Source: Sphingobacteriales bacterium 44-61 (GTDB taxonomy: Bacteria > Bacteroidota > Bacteroidia > Chitinophagales > Chitinophagaceae). Taken from it: a DNA stretch of 64,000 nt. Of this stretch, positions 1 to 64,000 are shown piece by piece; the stretch's first letter is position 1; every line of letters begins with the position of its first letter. The position numbers and the translations under genes are program-made. Under the pieces are notes generated by a model that was given only the letters and a program-made list of their open reading frames with translations, was not told where the DNA came from and made no database searches. The DNA is taken from positions 1 through 64,000 of the forward strand of contig MKTW01000018.1 in the NCBI GenBank assembly GCA_001898405.1, in the 5' to 3' direction.

Positions 1-333
1 TCATATCTCAGTTTAAATTTAAGCTTTTCGCTCTAACTTTAAACTGTCTGTTATATAGGGGCACTTACAGATAGGCTTGGCTTAAAAGCATTTGCTACAT
101 AGATTTTTTAATGCAAATATTAACACTCGCTCCTTTTCCCTTATCCTCTCTATGCTTTAAACTGGTTATCTACCGCCTATTAAACAAGTCTAATTTTTGA
201 TGAAATCAATCCAATAAAAATACTATATTTCACACTATATATTCTTTATGGATACCTGACCCAATACCTAAATTCATTTCTTGGCAGCCGATTTCCAATA
301 AGAGAATGTTACACAAAGTCAAATAAAATACAG
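1..333. other. AT-rich non-coding stretch at window edge
   Basis: No convincing coding region, RNA or repeat is visible here. The composition is AT-rich and matches the following orphan gene rather than the GC-richer core genes further right, so it probably belongs to the same accessory segment. Confidence 0.5.
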
Positions 334-2397
334 ATGAAGGAAAATAATCTATTGGCTTCGGTAGCGGTATTTAGTGCACTTTATAACCAAGACCATTACA
401 CAAACATTTCAGATATCCTTGCAGAATTTATCAAAGGAGCGGTAATTACTGAGAGCAAATGGACAATTAATTCTACCGAACTAACTAACTTATTAGAAAA
501 GATATATGCATTTAAAATCCCAGAATCTGTTGTTCGAACTACAGTCAACAGCAGATTGAAAAAAGTAAGTAAAAAAGAGCGAGGAAATTACGTATTCGAC
601 AGTAGCATTGCGAATGACTTTAAAGAGATTAATCAGAATTATGACAAAATCTTGGTAGCTCAGAAACAAATTACTGATGCCCTCATTGCTTTTATTGAGT
701 CAAGAACTAATGACCCTTTAACGGAAGAAGATAAGAATACAATTCTTCAAAACTTTAAAAATTACATTTTAGATAGCGGTAATGCAGATAAATACTCAAA
801 GCTGATAAGTGCCTTTATTATAAAAAACAAATCCGATTTAACCTTCGCTCAGAATTTTAATTTAATAAGGGAAGGCGTTATTTTATATCAAGGGATAAAA
901 TATACTGCCGATCTCAACGAATTGGGAAAATGGAATAAAGAATTAAGCATTTTTCTAAGCACCGAACACCTATTTAACGCCTTAGGATATAATGGAAGTC
1001 TATTTCAACAAATTTTTGATGATTTTTATAACCTTGTTCTAGAAATTAATGCAACAGGCAAGAATAAGCACGGCGAAAAATTAATAGAATTGAGGTACTT
1101 TCAAGAAACGAAGGAACAAGTTGACGCCTTCTTTCAAACTGCAGAGTACATTTTCAAAGGGACTTCCACCCTTGATCCAAGCAAAACCGCCATGAAAAAT
1201 ATCTTAGATGGTTGCAAATCAATAAGTGACATAAAGAGTAAACGAGTTAAGTTTGAGCTTGAATTGAAACAAAAAGGCATACTGTACAAAGATTTCAGTC
1301 AATCAGTTTATAGTTACCCAGAATACGTTGTCGAGGATCAGCAAACAATTGATGACCTTAAGAAAGAATCCGACAAAAGTCAAAGACCATTCGATGAACA
1401 ATTATGCAGGCAATTCATGCAAATATTTACAAAAATTAATTATTATAGAGGAGGTGAAAGTAGAACGAAATTTGAAAATATCGGATCAATCCTTATTACA
1501 GGAAATAGATTTGCGCTCTATCTCGCCCATCAAACTAAGGTCAAATTCAAAGAAGATGATATACCTTTTGCAAAAGACATAGATTTTATAACTAATAAAT
1601 TCTGGTTTAAATTAAAAAAGGGGTTTGGGAATACCCAATTTATTCCGAAGTCTTTTGATGTTATTACAAAAGCGCAAGTTGTCCTATCAGCTCAACTAAA
1701 TCAAACAGTCTCTAAGGAGTTTGATAAATTACAGCAACAGTTCAAAGATGGCAAGTTAACAAAAGAAGAAGCATTGGAGAGAAGTTACGTCTTACGGGAA
1801 AAGACTGCTACTCCGGAAGAAATTACACCTGAAAATCTGGAAAATTCCCTTGCATTCTTAAATGACGATAATTTTTTTGAGGATTATTTTAGAGAAAAGG
1901 AGAAAAGAAATATTGATTTTATTGAAGTATCAGCCGAAAGGGATAAACTGAAAGAAGAACTAAGCAAATTACAAGAAGCTGAGAAAAAAAGGGTGGGAGA
2001 TGCTCAATTTGCAAAATATAACTCGGAAAGGGAAGTCTTTTCTTTGCAAAAGTGGAATGAATATAAAACAAACAGATGGAAAGAATCCGGATATTTTTTA
2101 TTTGTTTGCATAATCACTATACTCCCCATACTTATCACTTTGATCCTAAAGGGGAATAAAGTGATGAATGAGAAAATCGAAAAATTGGGGGCTAATCAAA
2201 ACTGGATTTGGATCGGATTGGCGGTTGTTTTTTTATTTGAACTTTTAGGAAGATCGTATTTATTTAATAAAGAGAGAACAAAAAGTGGATGGCATTGGCT
2301 CCGAACGTGTTTGAGCAAATCTTCCTTTTTAGAATTAAAGGTGAAAATTTTTGACCAACTCGGAAAGGATTTTGACAATAATAGATCTAAACCTTAA
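334..2397 (+). CDS. Orphan wHTH / PIN-like / coiled-coil / membrane protein, possible defence effector
   Basis: I do not recognise a named family. Seen: residues ~1-95 look like a small alpha-helical winged-helix-type domain. Residues ~200-225 read KELSIFLSTEHLFNALGYNG, reminiscent of the first strand and helix of PIN-like nucleases, but with STEH where the catalytic DTN normally sits. A second PIN-like strand could be ILITGNRFALYLAH at ~387, followed by a conserved-looking DIDFITNKFWFKL stretch at ~413. A charged coiled coil lies at ~530-565 and two membrane helices at ~586-606 and ~623-640, leaving a short basic tail. Codon use is strongly AT-rich compared with downstream genes, and the gene stands alone next to a tRNA gene, both signs of horizontal acquisition. 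Inference: a single-gene membrane-anchored effector, perhaps anti-phage. It could equally be an uncharacterised housekeeping protein. The start is the first ATG after a long AT-rich leader. Confidence 0.6.
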   Translation: MKENNLLASVAVFSALYNQDHYTNISDILAEFIKGAVITESKWTINSTELTNLLEKIYAFKIPESVVRTTVNSRLKKVSKKERGNYVFDSSIANDFKEINQNYDKILVAQKQITDALIAFIESRTNDPLTEEDKNTILQNFKNYILDSGNADKYSKLISAFIIKNKSDLTFAQNFNLIREGVILYQGIKYTADLNELGKWNKELSIFLSTEHLFNALGYNGSLFQQIFDDFYNLVLEINATGKNKHGEKLIELRYFQETKEQVDAFFQTAEYIFKGTSTLDPSKTAMKNILDGCKSISDIKSKRVKFELELKQKGILYKDFSQSVYSYPEYVVEDQQTIDDLKKESDKSQRPFDEQLCRQFMQIFTKINYYRGGESRTKFENIGSILITGNRFALYLAHQTKVKFKEDDIPFAKDIDFITNKFWFKLKKGFGNTQFIPKSFDVITKAQVVLSAQLNQTVSKEFDKLQQQFKDGKLTKEEALERSYVLREKTATPEEITPENLENSLAFLNDDNFFEDYFREKEKRNIDFIEVSAERDKLKEELSKLQEAEKKRVGDAQFAKYNSEREVFSLQKWNEYKTNRWKESGYFLFVCIITILPILITLILKGNKVMNEKIEKLGANQNWIWIGLAVVFLFELLGRSYLFNKERTKSGWHWLRTCLSKSSFLELKVKIFDQLGKDFDNNRSKP

Positions 2398-2592
2398 TGA
2401 ACTGGCAACAATTAAAGTTAACGAGAATCGAACTTTAGGTACCATGAAAAACAGTGAGTTGCCGTATCCAAGATGATCCCATAAACTTCTATGAGTAATT
2501 ATCGAACTTATCTGCGAAAACCATAATTACTTAACGGTCAATTATATAATAGGAGATAAAACGGAACGTTCGTTTGTGAGTATTTCGTTAAG

Positions 2593-2664
2593 TAGTCCCG
2601 ACAGGAATCGAACCTGTATCAAAAGTTTAGGAAACTTCTATTCTATCCATTGAACTACGGGACC
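2593..2664 (-). tRNA. tRNA-Arg (anticodon CCT)
   Basis: On the minus strand the sequence folds as a cloverleaf: acceptor GGTCCCG pairs with CGGGACT (first pair G-U), D-arm GTAGTTCAATGGATAGAA, anticodon stem GAAGT/ACTTT with the seven-base loop TTCCTAA giving anticodon CCT, and a standard T-arm CAGG-TTCGATT-CCTG. CCA is not encoded. A consensus -7 box (TATTTTTG, plus-strand 2694-2701) lies ~30 bases upstream. Its neighbour is an AT-rich orphan gene, so the locus may be an integration hotspot, although no integrase is seen. Confidence 0.93.
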
Positions 2665-2693
2665 ACGCTATCTCAAAACGAAATAACGGGTCG

Positions 2694-2701
2694 CAAAAAT
2701 A
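2694..2701 (-). promoter_or_regulatory. -7 box of the tRNA-Arg gene
   Basis: TATTTTTG on the minus strand matches the Bacteroidota -7 consensus TAnnTTTG exactly and would start transcription about 25 bases before the mature tRNA 5' end. No clear TTTG -33 element was found at the right distance. Confidence 0.5.
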
Positions 2702-2907
2702 ACAGTTTCCCACTAAATTCCCGCTTAAACCAGAGATTTATAACCCCATCCGGCCAGCCTCATCCAGGGAATCCCCTTATTCACCCCAAAAAACTTACAA
2801 CCTTCAATTTTTTTTTCAATTCCCCCAATCCTACTGACACAGGGCTGTCACTACCCCTTCGTTGCTTTGTATCGTCAACGCAATAATCACCCATAAAACC
2901 AATAAAA

Positions 2908-3420
2908 ATGTCAGCAACAACCTTAACCCCCGCCCCAACCGCACTTACCATGGACCAACTTTTCAACCACTGGATGGGCCATCGCAACCTCACCCGCAAA
3001 ATGATTGAAAAGTACCCCGAAGACCAGCTCTTTACCTTCTCTATCGGCGGCATGCGCCCCTTTAGCGAACTGGTACTGGAATTCCTCGGAATGGCCATCC
3101 CCTCCCTGCATGGCGCCGCTTACCGCGAATGGAAAAAAGAAGAAGAATTACCCCTCCTTGCCGGCTGGACAACCAAACCAACAACCAAACAGGAACTTCT
3201 CGACCGCTGGGACTTCACTACCAAAGAACTTCAACGGATCTGGAAAGACCTGACACCCGAACGCCTCCAGGAAGAAGATGTCGCTTTCGGTCAATGGCCA
3301 GGCACCATGTACTGGCTCCTGATGTACGTGATCGATAACGAGATTCACCACAGAGGACAGGGATATGTGTATTTGAGAGCGCTGGGGATTGAACCGCCCT
3401 TCTTCTGGGACCGCTTATAG
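2908..3420 (+). CDS. DinB-family four-helix protein (copy 1)
   Basis: A 170-residue DinB/YfiT-type four-helix bundle protein. The C-terminal helix carries NEIHHRGQGYVYLR, the usual DinB metal-binding HxxxH-like segment, followed by the typical ending LGIEPPFFW. The first metal ligand, normally a His in the helix after 'RPFSELV', appears to be replaced by Glu (ELVLEFLGM). Members of this superfamily include thiol-dependent S-transferases and stress-induced proteins; the substrate here is unknown. It is a tandem paralogue of the gene starting at 3738 (shared GMRPF-ELVL core and closing helix), so the pair arose by local duplication. The start ATG is the first in frame and lies after an AT-rich leader without Shine-Dalgarno, as is usual for the phylum. 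Confidence 0.85.
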   Translation: MSATTLTPAPTALTMDQLFNHWMGHRNLTRKMIEKYPEDQLFTFSIGGMRPFSELVLEFLGMAIPSLHGAAYREWKKEEELPLLAGWTTKPTTKQELLDRWDFTTKELQRIWKDLTPERLQEEDVAFGQWPGTMYWLLMYVIDNEIHHRGQGYVYLRALGIEPPFFWDRL

Positions 3421-3470
3421 TACGAATGACGCGAATATGCTCTTTTATAAGATGAGACTTTTTGAGCGCC

Positions 3471-3589
3471 GCGAATGGCGCGAATGGGCACACTGGTTTT
3501 TGAAAAGGGATTTGACATACAGACAAAGATTGTTTTCGGGATCAGGAATTATTTTCAGGTAAGGATACTATCCCATTCGCGCCATTCGC
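3471..3589. repeat. Inverted repeat, family A (GCGAAT/ATTCGC)
   Basis: Two perfect 18-base arms (GCGAATGGCGCGAATGGG at 3471-3488 and its reverse complement at 3572-3589) enclose ~83 bases. The same GCGAAT/CACGAAT words recur at 4850-5102 and 62650-62716, marking a dispersed intergenic palindromic repeat family. It may also stop transcription after the upstream DinB gene. Confidence 0.8.
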
Positions 3590-3737
3590 AATATTGGAAA
3601 CATTCTATTATTTGAGTCGTATTCGCGCTTATCCACCCGATGCTCCTTTCATCAGAATTTATTCGTGCCAACCAAACCAAACTTTCCACTCAACCATTAT
3701 ACCATTATGCTATCACTCATTGCAAACAAAATTGATC

Positions 3738-4229
3738 ATGACGACGACAACCATACCAACCGCAAATCCTGTTACCATTACCCCGGAAGTGATGCTGGCC
3801 TACTGGCAGGATGAGCGCCGGCAAACACGGCAACTCATTGAAACTTTTCCGGAAGATCACCTGTTTTTTTATTCACTCAATGGCATGCGCCCCTTCGCGG
3901 AATTAGTGCTGGATATTATCAGCATGAGCCTTCCTGCTGTTGTGGGCATTACCACCGGTCATTGGCAGCCTACCGGCAGCTTCAGCCGCTCCTGGAACGG
4001 AGAGCCGAAACCGCTGAATAAAAAAGATCTGCTTGAGCTTTGGGATAAAACGACCGGAGAGATCGACAGGCTATGGGCAGAAATGCCTGAAGACCGCCTC
4101 CTGGAAAAGCAAACTGTTTTTGGACTCGGCTCCGGCCCCGTTTATTCCTTTGTTCTCCGCTATATTGACCAGGAGATACAACACCGCTGCCAGGCAATAC
4201 TTTACTTACGGTCGTTGAACCTGGGGTGA
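3738..4229 (+). CDS. DinB-family four-helix protein (copy 2)
   Basis: A 163-residue DinB-superfamily protein, paralogous to the preceding gene: NGMRPFAELVLDIISM aligns with GGMRPFSELVLEFLGM, and the last helix DQEIQHRCQAILYLRSL aligns with DNEIHHRGQGYVYLRAL. As in copy 1 the first metal-ligand position is acidic (Asp) rather than His, and here the final motif has only one His (QHR) where copy 1 has two. The frame is open upstream to 3594, but those codons overlap a palindromic repeat and show no protein-like composition; ATG 3738, giving MTTTTIPTANPVTITPEVM, matches the length and start of copy 1. Function unknown; possibly a metal-dependent transferase or a non-catalytic relative. Confidence 0.83.
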   Translation: MTTTTIPTANPVTITPEVMLAYWQDERRQTRQLIETFPEDHLFFYSLNGMRPFAELVLDIISMSLPAVVGITTGHWQPTGSFSRSWNGEPKPLNKKDLLELWDKTTGEIDRLWAEMPEDRLLEKQTVFGLGSGPVYSFVLRYIDQEIQHRCQAILYLRSLNLG

Positions 4230-4244
4230 TTTGTTGTTGTTGCC

Positions 4245-4319
4245 GGTTGGCCGTTGTTCGCAAAATCCTTTACATGATACCTCTAATCCATGCAAAGATT
4301 CTGCGAACAACGGTCAACC
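4245..4319. repeat. Inverted repeat, family D (GTTGGCCG-TGTTCG)
   Basis: Arms of about 23 bases (4245-4267 and 4297-4319) are near-perfect inverted copies separated by ~30 bases. Similar GTTGGCCGATGTTCGAA words occur at 35050-35066 and 40969-41016. It lies between the DinB copy 2 stop and the VOC gene and could form a strong RNA hairpin. Confidence 0.75.
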
Positions 4320-4339
4320 TCTTTCTGTATATTGCTGTA

Positions 4340-4858
4340 ATGAAGCATTCCCTGTCATCCCCAATCCCGCGACTTAACTCATCCGCCAACTCAACATTTT
4401 TAAGTCGCTGTATCCCCCGGTTACTCCTTTTTGCCGGTCTCTTCATCGCCCAGTTCTGTCACGCTCAAACCAAGCCCATGCCCCGACTCAACCACATCGC
4501 CATTTACGTAGTCGACCTCGAAAAAAGTACCCGCTTTTACCGCGATATCATCGGTCTCGACACCATCCCTGAACCCTTTCATGACGGCCACCACACCTGG
4601 TTCAACATCGGCCCCAAAAGCCAGCTGCACGTCATCAGCGGTGCCGCCAATACAGTCCCACACGATAAAAATGCCCATCTCTGCTTTTCTGTCCTTTCAA
4701 TAGATCAATTCATCACCAACCTCAACAAACATCAGATCCCCTATGAAGACTGGGCCGGCAAGCAAGCCTCCATCACTTCAAGGGTCGATGGCGTAAAACA
4801 AATCTGGTTTAAAGACCCTGATGGCTACTGGATCGAAATCAACGACAACCACGAATAG
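4340..4858 (+). CDS. Secreted VOC (glyoxalase/bleomycin-resistance fold) protein
   Basis: 172 residues. The first ~46 form a signal peptide: a basic stretch, then LLLFAGLFIAQFCHA, with a likely cut before Gln. The rest is one vicinal-oxygen-chelate domain starting PRLNHIAIYVVDLEKSTRFY and ending DPDGYWIEIND. His in NHIAI, His in the HLCFSV strand and Glu in WIEI match the usual metal-ligand positions. Such domains serve lyases, isomerases, dioxygenases and resistance proteins; a periplasmic location makes a classic cytosolic glyoxalase I less likely. The frame is open further upstream to 4226, but that part runs through a palindromic repeat, and ATG 4340 gives a clean signal peptide. The final His-Glu-stop codons lie inside the left arm of the MITE-like element that follows. 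Confidence 0.82.
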   Translation: MKHSLSSPIPRLNSSANSTFLSRCIPRLLLFAGLFIAQFCHAQTKPMPRLNHIAIYVVDLEKSTRFYRDIIGLDTIPEPFHDGHHTWFNIGPKSQLHVISGAANTVPHDKNAHLCFSVLSIDQFITNLNKHQIPYEDWAGKQASITSRVDGVKQIWFKDPDGYWIEINDNHE

Positions 4859-5102
4859 CGCTAATAATGTCTCTAAAGAGAGGGGCGGTGCGCAGCCACG
4901 AATGGTGCGAATAATGCCCTATGGAAGAAATTTGATTAAAGGCCAGGATGGCATGAATAAGGATCTAAAATTTGTAGGATACGTATTTTCTTAATAAGCT
5001 TTACCGAATTTTATTCGGCTTTTCCTCCATAAGATATCATTCGCACCATTCGTGGCTGCGCACCGCCCCCTCCCTTTATAGACATTATTAGCGCTATTCG
5101 TG
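4850..5102. mobile_element. MITE-like element with ~65-bp terminal inverted repeats
   Basis: The left arm (4850-4915) and right arm (5039-5102) are inverted copies over about 65 bases with only three or four differences, beginning CACGAATAGCGCTAATAATG. The ~123-base centre has no coding region. The left end overlaps the last codons of the VOC gene, so the element supplies that gene's stop. No target-site duplication is evident at the immediate flanks. The arms carry the CACGAAT/GCGAAT words of repeat family A. Confidence 0.65.
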
Positions 5103-5109
5103 ATTTTCC

Positions 5110-5117
5110 TATCTTTG
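5110..5117 (+). promoter_or_regulatory. -7 box for the TPR membrane protein gene
   Basis: TATCTTTG matches TAnnTTTG exactly, just outside the right end of the MITE-like element. Predicted transcription start is ~5122, giving a ~30-base leader before ATG 5154. Confidence 0.65.
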
Positions 5118-5153
5118 CGAGCCCTTAATAAACATATTAAGGCTATCTAACGT

Positions 5154-5804
5154 ATGAAATTTTATAATCTCCTGATCAAATACCGCCTCTGGATCGGCAT
5201 CGTGCTCGCCGCGCTGGGAGGATATGTGAACTATTCTGCCGGATTCTGGCCTGCCTTTCCGCTGTATTTTGTCGGCCTGATCCTTATTCTTGGCCATTTC
5301 TTTTTTGGCCCCCTCAGGCTGATACAGGAGTATATGGAAAACGGAGATATGGACGGCGCTGAAAAAGTGCTGGCTTCCATTCATTTTCCTAACCTGCTCT
5401 ATAAGCCTATCCGCTCCGTGTACTACACGCTTAAAGGCAATATTGCCATGATGAAGCAGGACTTTGATGGCGCTGAGAAAATGATGAAGAAAGGGCTCGA
5501 TCTGGGAATGCCCATGAAAGAAGCCGAAGGCGCCAGTATGCTGCAAATGGGAATGCTGGCCATGCAGAAAAATGATCTTAAACAAGCTGAGTCCTACATC
5601 CGCGCAGCTATCCGCAAGGGACTGCCTGATAAAGAAAATGAAGCGGCCGCTTACCTCCAGATGTGCAGCATTATGATGAACAAACGGGAGTTCCGTGCCA
5701 GTAAAGATTTTTTCCGTAAAGCAAAGGCTTTAAAGCCTACTACTCCACAGATCGTTGATCAGATAAAACAGATAGAAAAATATATTTCCAGGATGCCTGG
5801 ATAA
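5154..5804 (+). CDS. Two-helix membrane protein with TPR repeats
   Basis: 216 residues. Two N-terminal membrane helices (residues ~9-27 and ~33-53, the second containing LYFVGLILILGHFFFG) are followed by a cytoplasmic helical-repeat domain. TPR-like units are visible around ~70-100, ~103-137 (EGASMLQMGMLAMQKNDLKQAESYI) and ~140-185 (AAAYLQMCSIMMNKREFRASKDFF). TPR domains mediate protein-protein contacts; partner unknown. A consensus -7 box at 5110 and a strong bidirectional terminator after the stop suggest a single-gene unit. The start fits the spacing from the promoter. Confidence 0.82.
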   Translation: MKFYNLLIKYRLWIGIVLAALGGYVNYSAGFWPAFPLYFVGLILILGHFFFGPLRLIQEYMENGDMDGAEKVLASIHFPNLLYKPIRSVYYTLKGNIAMMKQDFDGAEKMMKKGLDLGMPMKEAEGASMLQMGMLAMQKNDLKQAESYIRAAIRKGLPDKENEAAAYLQMCSIMMNKREFRASKDFFRKAKALKPTTPQIVDQIKQIEKYISRMPG

Positions 5805-5850
5805 GGAGGAATTATTCAGACTATTATATTAGTCTAAGTAGTTCTGGCTG

Positions 5851-5906
5851 ATATTAAAAAGGCCGATGGTTGAGTGTAATTTCTCAGTCATCGGCCTTTT
5901 TAATAT
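5851..5906. terminator. Bidirectional intrinsic terminator
   Basis: Eighteen-base perfect arms (ATATTAAAAAGGCCGATG at 5851-5868 and its complement at 5889-5906) with A and T tracts on both sides, placed between the convergent TPR protein and permease genes. Confidence 0.85.
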
Positions 5907-5938
5907 TAGCTCCCGGATAATAGTCAACAAGTGATCGT

Positions 5939-8302
5939 CTAGTCGTTCTGCTTCAGACTTTTTACCGGGTTCACCAGCGCGGCTTTCACTGATTGGAAGC
6001 TGATCGTTATCATTGCGATCAGGATAGCCAGCAGGCCCGATAAAGCGAATATTGTCCAGTTGAGATTTGTTCTGTAGGCAAAATCCTCCAGCCATTTGTT
6101 CATCGCATACCAGGATATCGGAACGGCCACCACAATAGCTACCAGCACCAGCCTGATAAAATCCCGGGCCAGCAAACTCACAATACCCGGCACAGTTGCG
6201 CCAAGTACTTTCCGTACGCCTATTTCGCGTGTGCGCACCTGCGCCGTATAAGCAGTAAGCCCCAGTAGTCCCAGGCAGGATATGAGGATAGCAATACCGG
6301 CAAAAATATTGAACAGAGTGCCGGTGCGCTGTTCCGTTTGATATAATTTATTAAAGCTTTCATCCAGGAAAGTGTAGTTGATCGGAAATCCAGGATTATA
6401 TTTTTTCCATTCCACCTCTGCTGTTGCTATTGCTTTTGCTGCATCTGTACCAGTTGTTTTAATAGAGATCCTTGGAGTGTTTTTAGGATCATAATAAAGT
6501 ACCACCGGTTCTATTGCCTTCTTCATGGAAGCAAAATGGAAATCCTTTACCACGCCCACGATGGTCGCTTCATTCTTCCATAACCGGAAGCGTTTGCCGA
6601 TCGGATCCTTAATGCCTGCATTCCGTACAGCAGTCTCATTTAATATAACGTGTGATGAATCGGCCGGCATACCGGTGAAATTGGCTCCGGCTGCCATCTT
6701 CAATTTAAAAAAAGGTATATAGTCCTTATCGATCGATAAAGGATACACCATAAAGGTTTCTCCCGGTCCCTTGCCATCATAATCCGTATTACCTGTAAGA
6801 CTGCCCAGATCAACGATCAGTTCGTTGCTCGATCTGGTTACTTCCTGTATGCCCGGGCTCTTCAGCAGGTTTGCTTTCACTGCGTCGTAGTGCGGAGCCA
6901 TATCCTTCATATAAAATGAAAAAACATGGTCCTTATCATAGCCCAGTTCTTTGGAACGGATATATTGCAGCTGACGGCTGATCACAAATGTGCCGGCGAT
7001 AAGTATAACGGAAAGGGCGAATTGTGTTACTACCAATGCTTTCCTGAAAAACGCATCATTGATCCGTAAAGCTATTTTTCCTTTTAACGCTTTCAGCGGT
7101 TCAAACGAAGAAAGCAACAGGGCAGGATAGATGCTTGATACGATCAATGTGCCCACTATGGTGCCGCCGATCACCTTCCATATATGCGGGTTGCCCAGGT
7201 TAAATTCCAGTTGTTTGCCTGAAATGGAATTGAACAGCGGCATCAGCACCGGGATAAGCATCATTGCCAGTGTTGCTGCCAGCACAAACAGCAGAGCCGT
7301 TTCAAGAATGAATTGAAAAAAAAGCTGCAGCTTGCCAGCCCCTACTATTTTACGCAGGCTTACTTCCCGCGAACGCAGCATGGATCTGGCCGTGGAGAGA
7401 TTTACATAATTAATGCAGGCAATCACCAGTATCAGCAGGGCAATGATGGTGAACATCCGTACAGTTGCCATCCCCGCTTCTGTTCCATCAGCCCTGAACA
7501 AATGCATTTTCCTGATCGGAAAAGGCAAATAAACGATGTCCGTATCATCCGATTTCATCCGCAGGTGTATGTTCCGCAACCTGGTGGCGAGCGCACTCAG
7601 CGATGTACCTGGTTGCAACAACAAATAAGTCTCATAGATATACTGGTTAAAATCGGTGTCGATATTGTTGCCCCCAAGTAATTGCTTTTTTGCAAACAGC
7701 GACATGGGAAACAACATATCATAATTAAGCGATGAGTTCTTCGGAAAATCAGCGATCACTCCCGTAACGGTCAATCTTGTACTGTCTTCAGCCGTGATCA
7801 CCTGTCCGACAGGATCGTTATCTCCAAAATAACGGCGGGCTGTTGAAGCTGTCATTACAACAGAATAATCATCTTTAAACGGTTGTTCCTTATTTCCCCT
7901 GATCAGCCCGAAATCAAATACGCTGAAGAAGGAAGGGTCAGTGAAAAAAACTTTTTCTTCATTAAAAATTTTGTCGCCCGTATGAAACTGGTTGAAATAA
8001 TAATTATAGCGTACCCTCACCATATCCTTTACTTCCGGAAGTTCCGCTTTGGCCAGTTTGCCGATAGGCGCTGCGGTTTCTTCCCAGATCTGTATACTGC
8101 TGCCGGTGCCTACCCTGTTCTCCAATCGATAAATATCAGCTTCCTTCTTATGAAATGCATCAAAACTTCGTTCATCCTGCACCCACAGCAAGATCAGCAT
8201 TCCCACACAGAGCCCTACTGTAAGCCCTGCAATAGTGATCAGGGAATAAAACTTATTCTTCAATAGATTCCGCCAGGCTGTTTTGAAGTAATTTTTGAGC
8301 AT
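5939..8302 (-). CDS. FtsX/MacB-type ABC transporter permease
   Basis: 787 residues with the layout common in Bacteroidota: an N-terminal membrane helix (~20-43, ITIAGLTVGLCVGMLILLWV), a MacB periplasmic core domain, three or four helices at ~285-430 (FtsX module 1), a second periplasmic domain, and a C-terminal FtsX module (~675-780) containing VRTREIGVRKVLGATVPGIV, the typical FtsX signature. No ATPase is encoded nearby, so it must borrow an ATP-binding subunit from elsewhere or act without one. Family members export lipids, peptides or antimicrobials or act mechanically on the envelope; the substrate here cannot be read. The frame is open 45 bases further upstream, but MLKNYFKTAWRNLLKNK is the near-invariant start of this family, so 8302 was chosen. 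Divergent from the hexosaminidase gene. Confidence 0.88.
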   Translation of the reverse strand: MLKNYFKTAWRNLLKNKFYSLITIAGLTVGLCVGMLILLWVQDERSFDAFHKKEADIYRLENRVGTGSSIQIWEETAAPIGKLAKAELPEVKDMVRVRYNYYFNQFHTGDKIFNEEKVFFTDPSFFSVFDFGLIRGNKEQPFKDDYSVVMTASTARRYFGDNDPVGQVITAEDSTRLTVTGVIADFPKNSSLNYDMLFPMSLFAKKQLLGGNNIDTDFNQYIYETYLLLQPGTSLSALATRLRNIHLRMKSDDTDIVYLPFPIRKMHLFRADGTEAGMATVRMFTIIALLILVIACINYVNLSTARSMLRSREVSLRKIVGAGKLQLFFQFILETALLFVLAATLAMMLIPVLMPLFNSISGKQLEFNLGNPHIWKVIGGTIVGTLIVSSIYPALLLSSFEPLKALKGKIALRINDAFFRKALVVTQFALSVILIAGTFVISRQLQYIRSKELGYDKDHVFSFYMKDMAPHYDAVKANLLKSPGIQEVTRSSNELIVDLGSLTGNTDYDGKGPGETFMVYPLSIDKDYIPFFKLKMAAGANFTGMPADSSHVILNETAVRNAGIKDPIGKRFRLWKNEATIVGVVKDFHFASMKKAIEPVVLYYDPKNTPRISIKTTGTDAAKAIATAEVEWKKYNPGFPINYTFLDESFNKLYQTEQRTGTLFNIFAGIAILISCLGLLGLTAYTAQVRTREIGVRKVLGATVPGIVSLLARDFIRLVLVAIVVAVPISWYAMNKWLEDFAYRTNLNWTIFALSGLLAILIAMITISFQSVKAALVNPVKSLKQND

Positions 8303-8484
8303 ATATTTATCGATAATGGAGAAAGGACAATACCTCCACCGGACCAAGAAAATGCCAGATTGATAAGATTCTGGCTTTCAGACGTTAACCTTTGCAAAAC
8401 AGATCATAAGTGTCCGCTTTTGATACGCGCGGTGTTCAGTTATGATCATTTAAATAATTTACTTTGCATTCTTTACTACCAACA

Positions 8485-10389
8485 ATGAAAAAGATACTTC
8501 TATTCCTGACGCTTGCTTTTGCAACCTGCCTGGCTTATAGCCAAAAACCAGTCCTCTCCCTCGTGCCGCAACCTGTTTCGGTTACACAAGGTGATGGTTA
8601 TTTCGTTTTAAATGCTGATACACGCATTGTTGCCATGCAGCAATCGCTGGATACCCTGGCCAAACAGCTTGCCCTCCGTATCAGCCACGCTACAGGCTAT
8701 AAAACTTCATCCCGTGTGCAATTGCTAAAAATGGTCCCCCGCAACACCATTGCTATTGCCCTTTCTCCTGCATCTTCCCTGCCAGCTGAAGGATATGAGC
8801 TGGAAGTGAGTTCCAATAATATCCTGCTGAGGGGTTCAACTCCTGCCGGCATCTTCTATGGCATCCAAACCCTGCTGCAATTATTTCCCAAAGAGATTGA
8901 ATCGGCATCACCTACTACTGCAAAATGGCAGGTCCCTGTTGTAAAGATCAGCGATCATCCCCGCTTTGGCTGGAGAGGTATTATGCTGGATGTGTCCCGT
9001 CACTTCTTTTCCAAGCAGGACGTGAAAACGTTTATCGATAATATGGCCCGCTACAAATTCAATTTACTTCACTGGCATCTTACCGATGACCAGGGCTGGC
9101 GCATTGAAATAAAAAGTCTGCCTAAACTTACTTCGGTCGGCGCATGGCGGGTTGACAAGACCGGCACTTTCGGCAAGTTCTCAGCACCCACTCCTGACGA
9201 GCCACGTACTTACGGCGGTTTTTATACGCAGGATGATATCCGCGAGATCGTTCAATATGCAAAAGAACGCAACATCAACATACTTCCTGAGATCGATGTG
9301 CCGGGTCATAGCATGGCAGCCGTTGCTTCATACCCCGAGCTAAGCTGCACACCGGGCACTTACAGCGTCAACTCAGGCGAGCAGTTTATGATCTGGCCTT
9401 CGGGTGGTCATTTTTATGGACTGATCGATAATTCCCTTTGTCCTGCCAATGAAAAAGTGTATGCATTCATGGATAAAGTGATCACTGAAGTGGCACAGCT
9501 TTTCCCTTTTGAATATATACATATCGGCGGCGATGAAACAGCCCGCAACTTCTGGGAAAAGTCGGAAGCCATCAAAGAACTCATGCAAAGAGAAAAGCTG
9601 AAAGACCTTGATGAAGTACAAAGCTATTTCATCAAACGCATGGAAAAGATCATCAATGCCAGGGGCAAAAAGATGATCGGATGGGACGAGATCTTGCAGG
9701 GTGGTCTTGCACCCAATGCAGCTGTGATGAGCTGGCGTAATATGAAGCATGGTGCTATTGCCGCCAAACAGGGACACCAGGTGGTGATGACCCCAACGGA
9801 ATTTGCTTACCTGGATTATATGCAAAGTGATGTAGTGATGGAACCTCCTGTGTATGCTTCCCTGCGTTTAAAAAAGACCTATCAGTTTGAACCGGTTCCT
9901 GATAGCGTTGATCCATCTATGGTCAAAGGAGGACAAGGTAACCTTTGGACTGAGCAGGTATACAATCTCCGCCAGGCGCAATACATGGTATGGCCGCGTG
10001 GCATGGCTATTGCAGAAATATTATGGAGCCCGAAAGAAAAAAGGAACTGGAATGGTTTTGTGACAAGAATAGAAGCACAGTTTCCCCGCCTTGATGTAGC
10101 AAAAATAAAATATGCACCCAGCCTGTACGACGCGGATTTTAAAGTGAAGAAAAAAGATTCCAGCTCTGTAATAGTAGAACTCATTCCTGAAATAGACGGG
10201 CTTAGCCTGCATTACAGTTTTGATAATTCTTATCCGGACGAGTTCTATCCTGCATACAAAGAACCATTGCTTGTGCCCAAAGATGCAGTGCTGATGCGGG
10301 TGATCAGTTATCGCAATGGCAAACCGATCGGCAGAATGATCAATATGCCTGTGGCAGAATTGAAGAAACGTGCAGGAATAAAGCAATAA
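8485..10389 (+). CDS. Secreted beta-N-acetylhexosaminidase, GH20
   Basis: 634 residues. The signal peptide MKKILLFLTLAFATCLAYSQ is followed by the GH20 N-terminal alpha/beta domain (~25-150) and the TIM-barrel catalytic domain (~155-500). Landmarks are GWRGIMLDVSRHFF, LLHWHLTDDQGWRIEIKSLP, DVPGHSMAAVASYPEL and the catalytic pair in HIGGDE (Asp ~350, Glu ~351), which works with the substrate N-acetyl group. A C-terminal beta-rich part follows. It removes terminal GlcNAc or GalNAc from chitin fragments, glycans or peptidoglycan, probably in the periplasm or at the outer membrane, since no T9SS tail is present. Start 8485 rather than the upstream in-frame ATG 8464, because it begins the signal peptide; a near-consensus -7 box (TTACTTTG) ends just before 8468. 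Confidence 0.93.
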   Translation: MKKILLFLTLAFATCLAYSQKPVLSLVPQPVSVTQGDGYFVLNADTRIVAMQQSLDTLAKQLALRISHATGYKTSSRVQLLKMVPRNTIAIALSPASSLPAEGYELEVSSNNILLRGSTPAGIFYGIQTLLQLFPKEIESASPTTAKWQVPVVKISDHPRFGWRGIMLDVSRHFFSKQDVKTFIDNMARYKFNLLHWHLTDDQGWRIEIKSLPKLTSVGAWRVDKTGTFGKFSAPTPDEPRTYGGFYTQDDIREIVQYAKERNINILPEIDVPGHSMAAVASYPELSCTPGTYSVNSGEQFMIWPSGGHFYGLIDNSLCPANEKVYAFMDKVITEVAQLFPFEYIHIGGDETARNFWEKSEAIKELMQREKLKDLDEVQSYFIKRMEKIINARGKKMIGWDEILQGGLAPNAAVMSWRNMKHGAIAAKQGHQVVMTPTEFAYLDYMQSDVVMEPPVYASLRLKKTYQFEPVPDSVDPSMVKGGQGNLWTEQVYNLRQAQYMVWPRGMAIAEILWSPKEKRNWNGFVTRIEAQFPRLDVAKIKYAPSLYDADFKVKKKDSSSVIVELIPEIDGLSLHYSFDNSYPDEFYPAYKEPLLVPKDAVLMRVISYRNGKPIGRMINMPVAELKKRAGIKQ

Positions 10390-10440
10390 GCTGCTTTACC
10401 TGGCTGAAGCCATAACAAAAACATTAAACTATTTATTTCT

Positions 10441-11394
10441 GTGAATCGCATAGACCGTGTCACTGCTATCCTTATCCAGCTTCAATCGCGCAAAGTGGTG
10501 AAGGCACAGGATATTGCAGAGCGTTTTAATATCAGCCTGCGCACGGTTTACCGTGATGTAAAAACCCTGGAAGAAGCGGGAATACCTGTAATCGGAGAGG
10601 CCGGCATCGGCTATTCCATCATGGATGGTTACCGCCTGCCGCCGGTGATGTTTACCCGTGAAGAAGCAACTGCTTTCCTTACAGCTGAAAAAATGATCGA
10701 GAAACTGGCCGATGCCTCCACTGATGAAAGCTTTAAATCGGCCATGTACAAGATCAGGGCAGTATTGCGTGGCACTGAAAAAGATGTGCTGGAAAACCTG
10801 GATGAGCAGATACAGGTACTGAAAGGACGGAGATTTACCAATCAGCAGTTAAACGTAAATCCCATTCAGACAATCCTGAAATGTATCAGCACCAAAAAAA
10901 TTTTATCGCTTAATTATTTTGCCTCACACAGCCAGCAAAGAACAGAAAGGCTGGTAGAACCCATGGGAGTTTTTTACCTGGACGGCTACTGGCATCTTAT
11001 CGCTTATTGCCGCTTGCGGAAAGATTACCGCGATTTCCGTCTCGACCGCATAAAAAGCTTTAAAGAAACCGCTGAAACGTTTGACCAGGTGCATCCTACC
11101 CTGAAAGCTTACCTGCAGCAATGGAGCAGGGAGATGGACCTGCAGAAAGTGATCATCCGCGTTGATAAAGATGCTGTGCGATATCTCGAGAATCAGAAAT
11201 ATTACAGTGGCTTTATATCCGAACGGGAAGTGGACGGCAAAATAGAAATGACTTTTCTTACAGCTTCCATTCACGGATTCGCGCATTGGTTCATGACATT
11301 CGGTACTTCCGCAGAAATTGTGCAACCGGTAAAGCTGAAAGAAAAAATAAGAGAAGCTGCTGAAGCGATATTAAAGAAACTGAACGTGTCATAA
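10441..11394 (+). CDS. YafY-type HTH/WYL transcriptional regulator
   Basis: 317 residues. An N-terminal winged helix (DIAERFNISLRTVYRDVKTL, residues ~22-42) is followed by a WYL domain (~140-235; MGVFYLDGYWHLIAYCRLRKDYRDF) and a C-terminal WCX extension. These regulators sense ligands, often nucleotides or single-stranded DNA, through the WYL fold. The start is GTG (10441); no ATG lies upstream in frame before the HTH. The next gene, a helicase-nuclease, starts 29 bases after the stop, so the two may share a transcript, which would fit WYL proteins associated with DNA damage or defence. Target genes are unknown. Confidence 0.88.
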   Translation: MNRIDRVTAILIQLQSRKVVKAQDIAERFNISLRTVYRDVKTLEEAGIPVIGEAGIGYSIMDGYRLPPVMFTREEATAFLTAEKMIEKLADASTDESFKSAMYKIRAVLRGTEKDVLENLDEQIQVLKGRRFTNQQLNVNPIQTILKCISTKKILSLNYFASHSQQRTERLVEPMGVFYLDGYWHLIAYCRLRKDYRDFRLDRIKSFKETAETFDQVHPTLKAYLQQWSREMDLQKVIIRVDKDAVRYLENQKYYSGFISEREVDGKIEMTFLTASIHGFAHWFMTFGTSAEIVQPVKLKEKIREAAEAILKKLNVS

Positions 11395-11423
11395 GAACCC
11401 AAAACCGTCCTACCTTTATCCTT

Positions 11424-14400
11424 ATGGCAAAACCTTCTCTTCACGAACAATTCCAGCTAGCGTATAACCAGCTTAATGAACAACAACGCAAAGCTGTGGA
11501 TACCATTGAAGGGCCTGTAATGGTGATTGCGGGACCAGGTACCGGCAAAACGCAGATCCTGGCCAGCCGTATCGGTAAAATATTGCTGGAAACAGACTCA
11601 TTGCCGGAGAACATTCTTTGCCTCACTTACACTGATGCCGGAGTAGTGGCCATGCGCAAGCGCCTCCTTCAATTCATCGGACCTGATGCATACAAAGTCA
11701 ATATCTATACCTTTCACGCCTTTTGCAATGATGTGATCCAGGAAAACCTTTCCCTGTTTGAAAAAACAGCCCTTGATCCCATCTCCGACCTTGAAAAGAT
11801 CCAGCTCTTTAAAGAGCTGATCGACTCATTCCCTAAAAACCATCCGCTTAAAAGATACCGTGGTGATGTATATTTTGAAGTAAACAACCTGCAATCGCTT
11901 TTCAGTACAATGAAAAGGGAGGGTTGGACTCCCGCTTTCATTAGTCAGAAAATAGAAGCTTACCTGGCTGATCTTCCCAGCCGGGACGAATTCATATATA
12001 AAAGGAAATACAAGGAATTCAATGCCGGCGATCTGAAAAAAGATAAGCTGGATGAAGAAAAGGAGCGGATGGAAAAATTGCAGGCAGCAGTCAACGAGTT
12101 TGAACACTTCCAGCAATTGATGCGCAAACGCAACCGCTACGATTTTGACGACATGATCAACTGGGTGATCAGGGCTTTTGAAGAAAACAAAAACCTGCTC
12201 GCCAATTACCAGGAAAAATTTCAATACATACTGGTGGATGAATACCAGGATACCAGCGGTACGCAAAACCGGCTGGTGGAACTATTGATCAGTTATTGGG
12301 ACAAACCCAATGTATTCGTAGTAGGCGATGATGACCAGAGTATCTATCGCTTCCAGGGTGCCAACGTGGAAAACATGCTGCAGTTTGCCAATAGCTACCG
12401 CAACGACCTGATGACGGTTGTACTCACCAGCAATTACCGCTCCACTCAACCGATTCTTGATATTTCCAAAACGCTGATCAACCGGAATGAAGAACGGCTG
12501 GTAAAACAGATTGATGGCCTGAGCAAAGAATTAATATCCAGCAATTCGAAGATCAGTCAGCTTATCCACCCGCCCCTGGTACAGGAATATGAAACCCAGC
12601 GCCAGGAAATGATCGGCATCACCCGGCAGGTGCAGGCCTTGCTGCAACAGGGAATATCTCCCGGCCGCATTGCCATCATTTATAAGGAAAATAAATACGG
12701 GGAGGACCTTGCGCAATATTTCAAGCTATTGCAAATACCTGTATACAGTAAACGGCACCTCAATATTCTTGAACTGTCACTTGCGCAAAAGATCATTCTC
12801 CTGTTAAGATACCTCGCAGCGGAGCATGATATTCCTTATGGCGGTGATGAAATGTTGTTTGAAATACTGCATTTCGATTGGTTTGGTATTCCTCCTATCG
12901 AAGTAGCAAAACTGAGCATTGAAGTGGCAGATAAACGCACATCAGGAGCATCGCCTTATTCCATCCGCCGTTTGCTGGTTGAAAAAGCAAAAGAGCCTGC
13001 AAAGGATTTATTTACACCCACTATGCATCCTGGATTGGTAAAAGCATCAGTAGTGATAGAGAAACTGATTGCTGATGTGTCCAATACCACGCTCCAGTTG
13101 CTGTTTGAAAATATCATCCGCGAAGCCGGAGTGCTTAATCATATTATGCAATTGCCCGATAAGCACTGGCAATTGCAGATACTTACCGGCTTATTTGATT
13201 TTGTAAAAGATGAAACACACCGCGCTCCATTGCTTACGCTCACAGAACTGGTAGGGCTGATCGACCTGATGGAAAAAGAAGATATCAAACTTCCGCTTGT
13301 GCAGGTAAGCGGTAGTGATAAAGGAGTGAACCTGCTCACGGCGCATGGTTCCAAAGGGCTGGAATTTGAACATGTTTTTTTAGCCAATTGCAATGCTGCC
13401 TCCTGGGAGAAAAAAAGGAAACCGGGTGGAGGATATAAGCTGCCGGATACGATGTTTGATCAATCCACTTCCGGAGCCGGTGATGCAGAAGAATTGCGGC
13501 GGTTATTTTATGTGGCCATTACCCGGGCAGAACAGCACCTGCTCCTTTCCTATAGCCGGTTTAAAAATGATGGAAAAGAACTGGAGCCTTCCATGTTCCT
13601 TGCAGAGATACAGGACCAGCATCAATTGCCTGTTGAAAAAATGGTGTTTGATGAAGAGGTGCTCACACAATTTGCTGCCCTGCATTTCATGGTGCTGCAG
13701 GCGCCTGAGATAGAAAAAATGGAAGAGGATTTTGTGAGCCGTATGCTGGAGAAATTCGTTATGAATGTAACGGCATTAAATAACTACCTGAAATGCCCGC
13801 TTGAGTTTTATTTCAGGAATCTCGTGCGTATCCCTTCGCCCAAAAATGAAGCCACGGAGTTTGGTTCATCCGTTCACTTTGCATTGGAGCAGCTTTTCCG
13901 GAAAATGCTGGATAAAGACCAATTCCCTCCGCGCCAGGAATTCATTGCCGATTTTGAATGGTATATGCACCGCCACAGGGAAAGTTTTACCAAAGAGCAA
14001 TTTGACCGGCGGATGGAATATGGCCAGTTGGTATTGACAAACTATTACGATAAATACATTGACCAGTTCAACAGGATCGTTACCATTGAACGGAATATCC
14101 GTAATGTGGTCGTAAAAGGCGTGCCGCTGAAAGGGAAACTGGATAAACTGGAGTTTGACGGAAAATCAGTGAACGTAGTGGATTATAAAACCGGTGATCC
14201 TGATAAAGCTCTTTCGAAATTAAAAGGTCCTTCTGAAAAGGACCCCAATGGCGGTGATTACTGGCGGCAGGCGATCTTTTATAAAATACTGGTGGATAAT
14301 TATGAGCAGAAGAACTGGAAAGTTGCCAGTACCGAGTTCGATTTTATTGAACCCGATAAAAAGAAGAACTATCGCCGTGAGAAGCTGGTGATCACGCCTG

Positions 14401-14561
14401 CCGATATCACTACGGTAACCCAGCAGATCCAGGAAACCTGGCAAAAGATACAGGATCGCGATTTTTATACGGGTTGCGGAAAAGAGGATTGCCACTGGTG
14501 CAATTTTGTGAAAACGAATAACCTGGCAGTGGCGCTGCACGAATTGGAAGAGGAGGAGTGA
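11424..14561 (+). CDS. UvrD/Rep-type helicase fused to PD-(D/E)XK nuclease with Fe-S cysteines
   Basis: 1045 residues. Superfamily 1 helicase motifs in order: AGPGTGKT (Walker A, ~39), LCLTYTDAGV, ILVDEYQDTSGTQ (motif II), VGDDDQSIYRFQGA (III), LTSNYRST (IV), LLTAHGSKGLEFEHVFL (V) and RRLFYVAITRAEQHL (VI). The C-terminal ~260 residues are an AddB/RecB-like nuclease domain: FGSSVHFALEQL (His), KLDKLEFDG...VVDYKTG (Asp and Lys, ~905-922). A cysteine at ~791 (YLKCPLEFY) and the cluster CGKEDCHWC (~1017-1025) match the four Cys that hold the 4Fe-4S cluster in AddB-type nucleases. It should unwind and degrade DNA ends in repair or restart. No addA partner is adjacent, so it may act alone. It may be cotranscribed with the upstream WYL regulator. 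Confidence 0.9.
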   Translation: MAKPSLHEQFQLAYNQLNEQQRKAVDTIEGPVMVIAGPGTGKTQILASRIGKILLETDSLPENILCLTYTDAGVVAMRKRLLQFIGPDAYKVNIYTFHAFCNDVIQENLSLFEKTALDPISDLEKIQLFKELIDSFPKNHPLKRYRGDVYFEVNNLQSLFSTMKREGWTPAFISQKIEAYLADLPSRDEFIYKRKYKEFNAGDLKKDKLDEEKERMEKLQAAVNEFEHFQQLMRKRNRYDFDDMINWVIRAFEENKNLLANYQEKFQYILVDEYQDTSGTQNRLVELLISYWDKPNVFVVGDDDQSIYRFQGANVENMLQFANSYRNDLMTVVLTSNYRSTQPILDISKTLINRNEERLVKQIDGLSKELISSNSKISQLIHPPLVQEYETQRQEMIGITRQVQALLQQGISPGRIAIIYKENKYGEDLAQYFKLLQIPVYSKRHLNILELSLAQKIILLLRYLAAEHDIPYGGDEMLFEILHFDWFGIPPIEVAKLSIEVADKRTSGASPYSIRRLLVEKAKEPAKDLFTPTMHPGLVKASVVIEKLIADVSNTTLQLLFENIIREAGVLNHIMQLPDKHWQLQILTGLFDFVKDETHRAPLLTLTELVGLIDLMEKEDIKLPLVQVSGSDKGVNLLTAHGSKGLEFEHVFLANCNAASWEKKRKPGGGYKLPDTMFDQSTSGAGDAEELRRLFYVAITRAEQHLLLSYSRFKNDGKELEPSMFLAEIQDQHQLPVEKMVFDEEVLTQFAALHFMVLQAPEIEKMEEDFVSRMLEKFVMNVTALNNYLKCPLEFYFRNLVRIPSPKNEATEFGSSVHFALEQLFRKMLDKDQFPPRQEFIADFEWYMHRHRESFTKEQFDRRMEYGQLVLTNYYDKYIDQFNRIVTIERNIRNVVVKGVPLKGKLDKLEFDGKSVNVVDYKTGDPDKALSKLKGPSEKDPNGGDYWRQAIFYKILVDNYEQKNWKVASTEFDFIEPDKKKNYRREKLVITPADITTVTQQIQETWQKIQDRDFYTGCGKEDCHWCNFVKTNNLAVALHELEEEE

Positions 14562-14667
14562 CCATTGATCGAGTGGCAGATGATCAACGGTCAATGCCCT
14601 TTATTTATAGGATTATTATGAATAAACAATCCCCCATTTTCTCCAAACGGCCTAAGTTTGCACCCGC

Positions 14668-16173
14668 ATGAATTACAGGAGTCTTATATCTATTATTGCC
14701 CTCGGCTTTATTCTTTTCTCCAGTATTGTCAGCGGCCCTGGCTGCGCCAATATTGTGCCTCCGCAAGGCGGTTTGAAAGATACCCTGCCCCCTGTGGTAA
14801 GAAAGGTCACTCCCCGTGATTCCTCCCTCCATTTTGCAGACGACAGGATCAATTTTGTTTTCGACGAATACATTGAGCTGGATAATCCCCTGCAAAACCT
14901 GATCATGTCGCCTCTTCCCAAGAACTCTCCCAATGTTTCCCGCAAACTGAATACCATGGTGGTAAAATTGAGGGACAGCCTGGAACCCAATACCACTTAT
15001 TCCCTCAACTTCGGAAACACGATCAAGGACGTGAATGAAGGGAATATTATGAGGAATTATACCTATATCTTCTCTACCGGCCGTTATTTCGACTCTTTAC
15101 AGTTTGCTGGCAAAGTGCTCCTGGCTGAAACAGGAGGAATAGACACTACGCTCACAGTAATGCTCCACAGAAGCGCCGATGATTCGGCAGTAAGAAAGGA
15201 AAAACCGCGTTATATTACAAAAACCGATAATACAGGCAGTTTCCGGTTCCGCAATCTCCCTGCAGGCACTTATTACGTGTACGCACTGAAAGACGAAGGA
15301 AGTGGTTATCTCTATATGAACCCGGAGGCGCTTTTTGCTTTTGCAGATTCTGCTGTAAAAGTGCAAAAAGAGACTCCGTCCGTTACTCTTTATGCTTATG
15401 CAGAACCTAAAAAAGCTTCTCCACCCACTTCTGCTTCCAGTTCCGGCAAACCCAAACCCGGAGATAAACGGTTAAAATTCTCCAGCAGGCTGCAGGAAGG
15501 CAAACAGGACCTGTTAGGCCCGATGGAGCTGGTGTTCGAAGTACCGCTGAAAGTGTTTGACTCTACAAAAGTTCATTTTGCAACAGACAGTACTTATACT
15601 CCTGTAACCGGCTTCTCCTGGCAACTGGATTCGCTCAAAAAATCACTGACCTTTCATTATAACTGGAAAGAGAATACGCCCTATCATCTGATCTTTGAGA
15701 AGGAATTTGCTACTGATACACTGGGCCAGCAATTGCTGAAAACAGATACTCTCCATTTCACTTCGAAAAAGATCTCAGATTATGGCAAGATCTCGCTTCG
15801 TTTCCGCAATCTTGACCTGTCTAAGAACCCTGTATTGCTCTTCCTCCAGAATAATGAATTGAAAGGGTCCTATCCCTTAAGTTCTGCCATGTTTACCCAG
15901 GCCATGTTCCTCCCGGGAGAATACAGTCTTCGCATATTAGAAGACCGTAATAAGAACGGTAAATGGGACCCAGGTGAATTTTTTGGCAAACACCTTCAGC
16001 CTGAATTGGTTAAGTCAATCGAGAGAAAGGTGGTCGTGAAAGCCAACTGGGAAAATGAAGCCGAGATAGATGTGAATGCAGCCCCTGCTCCGCCAGCCAC
16101 TCCCGGCAAAGGTCCTGCTCTGCAACCCAGCCGTGAACCAAGGCGGCAAATTTCAGGAGGATTACAGCAGTAG
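14668..16173 (+). CDS. Ig-like (SbsA/Big_5) domain lipoprotein
   Basis: 501 residues. A hydrophobic leader ends at SGPGC (Cys 26), probably a lipoprotein anchor although the lipobox is not canonical. Next comes an Ig-like Big_5 domain (~38-140) with the hallmark VTPRDSSLHFADDRINFVFDEYIEL ... YSLNFGNTIKDVNEGN pattern (shown as two separate segments), then a beta-sandwich region with RFRNLPAGTYYVYALKDEGSG (~195-215) resembling a carboxypeptidase-regulatory-like fold. A Pro/Ala-rich tail follows. This family is widespread in Bacteroidota, often near gliding or envelope genes; its role is unknown. The -7-like TAAGTTTG ends 7 bases before the start ATG. The recR start lies 13 bases past the stop. 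Confidence 0.82.
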   Translation: MNYRSLISIIALGFILFSSIVSGPGCANIVPPQGGLKDTLPPVVRKVTPRDSSLHFADDRINFVFDEYIELDNPLQNLIMSPLPKNSPNVSRKLNTMVVKLRDSLEPNTTYSLNFGNTIKDVNEGNIMRNYTYIFSTGRYFDSLQFAGKVLLAETGGIDTTLTVMLHRSADDSAVRKEKPRYITKTDNTGSFRFRNLPAGTYYVYALKDEGSGYLYMNPEALFAFADSAVKVQKETPSVTLYAYAEPKKASPPTSASSSGKPKPGDKRLKFSSRLQEGKQDLLGPMELVFEVPLKVFDSTKVHFATDSTYTPVTGFSWQLDSLKKSLTFHYNWKENTPYHLIFEKEFATDTLGQQLLKTDTLHFTSKKISDYGKISLRFRNLDLSKNPVLLFLQNNELKGSYPLSSAMFTQAMFLPGEYSLRILEDRNKNGKWDPGEFFGKHLQPELVKSIERKVVVKANWENEAEIDVNAAPAPPATPGKGPALQPSREPRRQISGGLQQ

Positions 16174-16181
16174 CTATCTTT
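16174..16181 (+). promoter_or_regulatory. -7 box of recR, leaderless spacing
   Basis: TATCTTTG matches TAnnTTTG exactly and is only five bases before the recR ATG (four-base gap CCGG plus the last G), so the predicted transcription start falls on or next to the start codon. Confidence 0.6.
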
Positions 16182-16186
16182 GCCGG

Positions 16187-16816
16187 ATGCAATTCTCTTC
16201 TTCTTTACTGGAAAATGCTGTCAACGAGTTCGCGAAACTGCCGGGTATTGGTAAAAAAACAGCGCTCCGTCTTGTCCTGCACCTGCTGAAACAGGATACA
16301 GGCGATGTTCAGCATTTCAGTGAGGTAGTAGCAAGAATGCGCAGTGAGATCAAATTCTGCCAGCGTTGTTTCAATGTGGCAGATGGGGATATTTGCTCTA
16401 TTTGCGCCAACTCCATGCGTAAAGCAGAAATGATCTGCGTAGTAGAAAATATCCGTGATGTGATCGCTATAGAAAGTACACAGCAATACAATGGCGTGTA
16501 TCATGTATTAGGAGGTGTCATTTCTCCATTGGATGGCATTGGCCCTGATCAGCTGAACATTGAGTCGCTGGTACACCGCATTGAAAAAGAAAAAACGACC
16601 GAGCTCATCTTTGCCCTTAACCCTACCATCCAGGGCGATACAACGATCTATTACATACAAAAGAAGCTGGAAGCAAACCCTGCCACAGCTTCGCCTTTGC
16701 GTATCACTACCATTGCCAGGGGCATAGCCTTTGGAGGTGAACTGGAATATGCAGATGAAATGACCCTTGCCAGGAGCCTGCAGAACCGGTTGCCCGTGGA
16801 GAGGTATGTGCGCTGA
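16187..16816 (+). CDS. recR: Recombination mediator RecR
   Basis: 209 residues, near the normal ~200. It has the N-terminal helix-hairpin-helix (FAKLPGIGKKTALRLVLHLL, ~13-32), a four-cysteine zinc finger (CQRCFNVADGDICSIC, ~58-73) and a Toprim domain (VVENIRDVIAIE..., YHVLGGVISPLDGIGPDQL) and ends with the usual LARSLQNRLPVERY. With RecF/RecO it loads RecA on gapped DNA. The frame is open upstream to 16076, but that overlaps the preceding lipoprotein gene; ATG 16187 gives the family start MQFSSSLLENAVNEFAKLPG. Promoter and start are nearly fused (see the -7 box at 16174). Confidence 0.95.
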   Translation: MQFSSSLLENAVNEFAKLPGIGKKTALRLVLHLLKQDTGDVQHFSEVVARMRSEIKFCQRCFNVADGDICSICANSMRKAEMICVVENIRDVIAIESTQQYNGVYHVLGGVISPLDGIGPDQLNIESLVHRIEKEKTTELIFALNPTIQGDTTIYYIQKKLEANPATASPLRITTIARGIAFGGELEYADEMTLARSLQNRLPVERYVR

Positions 16817-16826
16817 TCGGCCATCG

Positions 16827-16858
16827 TTTTGATTTAACCAATAGTTATAGTAGCTTTG
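16827..16858 (+). promoter_or_regulatory. Consensus -33/-7 promoter of the metH pair
   Basis: TTTTG at 16827-16831, 19 bases, then TAGCTTTG at 16851-16858: a full match to the Bacteroidota promoter pattern. Predicted start ~16863, leaving an unusually long ~175-base leader before ATG 17040. Confidence 0.7.
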
Positions 16859-16862
16859 TCCT

Positions 16863-17039
16863 CCACAGGCGGATTTGTTTATTGTTCGGCCTGTCTAAAA
16901 ACTGAACTAATAAACGCCGAGAAACTCCCCCATACAGTTTCCCTACGTTTAAGATTCAGTTAAGATCATTTGCCAGTGATAGTATCACTAATTGGCTATG
17001 CCCGCCAGGGCCAATAGCATCATTTAAAACGAAACGACT
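16863..17039 (+). promoter_or_regulatory. Structured 5' leader of metH, possible riboswitch or attenuator
   Basis: Seen: stem CACAGGC/GCCTGTC near the 5' end; a 15-base palindrome AGTGATAGTATCACT (16975-16989) whose flanks GCCA/TGGC can extend the hairpin; and an alternative stem ATTGGC (16990-16995)/GCCAAT (17010-17015) that uses the same bases. Mutually exclusive stems just before a methionine-synthesis gene suggest ligand control. I could not fit SAM-I, SAM-II or cobalamin riboswitch cores to it, so the class is open. Confidence 0.35.
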
Positions 17040-18047
17040 ATGGATATTCGCCAGGAACTGGAAAAACGCATTCTTATCATCGATGGTGCAATGGGCACCA
17101 TGATCCAGCGCTACAAGCTCAACGAAGCTGATTACAGGGGTGAGCGGTTTAAAGACTGGCATCTGGATGTAAAAGGGAATAATGACCTGCTTTGCATTAC
17201 CCGCCCCGAGATCATTACCGAAATACACAAACAATACCTGGATGCCGGCGCTGATATTATTGAAACCAATACATTCAGCAGCACATCCATTGCAATGGCC
17301 GATTACGAAATGCAGTCGCTCGCTTATGAATTGAACGTAGCCGCAGCCAAATGCGCCCGCGAAGCCATCCGTCAGTCCGGCAAACAGGCCTGGATAGCCG
17401 GTGCTATCGGCCCGCTCAATAAAACATTATCGCTTTCGCCTGATGTAAACAATCCCGGCTACCGCGCCGTCACTTTCGATGAAGTGGTGAATGCTTATTA
17501 CGAACAGGTAAAAGGGCTTGTGGATGGCGGGGTGGATCTGCTGCTCATTGAAACCATCTTCGATACATTGAATGCAAAAGGCGCCATTTTCGCGATCAAA
17601 AAATATTTCAGGGACACAAAAAAACCGCAATTGCCTGTCATGATCAGTGGCACTATCACTGATGCTTCAGGCAGAACGCTTAGCGGACAAACACTGGAAG
17701 CATTCTATACTTCCGTAGCGCATGCACGGCCTTTAAGCGTTGGATTGAACTGTGCACTTGGAGCAAAAGAGATGCGCCCGCATATTACCGAGCTTTCACA
17801 GATAGCTTCCTGTTATGTATCAGCTTACCCCAACGCCGGATTGCCCAATGCCATGGGTGAATATGATGAAGATCCTGCAGATACAGGCCATTACCTCGAA
17901 GAATGGGCAAAAGAAGGATATGTAAATATTGTAGGTGGCTGCTGCGGCACCACGCCCGACCATATACGCCATATTGCTGAGCATGTAAAAGGAGTTACAC
18001 CCCGGAAGCTGCCTGTTGTAGAAACAACACTCGATTTAAATAATTAA
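17040..18047 (+). CDS. metH: Methionine synthase N-terminal module (homocysteine S-methyltransferase)
   Basis: 335 residues covering only the homocysteine-binding barrel of cobalamin-dependent methionine synthase. It has the opening [16 protein letters not shown], the zinc-ligand Cys in [11 protein letters not shown] (~236) and the paired Cys in [13 protein letters not shown] (~300-303). The remaining modules are on the next gene, 64 bases downstream, so the ~1230-residue enzyme of E. coli is here split in two; both parts must associate to carry the methyl group from methyltetrahydrofolate via cobalamin to homocysteine. Split metH is, to my knowledge, common in Bacteroidota. The stop is followed by clear non-coding sequence, so this is not a recent frameshift. 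Expression is probably controlled through the long structured leader. Confidence 0.92.
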
Positions 18048-18111
18048 ACCCGACCATAAAGTGCGGGATCCTCAATAGCGATAACCTGCACTTTTGCTAT
18101 AACGAGATATT

Positions 18112-20808
18112 ATGTCAGATCAAGTTCATATTCAACCTTACCTCCGCTTATCCGGCCTCGAACCACTTGTGATCCGCCCGGAAACGAATTTTGTAAATAT
18201 CGGTGAACGTACCAACGTGACGGGCTCCAAGAAATTTGCCCGGCTGATCCGTGAAAACAAATTTGAAGAAGCTCTCAGCGTTGCCCGCCAGCAGGTGGAA
18301 GGCGGCGCGCAGGTCATCGATATAAACATGGACGATGCCCTGCTCGATGGCGTAAAGGCAATGACCACTTTTATCAACCTCGTGCAAAGCGAACCGGATA
18401 TTGCCAAGATCCCGATCATGATCGACAGCTCCAAGTTTGAGATCATTGAAGCCGGATTGAAATGCGTACAGGGAAAATGTATTGTGAACTCCATCTCCAT
18501 GAAGGAAGGGGAAGCCAAGTTCATCGAACAGGCGATCATCTGCCAGAGCTATGGTGCTGCTGTGATCGTAATGGCTTTTGATGAAGCAGGACAGGCAGAT
18601 ACAGAAGACCGCAAAGTGGAAATATGCCACCGTGCTTATAAGATACTGACCGAAGTTGTAGGCTTTGATGGACAGGATATCATTTTCGATCCCAATATTT
18701 TTGCGATAGCTACCGGTCTTGAAGAACATAATAATTATGGTGTGGATTTTATCAAAGCCACCCGCCGTATTAAAGAGCTGATGCCGCTTGTAGGTGTAAG
18801 TGGCGGCGTAAGTAACCTTTCTTTCTCCTTCCGTGGCAATGAGCCTGTGCGCGAAGCAATGCATGCCGTGTTTTTATACTACGCCATCAAGGCAGGTATG
18901 AACATGGGCATCGTGAATGCAGGGCAGATGGTAGTATATGATGAGATTGAGCCTGCACTCCGCGAGCTGTGTGAAGACGTGATCCTTAACCGCAACAATG
19001 CCAACAACGAAACCACAGAAAAACTGATCGCCTTTGCCGAAACGGTAAAAGCCAAAGGCAAAGTGGAAGTGAAAGATGAAGCATGGCGCAATACCAGCGT
19101 GGAAGAAAGATTGAAACATGCACTCGTTAATGGTATTACAGACTATATAGATCAAGACACAGAAGAAGCCCGTTTGAAATATCCCAAACCGCTTGAAGTG
19201 ATTGAAGGCCCTTTAATGGACGGTATGGGCGTGGTAGGCGATCTGTTTGGTGCAGGAAAAATGTTCCTGCCGCAGGTAGTAAAGAGTGCCCGTGTGATGA
19301 AAAAATCGGTCGCCTGGCTGACTCCCTTTATTGAAGAAGAAAAGAAGAGCAATCCCAATGTACAGAATGGCAATGTAAAAAAGATCTTGCTCGCCACTGT
19401 AAAAGGAGATGTGCATGATATTGGTAAAAACATTGTGGGTGTGGTACTGGGATGTAATGGCTATGATATTGTAGACATGGGCGTGATGGTGCCTGCTGAT
19501 AAGATACTGGACACAGCAGAAAAAGAAAAAGCAGATATCATCGGGCTCAGCGGATTGATCACTCCTTCACTTGATGAAATGGTGAATGTGGCCCATGAAA
19601 TGAAACGCCGCGGCATGCAGCAGCCCTTGCTGATCGGTGGCGCCACCACTTCACGCATGCATACTGCTGTAAAGATCGCACCACAATATAACAATGGTGT
19701 GGTGCATGTGCTGGATGCAAGCCGCAGCGTGACCGTTGCTGGTTCATTGCTCTCCGAACAAAAAGGCAATTTCCTCGATAAAACCCGGCTGGAATATCAG
19801 AAGCTCAAGACTGATTTCGAGAACAAGAAAGTGGTGAAGGAATATCTCTCCTTCCCTAATGCACAGGCCAACAGGGTAAAGATCGACTGGGCTGGTTACA
19901 CTCCCGTTACTCCCACTTTTACCGGAACAAAAATCTTCCATGATTATGACCTGGCTGAGATCCGCCGGTATATCGATTGGAAACCGTTCTTTATATCCTG
20001 GGAACTGCATGGCAATTTCCCCGATATTCTTTCTGATAAAAAAGTGGGAGAAGAAGCCACCAAACTTTACAATGATGCCAATGCTTTGCTGGATAAGATC
20101 ATCAATGAAAAATGGCTTACCGCACAAGGCGCGATCGGCTTCTGGGAAGCTTCCGGCACAGCTCCTGATACAGTTGTGGTGAAAAACGGAAAAGCCGATA
20201 TCAACCTGCAATTCCTCCGCCAGCAGATCAAGAAAGCACCGGGTCAACCCAATTTAAGCCTGGCTGACTTTATCCGCCCGGCACAGTATGCAACAGCAAC
20301 ACCTGATCATATCGGTGCATTCTCTGTAACCATCAAGGGTATTGAACAGCATATCAAACGCTTTGAAGCCGAACTGGACGATTATAATAAGATCACGCTG
20401 CAAGCGCTTACTGACCGCCTTGCTGAAGCTTTTGCTGAATGCCTGCATGAACGCACCCGTAAGGAGTTCTGGGGTTATGTAAAAGATGAAGTATTAAGCA
20501 ATGAACAGCTGATCAAAGAAGAATATAGCGGCATCCGCCCTGCTCCGGGCTATCCTGCCTGCCCTGATCACACAGAAAAATATAAACTGTTTGCCTTGCT
20601 GGGTGGCGAAGAAGCAACAGGCATTCATCTCACTGAATCACTGGCGATGTATCCTGCTTCTTCTGTTTGCGGTTGGTATTTCAGTCATCCGCAAAGCCAG
20701 TACTTTGGCGTTGGCAAAATACAGCCTGATCAGTTTGAAGATTATGTATCCCGCAAGGAGTTGAGCAAGGAGGAAATGGAACGCTGGTTAAGGTCAGCAA
20801 TGGAATAA
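18112..20808 (+). CDS. metH: Methionine synthase C-terminal modules (folate, cobalamin, activation)
   Basis: 898 residues. Domain order: pterin-binding barrel ([20 protein letters not shown], ~25-45, to ~300), cap domain (~330-410), cobalamin-binding Rossmann domain with [13 protein letters not shown] (the DxHxxG base-on His, ~430) and [30 protein letters not shown], and the AdoMet reactivation domain with [15 protein letters not shown] (~805-820). Together with the upstream gene it makes a complete vitamin-B12-dependent methionine synthase. A 64-base gap and no terminator between them indicate one operon. A hairpin that serves both this gene and the convergent DUF5694 gene overlaps the stop region. 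Confidence 0.94.
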
Positions 20809-20836
20809 TCGGAAGCCAGGAGTCCCGACTTCCGAT
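20808..20836. terminator. Hairpin between convergent metH and DUF5694 genes
   Basis: ATCGGAAG (20808-20815) pairs with CTTCCGAT (20829-20836). No long T tract follows on either strand, so terminator strength is uncertain. Confidence 0.45.
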
Positions 20837-20843
20837 CCAGCTA

Positions 20844-21719
20844 CTATTTCAATAACGATTTCAGCTCAACCACTTTAAACTCCGGGCTCGCCTCAAAGCA
20901 ATGCTTCAGTGTGGGAATATGTGCATTTCCAAACAACACAAGTAATCGATCATTAGGTCCCGGTTGAGTTTTGAGAATATTATTGAATATCCTCAGGTTG
21001 CGGCTATACCACCACATAGCAATAATATCCGGGCCATCATTATTGAGCGTATTGAACCCACCGGTGAGGTATGCTCCCTGCATTCTGTTCAATACCGGAG
21101 GTTGTGCCATCAACAGGAAGTTTTCCAGTATGGTCAACGTTTTATCTATCGAGTCGCCCACGTTATATAACCTGTCGTAAAGTTTATTCCAGTAAATATC
21201 GCGGTCCCTGTCCACCGGTTTGCCATTCCACATGCTATCGATCCATCTGTATTTCCTGGAGTTTTCAGTAGCAAAGCTACTTGCATCCACTGCATACATT
21301 TTGGGAAGGTTAAGCTCTTTTCCGACACGATAAGCCAACTGGTATATTTCATTGCGGTCAAGTTCAAAATTACCACCCAAATATTCTTTATATAACGAAT
21401 CATGAAAAGACTGGCGGGTTGATTCAATATAGATACGGGTAGGCTTGAACCGTTTGATCACTTCGGCCAGTTGCCTGATCTCCTTTTGCCGCTGATCAGA
21501 CATCACATCCACATAAAGGGAAGAATCAGTGATATGCGCATCCAGGTTTGGATAAGCAAAGTGGAATGTGCCCAACAGCAGCACCTGGCCCGGCTGCCTT
21601 TCACCTGATAATAATAGTTTATCCGGATCAAGGGAATTCAATTTTTTCCAATTCACTTTTTGAGCAATAGCCGGCGTAAGCATCGCCAGGAAGACTAAAC
21701 TGATCATGTATCTTTTCAT
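20844..21719 (-). CDS. DUF5694-type periplasmic protein (TraB/Tiki-like)
   Basis: 291 residues. Signal peptide MKRYMISLVFLAMLTPAIAQ, then an alpha/beta protein with QVLLLGTFHFAYPNLDAH near its start and LVLFGNAHIPTLKHCFE at its end. The paired 'GTFHF' and 'GNAH' motifs are the His-bearing motifs of the TraB/GumN/Tiki-like hydrolase fold, in which they bind a metal, so a peptidase or hydrolase role is possible but unproven. The frame extends 45 bases upstream of ATG 21719; the later start gives a clean signal peptide. It is transcribed away from the LytS/LytTR pair, and the shared 164-base intergenic region contains two LytTR-like direct repeats, so this gene may be a target of that system. 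Confidence 0.75.
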   Translation of the reverse strand: MKRYMISLVFLAMLTPAIAQKVNWKKLNSLDPDKLLLSGERQPGQVLLLGTFHFAYPNLDAHITDSSLYVDVMSDQRQKEIRQLAEVIKRFKPTRIYIESTRQSFHDSLYKEYLGGNFELDRNEIYQLAYRVGKELNLPKMYAVDASSFATENSRKYRWIDSMWNGKPVDRDRDIYWNKLYDRLYNVGDSIDKTLTILENFLLMAQPPVLNRMQGAYLTGGFNTLNNDGPDIIAMWWYSRNLRIFNNILKTQPGPNDRLLVLFGNAHIPTLKHCFEASPEFKVVELKSLLK

Positions 21720-21769
21720 AAATAAATTTTTATCAAAATTTGCCCGTAAACACGACGCCTGCAACCGCG

Positions 21770-21801
21770 ATCTGCCAACCTTAGCTATCTATCTGCCAAC
21801 C
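21770..21801. promoter_or_regulatory. Candidate LytTR binding site (two direct repeats, 21-bp period)
   Basis: The 11-mer ATCTGCCAACC occurs at 21770-21780 and again at 21791-21801, exactly 21 bases (two helical turns) apart. Direct repeats with about this spacing are the known binding mode of LytTR dimers. It lies between the DUF5694 gene and the lytS-like gene, upstream of both. A perfect 8-bp inverted repeat AGGGTTTG-CAGA-CAAACCCT follows at 21831-21850. Confidence 0.5.
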
Positions 21802-21883
21802 CCTGGCTGCAGGATCGCAGATAAAAAGAAAGGGTTTGCAGACAAACCCTTCCCTGCCAGCACCATTCGCTTATTTTAGTAGT

Positions 21884-22897
21884 ATGACGAAACACCAGCG
21901 TATACTTAGCTACTGCTTCACCCTGTTCATCATGATCTGGGGGCCTGATATCATCAATACTGTTAAGCTCAACCAGAAGGTCCACTTAAGTGAGGCGCTC
22001 AATATTTTCAATATTTCCCAACTCATTTACGCGGGTGCTACCATGGCCCTGATGCACTATATCTGCAACAGGTACTTTCTCTCTAAAAAATACCTGCGCT
22101 TTGCATTAGCCATTGCCGGCCTGATCCTCTTTTGCGTTTTATTACGCTATTTCATTGAAGAGAAGGCATATCCCGTTCTGCTCGGGGCCAGGAACTATCC
22201 TGAGAAATTGCCGTTCCTGTATTACGTTCTCGATAATATTTACTCAGCGTCCGTTTATATCATCATTGGGTTCCTGCTTTTCTTATTGGATATGCAGATC
22301 GGAAACCAGAAAAAACAGGCAATGCTGATACAACAGAATAAAGAAGCAGAACTTCAATTCCTGCGTTCCCAGATCAATCCTCATTTTCTTTTTAATACCC
22401 TGAACAATATTTACTCGCTGGTGTATGAACAATCACCCAAAGCGCCTCCTGCCATGCTACAGTTGTCTGACCTGATGCGTTATATGTTATATGAAAAGAA
22501 AGAAACGGTGCCTGTAAGCAAGGAATGGAATTACATCCAGAATTTCATTACGCTGCAAAAGCTCCGGTTTGATTATGAAATTCCGGTGCAACTGACGCTT
22601 GAAGGAGATACAACCGTCCATCTTATTCCACCCTATCTTCTCATTCCTTTTATCGAAAATGCTTTCAAGCATGGCGATTTCCGGAATGATCCATTAAAGA
22701 TCATGCTTATTGTATCAGGCAATTCCCTGCAATTCACTATCAGCAATCGTATCGGGCATCAGCATAAGGACGAGGCTGGAGGCATTGGGCTCGATAATGT
22801 AAAAAGACGGCTGGAGCTTCTTTATCCCGGCGGGCATGAGTTGGAAACCAAAATAGAAAGCGGATCCTTCACCGCGCAATTAAAGCTATTCTTTTAA
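21884..22897 (+). CDS. LytS-type sensor histidine kinase
   Basis: 337 residues. About four membrane helices in the first ~150 residues (e.g. YCFTLFIMIWGPDII, LALAIAGLILFCVLL, VYIIIGFLLFLLDM), no recognisable extracellular sensor domain, then a His_kinase domain (PF06580 type) with LRSQINPHFLFNTLNNIY; the phospho-accepting His is ~167. The ATP-binding part has IPPYLLIPFIENAFKHG and GGIGLDNVKRRLELLYPG (N and G boxes). It phosphorylates the LytTR regulator encoded 10 bases downstream. The signal is unknown. Start chosen at ATG 21884 (MTKHQRILSYCF); codons upstream to 21836 overlap a palindrome and give no membrane-protein character. Confidence 0.9.
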   Translation: MTKHQRILSYCFTLFIMIWGPDIINTVKLNQKVHLSEALNIFNISQLIYAGATMALMHYICNRYFLSKKYLRFALAIAGLILFCVLLRYFIEEKAYPVLLGARNYPEKLPFLYYVLDNIYSASVYIIIGFLLFLLDMQIGNQKKQAMLIQQNKEAELQFLRSQINPHFLFNTLNNIYSLVYEQSPKAPPAMLQLSDLMRYMLYEKKETVPVSKEWNYIQNFITLQKLRFDYEIPVQLTLEGDTTVHLIPPYLLIPFIENAFKHGDFRNDPLKIMLIVSGNSLQFTISNRIGHQHKDEAGGIGLDNVKRRLELLYPGGHELETKIESGSFTAQLKLFF

Positions 22898-22907
22898 TTT
22901 TACCCCG

Positions 22908-23606
22908 ATGATAAAATGCCTTATCATAGACGATGAGCCCCTGGCAGTAAAATTATTGAAGGATTATGCTGCCAAAATCCCTGACCTGGAAATAATGATG
23001 GCAGGCAGCGATGCATTTGCCGGTTTGCAATTGGCACAAAACGGGGAGGCTGATCTCATCTTCCTGGATATTCAAATGCCGGAACTTACCGGTATTCAAT
23101 TCATGAAGGTGCTGAATGGGAAATGTAAGATCATCCTTACTACTGCTTATGAAGAATATGCCCTCCAGGCCTTTGATCATGATGTAGTGGATTATCTGTT
23201 AAAACCATTCTCGCTTGAACGATTCATGACGGCCGTTCAGAAAGCCCGGGAAAGGATCGGACAGGGCAAGCCCGCTCCTGAAGCAGCTAAACCTGATTAC
23301 ATCTTCGTCAAATCAGAATACCGCATCATCAAGATCGAATTGAAAGATATCCTGTATTTTGAAAGCCTCCGTGATTATGTAGCCATTCATACGATCTCTG
23401 CCGGTAAAATACTGACCCTTCAGAGCCTGCGCAGTTTTGAAGAAGCGCTGGATGGGAAAGATTTTCTAAGGACCCATAAATCCTATATCATCGCAATAGA
23501 TAAGATCAGCTCTATTGAAAGAAAAAGAGTAGTAATACAGGGAACCTATTTACCTGTAGGTGAAACCTATCTTGATAATTTCTGGAAAAGACTTTCTGTT
23601 AACTGA
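22908..23606 (+). CDS. LytTR-family response regulator
   Basis: 232 residues. The receiver domain (~1-120) has the acidic pair DDEP (~8-9), the phospho-acceptor Asp in LIFLDIQMPELTG (~54) and Lys in DYLLKPFSLERF (~103). The C-terminal LytTR DNA-binding domain (~135-230) contains FVKSEYRIIKIELKDILYFE and TLQSLRSFEEAL, ending TYLDNFWKRL. It starts 10 bases after the kinase stop, which itself overlaps a weak -7-like TAATTTTA. It probably binds direct repeats such as those at 21770-21801. The stop is 5 bases from the end of the convergent AsmA gene. Confidence 0.92.
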   Translation: MIKCLIIDDEPLAVKLLKDYAAKIPDLEIMMAGSDAFAGLQLAQNGEADLIFLDIQMPELTGIQFMKVLNGKCKIILTTAYEEYALQAFDHDVVDYLLKPFSLERFMTAVQKARERIGQGKPAPEAAKPDYIFVKSEYRIIKIELKDILYFESLRDYVAIHTISAGKILTLQSLRSFEEALDGKDFLRTHKSYIIAIDKISSIERKRVVIQGTYLPVGETYLDNFWKRLSVN

Positions 23607-23611
23607 CCAGC

Positions 23612-26600
23612 TCAATTATCTACATCCTCTGTTTCTTCCTTCTGCTCTTCCAAAGGCAATTCATCTCCTTTGCCCAGCCTTATCCGGGGGTTCTGGCCAG
23701 TGCCTGTAATATTCATCGGGATGCCTATGATGCCAAACGGCGGCAAGCCAAGCCGGCATTTCAGTTTCAGCTTACCGTCCAGGCTTGTCTGGCCCTGCAA
23801 CCGGAGGCGGAAACCTGCCACTTTGATCTTGGTCTTCTCCAGTGTTACTACATTATTCTGGATCTTTGTTTTGAAATTGATCTTGCTGAGGTCAGGGTCA
23901 TTCAATCCGTCCTTACCGGTTGATTTGCCCATTGCGGAAAACAACCGGAATCCCTTCATCTTTACTTTTTTTATCGACAGCACACCTTCTCCTTTCAACG
24001 ACGGCATAATGGGATACATATCCGCATTCAATTTCCCTTCCAGGTTGTAATCAACAGAAATAATGCCTTCAGCTTTGCCTGCCGCAGGCGCCAGCTCGCG
24101 GAACAATTCCACCTCCTTGTACATTCTCTTTACATCAAAATCGTTCATGGTGATATGATAAGTAAAGAATGCCTTGTCCGGTGAAAGGCTTTTATACGTT
24201 GCATCCATGGATGTGCTGGCGCCAGCCATGGTAAAACCTGTTTTTTCTACTTTCAACTGACCGTTCTGGATCTGCACATTCCCTTTCACATCAGTTAAAC
24301 GGAGTGTATTATAATCAACATTTTTTACTGCTGCGTTCAGCTGCAGATCGAGGTCAGCCGGTAAAAGCACAACACCGCTGCTTGCAGCAGGAGCAGCAGT
24401 TTTTGCAGATGTATCAGCCGTTGTATTGAATGCCATCCATTCATCCAGCAAAAGGTGATCGGAATTAAGATTGAATTTCCCCTGCAGGGCTCCATGTCCT
24501 GCCAGGTAGCGGAATACATTGAATAAAGAACCATTCAATGCTATCACGGAACTGCCATAGCGGGCATTGAAGGATTCAAATTTCATCTGGTCCTGCTGAA
24601 AACGGAACCATCCACGGTCAATAAAGAATGGCTGCGGGTAGATATCTGTTGACACCACAATATTGTTCACTTTCAGTGTGCCCCTGTTATTCAACCGGCT
24701 GAAGCGTTGCGCCATTGCATCTGCTTCATTCCCTTTAAGGGAAAGATCTGTTTCAATTGTTCCTTTCACATCCAGCCCTTGCTGTGCAAATACCTTATAT
24801 ATTTTTCCGAGATCTATCTCTCCTTTTGATACAATATCATAATGAAGGTTTTCCAGGTTGTGCAAGTCAGCTTTTACAAGGAATGGTTTGCCTTCAAATT
24901 CAAAAGAGATCGGTTGAATGTCTACTGCCAGGTCGCGGAAAGTCCCTTCCTTATTGGCTATTGTAGCATCTACCTGTATCTTTTGGATAGGAGCAGGATA
25001 ATATTTAGTACGGAGCAGGGCATTTTCCAATTTTAACGCCGCTTCTGTTTTAGGGAAGATCTTTTTTGCAGGAATATATTGCCCGTTTGAACGGACTTTC
25101 ATCGCCAGCTTACCTTCGATCTGCATACTGTCGAGCGGATAGAACTGTGCAATATCCGGGAGATTGATCATTGCATCCAGTTCTGCATCCACCGGAAAAT
25201 CGGCTGCATTCCTGATCTTCAAAAAACCCTTTACATAATTGTTCAACACTTTTGCGTCCAGGTTTTCGAGCAGAATGCTTGTATGGTGATAATTATTATC
25301 CGGGCAACTTACCTGCAGGTTAAATCCAAGTTTCTCTACCGGTTTTGGCAAAGGTGTATAATGGATATAACCATTTTCCAGGGAGGAATTGAGCGTAAAT
25401 GCAGGAATGCTTGTTACAATAATATCTTTCCGGAGTTTGGCAGGGTTTTGCCCGGTCGCATATTGACCGTTGGCTGAAAACTGAAGGTTCAGTTTTCCTT
25501 TCAGATCATAATCGGCCAGTCCCAGTGCCCTGTCGAGTGTAGCAAGATCAAGTGTGCTGTTGGCCTTTGCTTTTATATAGGGAGCTGAAAATCCTTTTAT
25601 ATCCAATGCAGTGCTGAAGTAATCCTTACCGACGTTGAAAAAAGCAGAATCCACTTTCAGTTCCTGCTTTTCCATATTCAGCAGCGGCAGGCGATAATCC
25701 ATATCAAGATAAAGATTGCTCAATGCCACCGGTGCTTTATCGTATGCGATAGAGCCTTTGCGCACCTGCATGTCAAGCGAAAGATCAGGCATGCTGTCGG
25801 TGGAAACAATATACTTTCCTTTGAGGGCAGCTTTTATATCCGCCTTCCCTTTAATGCTTGTTTTGGTCAGCCAACCCTGGTATTGCGGTGGCAGTGCTGA
25901 CATCACATCATCCAGGTCTGCATCAGCGCTGCTCAACTGGAAATTCATGTCATATCCATTGTTGAGAAAATCAAAGCTGCCATTGAAATCCATCGGCAGT
26001 TTATTGATATGCAGCCTGTTTTTGGGAAAACGCAAAGCAAGCGAGTTTGTATTGATACTGGTAAGCAGATCAGCATTGAGCTTTTTCTGCATCACATAAG
26101 GGTACTTATCATAATACAGGTCAAAGTTATCTACGGTGAGATGACTGGTGAGATCAAAAACAGCTTTGCTAAGATCGCCTCGTCCGGTATAGTTCAATCC
26201 TTTTGCTTTGATCAGCATGGCAGAAGAAAGATCATCATAGAGGAGGTCGGTTTTTTCGATAACGATCTTTTTGATCTTCAGGGCTGTTGTAGTGTCTTCA
26301 CCTGAACTGCTGCTATCGGAAGAGGGGGCCGATTGATAAACATTGTAATTGGCTTCTCCTTTTTCATTTACAAGTACATTGATCTTTCCTTTGGTGATAA
26401 AAAACTGGTCAACCTCGATATCGCCTTTTATCAATGCCAGGATATTAATACCAAATGCCACTTCATTAGCTGCCAGCAAAGTGTCTTTCTGATAGGGTGC
26501 TGATCCTTTCAGGGAAAAATCATGCAGGCTCATGGTCAGCGCAGGAAAATGATTGAAAAATGAAAGGCGGGCGCGGGAAAAGTTAACTTCCCCGTTAATG

Positions 26601-26746
26601 GACCTGTTTACCAGTTGCTTCACCTTGGTTGTAATGGTATCGGGAAGAATATATGGTAAAAGAAAAAGGATAAGCAATAAAGAACCAACAGCGATCCCGG
26701 TGACCTTTGCCGTTTTAAAAAGAATGTTTTTGATAGTACGCTTCAT
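23612..26746 (-). CDS. AsmA-family envelope protein
   Basis: 1044 residues. One N-terminal membrane helix (~12-33, VTGIAVGSLLLILFLLPYIL), then a very long beta-rich periplasmic part with the AsmA pattern of alternating strands (e.g. RLSFFNHFPALTMSLHDFSL, LKLENALLRTKYYPAPIQ, LKVNNIVVSTDIYPQPFFID) and the AsmA_2 C-terminal segment (LSIKKVKMKGFRLFSAMG, LKLKCRLGLPPFGIIGIPM). The tail is acidic. AsmA/TamB-like proteins form lipid-transfer bridges between inner and outer membrane. Bacteroidota have several paralogues of about this size. Monocistronic, convergent with the LytTR regulator. Confidence 0.87.
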   Translation of the reverse strand: MKRTIKNILFKTAKVTGIAVGSLLLILFLLPYILPDTITTKVKQLVNRSINGEVNFSRARLSFFNHFPALTMSLHDFSLKGSAPYQKDTLLAANEVAFGINILALIKGDIEVDQFFITKGKINVLVNEKGEANYNVYQSAPSSDSSSSGEDTTTALKIKKIVIEKTDLLYDDLSSAMLIKAKGLNYTGRGDLSKAVFDLTSHLTVDNFDLYYDKYPYVMQKKLNADLLTSINTNSLALRFPKNRLHINKLPMDFNGSFDFLNNGYDMNFQLSSADADLDDVMSALPPQYQGWLTKTSIKGKADIKAALKGKYIVSTDSMPDLSLDMQVRKGSIAYDKAPVALSNLYLDMDYRLPLLNMEKQELKVDSAFFNVGKDYFSTALDIKGFSAPYIKAKANSTLDLATLDRALGLADYDLKGKLNLQFSANGQYATGQNPAKLRKDIIVTSIPAFTLNSSLENGYIHYTPLPKPVEKLGFNLQVSCPDNNYHHTSILLENLDAKVLNNYVKGFLKIRNAADFPVDAELDAMINLPDIAQFYPLDSMQIEGKLAMKVRSNGQYIPAKKIFPKTEAALKLENALLRTKYYPAPIQKIQVDATIANKEGTFRDLAVDIQPISFEFEGKPFLVKADLHNLENLHYDIVSKGEIDLGKIYKVFAQQGLDVKGTIETDLSLKGNEADAMAQRFSRLNNRGTLKVNNIVVSTDIYPQPFFIDRGWFRFQQDQMKFESFNARYGSSVIALNGSLFNVFRYLAGHGALQGKFNLNSDHLLLDEWMAFNTTADTSAKTAAPAASSGVVLLPADLDLQLNAAVKNVDYNTLRLTDVKGNVQIQNGQLKVEKTGFTMAGASTSMDATYKSLSPDKAFFTYHITMNDFDVKRMYKEVELFRELAPAAGKAEGIISVDYNLEGKLNADMYPIMPSLKGEGVLSIKKVKMKGFRLFSAMGKSTGKDGLNDPDLSKINFKTKIQNNVVTLEKTKIKVAGFRLRLQGQTSLDGKLKLKCRLGLPPFGIIGIPMNITGTGQNPRIRLGKGDELPLEEQKEETEDVDN

Positions 26747-26809
26747 ATCCAGTATGGGCCTTTAATTTTATAAGGCCTTAAGCGGTTTTCATACGATACG
26801 GGAGCAGGA

Positions 26810-27307
26810 TCAGCGGGCTTTTACAACAGTGGTTTTTGTCCAGCTATCATGCCAGGGGCTGTCACCAAAACCACTGAACGGTTCGAAAGGAGCAAGACGC
26901 GACAGGCTGCGGAGAAAAGCATCCCGGATAGTAAGTTCACCACCATCCTGACGCACTGCCCTGGTGCCGGTGATCAGTTTCCCCAATGTATAACCCCTGA
27001 ATGCTTTTTCACAAATGGTGTAGTAGATAAGGTAATTGAAAATAGCCACGAGGTAGGTGATCATAAAGAAATCAATACTGTCCTGCTTTTCAACGATGCG
27101 CAACGTGTATTCAGGAAAGAGGGTGCCCAGCAGGTAGCCTACTGCTGTACCCGTTATATAGCTTAGTCCCCAACTCATCAGAATATTATCAACGATCAAA
27201 TTCACTGCGCGTTGCCCTTTTGTTGCCTGCTCGTACTGAGCCAGGTTATGCATTTCTTCAGAGAAGATCGATTCAACTTCGGAAGTGTGTTGTTGGTTGT
27301 TGTCCAT
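26810..27307 (-). CDS. RDD-family membrane protein
   Basis: 165 residues. An acidic N-terminal ~30 residues is followed by the RDD domain: QRAVNLIVDNILMSW (Arg and Asp of the name), two to three membrane helices (~40-62, ~80-100, and part of ~98-108) and GYTLGKLITGTRAVRQDG, the second signature, then RDAFLRSLSRLAPFEPFSGF. RDD proteins are small membrane proteins of unsettled function, sometimes ion or proton antiporters. It begins 10 bases after the stop of the HAD gene, forming the end of the SemiSWEET-HAD-RDD run. Confidence 0.85.
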   Translation of the reverse strand: MDNNQQHTSEVESIFSEEMHNLAQYEQATKGQRAVNLIVDNILMSWGLSYITGTAVGYLLGTLFPEYTLRIVEKQDSIDFFMITYLVAIFNYLIYYTICEKAFRGYTLGKLITGTRAVRQDGGELTIRDAFLRSLSRLAPFEPFSGFGDSPWHDSWTKTTVVKAR

Positions 27308-27317
27308 GGCGTTGATA

Positions 27318-27935
27318 TTATAGTAAGATATGCAATCTTTCGAGTTCTTTTACCAGTTCTGCGGCGCCCGTAAAATGGATGGACCGGATACCCAGTTCTT
27401 CTGCCGCTTTCACGTTCCGGAGATTGTCGTCAATGAAAATAGCTTCTTCCGGGTTCACCTGGTAGCGGGTCAGCAGGCGTTGGTAAAATTCCGGGAATGG
27501 CTTCCTGGTCTTTTCTTCACCACTTACCACCCTGCCATCAAACCAATGCAGAAAGTTGTATCTGGCAAGGGCAACATCAAAAAGGCCGGCATGCCAGTTG
27601 GTCAAAGCATAGATCCTGTATTTTCTGGTTTCTTTCAGTTTCCTCAGCACTTCCACAGTGGCGGGGATCGGAGCTTTCAACATATCCGACCAGCGACCGT
27701 AATAGTCGCGGATCTGCTGTTCCCATTCAGGGAATTTCTCCACCAGTTCCTGAGTAGCTTCCACATAGGAGCGGCCGGCATCCTGCTCCTCATTCCAGTC
27801 GCTGGTGCAGATATTTTCGAAAAAATATTTCCGCTCTTCAGGGCTCCCGAAATAAGTGTCGTGGTATACGTAGTTAGGATTCCAGTCGACCAGCACCCCT
27901 CCCAAATCAAAAATAATCGTAGTGATCCGGCTCAT
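27318..27935 (-). CDS. HAD-superfamily hydrolase (subfamily IA)
   Basis: 205 residues. Motif I is IIFDLGGVLVDWNP (nucleophile Asp ~9; the second acidic residue of DxD is replaced by Gly-Gly, as in the epoxide-hydrolase/YihX-like group), motif II is YALTNWHAG, the motif III Lys is in EEKTRKPFPEFY, and motif IV is AIFIDDNLRNVKAAEELGI. This pattern matches YihX-like sugar phosphatases. Its ATG overlaps the SemiSWEET stop codon (ATGA), so translation is coupled. A sugar transporter plus a phosphatase suggests a role in free-sugar or sugar-phosphate handling (inference). Confidence 0.88.
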   Translation of the reverse strand: MSRITTIIFDLGGVLVDWNPNYVYHDTYFGSPEERKYFFENICTSDWNEEQDAGRSYVEATQELVEKFPEWEQQIRDYYGRWSDMLKAPIPATVEVLRKLKETRKYRIYALTNWHAGLFDVALARYNFLHWFDGRVVSGEEKTRKPFPEFYQRLLTRYQVNPEEAIFIDDNLRNVKAAEELGIRSIHFTGAAELVKELERLHILL

Positions 27936-28189
27936 TTCTTATTATATCGAAGTTTGAGAAAAATCATTGTCGATGACATGGCAAGAACAACTGCGTTAGT
28001 AAGAATAATTACCCAATTATCCAGCAATGCTCCATAAATGATCCATAGTATTTCATTGGCGGCAGCGATCAGGAACATCAACAGTGAAATATCCCTGGCA
28101 GATTTCTCTCTCCAGGTTTTAATCACTTGCGGTAAAAAGGTCAATGCGGTGATGGCACCTGCAATATAACCCAGCACATCTACTGACAT
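27932..28189 (-). CDS. SemiSWEET-type sugar transporter (PQ-loop)
   Basis: 85 residues with three membrane helices and the PQ-loop signature LTFLPQVIKTWREKSARDIS, plus NEILWIIYGALLDNWVIILTN in the second and third helices. SemiSWEETs form dimers that let small sugars equilibrate across the inner membrane. Start taken at ATG 28189 (MSVDVLGYIAG); an upstream TTG would add ten residues without membrane or family character. It overlaps the HAD gene by four bases and heads a three-gene run with HAD and RDD proteins. Confidence 0.88.
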   Translation of the reverse strand: MSVDVLGYIAGAITALTFLPQVIKTWREKSARDISLLMFLIAAANEILWIIYGALLDNWVIILTNAVVLAMSSTMIFLKLRYNKK

Positions 28190-28290
28190 AGTGGTTGGCT
28201 TGGTGATGATGGCGGGCAAACCTACATAAAAAAACGTTGCCCGGAGGTATATCCCAATTCTATAAATTTATACCCTACAAACCCTAAATT

Positions 28291-28704
28291 ATGTGGAAAT
28301 TATATGCTGTATTATCAGCCGTTTTTGCAGCCCTGACTGCCATACTGGCCAAGATCGGGATAAAGGGGATCAATACCAATGTAGCTACCGCCGTGCGCAC
28401 CCTGGTTGTATTGTTTGTAGCCTGGGGAATTGTTCTTGCCAGCGGGCAACTGAAACAGGTAAAAGAATTAAGCAAGACCAATCTTCTTTTTCTCGGTCTT
28501 TCCGGTATAGCCACAGGCCTTTCCTGGATCTTTTATTTCAAAGCCCTGGCCCAGGGGCCGGTTTCAAAAGTAGCCCCCATCGACAAACTGAGCGTGGCCA
28601 TTGCCATTGACCTGTCTTTTCTTATTCTGAAAGAACCGATTGACTGGAAAGTGCTCACCGGCGCTTCATTGATCATTGCAGGAACGATCATCTTATTACA
28701 GTAA
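28291..28704 (+). CDS. Half-size EamA (DMT) transporter
   Basis: 137 residues with five predicted helices and a single EamA unit: AVFAALTAILAKIGIKG, VRTLVVLFVAWGIVLA, LLFLGLSGIATGLSWIFYFKALAQGP (shown over two helices), and VLTGASLIIAGTIILLQ at the C-terminus. Full DMT exporters have two such units (~300 residues), so this one should dimerise, like SMR-type transporters. Substrate unknown. Divergent from the SemiSWEET operon; a -7-like TAAATTTA lies ~25 bases upstream of the ATG. Confidence 0.85.
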   Translation: MWKLYAVLSAVFAALTAILAKIGIKGINTNVATAVRTLVVLFVAWGIVLASGQLKQVKELSKTNLLFLGLSGIATGLSWIFYFKALAQGPVSKVAPIDKLSVAIAIDLSFLILKEPIDWKVLTGASLIIAGTIILLQ

Positions 28705-28757
28705 GCACCGGATGATTTACTGCTAAAACCAGGCTGACAGCCATTGCCCACCATCTA

Positions 28758-29489
28758 TTATCTTTTCTCGAACAGCCACCACAACCGCTTTCTTGGCTTT
28801 ATTTTATAGTTTGTGGTAATATAGTTGTGGATATGTGCCATGGCCTCATCCATATCGTCTGTAACCAATACCAGTTCCATGTCCTCTTTTGCAATAGTGC
28901 CTTTTTTCGCCATGTCTTCAATGGTTTCCAGCAGTTCGCGATAGTATTCTTTTCCAAATAAAACGATGGGGAACTGCGTGATCGTTTTGGTTTGCACCAG
29001 CGTAAGCGTTTCAAAAAATTCATCCATGGTGCCAAAGCCACCGGGCATAATGATGAATGCGTAGGAATATTTGATCAGCAACACCTTTCGTACAAAGAAA
29101 TGCTCGAAGGTCACGGATTTATGGAGATAGGGATTCTCTTTCTGTTCAAAAGGGAGTTGGATATTACAACCAACGGATGCCCCTCCGCTTTCGTAAGCAC
29201 CGCGATTAGCTGCTTCCATAATACCGGGACCACCACCCGTCATGGTAGTAAAACCCAGGGCTGCGATCCGCTTGCCGAATTCCCGGGCCTGCTGGTAATA
29301 GGGGTGATCTTCTTTAAAACGTGCAGAACCGAATACGGTAATGCAAGGCCCCATAAAATGCAGGGCGCGGAATCCCTTGATAAATTGTCTGAAAACCCGG
29401 AAGGCAAATCCCAGTTCATAACCCCGGCTCTTAGGCCCATCCAGGAAAATATGTTCTTTGGCAGGTATGATTCTGTCTGTATCACTCAT
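28758..29489 (-). CDS. LOG-family (TIGR00730) nucleotide phosphoribohydrolase-like protein
   Basis: 243 residues. A Rossmann-like lysine-decarboxylase-fold protein with the two family motifs: GGGPGIMEAANRGAYESGG (~80-98) and PGGFGTMDEFFETLTLVQTK (~150-168, the PGGxGTxxE motif). These proteins hydrolyse cytokinin riboside 5'-monophosphate or other nucleotide monophosphates to base plus ribose phosphate; the physiological substrate in this lineage is unclear. The N-terminal ~40 residues are a lineage extension. Monocistronic, divergent from xth with ~108 bases between the starts. Confidence 0.9.
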   Translation of the reverse strand: MSDTDRIIPAKEHIFLDGPKSRGYELGFAFRVFRQFIKGFRALHFMGPCITVFGSARFKEDHPYYQQAREFGKRIAALGFTTMTGGGPGIMEAANRGAYESGGASVGCNIQLPFEQKENPYLHKSVTFEHFFVRKVLLIKYSYAFIIMPGGFGTMDEFFETLTLVQTKTITQFPIVLFGKEYYRELLETIEDMAKKGTIAKEDMELVLVTDDMDEAMAHIHNYITTNYKIKPRKRLWWLFEKR

Positions 29490-29597
29490 AAGAAGAACTT
29501 TGAAAAAGAATTAAAAATAAAACATTTCGGGTCAAACAGTATGGATTTGGGCAGGAGTAAAATTATCCTGTACTTTGAACGATTAAATAAACCAGCT

Positions 29598-30365
29598 ATG
29601 CGCATCATCAGTTATAATGTCAATGGCATCCGTGCTGCTATTAACAAAGGATTTATAGAATGGTTGAAAACCGATCCTGCAGATATCATCTGCATTCAGG
29701 AAACCAAAGCGGTAAAGGATAATGTGAATTACAAGCTCTTCAATGATCTTCAATATGAGGATTACTGGTTCAGCGCACAAAAAAAAGGATATAGCGGAGT
29801 GGCTGTTTTCAGCAAGATCAAGCCTGACAATGTGGAATATGGCACTGGCCATAAGATCAGTGATGATGAAGGAAGGGTGATACAGCTTGATTTCGGTGAT
29901 GTCCGGCTTATCAATGCCTATTTCCCTTCCGGCACCAGTGGCGATGAGCGGCAGGGGTATAAATATGTATGGCTGGATGAATTTTATACCTATCTCGATA
30001 AACTGAAAAAAAAGTATCCCAGGCTGATCGTTTGCGGTGATTATAATATCGCACATAAGGAAATCGATATCCATGATCCTAAAGGCAATAAAAAATCATC
30101 CGGTTTTCTGCCTGAAGAAAGGGAATGGATGAGCAAATTCCTTGACAGTGGCTGGGTTGATACTTTCAGGGAATTTCATGCAGAACCCCACCGCTACAGT
30201 TGGTGGAGCCAGCGTTTTCCTTCTGTAAGGTTGAACAATAAAGGCTGGCGGATCGATTATATCAATGTAACCGCACCGCTTAAGAAAAACCTGGTAGCAG
30301 CAGAGATTTATCCTGATGTTAAACATTCAGATCACTGCCCGGTGTACCTGGAGCTGAAACCATAA
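29598..30365 (+). CDS. xth: Exodeoxyribonuclease III
   Basis: 255 residues, the normal length. Endonuclease/exonuclease/phosphatase fold: MRIISYNVNGIRAA (Asn 8 region), DIICIQETKA (metal-binding Glu ~36), INAYFPSG, LIVCGDYNIAHKEID (Asp/Asn, ~146-150), GWRIDYINVT and KHSDHCPVYLEL (the catalytic SDH, ~245). AP endonuclease and 3'-5' exonuclease in base-excision repair. The frame stays open far upstream across the antisense of the LOG gene; the family start is ATG 29598. The DUF4286 gene follows 36 bases later. Confidence 0.95.
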   Translation: MRIISYNVNGIRAAINKGFIEWLKTDPADIICIQETKAVKDNVNYKLFNDLQYEDYWFSAQKKGYSGVAVFSKIKPDNVEYGTGHKISDDEGRVIQLDFGDVRLINAYFPSGTSGDERQGYKYVWLDEFYTYLDKLKKKYPRLIVCGDYNIAHKEIDIHDPKGNKKSSGFLPEEREWMSKFLDSGWVDTFREFHAEPHRYSWWSQRFPSVRLNNKGWRIDYINVTAPLKKNLVAAEIYPDVKHSDHCPVYLELKP

Positions 30366-30401
30366 CAGTACAGCCTTTTATCATTACTCAAGATTATTTA
30401 T

Positions 30402-30728
30402 ATGGGTCCAGAAGTTAAGGAAGCCATTGTTTATAATGTAACCACCAAAGTAGCAGAGCCGGTTGCAGACAAATGGCTTCAATGGATGAAGGAAGAACAT
30501 ATTCCGGATATCATTGGCACAGGATGCTTTACGCATGCCGTTATTTTACGTTTAATTGAAGTGGATGAAACAGAAGGGCCTACCTATGCTGTACAATTCT
30601 TTTCAGAAAGCAAGGCATTATACAACCGTTATATCGAAAATTTTTCCGAAGAAAAAAGAAAAACAGCTCTCGCAAAATGGGGCAGCAATGTTATCTCATT
30701 CCGATCAGTGCTGCAGGTTGTGAATTGA
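30402..30728 (+). CDS. DUF4286 family protein
   Basis: 108 residues. A small alpha/beta protein, IVYNVTTKVAEPVADKWLQWM at the start and GPTYAVQFFSESKALYNRY in the middle, matching the DUF4286 pattern found mostly in Bacteroidota: a ferredoxin-like (dimeric barrel) fold in appearance. No function known. It follows xth by 36 bases and may be cotranscribed. Confidence 0.78.
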   Translation: MGPEVKEAIVYNVTTKVAEPVADKWLQWMKEEHIPDIIGTGCFTHAVILRLIEVDETEGPTYAVQFFSESKALYNRYIENFSEEKRKTALAKWGSNVISFRSVLQVVN

Positions 30729-30756
30729 GTGTGCAAAACATTAATTATTAATTTTG
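30725..30756 (+). promoter_or_regulatory. Consensus -33/-7 promoter upstream of HU leader/RNA
   Basis: TTG at 30725-30727 and TAATTTTG at 30749-30756, 21 bases apart; predicted start ~30763. It lies ~240 bases before the HU promoter, so it drives either a long leader or a separate RNA. Confidence 0.55.
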
Positions 30757-30762
30757 CCGGTT

Positions 30763-30900
30763 CAAAAACAATTGTATATTCCTCTGGAATCCTTTACCCG
30801 CCTGCATTTCAGCGGGTGCGCTGTGAAACATAGTACTGTAGAGGGTTTCAAAGGATCAGCGGAAATTCACTCGTAAAATCACCAATGCGAAAATTCGCTA
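30763..30900 (+). ncRNA. Candidate structured RNA (three-way junction) upstream of HU
   Basis: No coding region. Stems seen: P1 ATCCTTT (30789-30795)/AAAGGAT (30850-30856); P2 ACCCGC (30796-30801)/GCGGGT (30812-30817); P3 GAAAC (30825-30829)/GTTTC (30845-30849). P1 encloses P2 and P3 as a three-way junction. ACCC of P2 can alternatively pair with GGGT at 30843-30846, which would break P3. A further small hairpin GCGA/TCGC lies near 30887-30898. Preceded by a consensus promoter. It could be an sRNA, a riboswitch-like leader of HU, or chance; no known family was recognised. Confidence 0.4.
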
Positions 30901-30984
30901 AAATCCTTACTCCGCGCGGCTTGTGGCCAATTGTTATCTGTTGGTAAAAAAGATAAATAATTTTTTCCGGTATCAAAAAGCATA

Positions 30985-30992
30985 TAATTTTG
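30985..30992 (+). promoter_or_regulatory. -7 box of the HU gene
   Basis: TAATTTTG, an exact TAnnTTTG match, 33 bases before the HU ATG. Confidence 0.65.
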
Positions 30993-31024
30993 TCGCCGTT
31001 ACTAAATACCTAAAAAACAAGATT

Positions 31025-31294
31025 ATGAACAAAGCTGAATTAATTGCGCAACTTGCTGACGATGCAGGTATCACCAAAACACAGGCTAATGCTGCGCTGG
31101 ATTCTTTTGTAGACGCTGTTACCAAAACGCTGAAAAAAGACGGCAAAGTTACACTGGTTGGCTTTGGTACTTTTTCCGTTTCAAAAAGAAAAGCTCGCAA
31201 TGGCCGCAACCCCCAGACTGGTGCCGTGATCAAGATCAAAGCCCGCAAAGTTGCCAAATTCAAAGCTGGTAAAGAACTTTCCGCCAAACTGTAA
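31025..31294 (+). CDS. HU-family DNA-binding protein
   Basis: 89 residues, standard length: MNKAELIAQLADDAGITKTQ, then GFGTFSVSKRKARNGRNPQTG (the DNA-inserting beta-arm with the conserved RNPQTG) and a final KFKAGKELSAKL. Bends and compacts DNA as a dimer. An upstream open frame from 30923 was rejected because the HU family starts exactly at MNKAEL. A promoter at 30985 and a terminator right after the gene make it an independent unit; an additional upstream promoter may add a long structured leader. Confidence 0.96.
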   Translation: MNKAELIAQLADDAGITKTQANAALDSFVDAVTKTLKKDGKVTLVGFGTFSVSKRKARNGRNPQTGAVIKIKARKVAKFKAGKELSAKL

Positions 31295-31313
31295 TTGAAC
31301 TATTCAACACATT

Positions 31314-31350
31314 AAAAGCTCCAGTGCTTAGTCAGTACCGGGGCTTTTTT
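31314..31350 (+). terminator. Intrinsic terminator of HU
   Basis: AAAAGCTCC (31314-31322) pairs with GGGGCTTTT (31340-31348), nine pairs with one G-U, followed by a run of Ts. Confidence 0.85.
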
Positions 31351-31392
31351 ATTAACTTCGCAACTAATCTGATCAATCTTTAAAACTTAATT

Positions 31393-31512
31393 ATGGGTAG
31401 AGGAGATAAAAAAACCGCTAAAGGAAAACGCTTCAAAGGCTCTTTCGGCAAAAGCCGTCCTGCTAAAAAAGCGTCACCCGCCAAAAAAGCAGCCGCTAAA
31501 AAGAAGGCTTAA
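31393..31512 (+). CDS. 30S ribosomal protein THX
   Basis: 39 residues, beginning MGRGDKKTAKGKRFKGSFGK and ending in a Lys/Ala-rich tail. This is the small basic Thx peptide (MGRGDxKTxKGKRxxGSxG) bound in the head of the 30S subunit in Thermus and Bacteroidota. Very short, so easily missed. It starts ~45 bases after the HU terminator and is followed by palindrome C1. Confidence 0.93.
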   Translation: MGRGDKKTAKGKRFKGSFGKSRPAKKASPAKKAAAKKKA

Positions 31513-31518
31513 AAGAAT

Positions 31519-31587
31519 AAAGGTTTAAGTGTTTATCAGTTTATACCGGATGATCGGGACCTTAAACTGTTAAACACTTAAACCTTT
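31519..31587. repeat. Inverted repeat, family C, copy 1
   Basis: 25-base arms (31519-31543, 31563-31587) with one mismatch, starting AAAGGTTTAAGTGTTTA. Shares the TTTAAGGTTT/AAACCTTAAA word set with copies at 36760-36810 and 59427-59512. Lies between convergent THX and pdxH, where it could act as a terminator. Confidence 0.8.
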
Positions 31588-31604
31588 AAATATTATTAAA
31601 CTCC

Positions 31605-32249
31605 TCAAGGGGCCAATCTCTCTGCTTTCCAGCTTCCGTTTTCCAGCAAAGAATATTCAAAACGGTCATGCAGCCTGGAAGGCCTTCCCTGCCAGAATTC
31701 GATCAGCACCGGCGTCAGAACATATCCACCCCAGTGAGAAGGTCTTTCAACAGCGCCATTGCCCGTCTTCTTTTCCATCTCTTCATACTTCTTTTCCAGC
31801 CATTCCCTGCTTTCAATAATGCTGCTTTGCGGCGACACTGCTGCGCCTATCTGGCTACCCACTGGTCTTGAATGGAAATACTCATCACTTTCGGCAGCAG
31901 ACACTTTCCTGATAATACCTGTTATCCTTACCTGGCGTTCCAGCTCTTTCCAGAAAAATACCAGACAGGCTTTCGGATTTTCAGTAAGCTGTTTGCCTTT
32001 GTAGCTATTATAATTGGTGAAGAAAACAAACCCTTCTTCCGAAAATCCTTTCAACAATACGATACGTGCAGAAGGGATCCCGTCGGACGAAGCAGTAGCC
32101 AGCGTCATCGCATTCACTTCATCGATCTGCGAATCCACGGCTTCCTGCCACCATTTGCCAAATTGCACGATAGCATTTTTATCAATGTCTGCTTCTGAGA
32201 GGCTTTGACGGGCGTAGGTTTTGCGGATACCTGCTATATCTGACTGCAT
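31605..32249 (-). CDS. pdxH: Pyridoxamine 5'-phosphate oxidase
   Basis: 214 residues, normal length. FMN-binding split-barrel: AMTLATASSDGIPSARIVLLKG, FFTNYNSYKGKQLTENPKACLVFFW, RQVRITGIIRKVS, SDEYFHSRPVGSQIGAAVSPQS and the closing EFWQGRPSRLHDRFEY with the substrate-binding Arg/His. It oxidises pyridoxamine or pyridoxine phosphate to pyridoxal phosphate. A TACCTTTG -7 box lies about 17 bases upstream of the start (minus strand). Convergent with THX. Confidence 0.95.
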   Translation of the reverse strand: MQSDIAGIRKTYARQSLSEADIDKNAIVQFGKWWQEAVDSQIDEVNAMTLATASSDGIPSARIVLLKGFSEEGFVFFTNYNSYKGKQLTENPKACLVFFWKELERQVRITGIIRKVSAAESDEYFHSRPVGSQIGAAVSPQSSIIESREWLEKKYEEMEKKTGNGAVERPSHWGGYVLTPVLIEFWQGRPSRLHDRFEYSLLENGSWKAERLAP

Positions 32250-32305
32250 AGAAGGGGTTTTGCCCGCAAAGGTACAAGCTTATTTCCCACGGTGAGATTA
32301 TATGT

Positions 32306-32382
32306 TTTTCCCACAAAGCCACGAAGAGCACAAAGAATAGGTTTGATAATCTCTTTGTACTCTTCGTGGCTTTGTGGGAAAA
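32306..32382. repeat. Inverted repeat, family B, copy 1
   Basis: 31-base arms (32306-32336, 32352-32382) with one mismatch and a 15-base loop, containing CCCACAAAGCCACGAAGAG. Same architecture and word set (TTTCCCAC...CACAAAG) as the copy at 52561-52672. Between two minus-strand genes. Confidence 0.85.
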
Positions 32383-32408
32383 TAAAAATTCCAATCTTTG
32401 AGGGAACC

Positions 32409-33821
32409 TCACGAAAAGGGAGGGTGCTGCGATGGCTGTTGTTTCTGCATTAGCTGGTCCCTCTCTTCCGATACCAGGTGAAGCATGCTTTCCAGCTCTC
32501 CGATCCGCCTCAATTGCCCTTCCAGCTTTTTATTTGCATCGGAAACCTGTTGCAGATCGTTATTGATCTCTTCCAGGTATGTCACTTTCTTTTGCAATTG
32601 CTGGCGTTGAAGATTTGCTTCCCGCAGTTTGTCCTCTGTGATATTCAATTCCTGTTGCAGTTGCAGGTTTTCTGCGGTAAGCGACTGGCTTTTTTGCCGG
32701 TACCGCTCTATATCGCTGTTAAGTTTGATATGCTCTTCTTTCAGATCTTCAAATTCCAGGCTTTGCATGCGGGAAGAAGTGAGTTGTGCTTCCAGCTTAT
32801 GTATTTTATCCTGTAAAATATTGAAGTCGCTGTATGCATGGTCGAGCATAGCGCTCATTTCTTTGGTCAGCGTTTCTTTCTGGCGGATCGTATTGATCTC
32901 CGATTCCTTATCGGCCAGTTGCTGGCGCATATGATCGATCTGGCCGGCAAGCTCCTCATTTGTTTTAGCCATTTCCTGCTGCAGTTCTTCTTTTTCTTTG
33001 ATCACTTCGATATTTCCCAGCAACTCATTGATCTTTTGGTTATGTTCCAGCAAAGAGCGTTTCGCATCCATCAGCCGGTTGAGATAATCATCCTGTGGAT
33101 GTGCCGGCTCTTCGGCTGCCTGTTTGCCGGCAGATAATTCTTCCTGCAATTGCTGGTTCTGAGCTCTCAACTCTGCTATCAGGTGTTGCGCACTTTCATC
33201 CTGGCTGCTTGCCTGTCTCGACATTTCGATTAACTGCTGCCTCAGCTGATCATTTTGTTCTTTCAGGCCGGCGATCAAAGATTGATTGTTTTCTTCTTCG
33301 TGGTTATGCTGCTGTGCAGACCTGAGTTGTTGTTGCAATTGATCGTTTTCCTCCCTCAGCCTCATGAGCTGTTGTTCTTTACGATTGCTTTCTGCAAGTA
33401 CCTGTTTTGCATAAGCCACCTGCTCCTGCAGGTCCCTGTTTTCTTCTTTTAATGCTGCGATCTGTTGCTGTATATTTTCGTCCGGGGCGGTTGCCTGGCG
33501 GGTTGTTTCGATCGTTGATTTCAGTGATTTGTTTGTTTTCTTCAACTCTTCCAGTTCAATCGCAAACTCATCTGCATTCTCTTCAGCAATATTGACACGG
33601 TTCGTAAGGGCAGTTATTTCCCTTTCTTTTATCTCCATGTCATTAAAATATTTCAGCTTCCATTCATTGCGTGCGAGGTCGGCCTTGCTTCCGGATTCTT
33701 CTTTAGGTATGCGCAGATTTTTCCGGCTGGTGATAAAAAAATGTATGGTGATGCCCAGGATGATAGCTCCGAGCAATAGCACGACAATTTCAACTACGGA
33801 CAGGGTAAGACTGGCAGCCAT
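32409..33821 (-). CDS. Membrane-anchored long coiled-coil protein
   Basis: 470 residues. One N-terminal membrane helix (~6-30, LSVVEIVVLLLGAIILGITIH), then an almost uninterrupted coiled coil rich in Gln, Glu, Lys and Leu (~50-460), with internal near-repeats such as LIAGLKEQNDQLRQQLIEMS and LIAELRAQNQQLQEELSAGK, separated by Gln/Ser-rich linkers. No catalytic domain. It probably acts as a scaffold or tether facing the cytoplasm. Function unknown; similarity to known coiled-coil proteins would be low-complexity only. Confidence 0.8.
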   Translation of the reverse strand: MAASLTLSVVEIVVLLLGAIILGITIHFFITSRKNLRIPKEESGSKADLARNEWKLKYFNDMEIKEREITALTNRVNIAEENADEFAIELEELKKTNKSLKSTIETTRQATAPDENIQQQIAALKEENRDLQEQVAYAKQVLAESNRKEQQLMRLREENDQLQQQLRSAQQHNHEEENNQSLIAGLKEQNDQLRQQLIEMSRQASSQDESAQHLIAELRAQNQQLQEELSAGKQAAEEPAHPQDDYLNRLMDAKRSLLEHNQKINELLGNIEVIKEKEELQQEMAKTNEELAGQIDHMRQQLADKESEINTIRQKETLTKEMSAMLDHAYSDFNILQDKIHKLEAQLTSSRMQSLEFEDLKEEHIKLNSDIERYRQKSQSLTAENLQLQQELNITEDKLREANLQRQQLQKKVTYLEEINNDLQQVSDANKKLEGQLRRIGELESMLHLVSEERDQLMQKQQPSQHPPFS

Positions 33822-33947
33822 AACATGGTGGTGTTAAGATTCTGAAACTATAAAAATTAAAATGGCGGATATGGCATTTTTAATCTTTCACAAGAAGGGC
33901 TCACAAGATAATCGGTATATTTAATTAATAAAAGTATTCTTCCCAAA

Positions 33948-35045
33948 ATGGTAAATTTCCGATATGTGATCCTCTTTATCATTCTTTTCAGCCTTACCAA
34001 AATGGCTCCGGCGCAGGATGCTTATTGGTATAAATGTTTTAAAGGAACCATTGATAAATATCCATTTACGTTGCATTTGCACAAGCTGGACCACACTTAT
34101 TCAGGATATTATTACTATAACAATATGCAGCAGCCCTTGTCGCTGTTGGGTGAAGATACCAGTTCTTCCGGGCGGATAAAACTGCTTGGTTACTCTCCCC
34201 GTGTTGAAGCTGAAAATGAATTATTTACCTTAACACTGCAGGGAGACTCCTTAAAAGGCAAATGGAAGAAGGACCTCTCAGCTTCGGGTGGGGAGCTACA
34301 GGTTAAGGCTGCCGGGGACCAATCGACTGGTCTGCGGTTCGACCTGGTTTACACTTCAGGCAGTGAAAAACTCCGCCCCAAAATGGAACAATCCCCTGTA
34401 GCAAGCTTTGAGGCTGCAACAGTTTGGCCTAAAGGAAGTTCTGCCGCGATCACAGTCCTGAAAAAAATAATTGCAACTGAATTGGGGGCTAAAAACAGCC
34501 CTGTTGATATTGGCCCTTATCTGCTGGCTGAAAAAAAGAGTTTCCTGTCAGAATACCTGAAAGACAATAAAGCAGTACCTGATAGCGATCTGGTGAATTT
34601 TTCCTCCGGGTATTCCCAGGACGTTACCACCCGGTTATTGATAGTATATCATTCCCCCACCATCCTCACCATAGCTGATTTTAACTATGCATATACCGGG
34701 GGAGCGCATGGAAACTATAATACCAACTATATCAGCATTAACCCCGCCACAGGGAAGCAATACACGCTGGCCCAGGTGCTCAACCCTGCCGGAAAAAAGC
34801 AGTTGAATGCCTTACTGGCAAAGCGTTTCCGGAAAGATTGGGGGCTTTCAGCCAATGCCCCTCTTACCGAAGGCGGTTTATTTGATGATAAATTGGAGGC
34901 TAACAAGAACTTCTTTCTTACCGGCACTGGCATCGGCTTCGGTTATGCCCCTTATGAAATAGGGCCATTTGCCATGGGGGAGATCATTATTTTCATTCCT
35001 TATTCAGAATTCGGAAAGAATTTAAACCCTTCATTCAGGAAGTAA
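33948..35045 (+). CDS. Secreted DUF3298/DUF4163 protein
   Basis: 365 residues. Signal peptide MVNFRYVILFIILFSLTKMAPAQ. The C-terminal half has the DUF3298 (RsiV-like) pattern: NYAYTGGAHGNYNTNYISIN (~244-263), TGKQYTLAQVLNPAGKK, and GIGFGYAPYEIGPFAMGEI with IPYSEFGKNL at the end. The related RsiV domain binds lysozyme in Bacillus; in Bacteroidota these are stand-alone envelope proteins of unknown ligand. The N-terminal ~150 residues form a beta-rich domain with many Tyr. Convergent with pyrH. Confidence 0.82.
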   Translation: MVNFRYVILFIILFSLTKMAPAQDAYWYKCFKGTIDKYPFTLHLHKLDHTYSGYYYYNNMQQPLSLLGEDTSSSGRIKLLGYSPRVEAENELFTLTLQGDSLKGKWKKDLSASGGELQVKAAGDQSTGLRFDLVYTSGSEKLRPKMEQSPVASFEAATVWPKGSSAAITVLKKIIATELGAKNSPVDIGPYLLAEKKSFLSEYLKDNKAVPDSDLVNFSSGYSQDVTTRLLIVYHSPTILTIADFNYAYTGGAHGNYNTNYISINPATGKQYTLAQVLNPAGKKQLNALLAKRFRKDWGLSANAPLTEGGLFDDKLEANKNFFLTGTGIGFGYAPYEIGPFAMGEIIIFIPYSEFGKNLNPSFRK

Positions 35046-35070
35046 GGGGTTGTTGGCCGATGTTCGAAAA

Positions 35071-35784
35071 TCAACCTCTCACCAGAGTCCCTACTTTCTC
35101 GCCTGTTACCACCCTGCGAAGGTTTCCTTCCTTGTTCATGTTAAAAACAATGATAGGAAGATTGTTTTCCATGCAAAGTGTAAAAGCTGTCATGTCCATC
35201 ACACGAAGATTTTTAGAAAGGCATTCCTGGAAAGTGATGGTATCGTATTTCGTGGCGGTAGGGTCTTTTTCTGGATCGGCAGTATAAATGCCGTCTACCC
35301 GGGTGCCTTTTAATATCACATCTGCATTGATCTCGATCGCTCTTAATGAACCGGCTGTATCGGTGGTGAAATAAGGATTGCCGGTGCCTGCGCCAAAAAT
35401 CACCACACGTCCTTTTTCCACGTGGCGGATAGCGCGGCGGCGGATATAAGGTTCTGCGATCTGCTCCATTTTGATAGCGCTCTGGAGGCGGGTGTAAACG
35501 CCTACTTTTTCCAGTCCAGCCTGCAGGGCCATCCCATTGATCACGGTGGCCAGCATACCCATATAATCACCATGCGCCCGCTCAATACCCGTTTCCGCTT
35601 CATTCATTCCCCGGTAAATATTACCACCACCGATCACGATCGCTACCTGCACTCCCAGATCTGTAATGGATTTGATGTCCTGGGCATATTGGGAAATCAC
35701 CGCAGAGTCCATCCCAAAATTTTTGTCGCCCATTAAAGATTCACCGGAAAGTTTCAGCAGAATACGTTTGTACTTAGGAAGCAT
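35071..35784 (-). CDS. pyrH: UMP kinase
   Basis: 237 residues. Amino-acid-kinase fold: [87 protein letters not shown]. It makes UDP from UMP using ATP and is typically hexameric. Last gene of the rplM-rpsI-rpsB-tsf-pyrH run on the minus strand. A terminator lies between tsf and this gene, and a weak -7-like TATATTCG follows it, so pyrH probably has its own promoter as well. Confidence 0.96.
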
Positions 35785-35818
35785 GCAGTAGATGTTTTTG
35801 CGCTGCGAATATAAGCAA

Positions 35819-35847
35819 AAAAGCTGCCCGGTTCAGGGGCAGCTTTT
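35819..35847 (-). terminator. Intrinsic terminator after tsf
   Basis: AAAAGCTGCCC/GGGCAGCTTTT hairpin followed on the minus strand by a run of six Ts, 22 bases past the tsf stop. Confidence 0.85.
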
Positions 35848-35868
35848 GCAATTTATTCTTTTATAAGA

Positions 35869-36705
35869 TTAACCTAAGGCTACTCTTTTGAACTCAGTTA
35901 CCTTCACATCGCCAGACTGCTTCAGGTATTCACCCACGCTGATACCAGCATCTTTCACAAAAGGCTGTGCAGTAAGGGTGTTTTCTTTGAAGAATGCGCC
36001 CAGTTTACCTTCAGCGATCTTAGAGATCATTTCTTCAGGTTTACCGGCCATTTTAGGATCAGCTTTCATCTGGTCAACGATGATTGCTTTTTCGCGGGCA
36101 ACGATATCAGCAGCTACATTATCTGCATCAACTGCTACAGGGTTCAGCGCAGCGATCTGCATTGCTACGTCTTTACCAACTTCAACAGCTTCTTTGCTAA
36201 GACCAACCAGCACACCAATACGGTAAGCGCCGTGGATATAAGAGGCTACATAAGGAGCATTTACCCTTTCAAATTTAGTGATACCGATCTTTTCACCGAT
36301 AGCAGCCAGTTTATCATTGATCAGTGCAGAAACTTTAGTACCGTTGATAGATGCTTCGTTCAGCTCTTCAACAGAATTAACGTTGTTGGCAATAGCAGCA
36401 TCAGCGATGCTTTGCACGAAAGCAACAAAATCTGTGTTTTTGGAAACGAAGTCCGTTTCGCAGCTTACACAAACTACGATCCCGGATTTGTTGTCGGTAG
36501 TTGTTTGAGCAATCACCACACCTTCTTTTGCTTCGCGGTCACTTCTTTTAGCAGCAACTTTCTGGCCATGCTTACGCAGCCAGTCGATAGCAGCTTCAAA
36601 ATCACCATTCGTTTCAGTCAATGCTTTGCGGCAATCCATCATGCCGGCGCCAGTTGCCTGGCGGAGCTTATTAATGTCCTGTGCACTTATTGTTACGGTG
36701 CTCAT
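35869..36705 (-). CDS. tsf: Elongation factor Ts
   Basis: 278 residues. It opens with a UBA-like domain (INKLRQATGAGMMDCRKALTE), then AIDWLRKHGQKVAAKRSDREA and the core with CVSCETDFVSKNTDFVAF, the conserved TDFV segment that exchanges nucleotide on EF-Tu. Follows rpsB as in most bacteria, but a palindromic repeat (C2) lies in the 126-base gap. The start matches the family (MSTVTISAQDINKLRQ). Confidence 0.96.
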   Translation of the reverse strand: MSTVTISAQDINKLRQATGAGMMDCRKALTETNGDFEAAIDWLRKHGQKVAAKRSDREAKEGVVIAQTTTDNKSGIVVCVSCETDFVSKNTDFVAFVQSIADAAIANNVNSVEELNEASINGTKVSALINDKLAAIGEKIGITKFERVNAPYVASYIHGAYRIGVLVGLSKEAVEVGKDVAMQIAALNPVAVDADNVAADIVAREKAIIVDQMKADPKMAGKPEEMISKIAEGKLGAFFKENTLTAQPFVKDAGISVGEYLKQSGDVKVTEFKRVALG

Positions 36706-36759
36706 ATACTCAATAGTTTAAATTAAAATAATCGGGTTCAGCCGGTTTAAGGGTTTAAG

Positions 36760-36810
36760 GTTTAAAAGTTTAAGGTTATCGAAATTCGGGATAACCTTAA
36801 ACTTTTAAAC
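36760..36810. repeat. Inverted repeat, family C, copy 2
   Basis: Perfect 21-base arms (36760-36780 and 36790-36810; core GTTTAAAAGTTTAAGGTT) with a nine-base loop, in the rpsB-tsf gap. An RNA hairpin here could modulate the rpsB/tsf transcript ratio. Confidence 0.85.
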
Positions 36811-36831
36811 TATCAAACAATTAAACTTTTT

Positions 36832-37755
36832 TTATCTTTTACCACCACCTGGGCCACGGCCACCGGGTACACCGCCACCAGTACGGCGTCTTTGACCGCC
36901 ACCGGCTCCGGTGCCACCGCCAGTGTTACCACCGCGTCCGCCGCCACGGCCACCAGCACCACGTCCGCGGCCTGATTCAGCCTGAGCTTCTGCTTCGAGG
37001 CGTGCTGCTCTTTTTTCTTTATCGTCGTCATTTGTTTCTTCTGCTTCGTCGTCTTTAGCAGCCTGGCGCTCAGCCAAACCTTCAGCGATTGCAGCAGTAA
37101 GGTAGTTAACAATGATAGCGATTGATTTGGTAGCGTCATCATTCGCAGGAATAGCGAAGTCTACTTTATTGGGATCACAGTTGGTATCAACGATACCAAA
37201 AGTGGAGATGCCCAGGCGTTTTGCTTCAGCCAGTGCGATATGCTCATGGCCGATGTCAACGATGAACAAAGCGGCAGGTACACGGCCCAGTTGCGCGATA
37301 CCACCCAATACTTTCTCCATTTTATCTTTATCGCGGCTCAAAGTGAGGCGCTCTTTTTTAGTGATGCTGTCGAAAGAACCGTCGCCCAGCATTTTTTCAA
37401 TGCTCTGCATTTTCTTTACGCTCTTGCGGACAGTGTTGAAGTTGGTCAGCATACCACCCAGCCAACGTTCAGTAACAAAAGGCATGTTCACTCTTCTGGC
37501 ACATTCATTCACGATGTCTTTCGCTTGTTTCTTTGTACCAACGAACAGGATCTTTTTACCGCTGCGGGCGATCTGTTTCATGGCAGCCGCAGTTTCCTGC
37601 AGGCACTCAACAGTTTTGTTGAGGTCAATGATGTGAATACCTTTCTTTTCAGCAAAGATGTAAGGCAACATCTTGGGGTTCCACTTCTTTTTCAGGTGAC
37701 CGAAATGAACACCTGCTTCCAGAAGCTGCTGTTGTAAGGATGTATTATTTTCCAT
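36832..37755 (-). CDS. rpsB: 30S ribosomal protein S2 with Gly/Arg-rich C-terminal extension
   Basis: 307 residues, where ~235-255 is usual. The core is standard: LLEAGVHFGHLKKKWNPKM, GKKILFVGTKKQAKDIV, RWLGGMLTNFNTVRKS, GIVDTNCDPNKVDFAIPAND. After an acidic linker (~228-245, DDEAEETNDDDKEKRAARLE) the last ~50 residues are almost only Gly, Arg and a few Thr/Pro, e.g. GRGRGAGGRGGGRGG, an RGG-like low-complexity tail that might contact RNA. No frameshift is needed to reach it. Part of the rplM-rpsI-rpsB-tsf-pyrH run. Confidence 0.95.
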   Translation of the reverse strand: MENNTSLQQQLLEAGVHFGHLKKKWNPKMLPYIFAEKKGIHIIDLNKTVECLQETAAAMKQIARSGKKILFVGTKKQAKDIVNECARRVNMPFVTERWLGGMLTNFNTVRKSVKKMQSIEKMLGDGSFDSITKKERLTLSRDKDKMEKVLGGIAQLGRVPAALFIVDIGHEHIALAEAKRLGISTFGIVDTNCDPNKVDFAIPANDDATKSIAIIVNYLTAAIAEGLAERQAAKDDEAEETNDDDKEKRAARLEAEAQAESGRGRGAGGRGGGRGGNTGGGTGAGGGQRRRTGGGVPGGRGPGGGKR

Positions 37756-37815
37756 TGTCTTGTATTATAATAATTGATGATAGTTGTGAATACAGGTCGC
37801 AACCAGTAATAAACA

Positions 37816-38205
37816 TTAACGTTTAGAGAACTGATAGCTCCTACGGGCTTTTTTGTGACCGAATTTCTTACGTTCAACAGATCTGGGATCACGTTTCAGC
37901 AGACCGGCTGCTTTCAGTGCAGGACGGAACTCAGGGTTCAGTTCAACCAGTACGCGGGAGATACCCAGCATAGCAGCTTCTGCCTGGCCTTTCACACCAC
38001 CGCCGGAAGCATTGATCTTTACATCAAATTTGCCAACCGCATCAATTGTTTTGAAAGGGCGTTCTACCTGGTTTTGCAGGTAAACCAGTGAAAAATATGT
38101 TTTGTAGTCTTTGTCGTTAACTGTGATGTTACCGTCTCCCTTTGTGAGGAAAACCCTTGTCACAGCTTCTTTACGACGACCAACACCATTTTTTTGCTTT
38201 TCCAT
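37816..38205 (-). CDS. rpsI: 30S ribosomal protein S9
   Basis: 129 residues. GVGRRKEAVTRVFLTKGDGN at the start, VKINASGGGVKGQAEAAMLGISRVL in the middle and the invariant C-terminal tail ARRSYQFSKR that reaches the P-site tRNA. Directly follows rplM by 38 bases, the near-universal rplM-rpsI pair. Confidence 0.97.
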   Translation of the reverse strand: MEKQKNGVGRRKEAVTRVFLTKGDGNITVNDKDYKTYFSLVYLQNQVERPFKTIDAVGKFDVKINASGGGVKGQAEAAMLGISRVLVELNPEFRPALKAAGLLKRDPRSVERKKFGHKKARRSYQFSKR

Positions 38206-38243
38206 TATATATTATTTGGAATGTTTGAATTTTTGTTTGGGGA

Positions 38244-38687
38244 TCAGAATTTCAACTCTTTAGGTTGTTGTGCAGTGTGCGGATGCTCAGCGCCGGCATA
38301 CACAAAAAGTTTCTTGTACATTTTGCGGCCGAGGCGATTTTTAGGAAGCATGCCTTTTACTGCTCTTTCGATCACCACTTCTGGGCGGCGTTTTTGCAGG
38401 TTGGCAGCAGTTTCTTCTTTCAGACCACCAGGATAACCAGTGAAGTGGTCATAGATTTTCTGCTCCAGCTTATTGCCGGTAAAAACAACTTTCTCAGCGT
38501 TGGTCACGATGATATAGTCACCAGTGTCAACATGAGGCGTGTAGTATGCCTTGTTCTTACCGCGCAGGATCGCAGCAATTTTGGCACACATACGTCCTAC
38601 GGTTTGATTAGTACCGTCCACAACATACCAGTCGCGTTTAACGGTAGCCTCGTTCGCATGTTTGGTAGTAAAATGTAATTTGCTCAT
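38244..38687 (-). CDS. rplM: 50S ribosomal protein L13
   Basis: 147 residues: [60 protein letters not shown] and the end of the family, [20 protein letters not shown]. First gene of the translation cluster, preceded by a strong consensus promoter. Confidence 0.97.
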
Positions 38688-38758
38688 TATGATTTCTTTT
38701 TACGCCGCCGCTATCCCGGCGACAGATTTAAAAATTCCCAAGGGTTGATTTGGGGCTG

Positions 38759-38792
38759 CAAAGATAGGTGTGAAGTGAGGGAAGTTCCAAAA
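38759..38792 (-). promoter_or_regulatory. Consensus promoter of the rplM-rpsI-rpsB-tsf cluster
   Basis: On the minus strand TTTTGG (plus 38787-38792), ~20 bases, then TATCTTTG (plus 38759-38766). Predicted start ~38753, leader ~65 bases. Confidence 0.75.
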
Positions 38793-38799
38793 AAGAAGA

Positions 38800-39018
38800 A
38801 GGTTAATTTTGAAAGACACCTTTGTAACTAAATGATTTTCAATAAAATTTTTATCCGATGAAATTCATCACCTCGAAAGTTGGCAATTAGCCGGCTCGTT
38901 TTTAGTTTGCCTGACCTTTTGTAAACTCCTTAGCCTTCATTTTTCAGGAAAAAACAGTTTTGGGCGTTGTTTTTCCCATGGTTCATTTTCTCTATCAGTT
39001 TAGTTTTGGACAAAGAAT
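38800..39018. other. AT-rich intergenic stretch, nothing recognised
   Basis: Between the rplM promoter and a decayed reading frame. No RNA, repeat or reading frame of note is visible. Base composition changes here from core-like to AT-rich, which continues through the DUF4760-like gene. Confidence 0.4.
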
Positions 39019-39198
39019 ATGATAATTGTAGGCCAGAGAGAATTAATTGACATCTATATACAACTTGGGAAAAATTTACAGTCGGCCGGAGAAACAGTTG
39101 ATTGATCGGGAATTATCATTTTGACGGTGAAAAGGGAGACTTTGACAGATCCTGAGGAGGATTTTTTGAGAGAATGGTTTGAGAGTAGGTATATATAA
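39019..39198 (+). pseudogene. Possible remnant of a ~59-codon reading frame with in-frame TGA
   Basis: From ATG 39019 the frame reads MIIVGQRELIDIYIQLGKNL and onward to a TGA at 39103-39105, then continues in the same frame for 30 more plausible residues (LTVKRETLTDPEEDFLREWF) to TAA at 39196-39198. The composition on both sides of the TGA is protein-like (charged and amphipathic), suggesting a small gene broken by one stop. It could also be chance in AT-rich DNA. Confidence 0.25.
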
Positions 39199-39265
39199 AT
39201 ACCCTAATTGAATTCTATATCATAGCTGTTTTATATATTTAGTCGTCAGAAACCTTATCACCATC

Positions 39266-39955
39266 ATGTCTAGTCGCCGAATTAAGGATAGCTCGTATTC
39301 CCTCACCGGATTTGAAAAAGCTATTAATGCTACAGTTCAATGGTTTTTCTTTTATAGGATGATTTGGGTAATTGCCGCTGTTGGAGCAATTATCGTATTT
39401 GCCTTTATTGCCTGGAATACATCCCTTCCCGTGGATAGAATCAAGAATATTGCTACTGTTTTAACTTGTGGTTCAATAATTATTGGTATTTTCTATGCAA
39501 TTCTCAATTATGAGATTAATTATTATAAGTATAAGAAAGACAGAATATTAGCAAGAAAACAAGCCTCTTTCCAAATTGCATCAGAATGGCATAAAGATGC
39601 AATTGTCCATAATTTAAAGATTACGAAAAAGTTGTATGAGGAGAATAAACACCTTATTGATGAAAATAAATCAAAAGAGTTTTCTGAATTGCTTGAGAGT
39701 AATGAAGAAGCTCGAGCGGCGCTGCTATCTATATTCAATTATTTAGAATGCTTATCCTTAGGCATTTCAGAAGATATTCATGATGAGGACTTTATGCATG
39801 GATTTTTTCGTAGCATTTTTATTTCTTATCTTAACGACTACGATTTTTATATACAGTATCGTCGGAAGAAATATAATAATGCCAATGTGTGGATAAAATT
39901 TACCGAACTTGCAGCGAAGTGGCGTTCTAATACATCTATAAATCAAAAGCAATAA
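39266..39955 (+). CDS. DUF4760-like membrane protein
   Basis: 229 residues. Two N-terminal membrane helices (~31-51, MIWVIAAVGAIIVFAFIAW; ~60-82, VLTCGSIIIGIFYAIL) followed by a cytoplasmic helical domain with LLSIFNYLECLSLGISEDIHD and DEDFMHGFFRSIFISYLNDY, a pattern resembling DUF4760 proteins, whose function is unknown. The gene is AT-rich compared with its neighbours and stands alone beside a decayed frame, so it may be acquired DNA. A strong terminator lies ~110 bases after the stop. Confidence 0.65.
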   Translation: MSSRRIKDSSYSLTGFEKAINATVQWFFFYRMIWVIAAVGAIIVFAFIAWNTSLPVDRIKNIATVLTCGSIIIGIFYAILNYEINYYKYKKDRILARKQASFQIASEWHKDAIVHNLKITKKLYEENKHLIDENKSKEFSELLESNEEARAALLSIFNYLECLSLGISEDIHDEDFMHGFFRSIFISYLNDYDFYIQYRRKKYNNANVWIKFTELAAKWRSNTSINQKQ

Positions 39956-40066
39956 TTTCAAAACACAAAGCGTTACTAGCCAACCCATTTACACAACTAA
40001 AATCTATCATTATGGCAGCACTTTTTTGCGAGGCAAGCGGATGGTAAAAAAACTTCTAACATAAAG

Positions 40067-40092
40067 AAAAGCAACGAGTTTTCGTTGCTTTT
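40067..40092. terminator. Bidirectional intrinsic terminator
   Basis: AAAAGCAACGA (40067-40077) pairs with TCGTTGCTTTT (40082-40092), flanked by A and T runs, between the convergent DUF4760-like and OB-fold genes. Confidence 0.85.
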
Positions 40093-40212
40093 TTATTTTC
40101 CTATTAACTGACTGCATTTCAACCTTCCATTTGAATCTCGCAATGTCAGAAAGTTCAGCAAACTGCTCCGTATTCCAGCTGATAAGCTCACAAAAGAATA
40201 TAAATTGCAATC

Positions 40213-40914
40213 CTAGTCCCCTGCTTTTTCAACTACTATCCGCTGAGGACTGAGATAAGTAATAACCACTTCCAGCTTATCCCCTTCCTTCATCTCCCCT
40301 TGCCCTTCTTTCAGATTGATCTTGGATTGTATTTTTCCCTCCAATATCTCCAGGTATGCGGCATAAGGCGAAACCCGCACCACTGTTGCTTCTACAGGCT
40401 TTTTATCCTTGTATAACTGTTGCGCCTTGCGGTATTCAGGTATGAAGTCATGGGAAAATAACTCGGCTACCAACTGGTTGGGTTTATCCAGGTTCTGAAT
40501 ACTGAAACTGATCACTTCATTCAGCGCCTGCTCTGCCGGCGGCTTCTCCCACCTGGAAAGCCGGAGGGGAAAGAAGATATAACTGCCATGTTCTTTTATC
40601 AGCCATTCATCATCCACTTTTTTCAGGAAACCGGCAAAACGGTTCTCTACCATAGCCTTGTTCAATAACACTTCCAACTGGGTATTATAAAGGAATTTCA
40701 CATTGTGGGCAGTCATTTTATCGCCCCTGTCCGAAAGCCGGAGCTGGAATTGTACATTATCCCCCATCCTGAAATGATGCCGCTTTTTTCCGTCTGCGTC
40801 AAGAGTTTTGCAGTTTACCGACCTAGCTTTGCCATTTTTCACATAATCAATTGTGGCAAAATGCTTCTCGTAATTCACAAATGAAATATGTCCTTTATAA
40901 ATCTCTTCGCTCAT
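40213..40914 (-). CDS. Two-OB-fold RNA-binding protein (cold-shock-like plus S1-like)
   Basis: 233 residues. The N-terminal ~75 residues resemble a cold-shock domain (YKGHISFVNYEKHFATIDYV, FRMGDNVQFQLRL, TAHNVKFL). A middle alpha/beta region (~80-165) is unfamiliar. The C-terminal ~65 residues look like an S1 domain: KKPVEATVVRVSPYAAYLEI, KINLKEGQ, GDKLEVVITYLSPQRIVVE. It probably binds RNA or single-stranded DNA; role unknown. The frame is open 108 bases upstream, but these codons lie in palindrome D and past the promoter; ATG 40914 sits four bases after a perfect -7 box, predicting a leaderless mRNA. Confidence 0.75.
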   Translation of the reverse strand: MSEEIYKGHISFVNYEKHFATIDYVKNGKARSVNCKTLDADGKKRHHFRMGDNVQFQLRLSDRGDKMTAHNVKFLYNTQLEVLLNKAMVENRFAGFLKKVDDEWLIKEHGSYIFFPLRLSRWEKPPAEQALNEVISFSIQNLDKPNQLVAELFSHDFIPEYRKAQQLYKDKKPVEATVVRVSPYAAYLEILEGKIQSKINLKEGQGEMKEGDKLEVVITYLSPQRIVVEKAGD

Positions 40915-40918
40915 ACCG

Positions 40919-40926
40919 CAAAGGTA
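40919..40926 (-). promoter_or_regulatory. -7 box with leaderless spacing (OB-fold protein gene)
   Basis: TACCTTTG on the minus strand, exact TAnnTTTG, separated from the ATG by only four bases (CGGT), the same arrangement as at recR. Confidence 0.6.
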
Positions 40927-40971
40927 AGCTATTGCCGATTGCTGATGTTTGATGGCTGATGACTGCCGACC

Positions 40972-41016
40972 GATGTTCGAATAAACACGCAAGCCGGCAC
41001 CAGTCATTCGAACATC
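40972..41016. repeat. Inverted repeat, family D, second site
   Basis: GATGTTCGAAT (40972-40982) and its perfect complement (41006-41016), with further pairing GATGACTG/CAGTCATC outside. Shares the CCGATGTTCGAA word with 35054-35066 and a related one with 4250-4262. It lies in the divergent promoter region of the OB-fold and HD genes. Confidence 0.65.
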
Positions 41017-41072
41017 AGTCATCCAACAATAAAATTACCTGTAACTTGGAGCACTAAAACAAATTAACCCCA

Positions 41073-41675
41073 ATGGCTATTTACCAGCTCGGCCGCTCTG
41101 TTTTTGGCGACCCCAGGAATAACGGAAACCTGATGACGATCGAAGAAGCGAATGCCCTGCTCGAAGAATGGGTGCCCAATGAAAGACTACGCTTGCACAT
41201 GAAACAGGTAGCAGCAGTAATGAAAGCCTGGGCTATCGAAAAGGAGAATGCCGATGCCGCCACAGCCCTCAAATGGGAGCTGGCAGGGCTGCTGCATGAT
41301 GCAGACTGGGAGAAGCACCCCGATGATCATTGCCGTGTCATTATCGAAGAGCTGGAGCGCCGGCAGATCGATCCTGAAGTGATCCATTGCATTGCTTCGC
41401 ACGGGCCTAAATATTTTGGCGTAGAACCGGAAAACACGATGGATAAAATGATCTATGTGTTTGATGAGTTAAGCGGGCTTATACATGCTTACAGTTTAAT
41501 GCGCCCCGAAGGATATGATGGCATGGAAGTAAAAGGAGTGAAAAAGCGGCTGAAAGAGAAAAGCTTTGCAGCAAATGTGAGCAGGGATGATATCAATGAC
41601 GCCCTTTCCCGGATCAATACATCGCTTGAAGATATCATTCAATTTATCATCGATCATCAATCTTCTATTCGCTGA
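41073..41675 (+). CDS. HD-domain hydrolase
   Basis: 200 residues. HD/HDIG-type metal-dependent phosphohydrolase: HMKQVAAVMKAWA (first His, ~43), LAGLLHDADWEKHPDDH (the HD pair, ~74-75), IASHGPKYFGVEPENTMDKM and a closing Asp-containing helix. Proteins of this small group are often annotated as phosphohydrolases acting on nucleotides; substrate unknown. ATG 41133 (MTIEEANALLEEWVPN) is an alternative start that fits the usual beginning of the family; the first 20 residues are less conserved in appearance. A strong bidirectional terminator follows. Confidence 0.85.
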   Translation: MAIYQLGRSVFGDPRNNGNLMTIEEANALLEEWVPNERLRLHMKQVAAVMKAWAIEKENADAATALKWELAGLLHDADWEKHPDDHCRVIIEELERRQIDPEVIHCIASHGPKYFGVEPENTMDKMIYVFDELSGLIHAYSLMRPEGYDGMEVKGVKKRLKEKSFAANVSRDDINDALSRINTSLEDIIQFIIDHQSSIR

Positions 41676-41701
41676 CAGTTTCAGTTCTGCCAAACAATAA
41701 A

Positions 41702-41737
41702 GCAAAAAACTCCGGAAATGATCCCGGAGTTTTTTGC
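41702..41737. terminator. Bidirectional terminator (HD gene / SusE-F operon end)
   Basis: GCAAAAAACTCCGG (41702-41715) pairs perfectly with CCGGAGTTTTTTGC (41724-41737); A and T runs suit both directions. It ends the HD gene and, on the minus strand, the polysaccharide utilisation operon. Confidence 0.9.
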
Positions 41738-41759
41738 TTTCGTACTGACCATAACCTGG

Positions 41760-42911
41760 TTACAGTTTGGTCAGCTTATATGAATTATCGAAAAAGTCGA
41801 CAGTTATTTTGTAATTACCGGCAGTCTCTGGACTTGGAATGTTTTGTCCTTCAGGAACCAATGTGCCACCAAGTTTGATATTTGCTTCTGTGTTGTCTTT
41901 CACGCCAAATTTCATACCCCAATTACCGTTCTCCGGAAGCAGGAGGTATTCTTTATTATTTCCCAGTGCAATTGAAGCAAGTTCAAATTGGGTTGAGTTG
42001 ATCCTGGTGAACTCTTGAGAAGGTGTTGGCACAGGATTGCTCCAGTCGCCGGGTGTGGCATTCCCCACAATGAATAATGCTGAAGGAAGGCCATGCTGTT
42101 GTGTGAATGGTTCTACCTTGAATTTACCAGCCTGGAAATCGACAGTGATCTTATACAATCCTGCATCGGTTGGTCCGGGAAAGTTTTGAGCAAGATCATA
42201 CCCAAAATCTCCTCCACCATTCAAGCCCGGTACCGTGTTGTCCTTTACAGAAAATTTATGGCCCCAATCGCCGTTTACCGGCAATAGAAGGAATTCCTGG
42301 CCGCCATTCAGTTGGAATATGCCGCCAAAAGTTGTTTCGCTTATCCGTGTAAGTTCCTGTGCAGGCAGCGGAACAGGATTGCTCCAACCTCCGGCAGTAG
42401 CACTACCTACAATAAACAATTTTCCTGAAGTTGGCAGCGGCACTTTGGGAGGGACCTTATATGGCGTCATTTTAATCTTGACCACATTCGACATCAGCCG
42501 TTCATTGTTATTAAGGTAAGAAGAAATAACTCTTACTTCCATGTCAACAGGAGCGTTGAATGCATAACCAAAGCCAAGCAGGATATTGTTCAGTTCTTTC
42601 GCTGTATAACTTGTATTCAGTCCTGGGGTGATCTCTTTTGAAACAGCTCTTGCAAAATTCTTCCCTGTTGAATCAATCTGCACAACATATTTCATGTGAT
42701 TGCTGTCTGTGGCATAGTCTGCGCTTGTCCAGTTCAGCGTCAGGGCTGTATTGTTGGAATCAGCAGGCGCCGCAGCAATGGTAGTGGCAGAAGCTGTCAA
42801 CACAGGAGCTTTACCACTTCCATAATTAGGAAGATCGTCTACTTTGTCACATGAAGCCAGCATCAGCGCAAAGCCTGTGAAAAGTGATCCTATTTTTATT
42901 ATTGCTTTCAT
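41760..42911 (-). CDS. SusF-like surface glycan-binding lipoprotein with two starch-binding-type repeats
   Basis: 383 residues. Lipoprotein signal with Cys 21 (ALMLASC). An N-terminal SusE-type Ig domain (~35-155, TLNWTSADYATDSNHMKYVV) is followed by two tandem ~105-residue repeats, LFIVGSATAGGWSNPVPLPA (~165-270) and LFIVGNATPGDWSNPVPTPS (~275-383). Both contain EFLLLPVNGDWGHKF / EYLLLPENGNWGMKF, with conserved Trp and Asn typical of SusE/SusF carbohydrate-binding modules. It should sit on the outside of the outer membrane and hold alpha-glucan for the SusCD importer. Last gene of the operon. Confidence 0.88.
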   Translation of the reverse strand: MKAIIKIGSLFTGFALMLASCDKVDDLPNYGSGKAPVLTASATTIAAAPADSNNTALTLNWTSADYATDSNHMKYVVQIDSTGKNFARAVSKEITPGLNTSYTAKELNNILLGFGYAFNAPVDMEVRVISSYLNNNERLMSNVVKIKMTPYKVPPKVPLPTSGKLFIVGSATAGGWSNPVPLPAQELTRISETTFGGIFQLNGGQEFLLLPVNGDWGHKFSVKDNTVPGLNGGGDFGYDLAQNFPGPTDAGLYKITVDFQAGKFKVEPFTQQHGLPSALFIVGNATPGDWSNPVPTPSQEFTRINSTQFELASIALGNNKEYLLLPENGNWGMKFGVKDNTEANIKLGGTLVPEGQNIPSPETAGNYKITVDFFDNSYKLTKL

Positions 42912-42929
42912 ATGTAATCGTTAATGAGG

Positions 42930-43769
42930 TTATATTTTGGTTAGAGTGAATCGGCCTATCTGGAAATTGACCTCGATCTTATAATTACCACTTGCTGGTG
43001 CCATCATATCTTCTCCACCTGCCTTGAATGTGTCTCCATCCACATTGTTCTTATTTTTCTCACCTGTAAATCCAAATTTGGCATCCCAGCTACCATATAC
43101 CGGAAGGAAGAGATAAGATTTGCCGCCATTCAGGGGAATATTCTCCAGCACATACACTGTTTCTGAAACCTTGGTGAAAGTCTGATTAGCGGGCGCTACA
43201 TCTGTAGGGCAGCCACATTGCCAGCTGAGAGGGGTTGCATCACCAGTAATGTACAATTGACCGCTTGCCGGTGGAGCAACTTTGGGAGGAATTTTATATG
43301 GGGTGGTTGTAAACTTCAGCACATTTGAAGTAAGCAGCAATGCGCCTGTCGCCAATGAAGCTTTAACCCTCATCTCGATATTATGTGGCATATCGGGCAC
43401 CAGTTGAAGTGTATTCAGCAAATAATCGTTGAGTTCAGACTGGAGGAATGATCTTTCCAGGCCACCGCTTATTGAAACAGTTTGTCTTTTCGGGTTCGTG
43501 AAATTGGCACCCGTTGTATCGATCTCAATCTGGTATAAAACCGTTTGAGAGCTTACACCTGTTGTAAACCTGTAATCAGGATTTGTCCAGCTCAATGTTA
43601 ATGCTTCACTGCCTTGCGATGCAAAAGTAAGAGGGATGGTATTGGCAACATCGGCCGTTAATACCGGGGCCGTTCCTCCTTCGTTGTAAATTTTGTTCTC
43701 GTCTTTTGAACAGGAAGCCGCCGCTACCATAAGCAGAGACAAACACAGACCGTTGAATATATGTTTCAT
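42930..43769 (-). CDS. SusE-like surface glycan-binding lipoprotein
   Basis: 279 residues. Lipoprotein signal with Cys 20 (MVAAASC), SusE Ig domain (LTLSWTNPDYRFTTGVSSQT) and one carbohydrate-binding repeat (LYITGDATPLSWQCGCPTDV ... YLFLPVYGSWDAKFGF). It is a shorter relative of the next gene, which has two repeats. A CysGlyCys in the binding repeat is unusual. It lies 18 bases after susD and 18 before the SusF-like gene, hence the same operon. Confidence 0.87.
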   Translation of the reverse strand: MKHIFNGLCLSLLMVAAASCSKDENKIYNEGGTAPVLTADVANTIPLTFASQGSEALTLSWTNPDYRFTTGVSSQTVLYQIEIDTTGANFTNPKRQTVSISGGLERSFLQSELNDYLLNTLQLVPDMPHNIEMRVKASLATGALLLTSNVLKFTTTPYKIPPKVAPPASGQLYITGDATPLSWQCGCPTDVAPANQTFTKVSETVYVLENIPLNGGKSYLFLPVYGSWDAKFGFTGEKNKNNVDGDTFKAGGEDMMAPASGNYKIEVNFQIGRFTLTKI

Positions 43770-43787
43770 GTTGATCAGTATTAAGGA

Positions 43788-45389
43788 TTAATAACCGAGG
43801 TTTTGCGCCAGGTTTGAATTGGAATTGATATCGCTGGAAGGGATCGGGAACAGCTTACGGTAAGCAGGTACTGCTGTGCCGGAACCAACACCGCCTTTCC
43901 ATGGCCAGAGGTAAGATCCTTCTACAAACTTGTTGAAGCGTATAAGATCTGTTCTCCTGTACCCTTCCCAGTAAAACTCACGGGCTCTTTCATCAAGTAT
44001 GAAGTCAAGATTCAATTGCGTAGAGCTGATATTACCTGAGGTGTTACCATATGCCCTTCCACGAAGTGTGTTAATGTATCCCAGTGCTGTAGCCAGGTCA
44101 CCGGTTGTTCCCCCTCTCAATACAGCCTCCGCATAGATCAGGTACATTTCTGCAAGGCGGAATATTGGAAAATCGATATCGGAGAACAGCGGATCTGATC
44201 CTTTCGCATTGGTTTTGGTCAGGTTCCTGTATTTCGTAATCGCATATCCTTCTGTAAAAGCCGGGGCAGGGTCTGCTGAAAGTTCCAGCGACTGCCCGTT
44301 TGTATAGAACTGCGCACGTTTGTCCGCTGCGCCGGTCACGTCAGGGAATAATGCAGGAAGGTTCTTGGTTGTACGGATACCACCCCATTTCTCATTTGTA
44401 CCATAATCCGCAGGTATCATTGAGCCGCCAATTGAAGCATTGGTCAGGAAAGTAGTGCCGCCATACCCCTGTGTTCTTTTACCATCATAGTTGATGGTCA
44501 GGATAAATTCGCTGGTGTTAGTTACATTGTTATCTGCGCGCATCAGTTCTCTGTAATCAGGTATCAATGTATAACCGGCATCGATCACTTTCTTTGCATA
44601 AGTAATAGCGTCATTCCATTTTGCCGCACCGGTATAAACTTCGGCATTGATATAAATACGTGCCAGGAGGGCCCAGGCAGCGCCTTTGTCTGCACGGCCA
44701 TATTCATTCTGACGGGCATTTACCAGGTCGCCTTCAATTGCTTTCAGTTCACTTTCCACATATGCAAAAAGATCAGCTCTTTTGATCTGCTTTGGAAGGG
44801 ATGAACCCAATTCATCGGCTTCTGTAACAAAAGGAACATTCCCGAACATGTCCATCAGTACCCAGTATTGATAAGCCCGCAGAAAACGTGCTTCTGTTTT
44901 ATACTTGCGTACTGCGTCAGCATTGGCGCCTGTGATGCCTCTTTGGGCGAGTTTATCATCAGCTGACTGGCGGATGAAGTCGTTCGCCAGTGTTATCTGG
45001 TAAAAAGAACGGTAATAAAGCCCTTTCAGGATCACATTATCGGCTGACCAGTTCATCGCATGGTAATTATGGATACCGGGATCATTCCAGCCAGCCTGAA
45101 CCACAGCCTCGTCAGTAGAGATCTCCTGCATCCACCAGAACAGGCGGACAAAGTCAGAAGTACCTTCATCAATTCCCTGCACATCACCATTACCTGCAGG
45201 GCCGCTATTTCCTGTAAGGGCAAATGAGGCATATACTTTTGCAAAAGCCTCCGTATAACCTTGAAAAGTGCTGTACACCTGCTCAGAGGTTACGTCGTTT
45301 GTTGGCAGCCTGTCAAGCTTTTTGCTACAGGAGATCAGACTGATCAGAACCAAGGCGATACTGCCTGTTTTCAAAATATGTTTATTCAT
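43788..45389 (-). CDS. SusD/RagB-family nutrient-binding lipoprotein
   Basis: 533 residues. Lipoprotein signal with Cys 21 (LISLISC). SusD-type TPR scaffold: ALTGNSGPAGNGDVQG, KYKTEARFLRAYQYWVLMDMFGNVPFVTE (seen as AEARFLRA..YW.L and FGNVP signatures), GAAWALLARIYINAEVYTG, FPIFRLAEMYLIYAEAVLRGG, LDFILDERAREFYWEGYRRTDLIRF (the closing RxxEFxxEGxRxxDLxRF signature). It is the lid of the SusC transporter and binds the oligosaccharide. 39 bases after susC. Confidence 0.95.
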   Translation of the reverse strand: MNKHILKTGSIALVLISLISCSKKLDRLPTNDVTSEQVYSTFQGYTEAFAKVYASFALTGNSGPAGNGDVQGIDEGTSDFVRLFWWMQEISTDEAVVQAGWNDPGIHNYHAMNWSADNVILKGLYYRSFYQITLANDFIRQSADDKLAQRGITGANADAVRKYKTEARFLRAYQYWVLMDMFGNVPFVTEADELGSSLPKQIKRADLFAYVESELKAIEGDLVNARQNEYGRADKGAAWALLARIYINAEVYTGAAKWNDAITYAKKVIDAGYTLIPDYRELMRADNNVTNTSEFILTINYDGKRTQGYGGTTFLTNASIGGSMIPADYGTNEKWGGIRTTKNLPALFPDVTGAADKRAQFYTNGQSLELSADPAPAFTEGYAITKYRNLTKTNAKGSDPLFSDIDFPIFRLAEMYLIYAEAVLRGGTTGDLATALGYINTLRGRAYGNTSGNISSTQLNLDFILDERAREFYWEGYRRTDLIRFNKFVEGSYLWPWKGGVGSGTAVPAYRKLFPIPSSDINSNSNLAQNLGY

Positions 45390-45428
45390 AAAAACGATTA
45401 TGATTATGATTAAATCTTCTTCAGTTAA

Positions 45429-48428
45429 TTAGAAATCCAGGTTTGCTCCAAGTACGAAAGTTCTTGGTCTTGGATAAAAATTGTTGTCGATACCGCCACT
45501 GATCTCCGGATCCAGGCCTTTGTATTTAGTGATCACAAACACGTTTTGAATGTTTGCGTTCAAACGGAGTGTTGCCCTTTTCTGGAATACCTGGCCTACA
45601 CTGTACCCGATATTAATATTATCCATGCGCAGGAAAGAAGCATTCTGTACATAATAATCGGAAAGGCTGTAACCATTTTTTGTTCCGCTGAGTCCTGAAT
45701 TCAGTACTTCTACAGAAGCATTTCCTACAAAGCCGTTTGCAAAAATGGCATTGGTGATCCCTGAATTAGAGAAGATATTGTTATAAACATAGTTACCAAC
45801 GTTTGCCCTCATTACAAAGCCAGCATTCCATTTCCTGTAGGTAACCCCGGTTGAGAAACCAAAGAAGAAACGGGGATCACTGTTCTTATACCTGTAAAGA
45901 TCTTTATCATTCACGATACCGTCCCTGTTCCTGTCCTCAAACAAACCATCGATTGGCTTGCCGGTTGCCTTATCATAAATCTGTTGGTATACATAAAATG
46001 AACCACGGGGAGATCCAACTGAATTGATCAGGATCGTCTGGCCTGTACCACCGGAGATACCGCCATACTGCGCTCCGGGATAAGTAGGATCATCTGAGAT
46101 AGTAAGTTTGGTGATCTCATTCTTGTTATACGTAGCATTGAAGCTCACATTCCATGTCAGGTCTTTCTGACGGATCACATCAGCATTCACAAGGAATTCC
46201 ACACCGCGGTTTTCCATATCACCAACGTTTGCCACAATGGTGTTGGAGAAGTTCGTACCTGCAGACTGTCCGATTGAGTTCAACAGGTCTTTTGTTTTCT
46301 TATAATAAACCTCGATGCTACCATTGATCCGGTTGTTGAATAAACCGTAGTCCAGACCAACGTTATATGTAGTGGTCTCCTCCCATTTCCTGCCTGCATA
46401 GTAACCACCCGGGCGGTAGAGATTGTAGAACTGATTACCCAACTGGTACTGGGCTGTATTATTGCTCAGGTTGTAATAAGAAATGTAGTCATAATAGCCA
46501 ATTCCATCCTGCTGACCGGTAACACCGTAACCCAGGCGGAGTTTCAAATCAGAGATCACATTGCTGCTGCGCAGGAAACTCTCCTGGCTCATTCTCCAGG
46601 CAAAGGCAGCGGAAGGGAATACACCCCAGCGGTTGTCTTTTGCAAAACGGGAAGATCCATCAGTACGCACTGCAGCTGTCAGTAAATATTTATCATTAAA
46701 GGCGTAGTTCAAACGGCCATAGTAGGAAAGCAATGTATACTGTGGCTTGTCGAGGTTGAACTTGGGAGAAGTAACAATCGTAGCATCTGATGTATAGTCA
46801 GGCGAGTTGATCGTTGTGGTAATGAAATCGTAATAACCTGTACCTGCTGTTACATCAATACGGCTGGATATTCCTTTCAATTCTTTTACATAGTTCAGAT
46901 AAAACTCAACCACTGCATTATCCTTATACTGGGAGTAGTGGTTTCTCACCCCGCCATGATAGACGCCGGAAAGGTCTTTGAACCTTTTATAAGACATTGC
47001 AGCACTGTCATTCACTGAAATTTTGCCTGTGCCTTGCGATAAATCATAGCCCAGGTTCAGGTTGGCCCTCAGTTCGGGAAGAAAGTGGAATTTATAATCC
47101 AGGGCAATATTACCAATACTGCGAAGTACCGTACTGCGATCATTGCGCTGCTCCAGCATTGAAACAGGATTTCTCGGAGAAAGCGCCAGCAGGCCTGTTT
47201 CAGAGCTTGGATCAAGATATTCAAAATAACCCATGTACTGGGATGTCTTACTGGAATAAACAGGCTGTGTAGGGTCAAAGAATACCGAAGCTCCGATAGC
47301 ACCTGTATTGGCAAATCTTGATTTGGATATAGAACCCTTAATATTTACATCAACACGCAGATGGTCATCAAAAAATTTAGGGCTTAAACTGATACCAACA
47401 GATGTTCTCTGCAAGTTGCCAGTTCTGAGAATACCATCCTGGTTAAGATAGCCTACTGAAAAACGGTAAGGCATATTCCTGGTTGCCCCGGTTATGCTTA
47501 AATTATTATCTGTTGCGATAGCTGTGTGATAGATTTCGTCCTGCCAGTCAGTATTGGCATCGCCGAGCAATGGACTGTACTGAGCACTTCTTTCGCTATT
47601 GTTCACAATATCCCTCAGTTGATTGGCAGATAGTACATCTACTTTGTTAACCGGTACAGCAGCCGATATCTGGGTATTGAAATTGAAACGGGTCTTGCCG
47701 CTTCTGCCTTTTTTTGTGGTGATGATGATCACACCGTTTGAAGCACGTGAACCATAGATTGCAGCAGCAGATGCATCTTTCAGGATATTGAATGATTCAA
47801 TATCATTTGGGTTGATCAATGAAAGAGGATTGGGAGAACCGGAAACACCGCTATTGTCTACCGGCACACCGTCAATTACGATCAATGGATCATTGCTTGC
47901 ATTGAGCGAAGCGCCGCCACGGATCCTGATCGTGCTTCCTGCACCAGGTGCACCACCATTGGAAGTGATCTGCACACCAGCTACTTTACCTGCAATGAGT
48001 TGCTCAGGTGTAGTGATTTGGCCTTTTACGAAATCCTTTGAAGAGATCACGGACACGGCACCGGTCAGATCTTTCTTCTTCGCGGTTCCATACCCGATCA
48101 CCACCACTTCGCCAAGCGAAGTGCTTGCAGTGGCCAAAGACACATCCAGCATTGTTTTGCCGGTAATATCAAGCTCTTGCGTGGTAAATCCAATAGAGCT
48201 GAATACTAATGTATTCACACCGGCAGGTACGGTTATACGGTATGTACCGTCCGGGTTTGTTTGCGTTCCGGTTGTACTGCCCTTGGCAGTAACATTGACT
48301 CCCGCAACCCCTGCCCCACTGGCATCAGTTACTTTACCGGAAACCACTTTGTCTTGAGCGAACGAGAAAAGAGAGAGAAATAGCATTACAGATGCTAGCA
48401 ATGCCTTAGGCAGATTTTTGCAGGACAT
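45429..48428 (-). CDS. SusC/RagA-family TonB-dependent outer-membrane transporter
   Basis: 999 residues. Signal peptide MSCKNLPKALLASVMLFLSL..FAQ, a carboxypeptidase-regulatory-like domain (VSGKVTDASGAGVAGVNVTA, ~28-105), the plug with GEVVVIGYGTAKKKDLTGAV and IRIRGGASLNASNDPLIVID, then a 22-strand barrel ending in the typical RPRTFVLGANLDF. It imports oligosaccharides with energy from TonB. Start 48428; an in-frame TTG six bases earlier is less likely. The promoter region carries a tandem palindrome (48466-48495). Its partners are SusD and two SusE/F-like proteins downstream and, upstream, a Nudix-type regulator and an amylase. Confidence 0.95.
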   Translation of the reverse strand: MSCKNLPKALLASVMLFLSLFSFAQDKVVSGKVTDASGAGVAGVNVTAKGSTTGTQTNPDGTYRITVPAGVNTLVFSSIGFTTQELDITGKTMLDVSLATASTSLGEVVVIGYGTAKKKDLTGAVSVISSKDFVKGQITTPEQLIAGKVAGVQITSNGGAPGAGSTIRIRGGASLNASNDPLIVIDGVPVDNSGVSGSPNPLSLINPNDIESFNILKDASAAAIYGSRASNGVIIITTKKGRSGKTRFNFNTQISAAVPVNKVDVLSANQLRDIVNNSERSAQYSPLLGDANTDWQDEIYHTAIATDNNLSITGATRNMPYRFSVGYLNQDGILRTGNLQRTSVGISLSPKFFDDHLRVDVNIKGSISKSRFANTGAIGASVFFDPTQPVYSSKTSQYMGYFEYLDPSSETGLLALSPRNPVSMLEQRNDRSTVLRSIGNIALDYKFHFLPELRANLNLGYDLSQGTGKISVNDSAAMSYKRFKDLSGVYHGGVRNHYSQYKDNAVVEFYLNYVKELKGISSRIDVTAGTGYYDFITTTINSPDYTSDATIVTSPKFNLDKPQYTLLSYYGRLNYAFNDKYLLTAAVRTDGSSRFAKDNRWGVFPSAAFAWRMSQESFLRSSNVISDLKLRLGYGVTGQQDGIGYYDYISYYNLSNNTAQYQLGNQFYNLYRPGGYYAGRKWEETTTYNVGLDYGLFNNRINGSIEVYYKKTKDLLNSIGQSAGTNFSNTIVANVGDMENRGVEFLVNADVIRQKDLTWNVSFNATYNKNEITKLTISDDPTYPGAQYGGISGGTGQTILINSVGSPRGSFYVYQQIYDKATGKPIDGLFEDRNRDGIVNDKDLYRYKNSDPRFFFGFSTGVTYRKWNAGFVMRANVGNYVYNNIFSNSGITNAIFANGFVGNASVEVLNSGLSGTKNGYSLSDYYVQNASFLRMDNINIGYSVGQVFQKRATLRLNANIQNVFVITKYKGLDPEISGGIDNNFYPRPRTFVLGANLDF

Positions 48429-48465
48429 AAGCAATCGTTAATTGTTAAGCTAATCAGTTTCGTTA

Positions 48466-48495
48466 ATACACAATGTGTATTTAGAACACAATGTT
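48466..48495. promoter_or_regulatory. Tandem palindromic operator candidate upstream of susC
   Basis: ATACACA-A-TGTGTAT (48466-48480, perfect 15-base palindrome) and AACA-CAA-TGTT (48485-48495) share the word ACACAATGT, with an 18-base period. They lie 38-67 bases upstream of the susC ATG, just where a weak -33/-7 pair could be (TTG then TAGCTTAA). Likely target of the Nudix-type regulator next door. Confidence 0.5.
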
Positions 48496-48555
48496 AGTGC
48501 ATTTTTATTTCAGGAAAAAAATTAATTTTTTCCGAAGCCAAGCCCCTGCTGTATC

Positions 48556-49290
48556 TCAGGCAACCAGGGGACGCTGGTTGCTGCTTTTACGGCGCAGGGT
48601 CTTCCGCTTGAATTCAGGTTTCAGTTTGTACAATTTCCCGGGTCTGTGCGGCACATCTTCTTCCATTTCATTGAGATCGACCAGCCAATCCTTGATCGCG
48701 ATCTTCTTCCGGAAGTTCCGCCGGTCGAGCTCCACGCTAAGAATGGCCTCATACAGCTCCTGTAATTCCCGGAGGGAGAATTTCTCCGGCAACAGGTTGA
48801 ATATCACCGGATGTTCCATCACCTGCTCCCGCAGCCTGTTCAGGCAGGTGTCGAGAATGGCTTTATGATCAAAAGCCATTTTTTTAATGTTTTTTACCGG
48901 ATGCCAATGCAGATCATTATTTGTCAACCGGAGTTTTTGGTGCTTGGCGTCTATTAATGAATAATACGCCGTGGTGATAACCCTTCCAGAAGGGTGACGG
49001 TCAACACTGCCAAAAGTATGCACCTGCTCCAGGTACACATCTTCCATTCCTGTTCTTTCCTGCAATATCCTGTAAGAAGCTGTGTCCAGGTCTTCATCGA
49101 GCCGCACCAGATCGCCCAGCAGGGAATACAGATTGGAAAACTCTTCGAGGTCCGACTTGATCACCAACACTTTCAGTTCTTTATTTTCATAGCAGAAAAT
49201 GACACAGTCTACAGACACCGCGATATTGAAATAATCGAGGTGGCTTATTTTTTCCAGCTCTGCCGTTTTCAAATTAATGCCTTTCGCCAT
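48556..49290 (-). CDS. NrtR-type Nudix-domain transcriptional regulator
   Basis: 244 residues. N-terminal Nudix fold (~20-150) with a broken Nudix box: GDLVRLDEDLDTASYRILQERTG lacks the Glu-rich REUxEE catalytic set, keeping only the RxLxExTG end, so it should bind rather than hydrolyse a ligand. The C-terminal winged helix (~165-225, FSLRELQELYEAILSVELDR, FRKKI) and a basic tail bind DNA. NrtR-type proteins control NAD metabolism or, in Bacteroides, sugar use (AraR). Position between the amylase and susC suggests it senses a sugar derived from the imported glucan. It starts 20 bases after the amylase stop and may share that transcript. Confidence 0.85.
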   Translation of the reverse strand: MAKGINLKTAELEKISHLDYFNIAVSVDCVIFCYENKELKVLVIKSDLEEFSNLYSLLGDLVRLDEDLDTASYRILQERTGMEDVYLEQVHTFGSVDRHPSGRVITTAYYSLIDAKHQKLRLTNNDLHWHPVKNIKKMAFDHKAILDTCLNRLREQVMEHPVIFNLLPEKFSLRELQELYEAILSVELDRRNFRKKIAIKDWLVDLNEMEEDVPHRPGKLYKLKPEFKRKTLRRKSSNQRPLVA

Positions 49291-49310
49291 ATAGAGTTGA
49301 TTAAATAAGG

Positions 49311-52232
49311 TTATGGAATCAGGATCTTGATATATTGATGTTGCCTGTCAGCATTTATTTTCAACAGGTAAATACCAGCCGCCAAATTATTGATTTTATC
49401 AGTAAGAGCTACCCTGTGCTCTCCTGCACTAAGCTTGCCGGAAAAAACCTGGCGGATCACCTGCCCCTGTATGGTCTGCAATTCAGCATTCACCTGCGTA
49501 GCTTCCGGCAGTTTCAGCCTGAGCACAGAAGCAGCCGAAGCTGGATTTGGATAAACAACTGCTGCAAGCACATTATCGCGCCTGTCAATATCCGTAACAG
49601 GAGTAGTTACTGCGTTTACAATATTCTTATTAAGGTAAACATGGTATTCGCCCGGCTGCAGCGGAATGGTTTGCAGGGCACCGGTTGCTGTAATGGTCGC
49701 ACCGGTGAGGTAATCATACCAGGTGCCGCTGCCCTGAAAGCTTACGCTTGCATTGGAAGACACCACATCAAAATTCGCAACTACCAATGCGTTCAGGTCG
49801 GTGGAATTGATCTTAAAATATTTCACTGCATTGACAAGGTTATAGCTGAAATCAGTGCTGTTGAACAAAGCTGTTTGTGTTGTTCTCAATTTGATCAATG
49901 CTGCCGTTACATCATACAGGCGTTTTCTTTTAATGTCCTGCATATATTGCCAGCGGGGTTCTTTCCGGCTCAGCTTGCACTCCTCATTCCCGTAAGGTTG
50001 AGGAATACTATTATCGGTACAGGCAAAAATGGATTTATCATATCCCCTTTCCCCAAACTCCCAGACCATTTTTGGGCCAGGTATGGTGAAGAACAGGCTG
50101 GAAGCGGCTTCCATCCTGCGAAGTGCAATAGAATCGTTTTTGACGGAATAGGTGCCGGAAGAATTTCCAAAAGCAATGTTCTTATACATCAGCCTTTCTT
50201 CATCATGGCTTTCCATATAACCTACCAGGTGAGGATTGGCAAATCCCCTTTCACTGCTGTTGTATACAACAGAAGAGAAATTGGATTTATTATTTTCATT
50301 ATAGCCCATCGTGGCTTCATTGTATGCCACATTCTCCCGCTTGCCTCCCCAGAGCAAAAAGCCCATGTTTTGCAGTGCCTGCTCTTCATTGGTTGCTGCC
50401 AAATGCTCAAGAATGATATAGGAAGAAGGGAAATATTTCCAGATCGTATCCGCATAGGTCCTTAAAATATCCACCCTGCTTTGATCATAAGCGCTGAACT
50501 CTGCATCATTGGTGGATGGTTTTTGTGTAAGCCCTTTGGTAAAATCCATCCTGAACCCATCCATTTTATATTCCCTCAACCAGAAATCAAACATCCTTTT
50601 CCAAAAGTATTTTGTAGCAGCACTTTCATGATTAAAATCATTGCCAAAACCAAAAGCGTGGGGCTGCACTTCATTCAGCCAGGGGTTATTGGCTGCCGGG
50701 CGGTTGAGTGTGGCATTCCAGTAAAGCTGTGCCAGTGGTGATTGGCCATAGCAGTGATTGGGTACCACGTCCATGATCACGGCTATTTGTTTGCTGTGGC
50801 AGGAATCGATAAACTCTTTCAACTTGTTTTTGGTGCCATAATATTTATCCGGGGCAAAGGAGAAAGAAGGATTATATCCCCAGCTGTCATTTCCTTCAAA
50901 TTCGGTCACCGGCATCAGTTCAACCGCATTAATGCCCAGGCGTTGAAGATAACTGAGCGTATCGATCATGGTTTGCCAGCGATGCGCATCCGTGAAATCG
51001 CGGATCAACACTTCATAGATAATGAGATTGCGTTTATCAGGGCCATTAAAACTATTGTTCTTCCAGGCATACGCCGGCGCAGCGGTTTGTACAATGCTTA
51101 CTATTCCTGTTTGACCGGCAGGATAAGATTTCAGGTTGGGATAAACATCAGCGGGTATGCTGCCATCATTGGCAGGGTCAAGCACTTTTTCAGTATACGG
51201 GTCAGCTATTTTTAAAGTGCCGTCCACCAGGTATTGAAAGGCATACTCCATTCCAGCAGTCAATCCATCAATTTGCAGCCACCAGTAATTGCCATCAGGT
51301 GTTTTGTTCATTTGATTCGAGATCTGCTCCGTCCAATTGTTACCCGGGAATTCACCGATAACACTTACACGGTTTTTACCAGGAGCATAGAGGACCAGGA
51401 CCACGGAAGTATTATTGGGCAAATAATTGATGCCGTCCTTGGCACCAGCGGGCAGTGGCGCAACAGGCACGCCACCGGTTACAAAGAATTTTACTGAATC
51501 TTTTGTAACGGTTGCACCATCCACTGCTTCAGCAATAATGGTCGTATTGCCGCCTGCGGTGAGAGTTGGATTGGCGGAAATGGTTGTAGCGCCTGCAGCA
51601 GTCTGTATCAGGGTGCCATTCAGATAAAGGTTCAAGGTGGCAGCTTTATTTGAATTGGCTGTGAGCGAAATATTATCATTCACCGTTTTTGTCAGCGGCT
51701 CTGGTGCAGGAACAAATATGGGTTGAAAAGGAGGAGCCGAAAAGCGTATCGCCACATCATTTGTATATATGGGGATGAACATATCGCTGCCATCAGCATT
51801 GGCCGCTTTCTTTACCAGGTCGGGATTGGCATTGGCATCACGGAACAGGATACCAATTTTCTGAATGGTTTCACCTGCCGGCACACCAAAAAAGCTGCGG
51901 ATATTAGTAATGGTATACTGATACTTGTTATTACCAAGGGAAGTGGCTTTCAAAGCCGGGGTGGCACTGCCCCAGGAAGCCCCGGTACTGCCATTCACAT
52001 ACAACCATTGCTGACCGCCATTGTTGCTCAGATTGGTGGTAACACCGATATGAACATATATATTATTAGGGTTGCTGTAATTATTCAATCCCTGGTTGCC
52101 TTTAGTGGCATCCAGTACGATAGTAATATTATCATTGTCTTTGGGAAAAGCAGGCGTCCAGGTCAATAACTGGGCAAAAGAAAATACAGGGGCGCAAAGA
52201 AGGACCAACAGGCCCGGCAGCAATCGTTTCAT
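49311..52232 (-). CDS. T9SS-secreted GH13 alpha-amylase-family enzyme
   Basis: 973 residues. Signal peptide MKRLLPGLLVLLCAPVFSFAQ; beta-sandwich N-terminal domains (~22-260); a CBM48-like E-set module (~275-350, NRVSVIGEFPGNNWTEQ); a GH13 catalytic barrel (~385-800) with DVVPNHC (region I), DGFRMDF (nucleophile Asp ~562), ILEHLA (acid/base Glu ~609) and ESHDEER (Asp ~676); a small C-domain; and a type IX sorting tail (~900-973) with VYPNPAS and GIYLLKI. It should be exported to the cell surface and cut alpha-1,4-glucan such as starch, glycogen or pullulan; exact specificity is not readable. First gene of the amylase-regulator-susCDEF set. Confidence 0.93.
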   Translation of the reverse strand: MKRLLPGLLVLLCAPVFSFAQLLTWTPAFPKDNDNITIVLDATKGNQGLNNYSNPNNIYVHIGVTTNLSNNGGQQWLYVNGSTGASWGSATPALKATSLGNNKYQYTITNIRSFFGVPAGETIQKIGILFRDANANPDLVKKAANADGSDMFIPIYTNDVAIRFSAPPFQPIFVPAPEPLTKTVNDNISLTANSNKAATLNLYLNGTLIQTAAGATTISANPTLTAGGNTTIIAEAVDGATVTKDSVKFFVTGGVPVAPLPAGAKDGINYLPNNTSVVLVLYAPGKNRVSVIGEFPGNNWTEQISNQMNKTPDGNYWWLQIDGLTAGMEYAFQYLVDGTLKIADPYTEKVLDPANDGSIPADVYPNLKSYPAGQTGIVSIVQTAAPAYAWKNNSFNGPDKRNLIIYEVLIRDFTDAHRWQTMIDTLSYLQRLGINAVELMPVTEFEGNDSWGYNPSFSFAPDKYYGTKNKLKEFIDSCHSKQIAVIMDVVPNHCYGQSPLAQLYWNATLNRPAANNPWLNEVQPHAFGFGNDFNHESAATKYFWKRMFDFWLREYKMDGFRMDFTKGLTQKPSTNDAEFSAYDQSRVDILRTYADTIWKYFPSSYIILEHLAATNEEQALQNMGFLLWGGKRENVAYNEATMGYNENNKSNFSSVVYNSSERGFANPHLVGYMESHDEERLMYKNIAFGNSSGTYSVKNDSIALRRMEAASSLFFTIPGPKMVWEFGERGYDKSIFACTDNSIPQPYGNEECKLSRKEPRWQYMQDIKRKRLYDVTAALIKLRTTQTALFNSTDFSYNLVNAVKYFKINSTDLNALVVANFDVVSSNASVSFQGSGTWYDYLTGATITATGALQTIPLQPGEYHVYLNKNIVNAVTTPVTDIDRRDNVLAAVVYPNPASAASVLRLKLPEATQVNAELQTIQGQVIRQVFSGKLSAGEHRVALTDKINNLAAGIYLLKINADRQHQYIKILIP

Positions 52233-52560
52233 ATAAACAATTTGTTTTTAAAGCGGCTGTCGGAATCAATTTCAGCATCAAAATGCAAAACCATCAGTGT
52301 TAACGGGTGATTTTTGCTTTTTTATTTTGAACTTTATACTGATCCAATCATGTTGGGCAACAGCCAGCACAAACCAGTTTTGGCAAAACCGGGAATGAAG
52401 ATACAAATATGTACTTACAACACATTAATTATTTTTCCGTCTTTGAATCCCGTTATAACTCACTCCGGGAGTTTTCCAGTTTGTACTGAAAGATCAATTT
52501 TGGACTCTTGAATCCTAACCGGTTTTACAAAATCTCCGGTATTGGCTCCAGCCTGAATAT
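52233..52560. other. Amylase upstream region, no strong signal
   Basis: The minus-strand leader of the amylase gene. It holds a TGCATTTTG-like weak -7 box around 52275-52285 (minus strand) but no copy of the ACACAATGT operator word seen before susC. Otherwise nothing recognised. Confidence 0.35.
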
Positions 52561-52672
52561 TTTCCCACCAAGACGACAAAGGCCACAAAGAATTATTGTC
52601 AAAGCATCTTCCTTAGGGTAGTGTATAAATAAGGTAAATAATCTTTGTGGCCTTTGTCGTCTTGGTGGGAAA
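52561..52672. repeat. Inverted repeat, family B, copy 2
   Basis: Perfect 31-base arms (52561-52591, 52642-52672), beginning TTTCCCACCAAGACGACAAA, enclose 50 bases. Same layout and ends as the copy at 32306-32382. It lies between the divergent amylase and ligA genes, so is not needed as a terminator for either. Confidence 0.9.
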
Positions 52673-52701
52673 ACCTGATCACCGAAACCGGGTATTCCTA
52701 A

Positions 52702-55793
<3,092 letters not shown>

Positions 55794-55832
55794 ACTTTTA
55801 CTTTTGAATCTTGAACTACCAATAGAAATATC

Positions 55833-56504
55833 ATGTTACAATCCAGCACACTTCAATTCTTACGCAGTCTTAAAAAGAACAACAACAAACCCTGGTTTGA
55901 TGCCAACCGCCCTAAATATGAAGCAGCCAAAGCTGATTTCATTCAATTTATTCAGCGGGTTATTGACACACACGGAAAAAAAGATCCAACCATCCACAAC
56001 CTCGTAGCAAAGGATTGTTTGTTCCGCATCAATCGCGATATCCGTTTTTCAAAAAATAAATCACCATATAAAACCAATTTCGGAGCGGCGATGAATAGAG
56101 GCGGAAAACAAACCACTTCGTCTGCCGGTTATTATTTCCACCTTGAACCCGGGCAAACTTTTACCGGTGGTGGTATCTGGATGCCTGGGCCGGAATTTCT
56201 CCGCAAAGTGCGCCAGGAGATTGATTATAATTTTGACGAGTTCAGGAAGATCATCGGTTCAAAGAAATTCAAATCTGTTTATGGCGACCTTTCGCATGAA
56301 GCGGAATATAAGCTGGTGCGGCTACCCAAAGGATATGAAGCGGACAATCCTGCAGCAGAGTATTTAAAGCTGAAAAGTTTTATTGCATCTATTGAGATCA
56401 AAGATGCTGATCTTACCAGCAAGGACCTGGTAAAGAAAACGGTAAATGCGTTTGAGACTTTACAACCGGTAGTAGAGTTTATTAATCAGAGCATGGAGGG
56501 GTAA
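55833..56504 (+). CDS. DUF2461 (TIGR02453) family protein
   Basis: 223 residues. It has the family pattern TLQFLRSLKKNNNKPWFDAN at the start, RINRDIRFSKNKSPYKTNFG (~70-89), YYFHLEPGQTFTGGGIWMPG (~105-124) and LVRLPKGYEADNPAAEYLKL. Widespread in bacteria and fungi; no established function. It has its own promoter overlapping the end of the upstream gene and is convergent with the DUF1801 gene. Confidence 0.85.
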   Translation: MLQSSTLQFLRSLKKNNNKPWFDANRPKYEAAKADFIQFIQRVIDTHGKKDPTIHNLVAKDCLFRINRDIRFSKNKSPYKTNFGAAMNRGGKQTTSSAGYYFHLEPGQTFTGGGIWMPGPEFLRKVRQEIDYNFDEFRKIIGSKKFKSVYGDLSHEAEYKLVRLPKGYEADNPAAEYLKLKSFIASIEIKDADLTSKDLVKKTVNAFETLQPVVEFINQSMEG

Positions 56505-56525
56505 ATCGTTACAGGCCAGGTTAGG

Positions 56526-56918
56526 CTAACCTGGCAATCTTATCAAAACGCCTTTTCGCTTTACAATGTTCTTGTAGTCCCATTGGATGGTTTTTGATTT
56601 TTCCAGCCAGCGCTGGAGATCTTCTTTATTGATCTCTTTTTTGGAAATGTAGCGGGCTTCGGCTGCTTTAAAGCTTCCTTCCGGTAGCAGGCCAGGTTCA
56701 TCAAAAGATTGGCCACTCCAGAACAGCAACCGTACTTCGTTTTTCAACTTGCTGTAACCGACGATAGGGTTGCCATCAAGAAACCAGACGGGATGGCGGT
56801 GCCAGATCTTGCTTTCTGCTTCTTTCAGGGATTTGTCAATCTCGCGGGCGAGGGTGTTGCAGATGGCAGCATCCTCGGTGGATTGGGAGATGTTATAAGA
56901 TTTGATTTCAGGGTTCAT
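56526..56918 (-). CDS. DUF1801 (YdhG-like) family protein
   Basis: 130 residues. A small alpha/beta protein of the YdhG/DUF1801 fold: ESKIWHRHPVWFLDGNPIVGY (~38-58), VRLLFWSGQSFDEPGL, and a C-terminal LRWLEKSKTIQWDYKNI-like helix. Relatives include the iron-chaperone frataxin-like Fra protein of Bacillus, but function here is not known. ATG 56918 preferred over a TTG six bases upstream. Confidence 0.82.
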   Translation of the reverse strand: MNPEIKSYNISQSTEDAAICNTLAREIDKSLKEAESKIWHRHPVWFLDGNPIVGYSKLKNEVRLLFWSGQSFDEPGLLPEGSFKAAEARYISKKEINKEDLQRWLEKSKTIQWDYKNIVKRKGVLIRLPG

Positions 56919-56924
56919 GATCAA

Positions 56925-57225
56925 GTTTCACTAAAGATAATACTCAAACAGAAGGTTCGTATGCGTTTTTCAAAGATTGTAAGTTTGATTACCGTCAAAA
57001 AATACTGATGGAAAAGCGCTTTATTTTGCCTCGGTCATAGCACAATATCCCAATTGCCCCGGTTGCCAAAACAAAAGATTTGTACTACATTTCGGGGTTG
57101 GTATGTTTGTTCTGATCTCTTAGCAGGAGAGACCTGCTGTCACCATTAATTTTGGGCAAACCTCAGCAAGCGAAAAACGGGTTCAGAAGTATGACGTACA
57201 ACCGAAATGACAAACTGTACATAAA
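56925..57225. other. Intergenic region with promoter and dyad
   Basis: No coding region. It contains the -7 box TAATTTTG (57147-57154) and, just upstream, a perfect 6-bp dyad AGCAGG-AGAGA-CCTGCT (57122-57138) that overlaps the place expected for the -33 element. Confidence 0.4.
57147..57154 (+). promoter_or_regulatory. -7 box of the FN3/propeller lipoprotein gene
   Basis: Exact TAnnTTTG match (TAATTTTG); predicted start ~57160 with a ~65-base leader. The upstream dyad at 57122-57138 could be an operator. Confidence 0.5.
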
Positions 57226-58740
57226 ATGAAGGCACCTTATCTCTTTGTTCTTACAATTTGGTTCTTTAGCGCTTGTTCCAAACCCAAGGGCGATCCATCT
57301 GGTAACCCAAGTACTCCGGTCACTCCTGAAAACCTTGCGCCCGGTGATTTTACGGTGAAAGTCGACAGCGTATTTGACAACAGGGTGGTCATCAGCTGGA
57401 CAAAATCTATCGACCCTGAAAACGATACAGTACGCTATGATATCTGGTTAAACAATAAACTTATCGTGGCGGATTTAACTGGCTTAAGTTCCAGCCTGAC
57501 GGAACTTGCCGAGCTAACGAGTTATAATGGCAAAGTGATAGCCAGGGATACCAAAAACAATAAGATAGAAAGGACGTTCTCCTTTACCACAGAAAAGTTC
57601 TATCTCCGATTCAGGAAATTATATACTTATGACCAATATGTGGATGCGCTTAATCCGGGTGGTGGCGAGACCAAGCAGTTGTTAAAAATGCAGGACGGAT
57701 CTTACATCATCGTTGGATCTTCCTATATAGATGGCTCCTATGCTAACGGAGGGCAGATATTCGTGATGAAAACAGACTATGAAGGAAACGAGATCTGGAA
57801 GAAACATTATCCATATACTGTTGGGCCGGCATGGGATGTCGCTGCAACCGAATCGTCGACCGGTGTGCTTGTGGCCAGCCATTGGAATCTTCTAAGCATC
57901 GACAATAATGGCAACCTGTTATGGCATAAAAAGATCATGGGCTATGATAATGGTGACGGCGGATCAGAAATACGGTCCGTAAAACAGGACGGAAATGGCC
58001 AGATCATTATTGTTGGAGGACGAGCAGCACCGGAGCAGGATATTCAGCAGCAAGGAGTGGTCACAAAACTGGATCAATCCGGCAATATTCTTTGGGAAAA
58101 AGAGCTCAAGTCGTCTTTCTACAGTTTTTTCTATGACGTACAGGTTAACGCATCAAACGAAATTATTGCGCTTGGGATTAAAGAAACATCGGGGATGACA
58201 TGGGAGCAGTACCTCAATGGATCCACGATACAAATTGATTTCTGCTTGTTAAAATTATCCGCCCAAGGCGATGTCATCTGGCAAAAAACATATGGTGATG
58301 ATCGTTTGGACGTGCCTTCAAAATTGATACTGAAAAGTAATGGGAATTATGTTTTTGTCGGCACTAGTGAAGGGACATCTTACCGCAAGCGAATGTTTGA
58401 AACGAGTCCTGATGGCACTGAGATCCGCAATCTCACATACGGTCATACGTCATCGTTTGCGTTAGGAGTAGCCGAAACGCAGGATGGTGGATTAGTGACC
58501 ACGGGCTTTGCTGATGCCACAGATGCCAAAGTGCTTGAGATCAATAAATTCACTGCAGCAGGTACGGAGGAATGGAACCAGGAAGTATACGAAATGGGCG
58601 AATTTTTATTCGGAAGAGCCATTTTACAGGAGAGTGATGGCGGTTATCGCATTGCCGCGTCGCAGGCAAAATACTACGGTTACGGAAATCCGGCACATAT
58701 CGCTATCTACAAAACCGATCCTTTAGGCAGATATAAATGA
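57226..58740 (+). CDS. Lipoprotein with fibronectin-type III and beta-propeller-like repeats
   Basis: 504 residues. Lipoprotein signal with Cys 17 (WFFSAC), a Pro/Ser/Thr linker, an FN3 domain (~40-125, VSWTKS-like VISWTKSIDPENDTVRYDIW) and then at least six blade-like repeats with the pattern 'G..W.K.Y', e.g. GNEIWKKHYPYTVG, GNLLWHKKIMGYDNGDGG, GNILWEKELKSSF, GDVIWQKTYGDDRLD, GTEEWNQEVYEMGE. This resembles PQQ-like or delta-60 repeat propellers found in Bacteroidota surface proteins. Function unknown; perhaps a binding or structural surface protein. Confidence 0.82.
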   Translation: MKAPYLFVLTIWFFSACSKPKGDPSGNPSTPVTPENLAPGDFTVKVDSVFDNRVVISWTKSIDPENDTVRYDIWLNNKLIVADLTGLSSSLTELAELTSYNGKVIARDTKNNKIERTFSFTTEKFYLRFRKLYTYDQYVDALNPGGGETKQLLKMQDGSYIIVGSSYIDGSYANGGQIFVMKTDYEGNEIWKKHYPYTVGPAWDVAATESSTGVLVASHWNLLSIDNNGNLLWHKKIMGYDNGDGGSEIRSVKQDGNGQIIIVGGRAAPEQDIQQQGVVTKLDQSGNILWEKELKSSFYSFFYDVQVNASNEIIALGIKETSGMTWEQYLNGSTIQIDFCLLKLSAQGDVIWQKTYGDDRLDVPSKLILKSNGNYVFVGTSEGTSYRKRMFETSPDGTEIRNLTYGHTSSFALGVAETQDGGLVTTGFADATDAKVLEINKFTAAGTEEWNQEVYEMGEFLFGRAILQESDGGYRIAASQAKYYGYGNPAHIAIYKTDPLGRYK

Positions 58741-58843
58741 TTCCCATTTTTACCAGCTCAGCCAGTTCCAATCAGTCCGAAGGGGCTGTACTTACATAAA
58801 TCCACTTACTCTAACTCGTTGACAATCTGTTCAAAAAAATTAA

Positions 58844-58876
58844 TTTGGTTAATTCAATGTTTAAACATTAATTTTG
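58844..58876 (+). promoter_or_regulatory. Consensus promoter of the YceI gene
   Basis: TTTG at 58844-58847, 21 bases, then TAATTTTG at 58869-58876; ATG 19 bases further. One of the best matches to the phylum's promoter consensus in the window. Confidence 0.75.
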
Positions 58877-58895
58877 TATTCTAAACTTAATCATT

Positions 58896-59420
58896 ATGGC
58901 AACTTGGACAATCGACCCCGCTCACTCCGAGATAGGTTTTAAAGTAAAACACCTTGTTATTTCTACCGTCTCCGGAAAATTCAACTCCTTTGAAGGAAAA
59001 CTTGTTGGTGATATTGAAGACTTCACCAACACTAAAATTTATTTCTCTGCTGATATCGACAGCATTCATACTGGCAATGACCAACGTGATGGTCACCTGA
59101 AATCTGCTGATTTCTTCGACTCCGCTGCTCATCCCAAACTGACTTTCGAATCAACCAGTATAGAAAAGAAAGGCGACGATTATAAAGTAAACGGTAACCT
59201 CACGTTGAAAGGCATTACCAAACCCGTTAGCCTCAATGCAGAATTCGGTGGTGTGGAAAAAAGCCTTTATGGACAAACTGTAGCAGGCTTTGAAGTAACT
59301 ACAAAAATCAACCGTCGCGATTTTGGTCTCACCTGGAACGCGGTTACTGAAGCTGGTGGTGTAGTAGTAGGTGATGAAGTAAAACTGGCAGCTAACCTGG
59401 AACTGATCAAACAAGACTAA
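58896..59420 (+). CDS. YceI-family lipocalin-like protein
   Basis: 174 residues. Opens TWTIDPAHSEIGFKVKHLVI and has GQTVAGFEVTTKINRRDFGLTWN and ends VGDEVKLAANLELIKQ, the classic YceI beta-barrel that binds polyisoprenoids or amphiphiles. No signal peptide, so a cytoplasmic form. Preceded by a strong promoter, followed by palindrome C3. Possibly stress-induced as YceI relatives often are (inference). Confidence 0.92.
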   Translation: MATWTIDPAHSEIGFKVKHLVISTVSGKFNSFEGKLVGDIEDFTNTKIYFSADIDSIHTGNDQRDGHLKSADFFDSAAHPKLTFESTSIEKKGDDYKVNGNLTLKGITKPVSLNAEFGGVEKSLYGQTVAGFEVTTKINRRDFGLTWNAVTEAGGVVVGDEVKLAANLELIKQD

Positions 59421-59426
59421 AAATAG

Positions 59427-59512
59427 TTTAAGGGTCTAAAAGTTTAAGGTTCCGTAAGGACCTGAAGGCTGTTCACTGATTTGTGTTAACCTTAAACTTT
59501 TAAACCCTTAAA
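59427..59512. repeat. Inverted repeat, family C, copy 3
   Basis: 25-base arms (59427-59451, 59488-59512) with one mismatch, containing AAAAGTTTAAGGTT, the word of copy 2. Lies between convergent yceI-like and asd genes. Confidence 0.85.
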
Positions 59513-59532
59513 TCTTTTAATCTACCATCCAT

Positions 59533-60522
59533 TTATAACAATCCCTTCCCAACCAGGTACTCTGCGATCTGTACAGCATTCGTTGCAGCACCTTTCCGCA
59601 AATTGTCGGAAACGATCCAGAGGTTAAGGGTATTGGGTTGCGATTCATCTCTTCTTAAACGACCCACAAATACTTCATCTTTTTCGTGTGCATCCTTGGG
59701 CATGGGATATTGTGCATTCGAAATATCATCTACGAGCACCACGCCCGGAGAAGATGACAGCAGCGATCTCACTTCATCCAGTGTATAATCCTTTTCAAAT
59801 TCAACGTTGGCACTTTCACTATGGCCGCCCATTACAGGTATGCGCACAGTGGTAGCCGTTACACGAATGGAGTCATCGCGCATGATCTTGGCTGTTTCTT
59901 TCACCATCTTCATTTCTTCCTTGGTATAGCCATTGTCCATGAACACGTCGATCTGCGGGATCACATTCAGATCGATCGGGTATTTGTAAGCCATTTCACC
60001 GCTTACACCTTTCCGTTCGTTCATCAGTTGGTTCACTGCTTTCACACCGGTTCCTGTGACACTCTGATAAGTGCTCACCACGATCCTTTTGATGCCATAT
60101 TTCTTATGCAGCGGATTAAGTGCCACCACCATTTGTATGGTTGAGCAATTGGGGTTGGCAATGATCTTATCGTTTGCCGTCAGCACATCTGCATTGATCT
60201 CAGGCACCACCAATGGTTTGGCAGGGTCCATTCTCCAGGCAGAGGAGTTATCAATAACAGTGATGCCAGCTTCTGCAAACTGGGGGGCCCATTCCAGGGA
60301 AGTGCTGCCTCCGGCGGAAAATAATGCTACTGCGGGTTTAGCTGCAATCGCGTCTTTCAGGCCCACCACCTTGTATTTCTTACCCTTGAATTCCACTTCC
60401 TTACCCACTGATTTTTCTGAAGCCACCGGTACCAGTTCAGTTACCGGGAAATTCCGTTCTGCCAAAACCTGTAACATTTTGGTGCCGACCAATCCTGTGG
60501 CACCTACGACTGCAACTTTCAT
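59533..60522 (-). CDS. asd: Aspartate-semialdehyde dehydrogenase
   Basis: 329 residues, standard length. NADP site KVAVVGATGLVGTKMLQVLA, the active-site Cys in IIANPNCSTIQMVVAL (~129), STYQSVTGTGVKAVNQL and the substrate-binding His in VRIPVMGGHSESANVEF. It makes aspartate semialdehyde for lysine/diaminopimelate, threonine and methionine synthesis. The ~65-base leader contains a GC-rich REP-like segment (plus 60541-60564). Confidence 0.96.
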   Translation of the reverse strand: MKVAVVGATGLVGTKMLQVLAERNFPVTELVPVASEKSVGKEVEFKGKKYKVVGLKDAIAAKPAVALFSAGGSTSLEWAPQFAEAGITVIDNSSAWRMDPAKPLVVPEINADVLTANDKIIANPNCSTIQMVVALNPLHKKYGIKRIVVSTYQSVTGTGVKAVNQLMNERKGVSGEMAYKYPIDLNVIPQIDVFMDNGYTKEEMKMVKETAKIMRDDSIRVTATTVRIPVMGGHSESANVEFEKDYTLDEVRSLLSSSPGVVLVDDISNAQYPMPKDAHEKDEVFVGRLRRDESQPNTLNLWIVSDNLRKGAATNAVQIAEYLVGKGLL

Positions 60523-60588
60523 TGTTTTGTTTCCCCCTGCCCGCCTACGCTAAAGCTTCGGCGAGCCATTTAGTTATTAATAATGGTT

Positions 60589-60621
60589 AAAAAAAAACAG
60601 GCCCTCCGTTAGGAAGGCCTG
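60589..60621 (-). terminator. Intrinsic terminator of the candidate small RNA
   Basis: CAGGCC (plus 60598-60603) pairs with GGCCTG (60616-60621); nine consecutive Ts follow on the minus strand. Confidence 0.85.
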
Positions 60622-60743
60622 CCAAGTCTTTTATGTTACCATACATAACGCTGCAAACCTTCCCTAGGGACGTTTCTTTATGCGCTTTGTATGTTTCATC
60701 ATTTTCATATCGTTGTGCTGCTACACAAAATCCAGCAGCATAG
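60589..60743 (-). ncRNA. Candidate ~150-nt small RNA with own promoter and terminator
   Basis: On the minus strand a full promoter (60744-60775) is followed by three hairpins: a 5' stem TGCTGCT/AGCAGCA starting ~60740; a long irregular stem built from CATACA/TGTATG, GCGC/GCGT, AAAC/GTTT and TCC/GGA with loop CTAG (about 60690-60637); and an intrinsic terminator CAGGCC/GGCCTG followed by nine Ts (60621-60589). No protein-like reading frame of note is inside. It sits upstream of asd on the same strand but ends ~66 bases before its ATG, so it could also be an attenuated leader of asd. No known RNA family was recognised. Confidence 0.55.
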
Positions 60744-60775
60744 CAAAAATAACCTCCCGTTTTATTCACTCCAAA
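60744..60775 (-). promoter_or_regulatory. Consensus promoter of the candidate small RNA
   Basis: Minus strand TTTG (plus 60772-60775), 20 bases, TATTTTTG (plus 60744-60751). Both elements match exactly with ideal spacing. Confidence 0.7.
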
Positions 60776-60825
60776 TAATGTTTTTTTCCCATTCCCGGGT
60801 TCCACCCCCTTTTGAACTTTACCCC

Positions 60826-62562
60826 ATGAAACACAATATGACCACCCTCCCTTCATGGATGAAACGTTCGTTATTATTTATTGCAGTGCTCATGCAGTAC
60901 TGGCTACACGCACAAGATCGCTATACCGTGGTCATCAATGAGATCATGGCCGACCCAACGCCCACTGTGGGGTTGCCAGATTACGAATGGGTGGAATTAA
61001 TAAATACAAGCGCTGAGCCTGTCAACCTTCGCAACTGGCGGCTGGGAGATGCGACCTCTCTCTCAGGTCCATTCCCCGAGTTCCTGCTTCAGCCCGATAG
61101 CCTGGTCATTATCTGTTCAGGATCAGCCCGGCCTTTCCTGCAAGCCAGGGGGCAAACACTAGCCGTAACCAGTTTCCCTTCTCTGAACAATGACGGAGAG
61201 CAACTATTCCTTCAATCAGCCAATGGCAGGGTTATACATGCAGTCCATTATTCAGTTGATTGGTACGCTAATCCTCTAAAACAAGAAGGCGGCTGGAGTC
61301 TCGAAATGATCGATGCATCTAACCCCTGTTCCGGTTCCGGCAATTGGAAAGCATCCATTCATCCGGCAGGTGGCACCCCGGGCCGGTCAAATTCTGTGTT
61401 TGCGGTAAGCCCCGATACTAGTCCACCAGATCCATTGCGCTCCTATATGATTTCGCCAACCAGCTTTATCCTGCTTTTTAATGAGCCACTTGATAGTTTA
61501 TATGCAGCTACGCTTAGTCACTACACTGTTGATCATGGACTGAGCTTTACCAAAGCAAGCTGTCTGCCGCCCTTTTTTGACCAGGTCCAACTTGAAGCAA
61601 ACAGTCCTGCAGACAGCCAGGTAGTTTATAACATCACCATCAAGCAGGCAAAGGATTGCCGGCAAAATGAAATGACTGCAACTATCACTATTAAAGCCGG
61701 ATTGCCAACAGACCCCGGCCCTCGTGAATTTATTATTAACGAAATCCTGTTTGACCCCAAACCCAATGCCTACGATTATGTCGAGATATATAATCCCGGA
61801 CCTAAAATATTCGATGCCAGCAAACTTTATCTCTCCAACCGGAGCAGCAATGGCCAGATCAATACACCCATAGTTTTAAGCCCTTCACCTTTCACGATCT
61901 TTCCCGGCGATCATATCATACTTACAGAAAAGGCTGCCAGCCTTGCATTGAATTACCTCGTCAAAAATCCTATGAACATATTCGAAGCCCGCCTGCCCTC
62001 CTATCCCGATGATGAAGGAAACGTCCTACTGCTGAACGCACAGGGGCTGATCATAGATGAAGTCAATTATACCCGCGACTGGCATTTCAAACTCATCGAC
62101 AACCCCGAAGGTGTTTCGCTGGAAAGAATCGATCCATCCGCGCCCTCATCCGAACCAAACAACTGGCACTCCGCTGCATCCACAGCCGGATTTGGAACGC
62201 CCACTTATACCAACTCCCAATCACGAAAACAGCCACCCATCCAGGCCCATTTCGAAATAACACCAAGCCTTTTCTCTCCTGACAATGATGGTTACAACGA
62301 TATCACTACCCTCTACTACAAAACTACCGAACCCGGCTTGGTAGCCAACATATTCATCTTCGATGCAGCCGGCAGACTGGTAAAACATCTTGCCCGCAAC
62401 AGCCTACTGGGCAATAACGGACACTGGAACTGGGATGGGACCGATAATAAAGGACAACTACTACCCATCGGCATCTACATTATACAAACCGAATTATTCA
62501 ACCTCAACGGGAGCAAACAAAAATTCCGCCGTGCCGTAGTATTAGCCAACAGACTAAACTAG
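60826..62562 (+). CDS. T9SS-exported lamin-tail-domain protein
   Basis: 578 residues from ATG 60826; ATG 60859 (MKRSLLFIAVLMQYWLHAQ) gives the tightest signal peptide and is an equally good start. It contains two lamin-tail (LTD) domains: VVINEIMADPTPTVGLPDYEWVEL / NLRNWRLGDATSLSG in the first (noted as separate pieces) and FIINEILFDPKPNAYDYVEI with EVNYTRDWHF in the second. Between them is an Ig-like Big_5 segment (SFILLFNEPLDSLYAATLSH). The C-terminal ~95 residues form a CHU_C/FlgD-like gliding-type domain (FSPDNDGYNDITTLYY, DAAGRLVKHLARN, WNWDGTDNKGQLLPIGIYI) used for type IX secretion. A surface protein of unknown role, possibly an adhesin or nuclease-associated scaffold. A -7-like GAACTTTA lies just upstream. 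Confidence 0.87.
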   Translation: MKHNMTTLPSWMKRSLLFIAVLMQYWLHAQDRYTVVINEIMADPTPTVGLPDYEWVELINTSAEPVNLRNWRLGDATSLSGPFPEFLLQPDSLVIICSGSARPFLQARGQTLAVTSFPSLNNDGEQLFLQSANGRVIHAVHYSVDWYANPLKQEGGWSLEMIDASNPCSGSGNWKASIHPAGGTPGRSNSVFAVSPDTSPPDPLRSYMISPTSFILLFNEPLDSLYAATLSHYTVDHGLSFTKASCLPPFFDQVQLEANSPADSQVVYNITIKQAKDCRQNEMTATITIKAGLPTDPGPREFIINEILFDPKPNAYDYVEIYNPGPKIFDASKLYLSNRSSNGQINTPIVLSPSPFTIFPGDHIILTEKAASLALNYLVKNPMNIFEARLPSYPDDEGNVLLLNAQGLIIDEVNYTRDWHFKLIDNPEGVSLERIDPSAPSSEPNNWHSAASTAGFGTPTYTNSQSRKQPPIQAHFEITPSLFSPDNDGYNDITTLYYKTTEPGLVANIFIFDAAGRLVKHLARNSLLGNNGHWNWDGTDNKGQLLPIGIYIIQTELFNLNGSKQKFRRAVVLANRLN

Positions 62563-62639
62563 AAAATCCTCGCTCTTATCATCCGCCCTCATCACTTAAA
62601 ACCGCTACTTGTTCCCCATCCATTTTCACTCCCCAAAAA

Positions 62640-62716
62640 TCGGACACCATTCGCGTCCATTCGTGCCTACATTCATTACCGTCACATCAATCATACCCAT
62701 TCGCAGTATTCGCGTT
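62640..62716. repeat. Repeat family A words in direct orientation
   Basis: Four ATTCG(C/T)-type words occur in the same orientation (CCATTCGCGTCCATTCGTG near 62647-62665 and CCCATTCGCAGTATTCGCG near 62698-62716). A diverged or half copy of the family seen at 3471-3589 and 4850-5102. Confidence 0.5.
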
Positions 62717-62734
62717 TTAATGTACCTTCCTCTC

Positions 62735-63619
62735 ATGAATCCCCGCCGCCACAACCTCCTCCTCCATCCCCTTTTCCTCCTCAGCCTTTTCCTCTTACTA
62801 CTAAACGATATCAGCCTTAAATATGAATTCCACAACGGCTTCACCGGCAAATTATCTGACTTTACCGGTTTGTTTGTATTCACACTCTTCTGGATGGCTA
62901 TCTTTCCCAGGCATAAATGGCAGGTAACTTTAGCAACTGCCCTGATCTTCACGTGGTGGAAATCACCGCTCTCTTCTCCCTTTATCCATTCATGGAATGA
63001 AATAATGCCTGTACCAATCACAAGAGTGATCGATTACTGGGACCTTACAGCTTTGACCATGCTGCCGCTTGCCTGGTTGCTGGCCCGCATTGACTATAAT
63101 CCTCAAATAAAATACCGTCGCATTTTTATACCCCTGGTAGGATGTATCGCTCTGTTCTCGTTTTGTTTTACTTCTCCACCACGCTATGCCCTCTATTATT
63201 ATCCACCCAATCAAATACGGTTTTACGGAAATTTCAAAACATCCAAATCAGAAGAACAGATACTGGATAAACTGACCAGTAAAAATATTTCGTTCCATAT
63301 AGATTCTGTCTCTTACTATCCGATCGGCGATGGAGAATATTATTTAAGAACAGATGAACCTATTGACAGCAGTAAATGGGTGAGGGTAAACAATACAAGA
63401 GATTCAGTTTTATACAGGCGAATGGTAGAGCGCCCATTTTATCTTATCCCTAGTTATAACCTGGATGGGCAGGAACTGAAAAATGTTAAGATGAGAATTA
63501 CGCAAGGCAACAAAAAAACTTTTATTTACGTAGAGAGCTTCCAGACAGACAGCAAAACAGAATACAACAATAAACTGGAGAAGCAATACAAAAAGCATTT
63601 CAAGAAGCTATTTGAGTAG
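62735..63619 (+). CDS. Hypothetical multi-pass membrane protein with soluble C-terminus
   Basis: 294 residues from ATG 62735 (MNPRRHNLLLHP); ATG 62720 is also possible, while codons upstream of that lie in a repeat. About four membrane helices (~11-30 rich in Leu, ~45-60, ~65-80, ~105-125) with NDISLKYEFHNGFTGKLSDFTGLFVFTLFW, reminiscent of small uncharacterised Bacteroidota membrane proteins, cited here only in parts. The C-terminal ~140 residues are polar and Tyr/Lys-rich with YYPIGDGEYYLRTDEP. No function recognised. Its end overlaps the convergent next gene by 20 bases. Confidence 0.7.
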   Translation: MNPRRHNLLLHPLFLLSLFLLLLNDISLKYEFHNGFTGKLSDFTGLFVFTLFWMAIFPRHKWQVTLATALIFTWWKSPLSSPFIHSWNEIMPVPITRVIDYWDLTALTMLPLAWLLARIDYNPQIKYRRIFIPLVGCIALFSFCFTSPPRYALYYYPPNQIRFYGNFKTSKSEEQILDKLTSKNISFHIDSVSYYPIGDGEYYLRTDEPIDSSKWVRVNNTRDSVLYRRMVERPFYLIPSYNLDGQELKNVKMRITQGNKKTFIYVESFQTDSKTEYNNKLEKQYKKHFKKLFE

Positions 63620-63884
63620 CATTTCTTTTCATATTCTTCAGCACCCAGGCCAGCGTGAAAGAGGGAATGAAGTCTGTACCCGGCAATATCTCTTCCACAA
63701 AATTAAACGCCCCTCCCAGTAATCCTTTCCAGCCACCAAAGCTGATACTGAAGATCAAAGCCGACACTGGTGCCCAAAAAAGATCACCCAGTTCCCCAAA
63801 CACCGGGATGGCATAAGTAAGATATCCTGCTGCATCCATGAGGAGGCAAAATATCAGGGAAGGAGAGCCGTTTTTACTATTCAT
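63600..63884 (-). CDS. Small hypothetical membrane protein
   Basis: 94 residues with two or three hydrophobic segments (LIFCLLMDAAGYLTYAIPVF, LFWAPVSALIFSISFGGW) and a conserved-looking FNFVEEILPGTDFIPSFTLAW. The GYLTYAIPVFGELGD and LPGTDFIP pattern recurs in short membrane proteins of Bacteroidota without assigned function. Tail-to-tail 20-base overlap with the preceding gene. Confidence 0.7.
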   Translation of the reverse strand: MNSKNGSPSLIFCLLMDAAGYLTYAIPVFGELGDLFWAPVSALIFSISFGGWKGLLGGAFNFVEEILPGTDFIPSFTLAWVLKNMKRNATQIAS

Positions 63885-64000
63885 GCTACAATAGATATAA
63901 AAAACGTCCCGGTAGTTGCATGCTCAAAGAGTCAAAAAGATATGTTATAGCCCCTGGTTCGTCGTTAGATTTTGCCTGTTGACCGCTACTCTCAAGGCTA
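63885..64000. other. Window end, nothing recognised
   Basis: Leader of the small membrane protein gene on the minus strand and the start of an unseen neighbour. No RNA or coding region is evident. Confidence 0.4.

Follow-up and report, generated by a model that had tools for sequence, protein, structure and literature searches.

What is the structured element upstream of asd in this genome, and does it act on that gene? The window analysed here, the whole stretch of 64,000 nucleotides, carries on its minus strand the gene for aspartate-semialdehyde dehydrogenase (asd, 59533..60522), identified by the NCBIfam models TIGR01296 (429 bits, cut-off 324) and NF011456 (451 bits, cut-off 223). An earlier note had titled the region before it a new small RNA without a protein, had offered two alternatives, a regulatory RNA in its own right and a leader of asd that attenuation cuts short, and had suggested as checks a covariance search against Rfam and in relatives and a look for compensatory changes in related genomes. 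We conclude, with a probability of about 0.92, that asd is controlled by this element, a transcription attenuator of the classical, ribosome-mediated type. The results on which this reading builds are computational: a conserved leader ORF, the genes found next to the element, and competing pairings that co-vary.

The promoter elements described earlier are present on the minus strand: a −33 element TTTG at 60775..60772 and, after a spacing of 20 bases, the −7 element TATTTTTG at 60751..60744, an exact TAnnTTTG. Taken alone, the pattern is little above chance (six occurrences of TTTG-(18..22)-TAnnTTTG in the window against 2.2 expected) and constitutes weak evidence; its support comes from being kept in relatives. 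Section 15 of PMC9723704 locates the −7 box at −12 to −5, and transcription of the window copy probably starts near 60739. The gap of 35 nt between the −7 box and the leader ATG contains the 5' hairpin that had been noted before (60740..60716, minus strand), for which the fold gives 8+2 pairs rather than seven.

The key to the element is a leader peptide that the earlier note missed when it saw no plausible protein. An ATG-initiated ORF of 14 codons, MKMMKHTKRIKKRP followed by TAG, lies on the minus strand at 60708..60664 (ATG AAA ATG ATG AAA CAT ACA AAG CGC ATA AAG AAA CGT CCC TAG), is conserved in relatives and provides arm 1 of the attenuator. The composite stem with a CTAG loop, here the 1:2 stem at 60693..60640, was correctly seen (about 18 pairs in the fold against about 17 before), and the leader stop codon falls inside its loop. 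Straight after the stop codon comes region 2 (GGAAGGTTTGC, 60663..60653), the 5' arm of the antiterminator, which is complementary to the 5' arm of the terminator, region 3 (GCAGGCCTTCC, 60622..60612). Region 3 is therefore common to the antiterminator (2:3) and the terminator (3:4), whose 3' arm and T run are formed by region 4 (GGAGGGCCTG) and nine Ts at 60607..60589. The strong terminator reported earlier thus stands, with its hairpin at 60621..60598 and the Ts at 60597..60589, all on the minus strand. Leader ORF, complementarity of regions 2 and 3, and terminator are together what a classical attenuator is built from. The sequence from 60580 to 60750 folds at −55.5 kcal/mol, compared with −37.9 ± 4.3 in dinucleotide shuffles (z −4.1; 1 of 200 shuffles equally good).

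In the mechanism we propose, RNA polymerase would start near 60739 and a ribosome would translate the leader. With ample charged tRNA, chiefly tRNA-Lys, the ribosome would reach the UAG codon and cover region 2, region 3 would pair with region 4 to form the nine-U terminator, and transcription would end after about 150 nt. A ribosome stalled on Lys or Thr codons would leave region 2 free to pair with region 3; this pairing would block the terminator, and asd would be transcribed. The amino acid sensed is most likely lysine, and the leader also carries Thr, Met and Ile codons. More Asd would probably be made only when lysine, threonine and methionine run short, and attenuation should yield a terminated leader RNA that runs from about 60739 to 60589 and measures about 150 nt.

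A plain DNA search of 59 genomes yielded, besides the window's own, matches in 10 genomes at E≤6.3e-5, and asd lies directly downstream in all 10. The leader ORF was the stretch most frequently recovered. A weaker match (L017) precedes dapA (NCBIfam TIGR00674, 298 bits, cut-off 206), the product of which uses Asd's product for lysine. For searches with a covariance model (R1), we used a 37-row alignment and trained the model on leaders of asd and a single one of dapA; a Fulvivirga locus (L104) that had passed the first leader filter was dropped by judgement as unrelated. R1 listed 129 matches at E≤1.5e-6, spread over 118 of the 195 genomes of the window's family (genomes counted by hand); at least 12 of the 129 are training rows, and others may come from the same genomes as named training loci. 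The downstream gene, called by tblastn with the window's Asd, the DapA of L017 and the HisG of L142, is asd for 117 matches, dapA for 9 and hisG for 2, and one match lies at a contig end; as R1 was trained on asd leaders, part of this preponderance of asd comes from the model itself. Among the nine asd-type attenuators before dapA (L017, L138, L150, L151, L154, L156, L157, L159, L162), NCBIfam confirmed the gene in two (L017, L150), and the other labels rest on tblastn with L017's protein at 65–87% identity.

At the looser threshold of E≤0.1, 168 of the 195 family genomes match, the weak matches including hisG leaders and chance. Eleven further family matches are weaker than E 1.5e-6 (L219–L229); seven of these stand before hisG, one stands before asd, and nothing showed at L225, L226 and L228. 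When R1 was run on 198 genomes of the order, no match outside the window's own family was better than E 3.5e-5, and among nine weak matches found there (L210–L218) only L211 had a leader-gene pair, as judged by eye. Of 80 named asd loci, 27 have a model match before asd at E≤1.2e-6, and 25 of these had served to build the model; the 53 loci where it gave no match include Mucilaginibacter, Pedobacter, Sphingobacterium, Hymenobacter and Dyadobacter, as well as a few with little upstream sequence. A MAG labelled Chitinophaga pinensis (L046) carries a match, and other entries so labelled carry none.

This distribution bears on the possibility that an independent trans-acting sRNA of about 150 nt merely happens to lie upstream of asd. 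Such an RNA would account for the element's own promoter, strong terminator and strong fold, and terminated leaders can act in trans, as described for rnTrpL of Sinorhizobium in passages of PMC7298713. Yet 128 of the 129 matches precede asd, dapA or hisG, so that independence from the downstream pathway is not what the covariance search in relatives found; the part most often recovered in the DNA search is a leader ORF, with an amino acid that matches the pathway; and R1 detected no other strong copy in the window's genome, where the next match (E 0.026) is a hisG leader. Five further weak matches inspected in this genome (L143–L146, L148) had no convincing pair of leader and gene, and inspection by eye of its dapA, lysA and two single aspartokinase genes showed no such leader. 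We therefore regard an independent sRNA as very unlikely. The earlier note's second alternative, an asd leader ended by attenuation, is strongly supported by homologues directly before asd or dapA, their conserved leader ORF and competing hairpins with co-varying arms; its title claim lacks support.

If the element is an attenuator of asd, its ORF should hold codons for the end products of the pathway; what we found is MKMMKHTKRIKKRP before asd and His runs before hisG. Lys, Thr, Met and Ile all derive from aspartate semialdehyde, the product of Asd. By the leader-picking rule, a leader ORF is present in 128 of the 129 model matches, the exception (L298) lying before asd, and at least three Lys occur in all 116 asd leaders and all nine dapA leaders. 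On average, asd leaders contain 4.4 Lys and 2.2 Thr (n=116) and dapA leaders 4.6 Lys and 1.1 Thr (n=9), whereas hisG leaders contain 0.9 Lys and 4.9 His (n=19, of which 17 were copied from loci inspected earlier, two pairs of these being identical). K, T, M and I together account for 0.51 of the residues of asd leaders and 0.41 of those of dapA leaders, and for 0.24 in a background of 2474 other small ORFs from the same loci; these composition figures are somewhat inflated by the leader-picking rule, which prefers K, T, M, I and H. In 26 leaders, pN/pS was 0.57 in the leader frame versus 1.14 and 0.66 in the other frames, which suggests a modest constraint at the codon level.

SRP RNA, 6S RNA, the lysine riboswitch and the Thr and His leaders are all Rfam families. 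When the whole window was compared with Rfam 15, only a tRNA at 2593–2664 reached the gathering score. No family, the five just named considered, did so at the element; the earlier note had judged by eye that the SRP RNA core does not fit. The same held for L142 (hisG), L300 (thrA-type), L112 and L150, where no family reached the gathering score. Two sub-threshold candidates, Phe_leader (26 bits of 55) and RsmY (25 bits of 57), were judged to be chance, though the former happened to point to the right type of leader. These comparisons weigh on a further explanation, a riboswitch with lysine or another metabolite as its direct ligand, the short ORF being incidental. It would be in keeping with a structured leader and an alternative terminator before asd, and a LYS element controls lysC1 of Vibrio natriegens according to a passage of PMC12925634. 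Besides the missing Rfam match, it is at odds with the alignment, in which we saw no aptamer-like conserved core and in which conservation lies in the codon-readable stretch, and with the hisG copies of the same layout, which have His codons in place of Lys codons. We consider direct metabolite binding extremely improbable.

Whether the two alternative pairings of the proposed attenuator are maintained was assessed by alignment-free swap tests; they replaced base-pair counting on an alignment of 100 matches, which was dropped because the terminator arms shifted between subclasses. An intrinsic terminator stands between leader and gene in the window (60621..60589) and in all 128 copies with a leader, each having a terminator hairpin of −8 kcal/mol or lower, and the 3:4 arms suit each other better than they suit a swapped arm in 124 of the 128. 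The antiterminator shares the 5' arm of the terminator, making the two mutually exclusive, and the 2:3 duplex is stronger than in shuffled windows in 127 copies and stronger than random swaps in 89 (p 2e-7). With kinship reduced by swapping only with the five leaders most like the copy's own but differing in region 3, a copy's own partner came out ahead in 82 cases and behind in 41 (p 1e-4). For arms 1 and 2, the native pairing surpassed the swapped one in 113/128. Region 3 is unusual in 27 copies; 15 of them form a better pairing with it than with the canonical version and 12 do not, the clearest counter-examples being L269, L241, L243, L249 and L263. Changed pairs are CCTTTCC/GGAAAGG (L124, L247), CTTCTCC/GGAGAAG (L139, L255), CCTCCCG/CGGGAGG (L259), CCCGC/GCGGG (L294) and, before hisG, CTTACC/GGTAGG (L165). 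Swapped partners are thus mostly worse, and the arms of antiterminator and terminator co-vary on average, with exceptions.

The geometry of the switch was explored in folding models in which ribosome positions carry an assumed footprint, so that all values are model results. For an RNA ending at region 3, the predicted probability of the antiterminator is 0.98–1.0 with the A site at codons up to Lys12, 0.63–1.0 at Arg13, 0.16–0.48 at Pro14 and 0 at the stop codon. Across 116 leaders, its mean falls from 0.94 with the ribosome 8–10 codons ahead of the stop to 0.01 at the stop; a ribosome placed there with the assumed footprint reaches into region 2 in all 128 copies. In these nascent-RNA models, a ribosome at the stop codon thus covers region 2, and one stalled on the control codons leaves it free for the antiterminator to win. 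The full-length equilibrium fold disagrees for the late Lys codons: it favours the terminator with the ribosome at Lys11 or Lys12 (P about 0.8) and the antiterminator with the ribosome at Lys5 to Arg9 (0.66–0.99). With no ribosome, nascent RNA up to region 3 favours the antiterminator (0.98) and the full transcript the terminator. Because of the equilibrium at Lys11/12, stalls there would need co-transcriptional kinetics; as modelled, the switch needs kinetic trapping or earlier stalling.

A terminator that outweighs the antiterminator in the full-length equilibrium could also be read as a constitutive one, ending an unrelated short transcript and insulating asd, with no regulated antitermination. 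Against such a reading, region 2 is complementary to region 3 beyond shuffles in 127 of the 128 copies and co-varies with it, and a Lys-rich leader ORF is not needed for insulation. Moreover, asd would require its own promoter, and in a search for exact TAnnTTTG on both strands of 3115 bases around asd (L115), the −7 box before the leader was the sole occurrence. We hold pure insulation to be as improbable as a riboswitch.

In relatives, the leader begins strikingly close to its promoter. TTTG-(19..21)-TAnnTTTG, with at most one mismatch tolerated in the −7 box, ends 5–10 nt ahead of the leader ATG in 103 of the 128 copies, compared with a mean of 0.17 in base-shuffled upstreams; the window copy is counted in the 128 and absent from the 103. 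The commonest gaps between −7 box and ATG are 7–9 nt (83/128), and the window copy belongs to a minority of 12/128 with gaps of 32–37 nt. From a box at −12 to −5 (PMC9723704, in the section cited), the 5' leader of the relatives would therefore be about 3–5 nt. Because of this promoter position in the 103 copies, the majority of leaders seem almost leaderless; the window copy does not. Such starts are rare in the phylum, with 5.5% leaderless 5' ends in the relevant passage of PMC9723704, which also describes the phylum as lacking Shine-Dalgarno sequences, and about 3.7% of 5' ends under 10 nt in that of PMC7366714. The sharp position of the AUG just behind the promoter offers a natural test of translation-transcription coupling on leaderless messengers. 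The 5' hairpin of the window copy (60716..60740) sits in a longer 5' leader than that of most relatives, which start almost at the leader AUG.

Of the known systems, the thrL attenuator of Escherichia coli is on the same branch, the aspartate family, and according to passages of PMC4132733 and PMC12925634 it likewise has a leader peptide rich in end-product codons and competing antiterminator and terminator hairpins. The asd element differs from it in the genes (asd, dapA), the Lys-dominated leader, the Bacteroidota promoter and the absence of any Rfam match at the gathering score. The uORFC-8-2 motif upstream of cysS in Rhodobacterales, as presented in part of PMC8632094, is similarly an attenuator from comparative genomics whose leader ORF has cognate codons, but for Cys, before a tRNA synthetase gene and in alphaproteobacteria. 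In the same phylum, Flavobacterium psychrophilum has structured 5' elements upstream of amino-acid operons; section 19 of PMC9723704 proposes leader-peptide attenuation upstream of amino-acid operons in Bacteroidota, with hisG and pheA among the genes that have conserved 5' elements. Neither asd nor dapA is among the genes named in that passage; asd may stand in a supplementary table.

The closest likeness to the near-leaderless copies is rnTrpL/trpL of Sinorhizobium meliloti, which in the passages of PMC7298713 has a 14-aa leader, begins at its AUG and gives rise to an sRNA through attenuation; the 7–9 nt between −7 box and AUG in 83 copies of the asd-type element resemble this arrangement. 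It differs in concerning Trp and alphaproteobacteria, and from the window copy in that copy's 35-nt gap. A wider reading would extend the likeness to function: in this family a nearly leaderless, Lys-gated attenuator on asd, dapA and, in some genomes, lysA would replace the lysine riboswitch, and its terminated RNA (roughly 110–150 nt), a small, almost leaderless mRNA, would act in trans on other aspartate-family genes as rnTrpL does. We regard this extension as unlikely.

Our literature search found no leader-peptide attenuator of asd or dapA, an earlier mention being possible, for instance in supplementary tables or in Lopatovskaya 2010. The attenuator is of a known kind, for a gene, an amino acid and a taxon without a description in the literature searched. 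To our knowledge, no leader peptide with Lys codons has been described. Known lysine control, as outlined in part of PMC12925634, relies on a riboswitch or on a regulatory protein, ArgP of E. coli being one example. The analysis gives a conserved element that Rfam lacks a function and a testable mechanism, which point to regulation of the lysine/threonine/methionine branch point in one Bacteroidota family, and the R1 model could go to Rfam.

Other leaders were encountered alongside the asd type. The window's genome has a hisG leader, MQTILHIHHHHLAQAVSCDGIM, on the minus strand at G000:C2:380721-380843 (L142, the R1 match at E 0.026), where a His run (HIHHHH) stands directly before hisG and a terminator was seen by eye. 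Leaders of this type comprise L142 and 18 further loci of relatives, most of them recovered by R1 itself as weak matches; hisG was labelled by NCBIfam for L142 and L168, by tblastn for L165 and L299, and for the rest by the protein start read by eye. Lys-rich leaders were also seen before lysA (identified by NCBIfam) at L183 (G002, MTLIANIKTIKTKKPYLYG) and at L211, from another family of the order (G257, MMIYKHKSSKRFLPKW). L174 precedes lysA as well, but no convincing leader was found there.

A Thr/Ile-rich ORF (...ATTAIIITTTITTIR*) lies before the gene for the bifunctional aspartokinase-homoserine dehydrogenase of the same genome (L300; NCBIfam NF006959), at about 1262–1396 of the locus (G000:C19, upstream of 134158). 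Such an ORF occurs in 8 of 11 loci examined (L300–L306, L308); at these loci a small stem over the stop codon and no T-run terminator was seen, and the leader is possibly a translational or Rho-dependent attenuator. Its start is TTG in this genome, as judged by eye, and ATG, GTG or TTG in relatives, one example being MAFVSTYTTTTTTITTR in L305. With the leaders of asd, hisG and aspartokinase-homoserine dehydrogenase, at least three aspartate-family or His genes of this genome appear to have leader ORFs.
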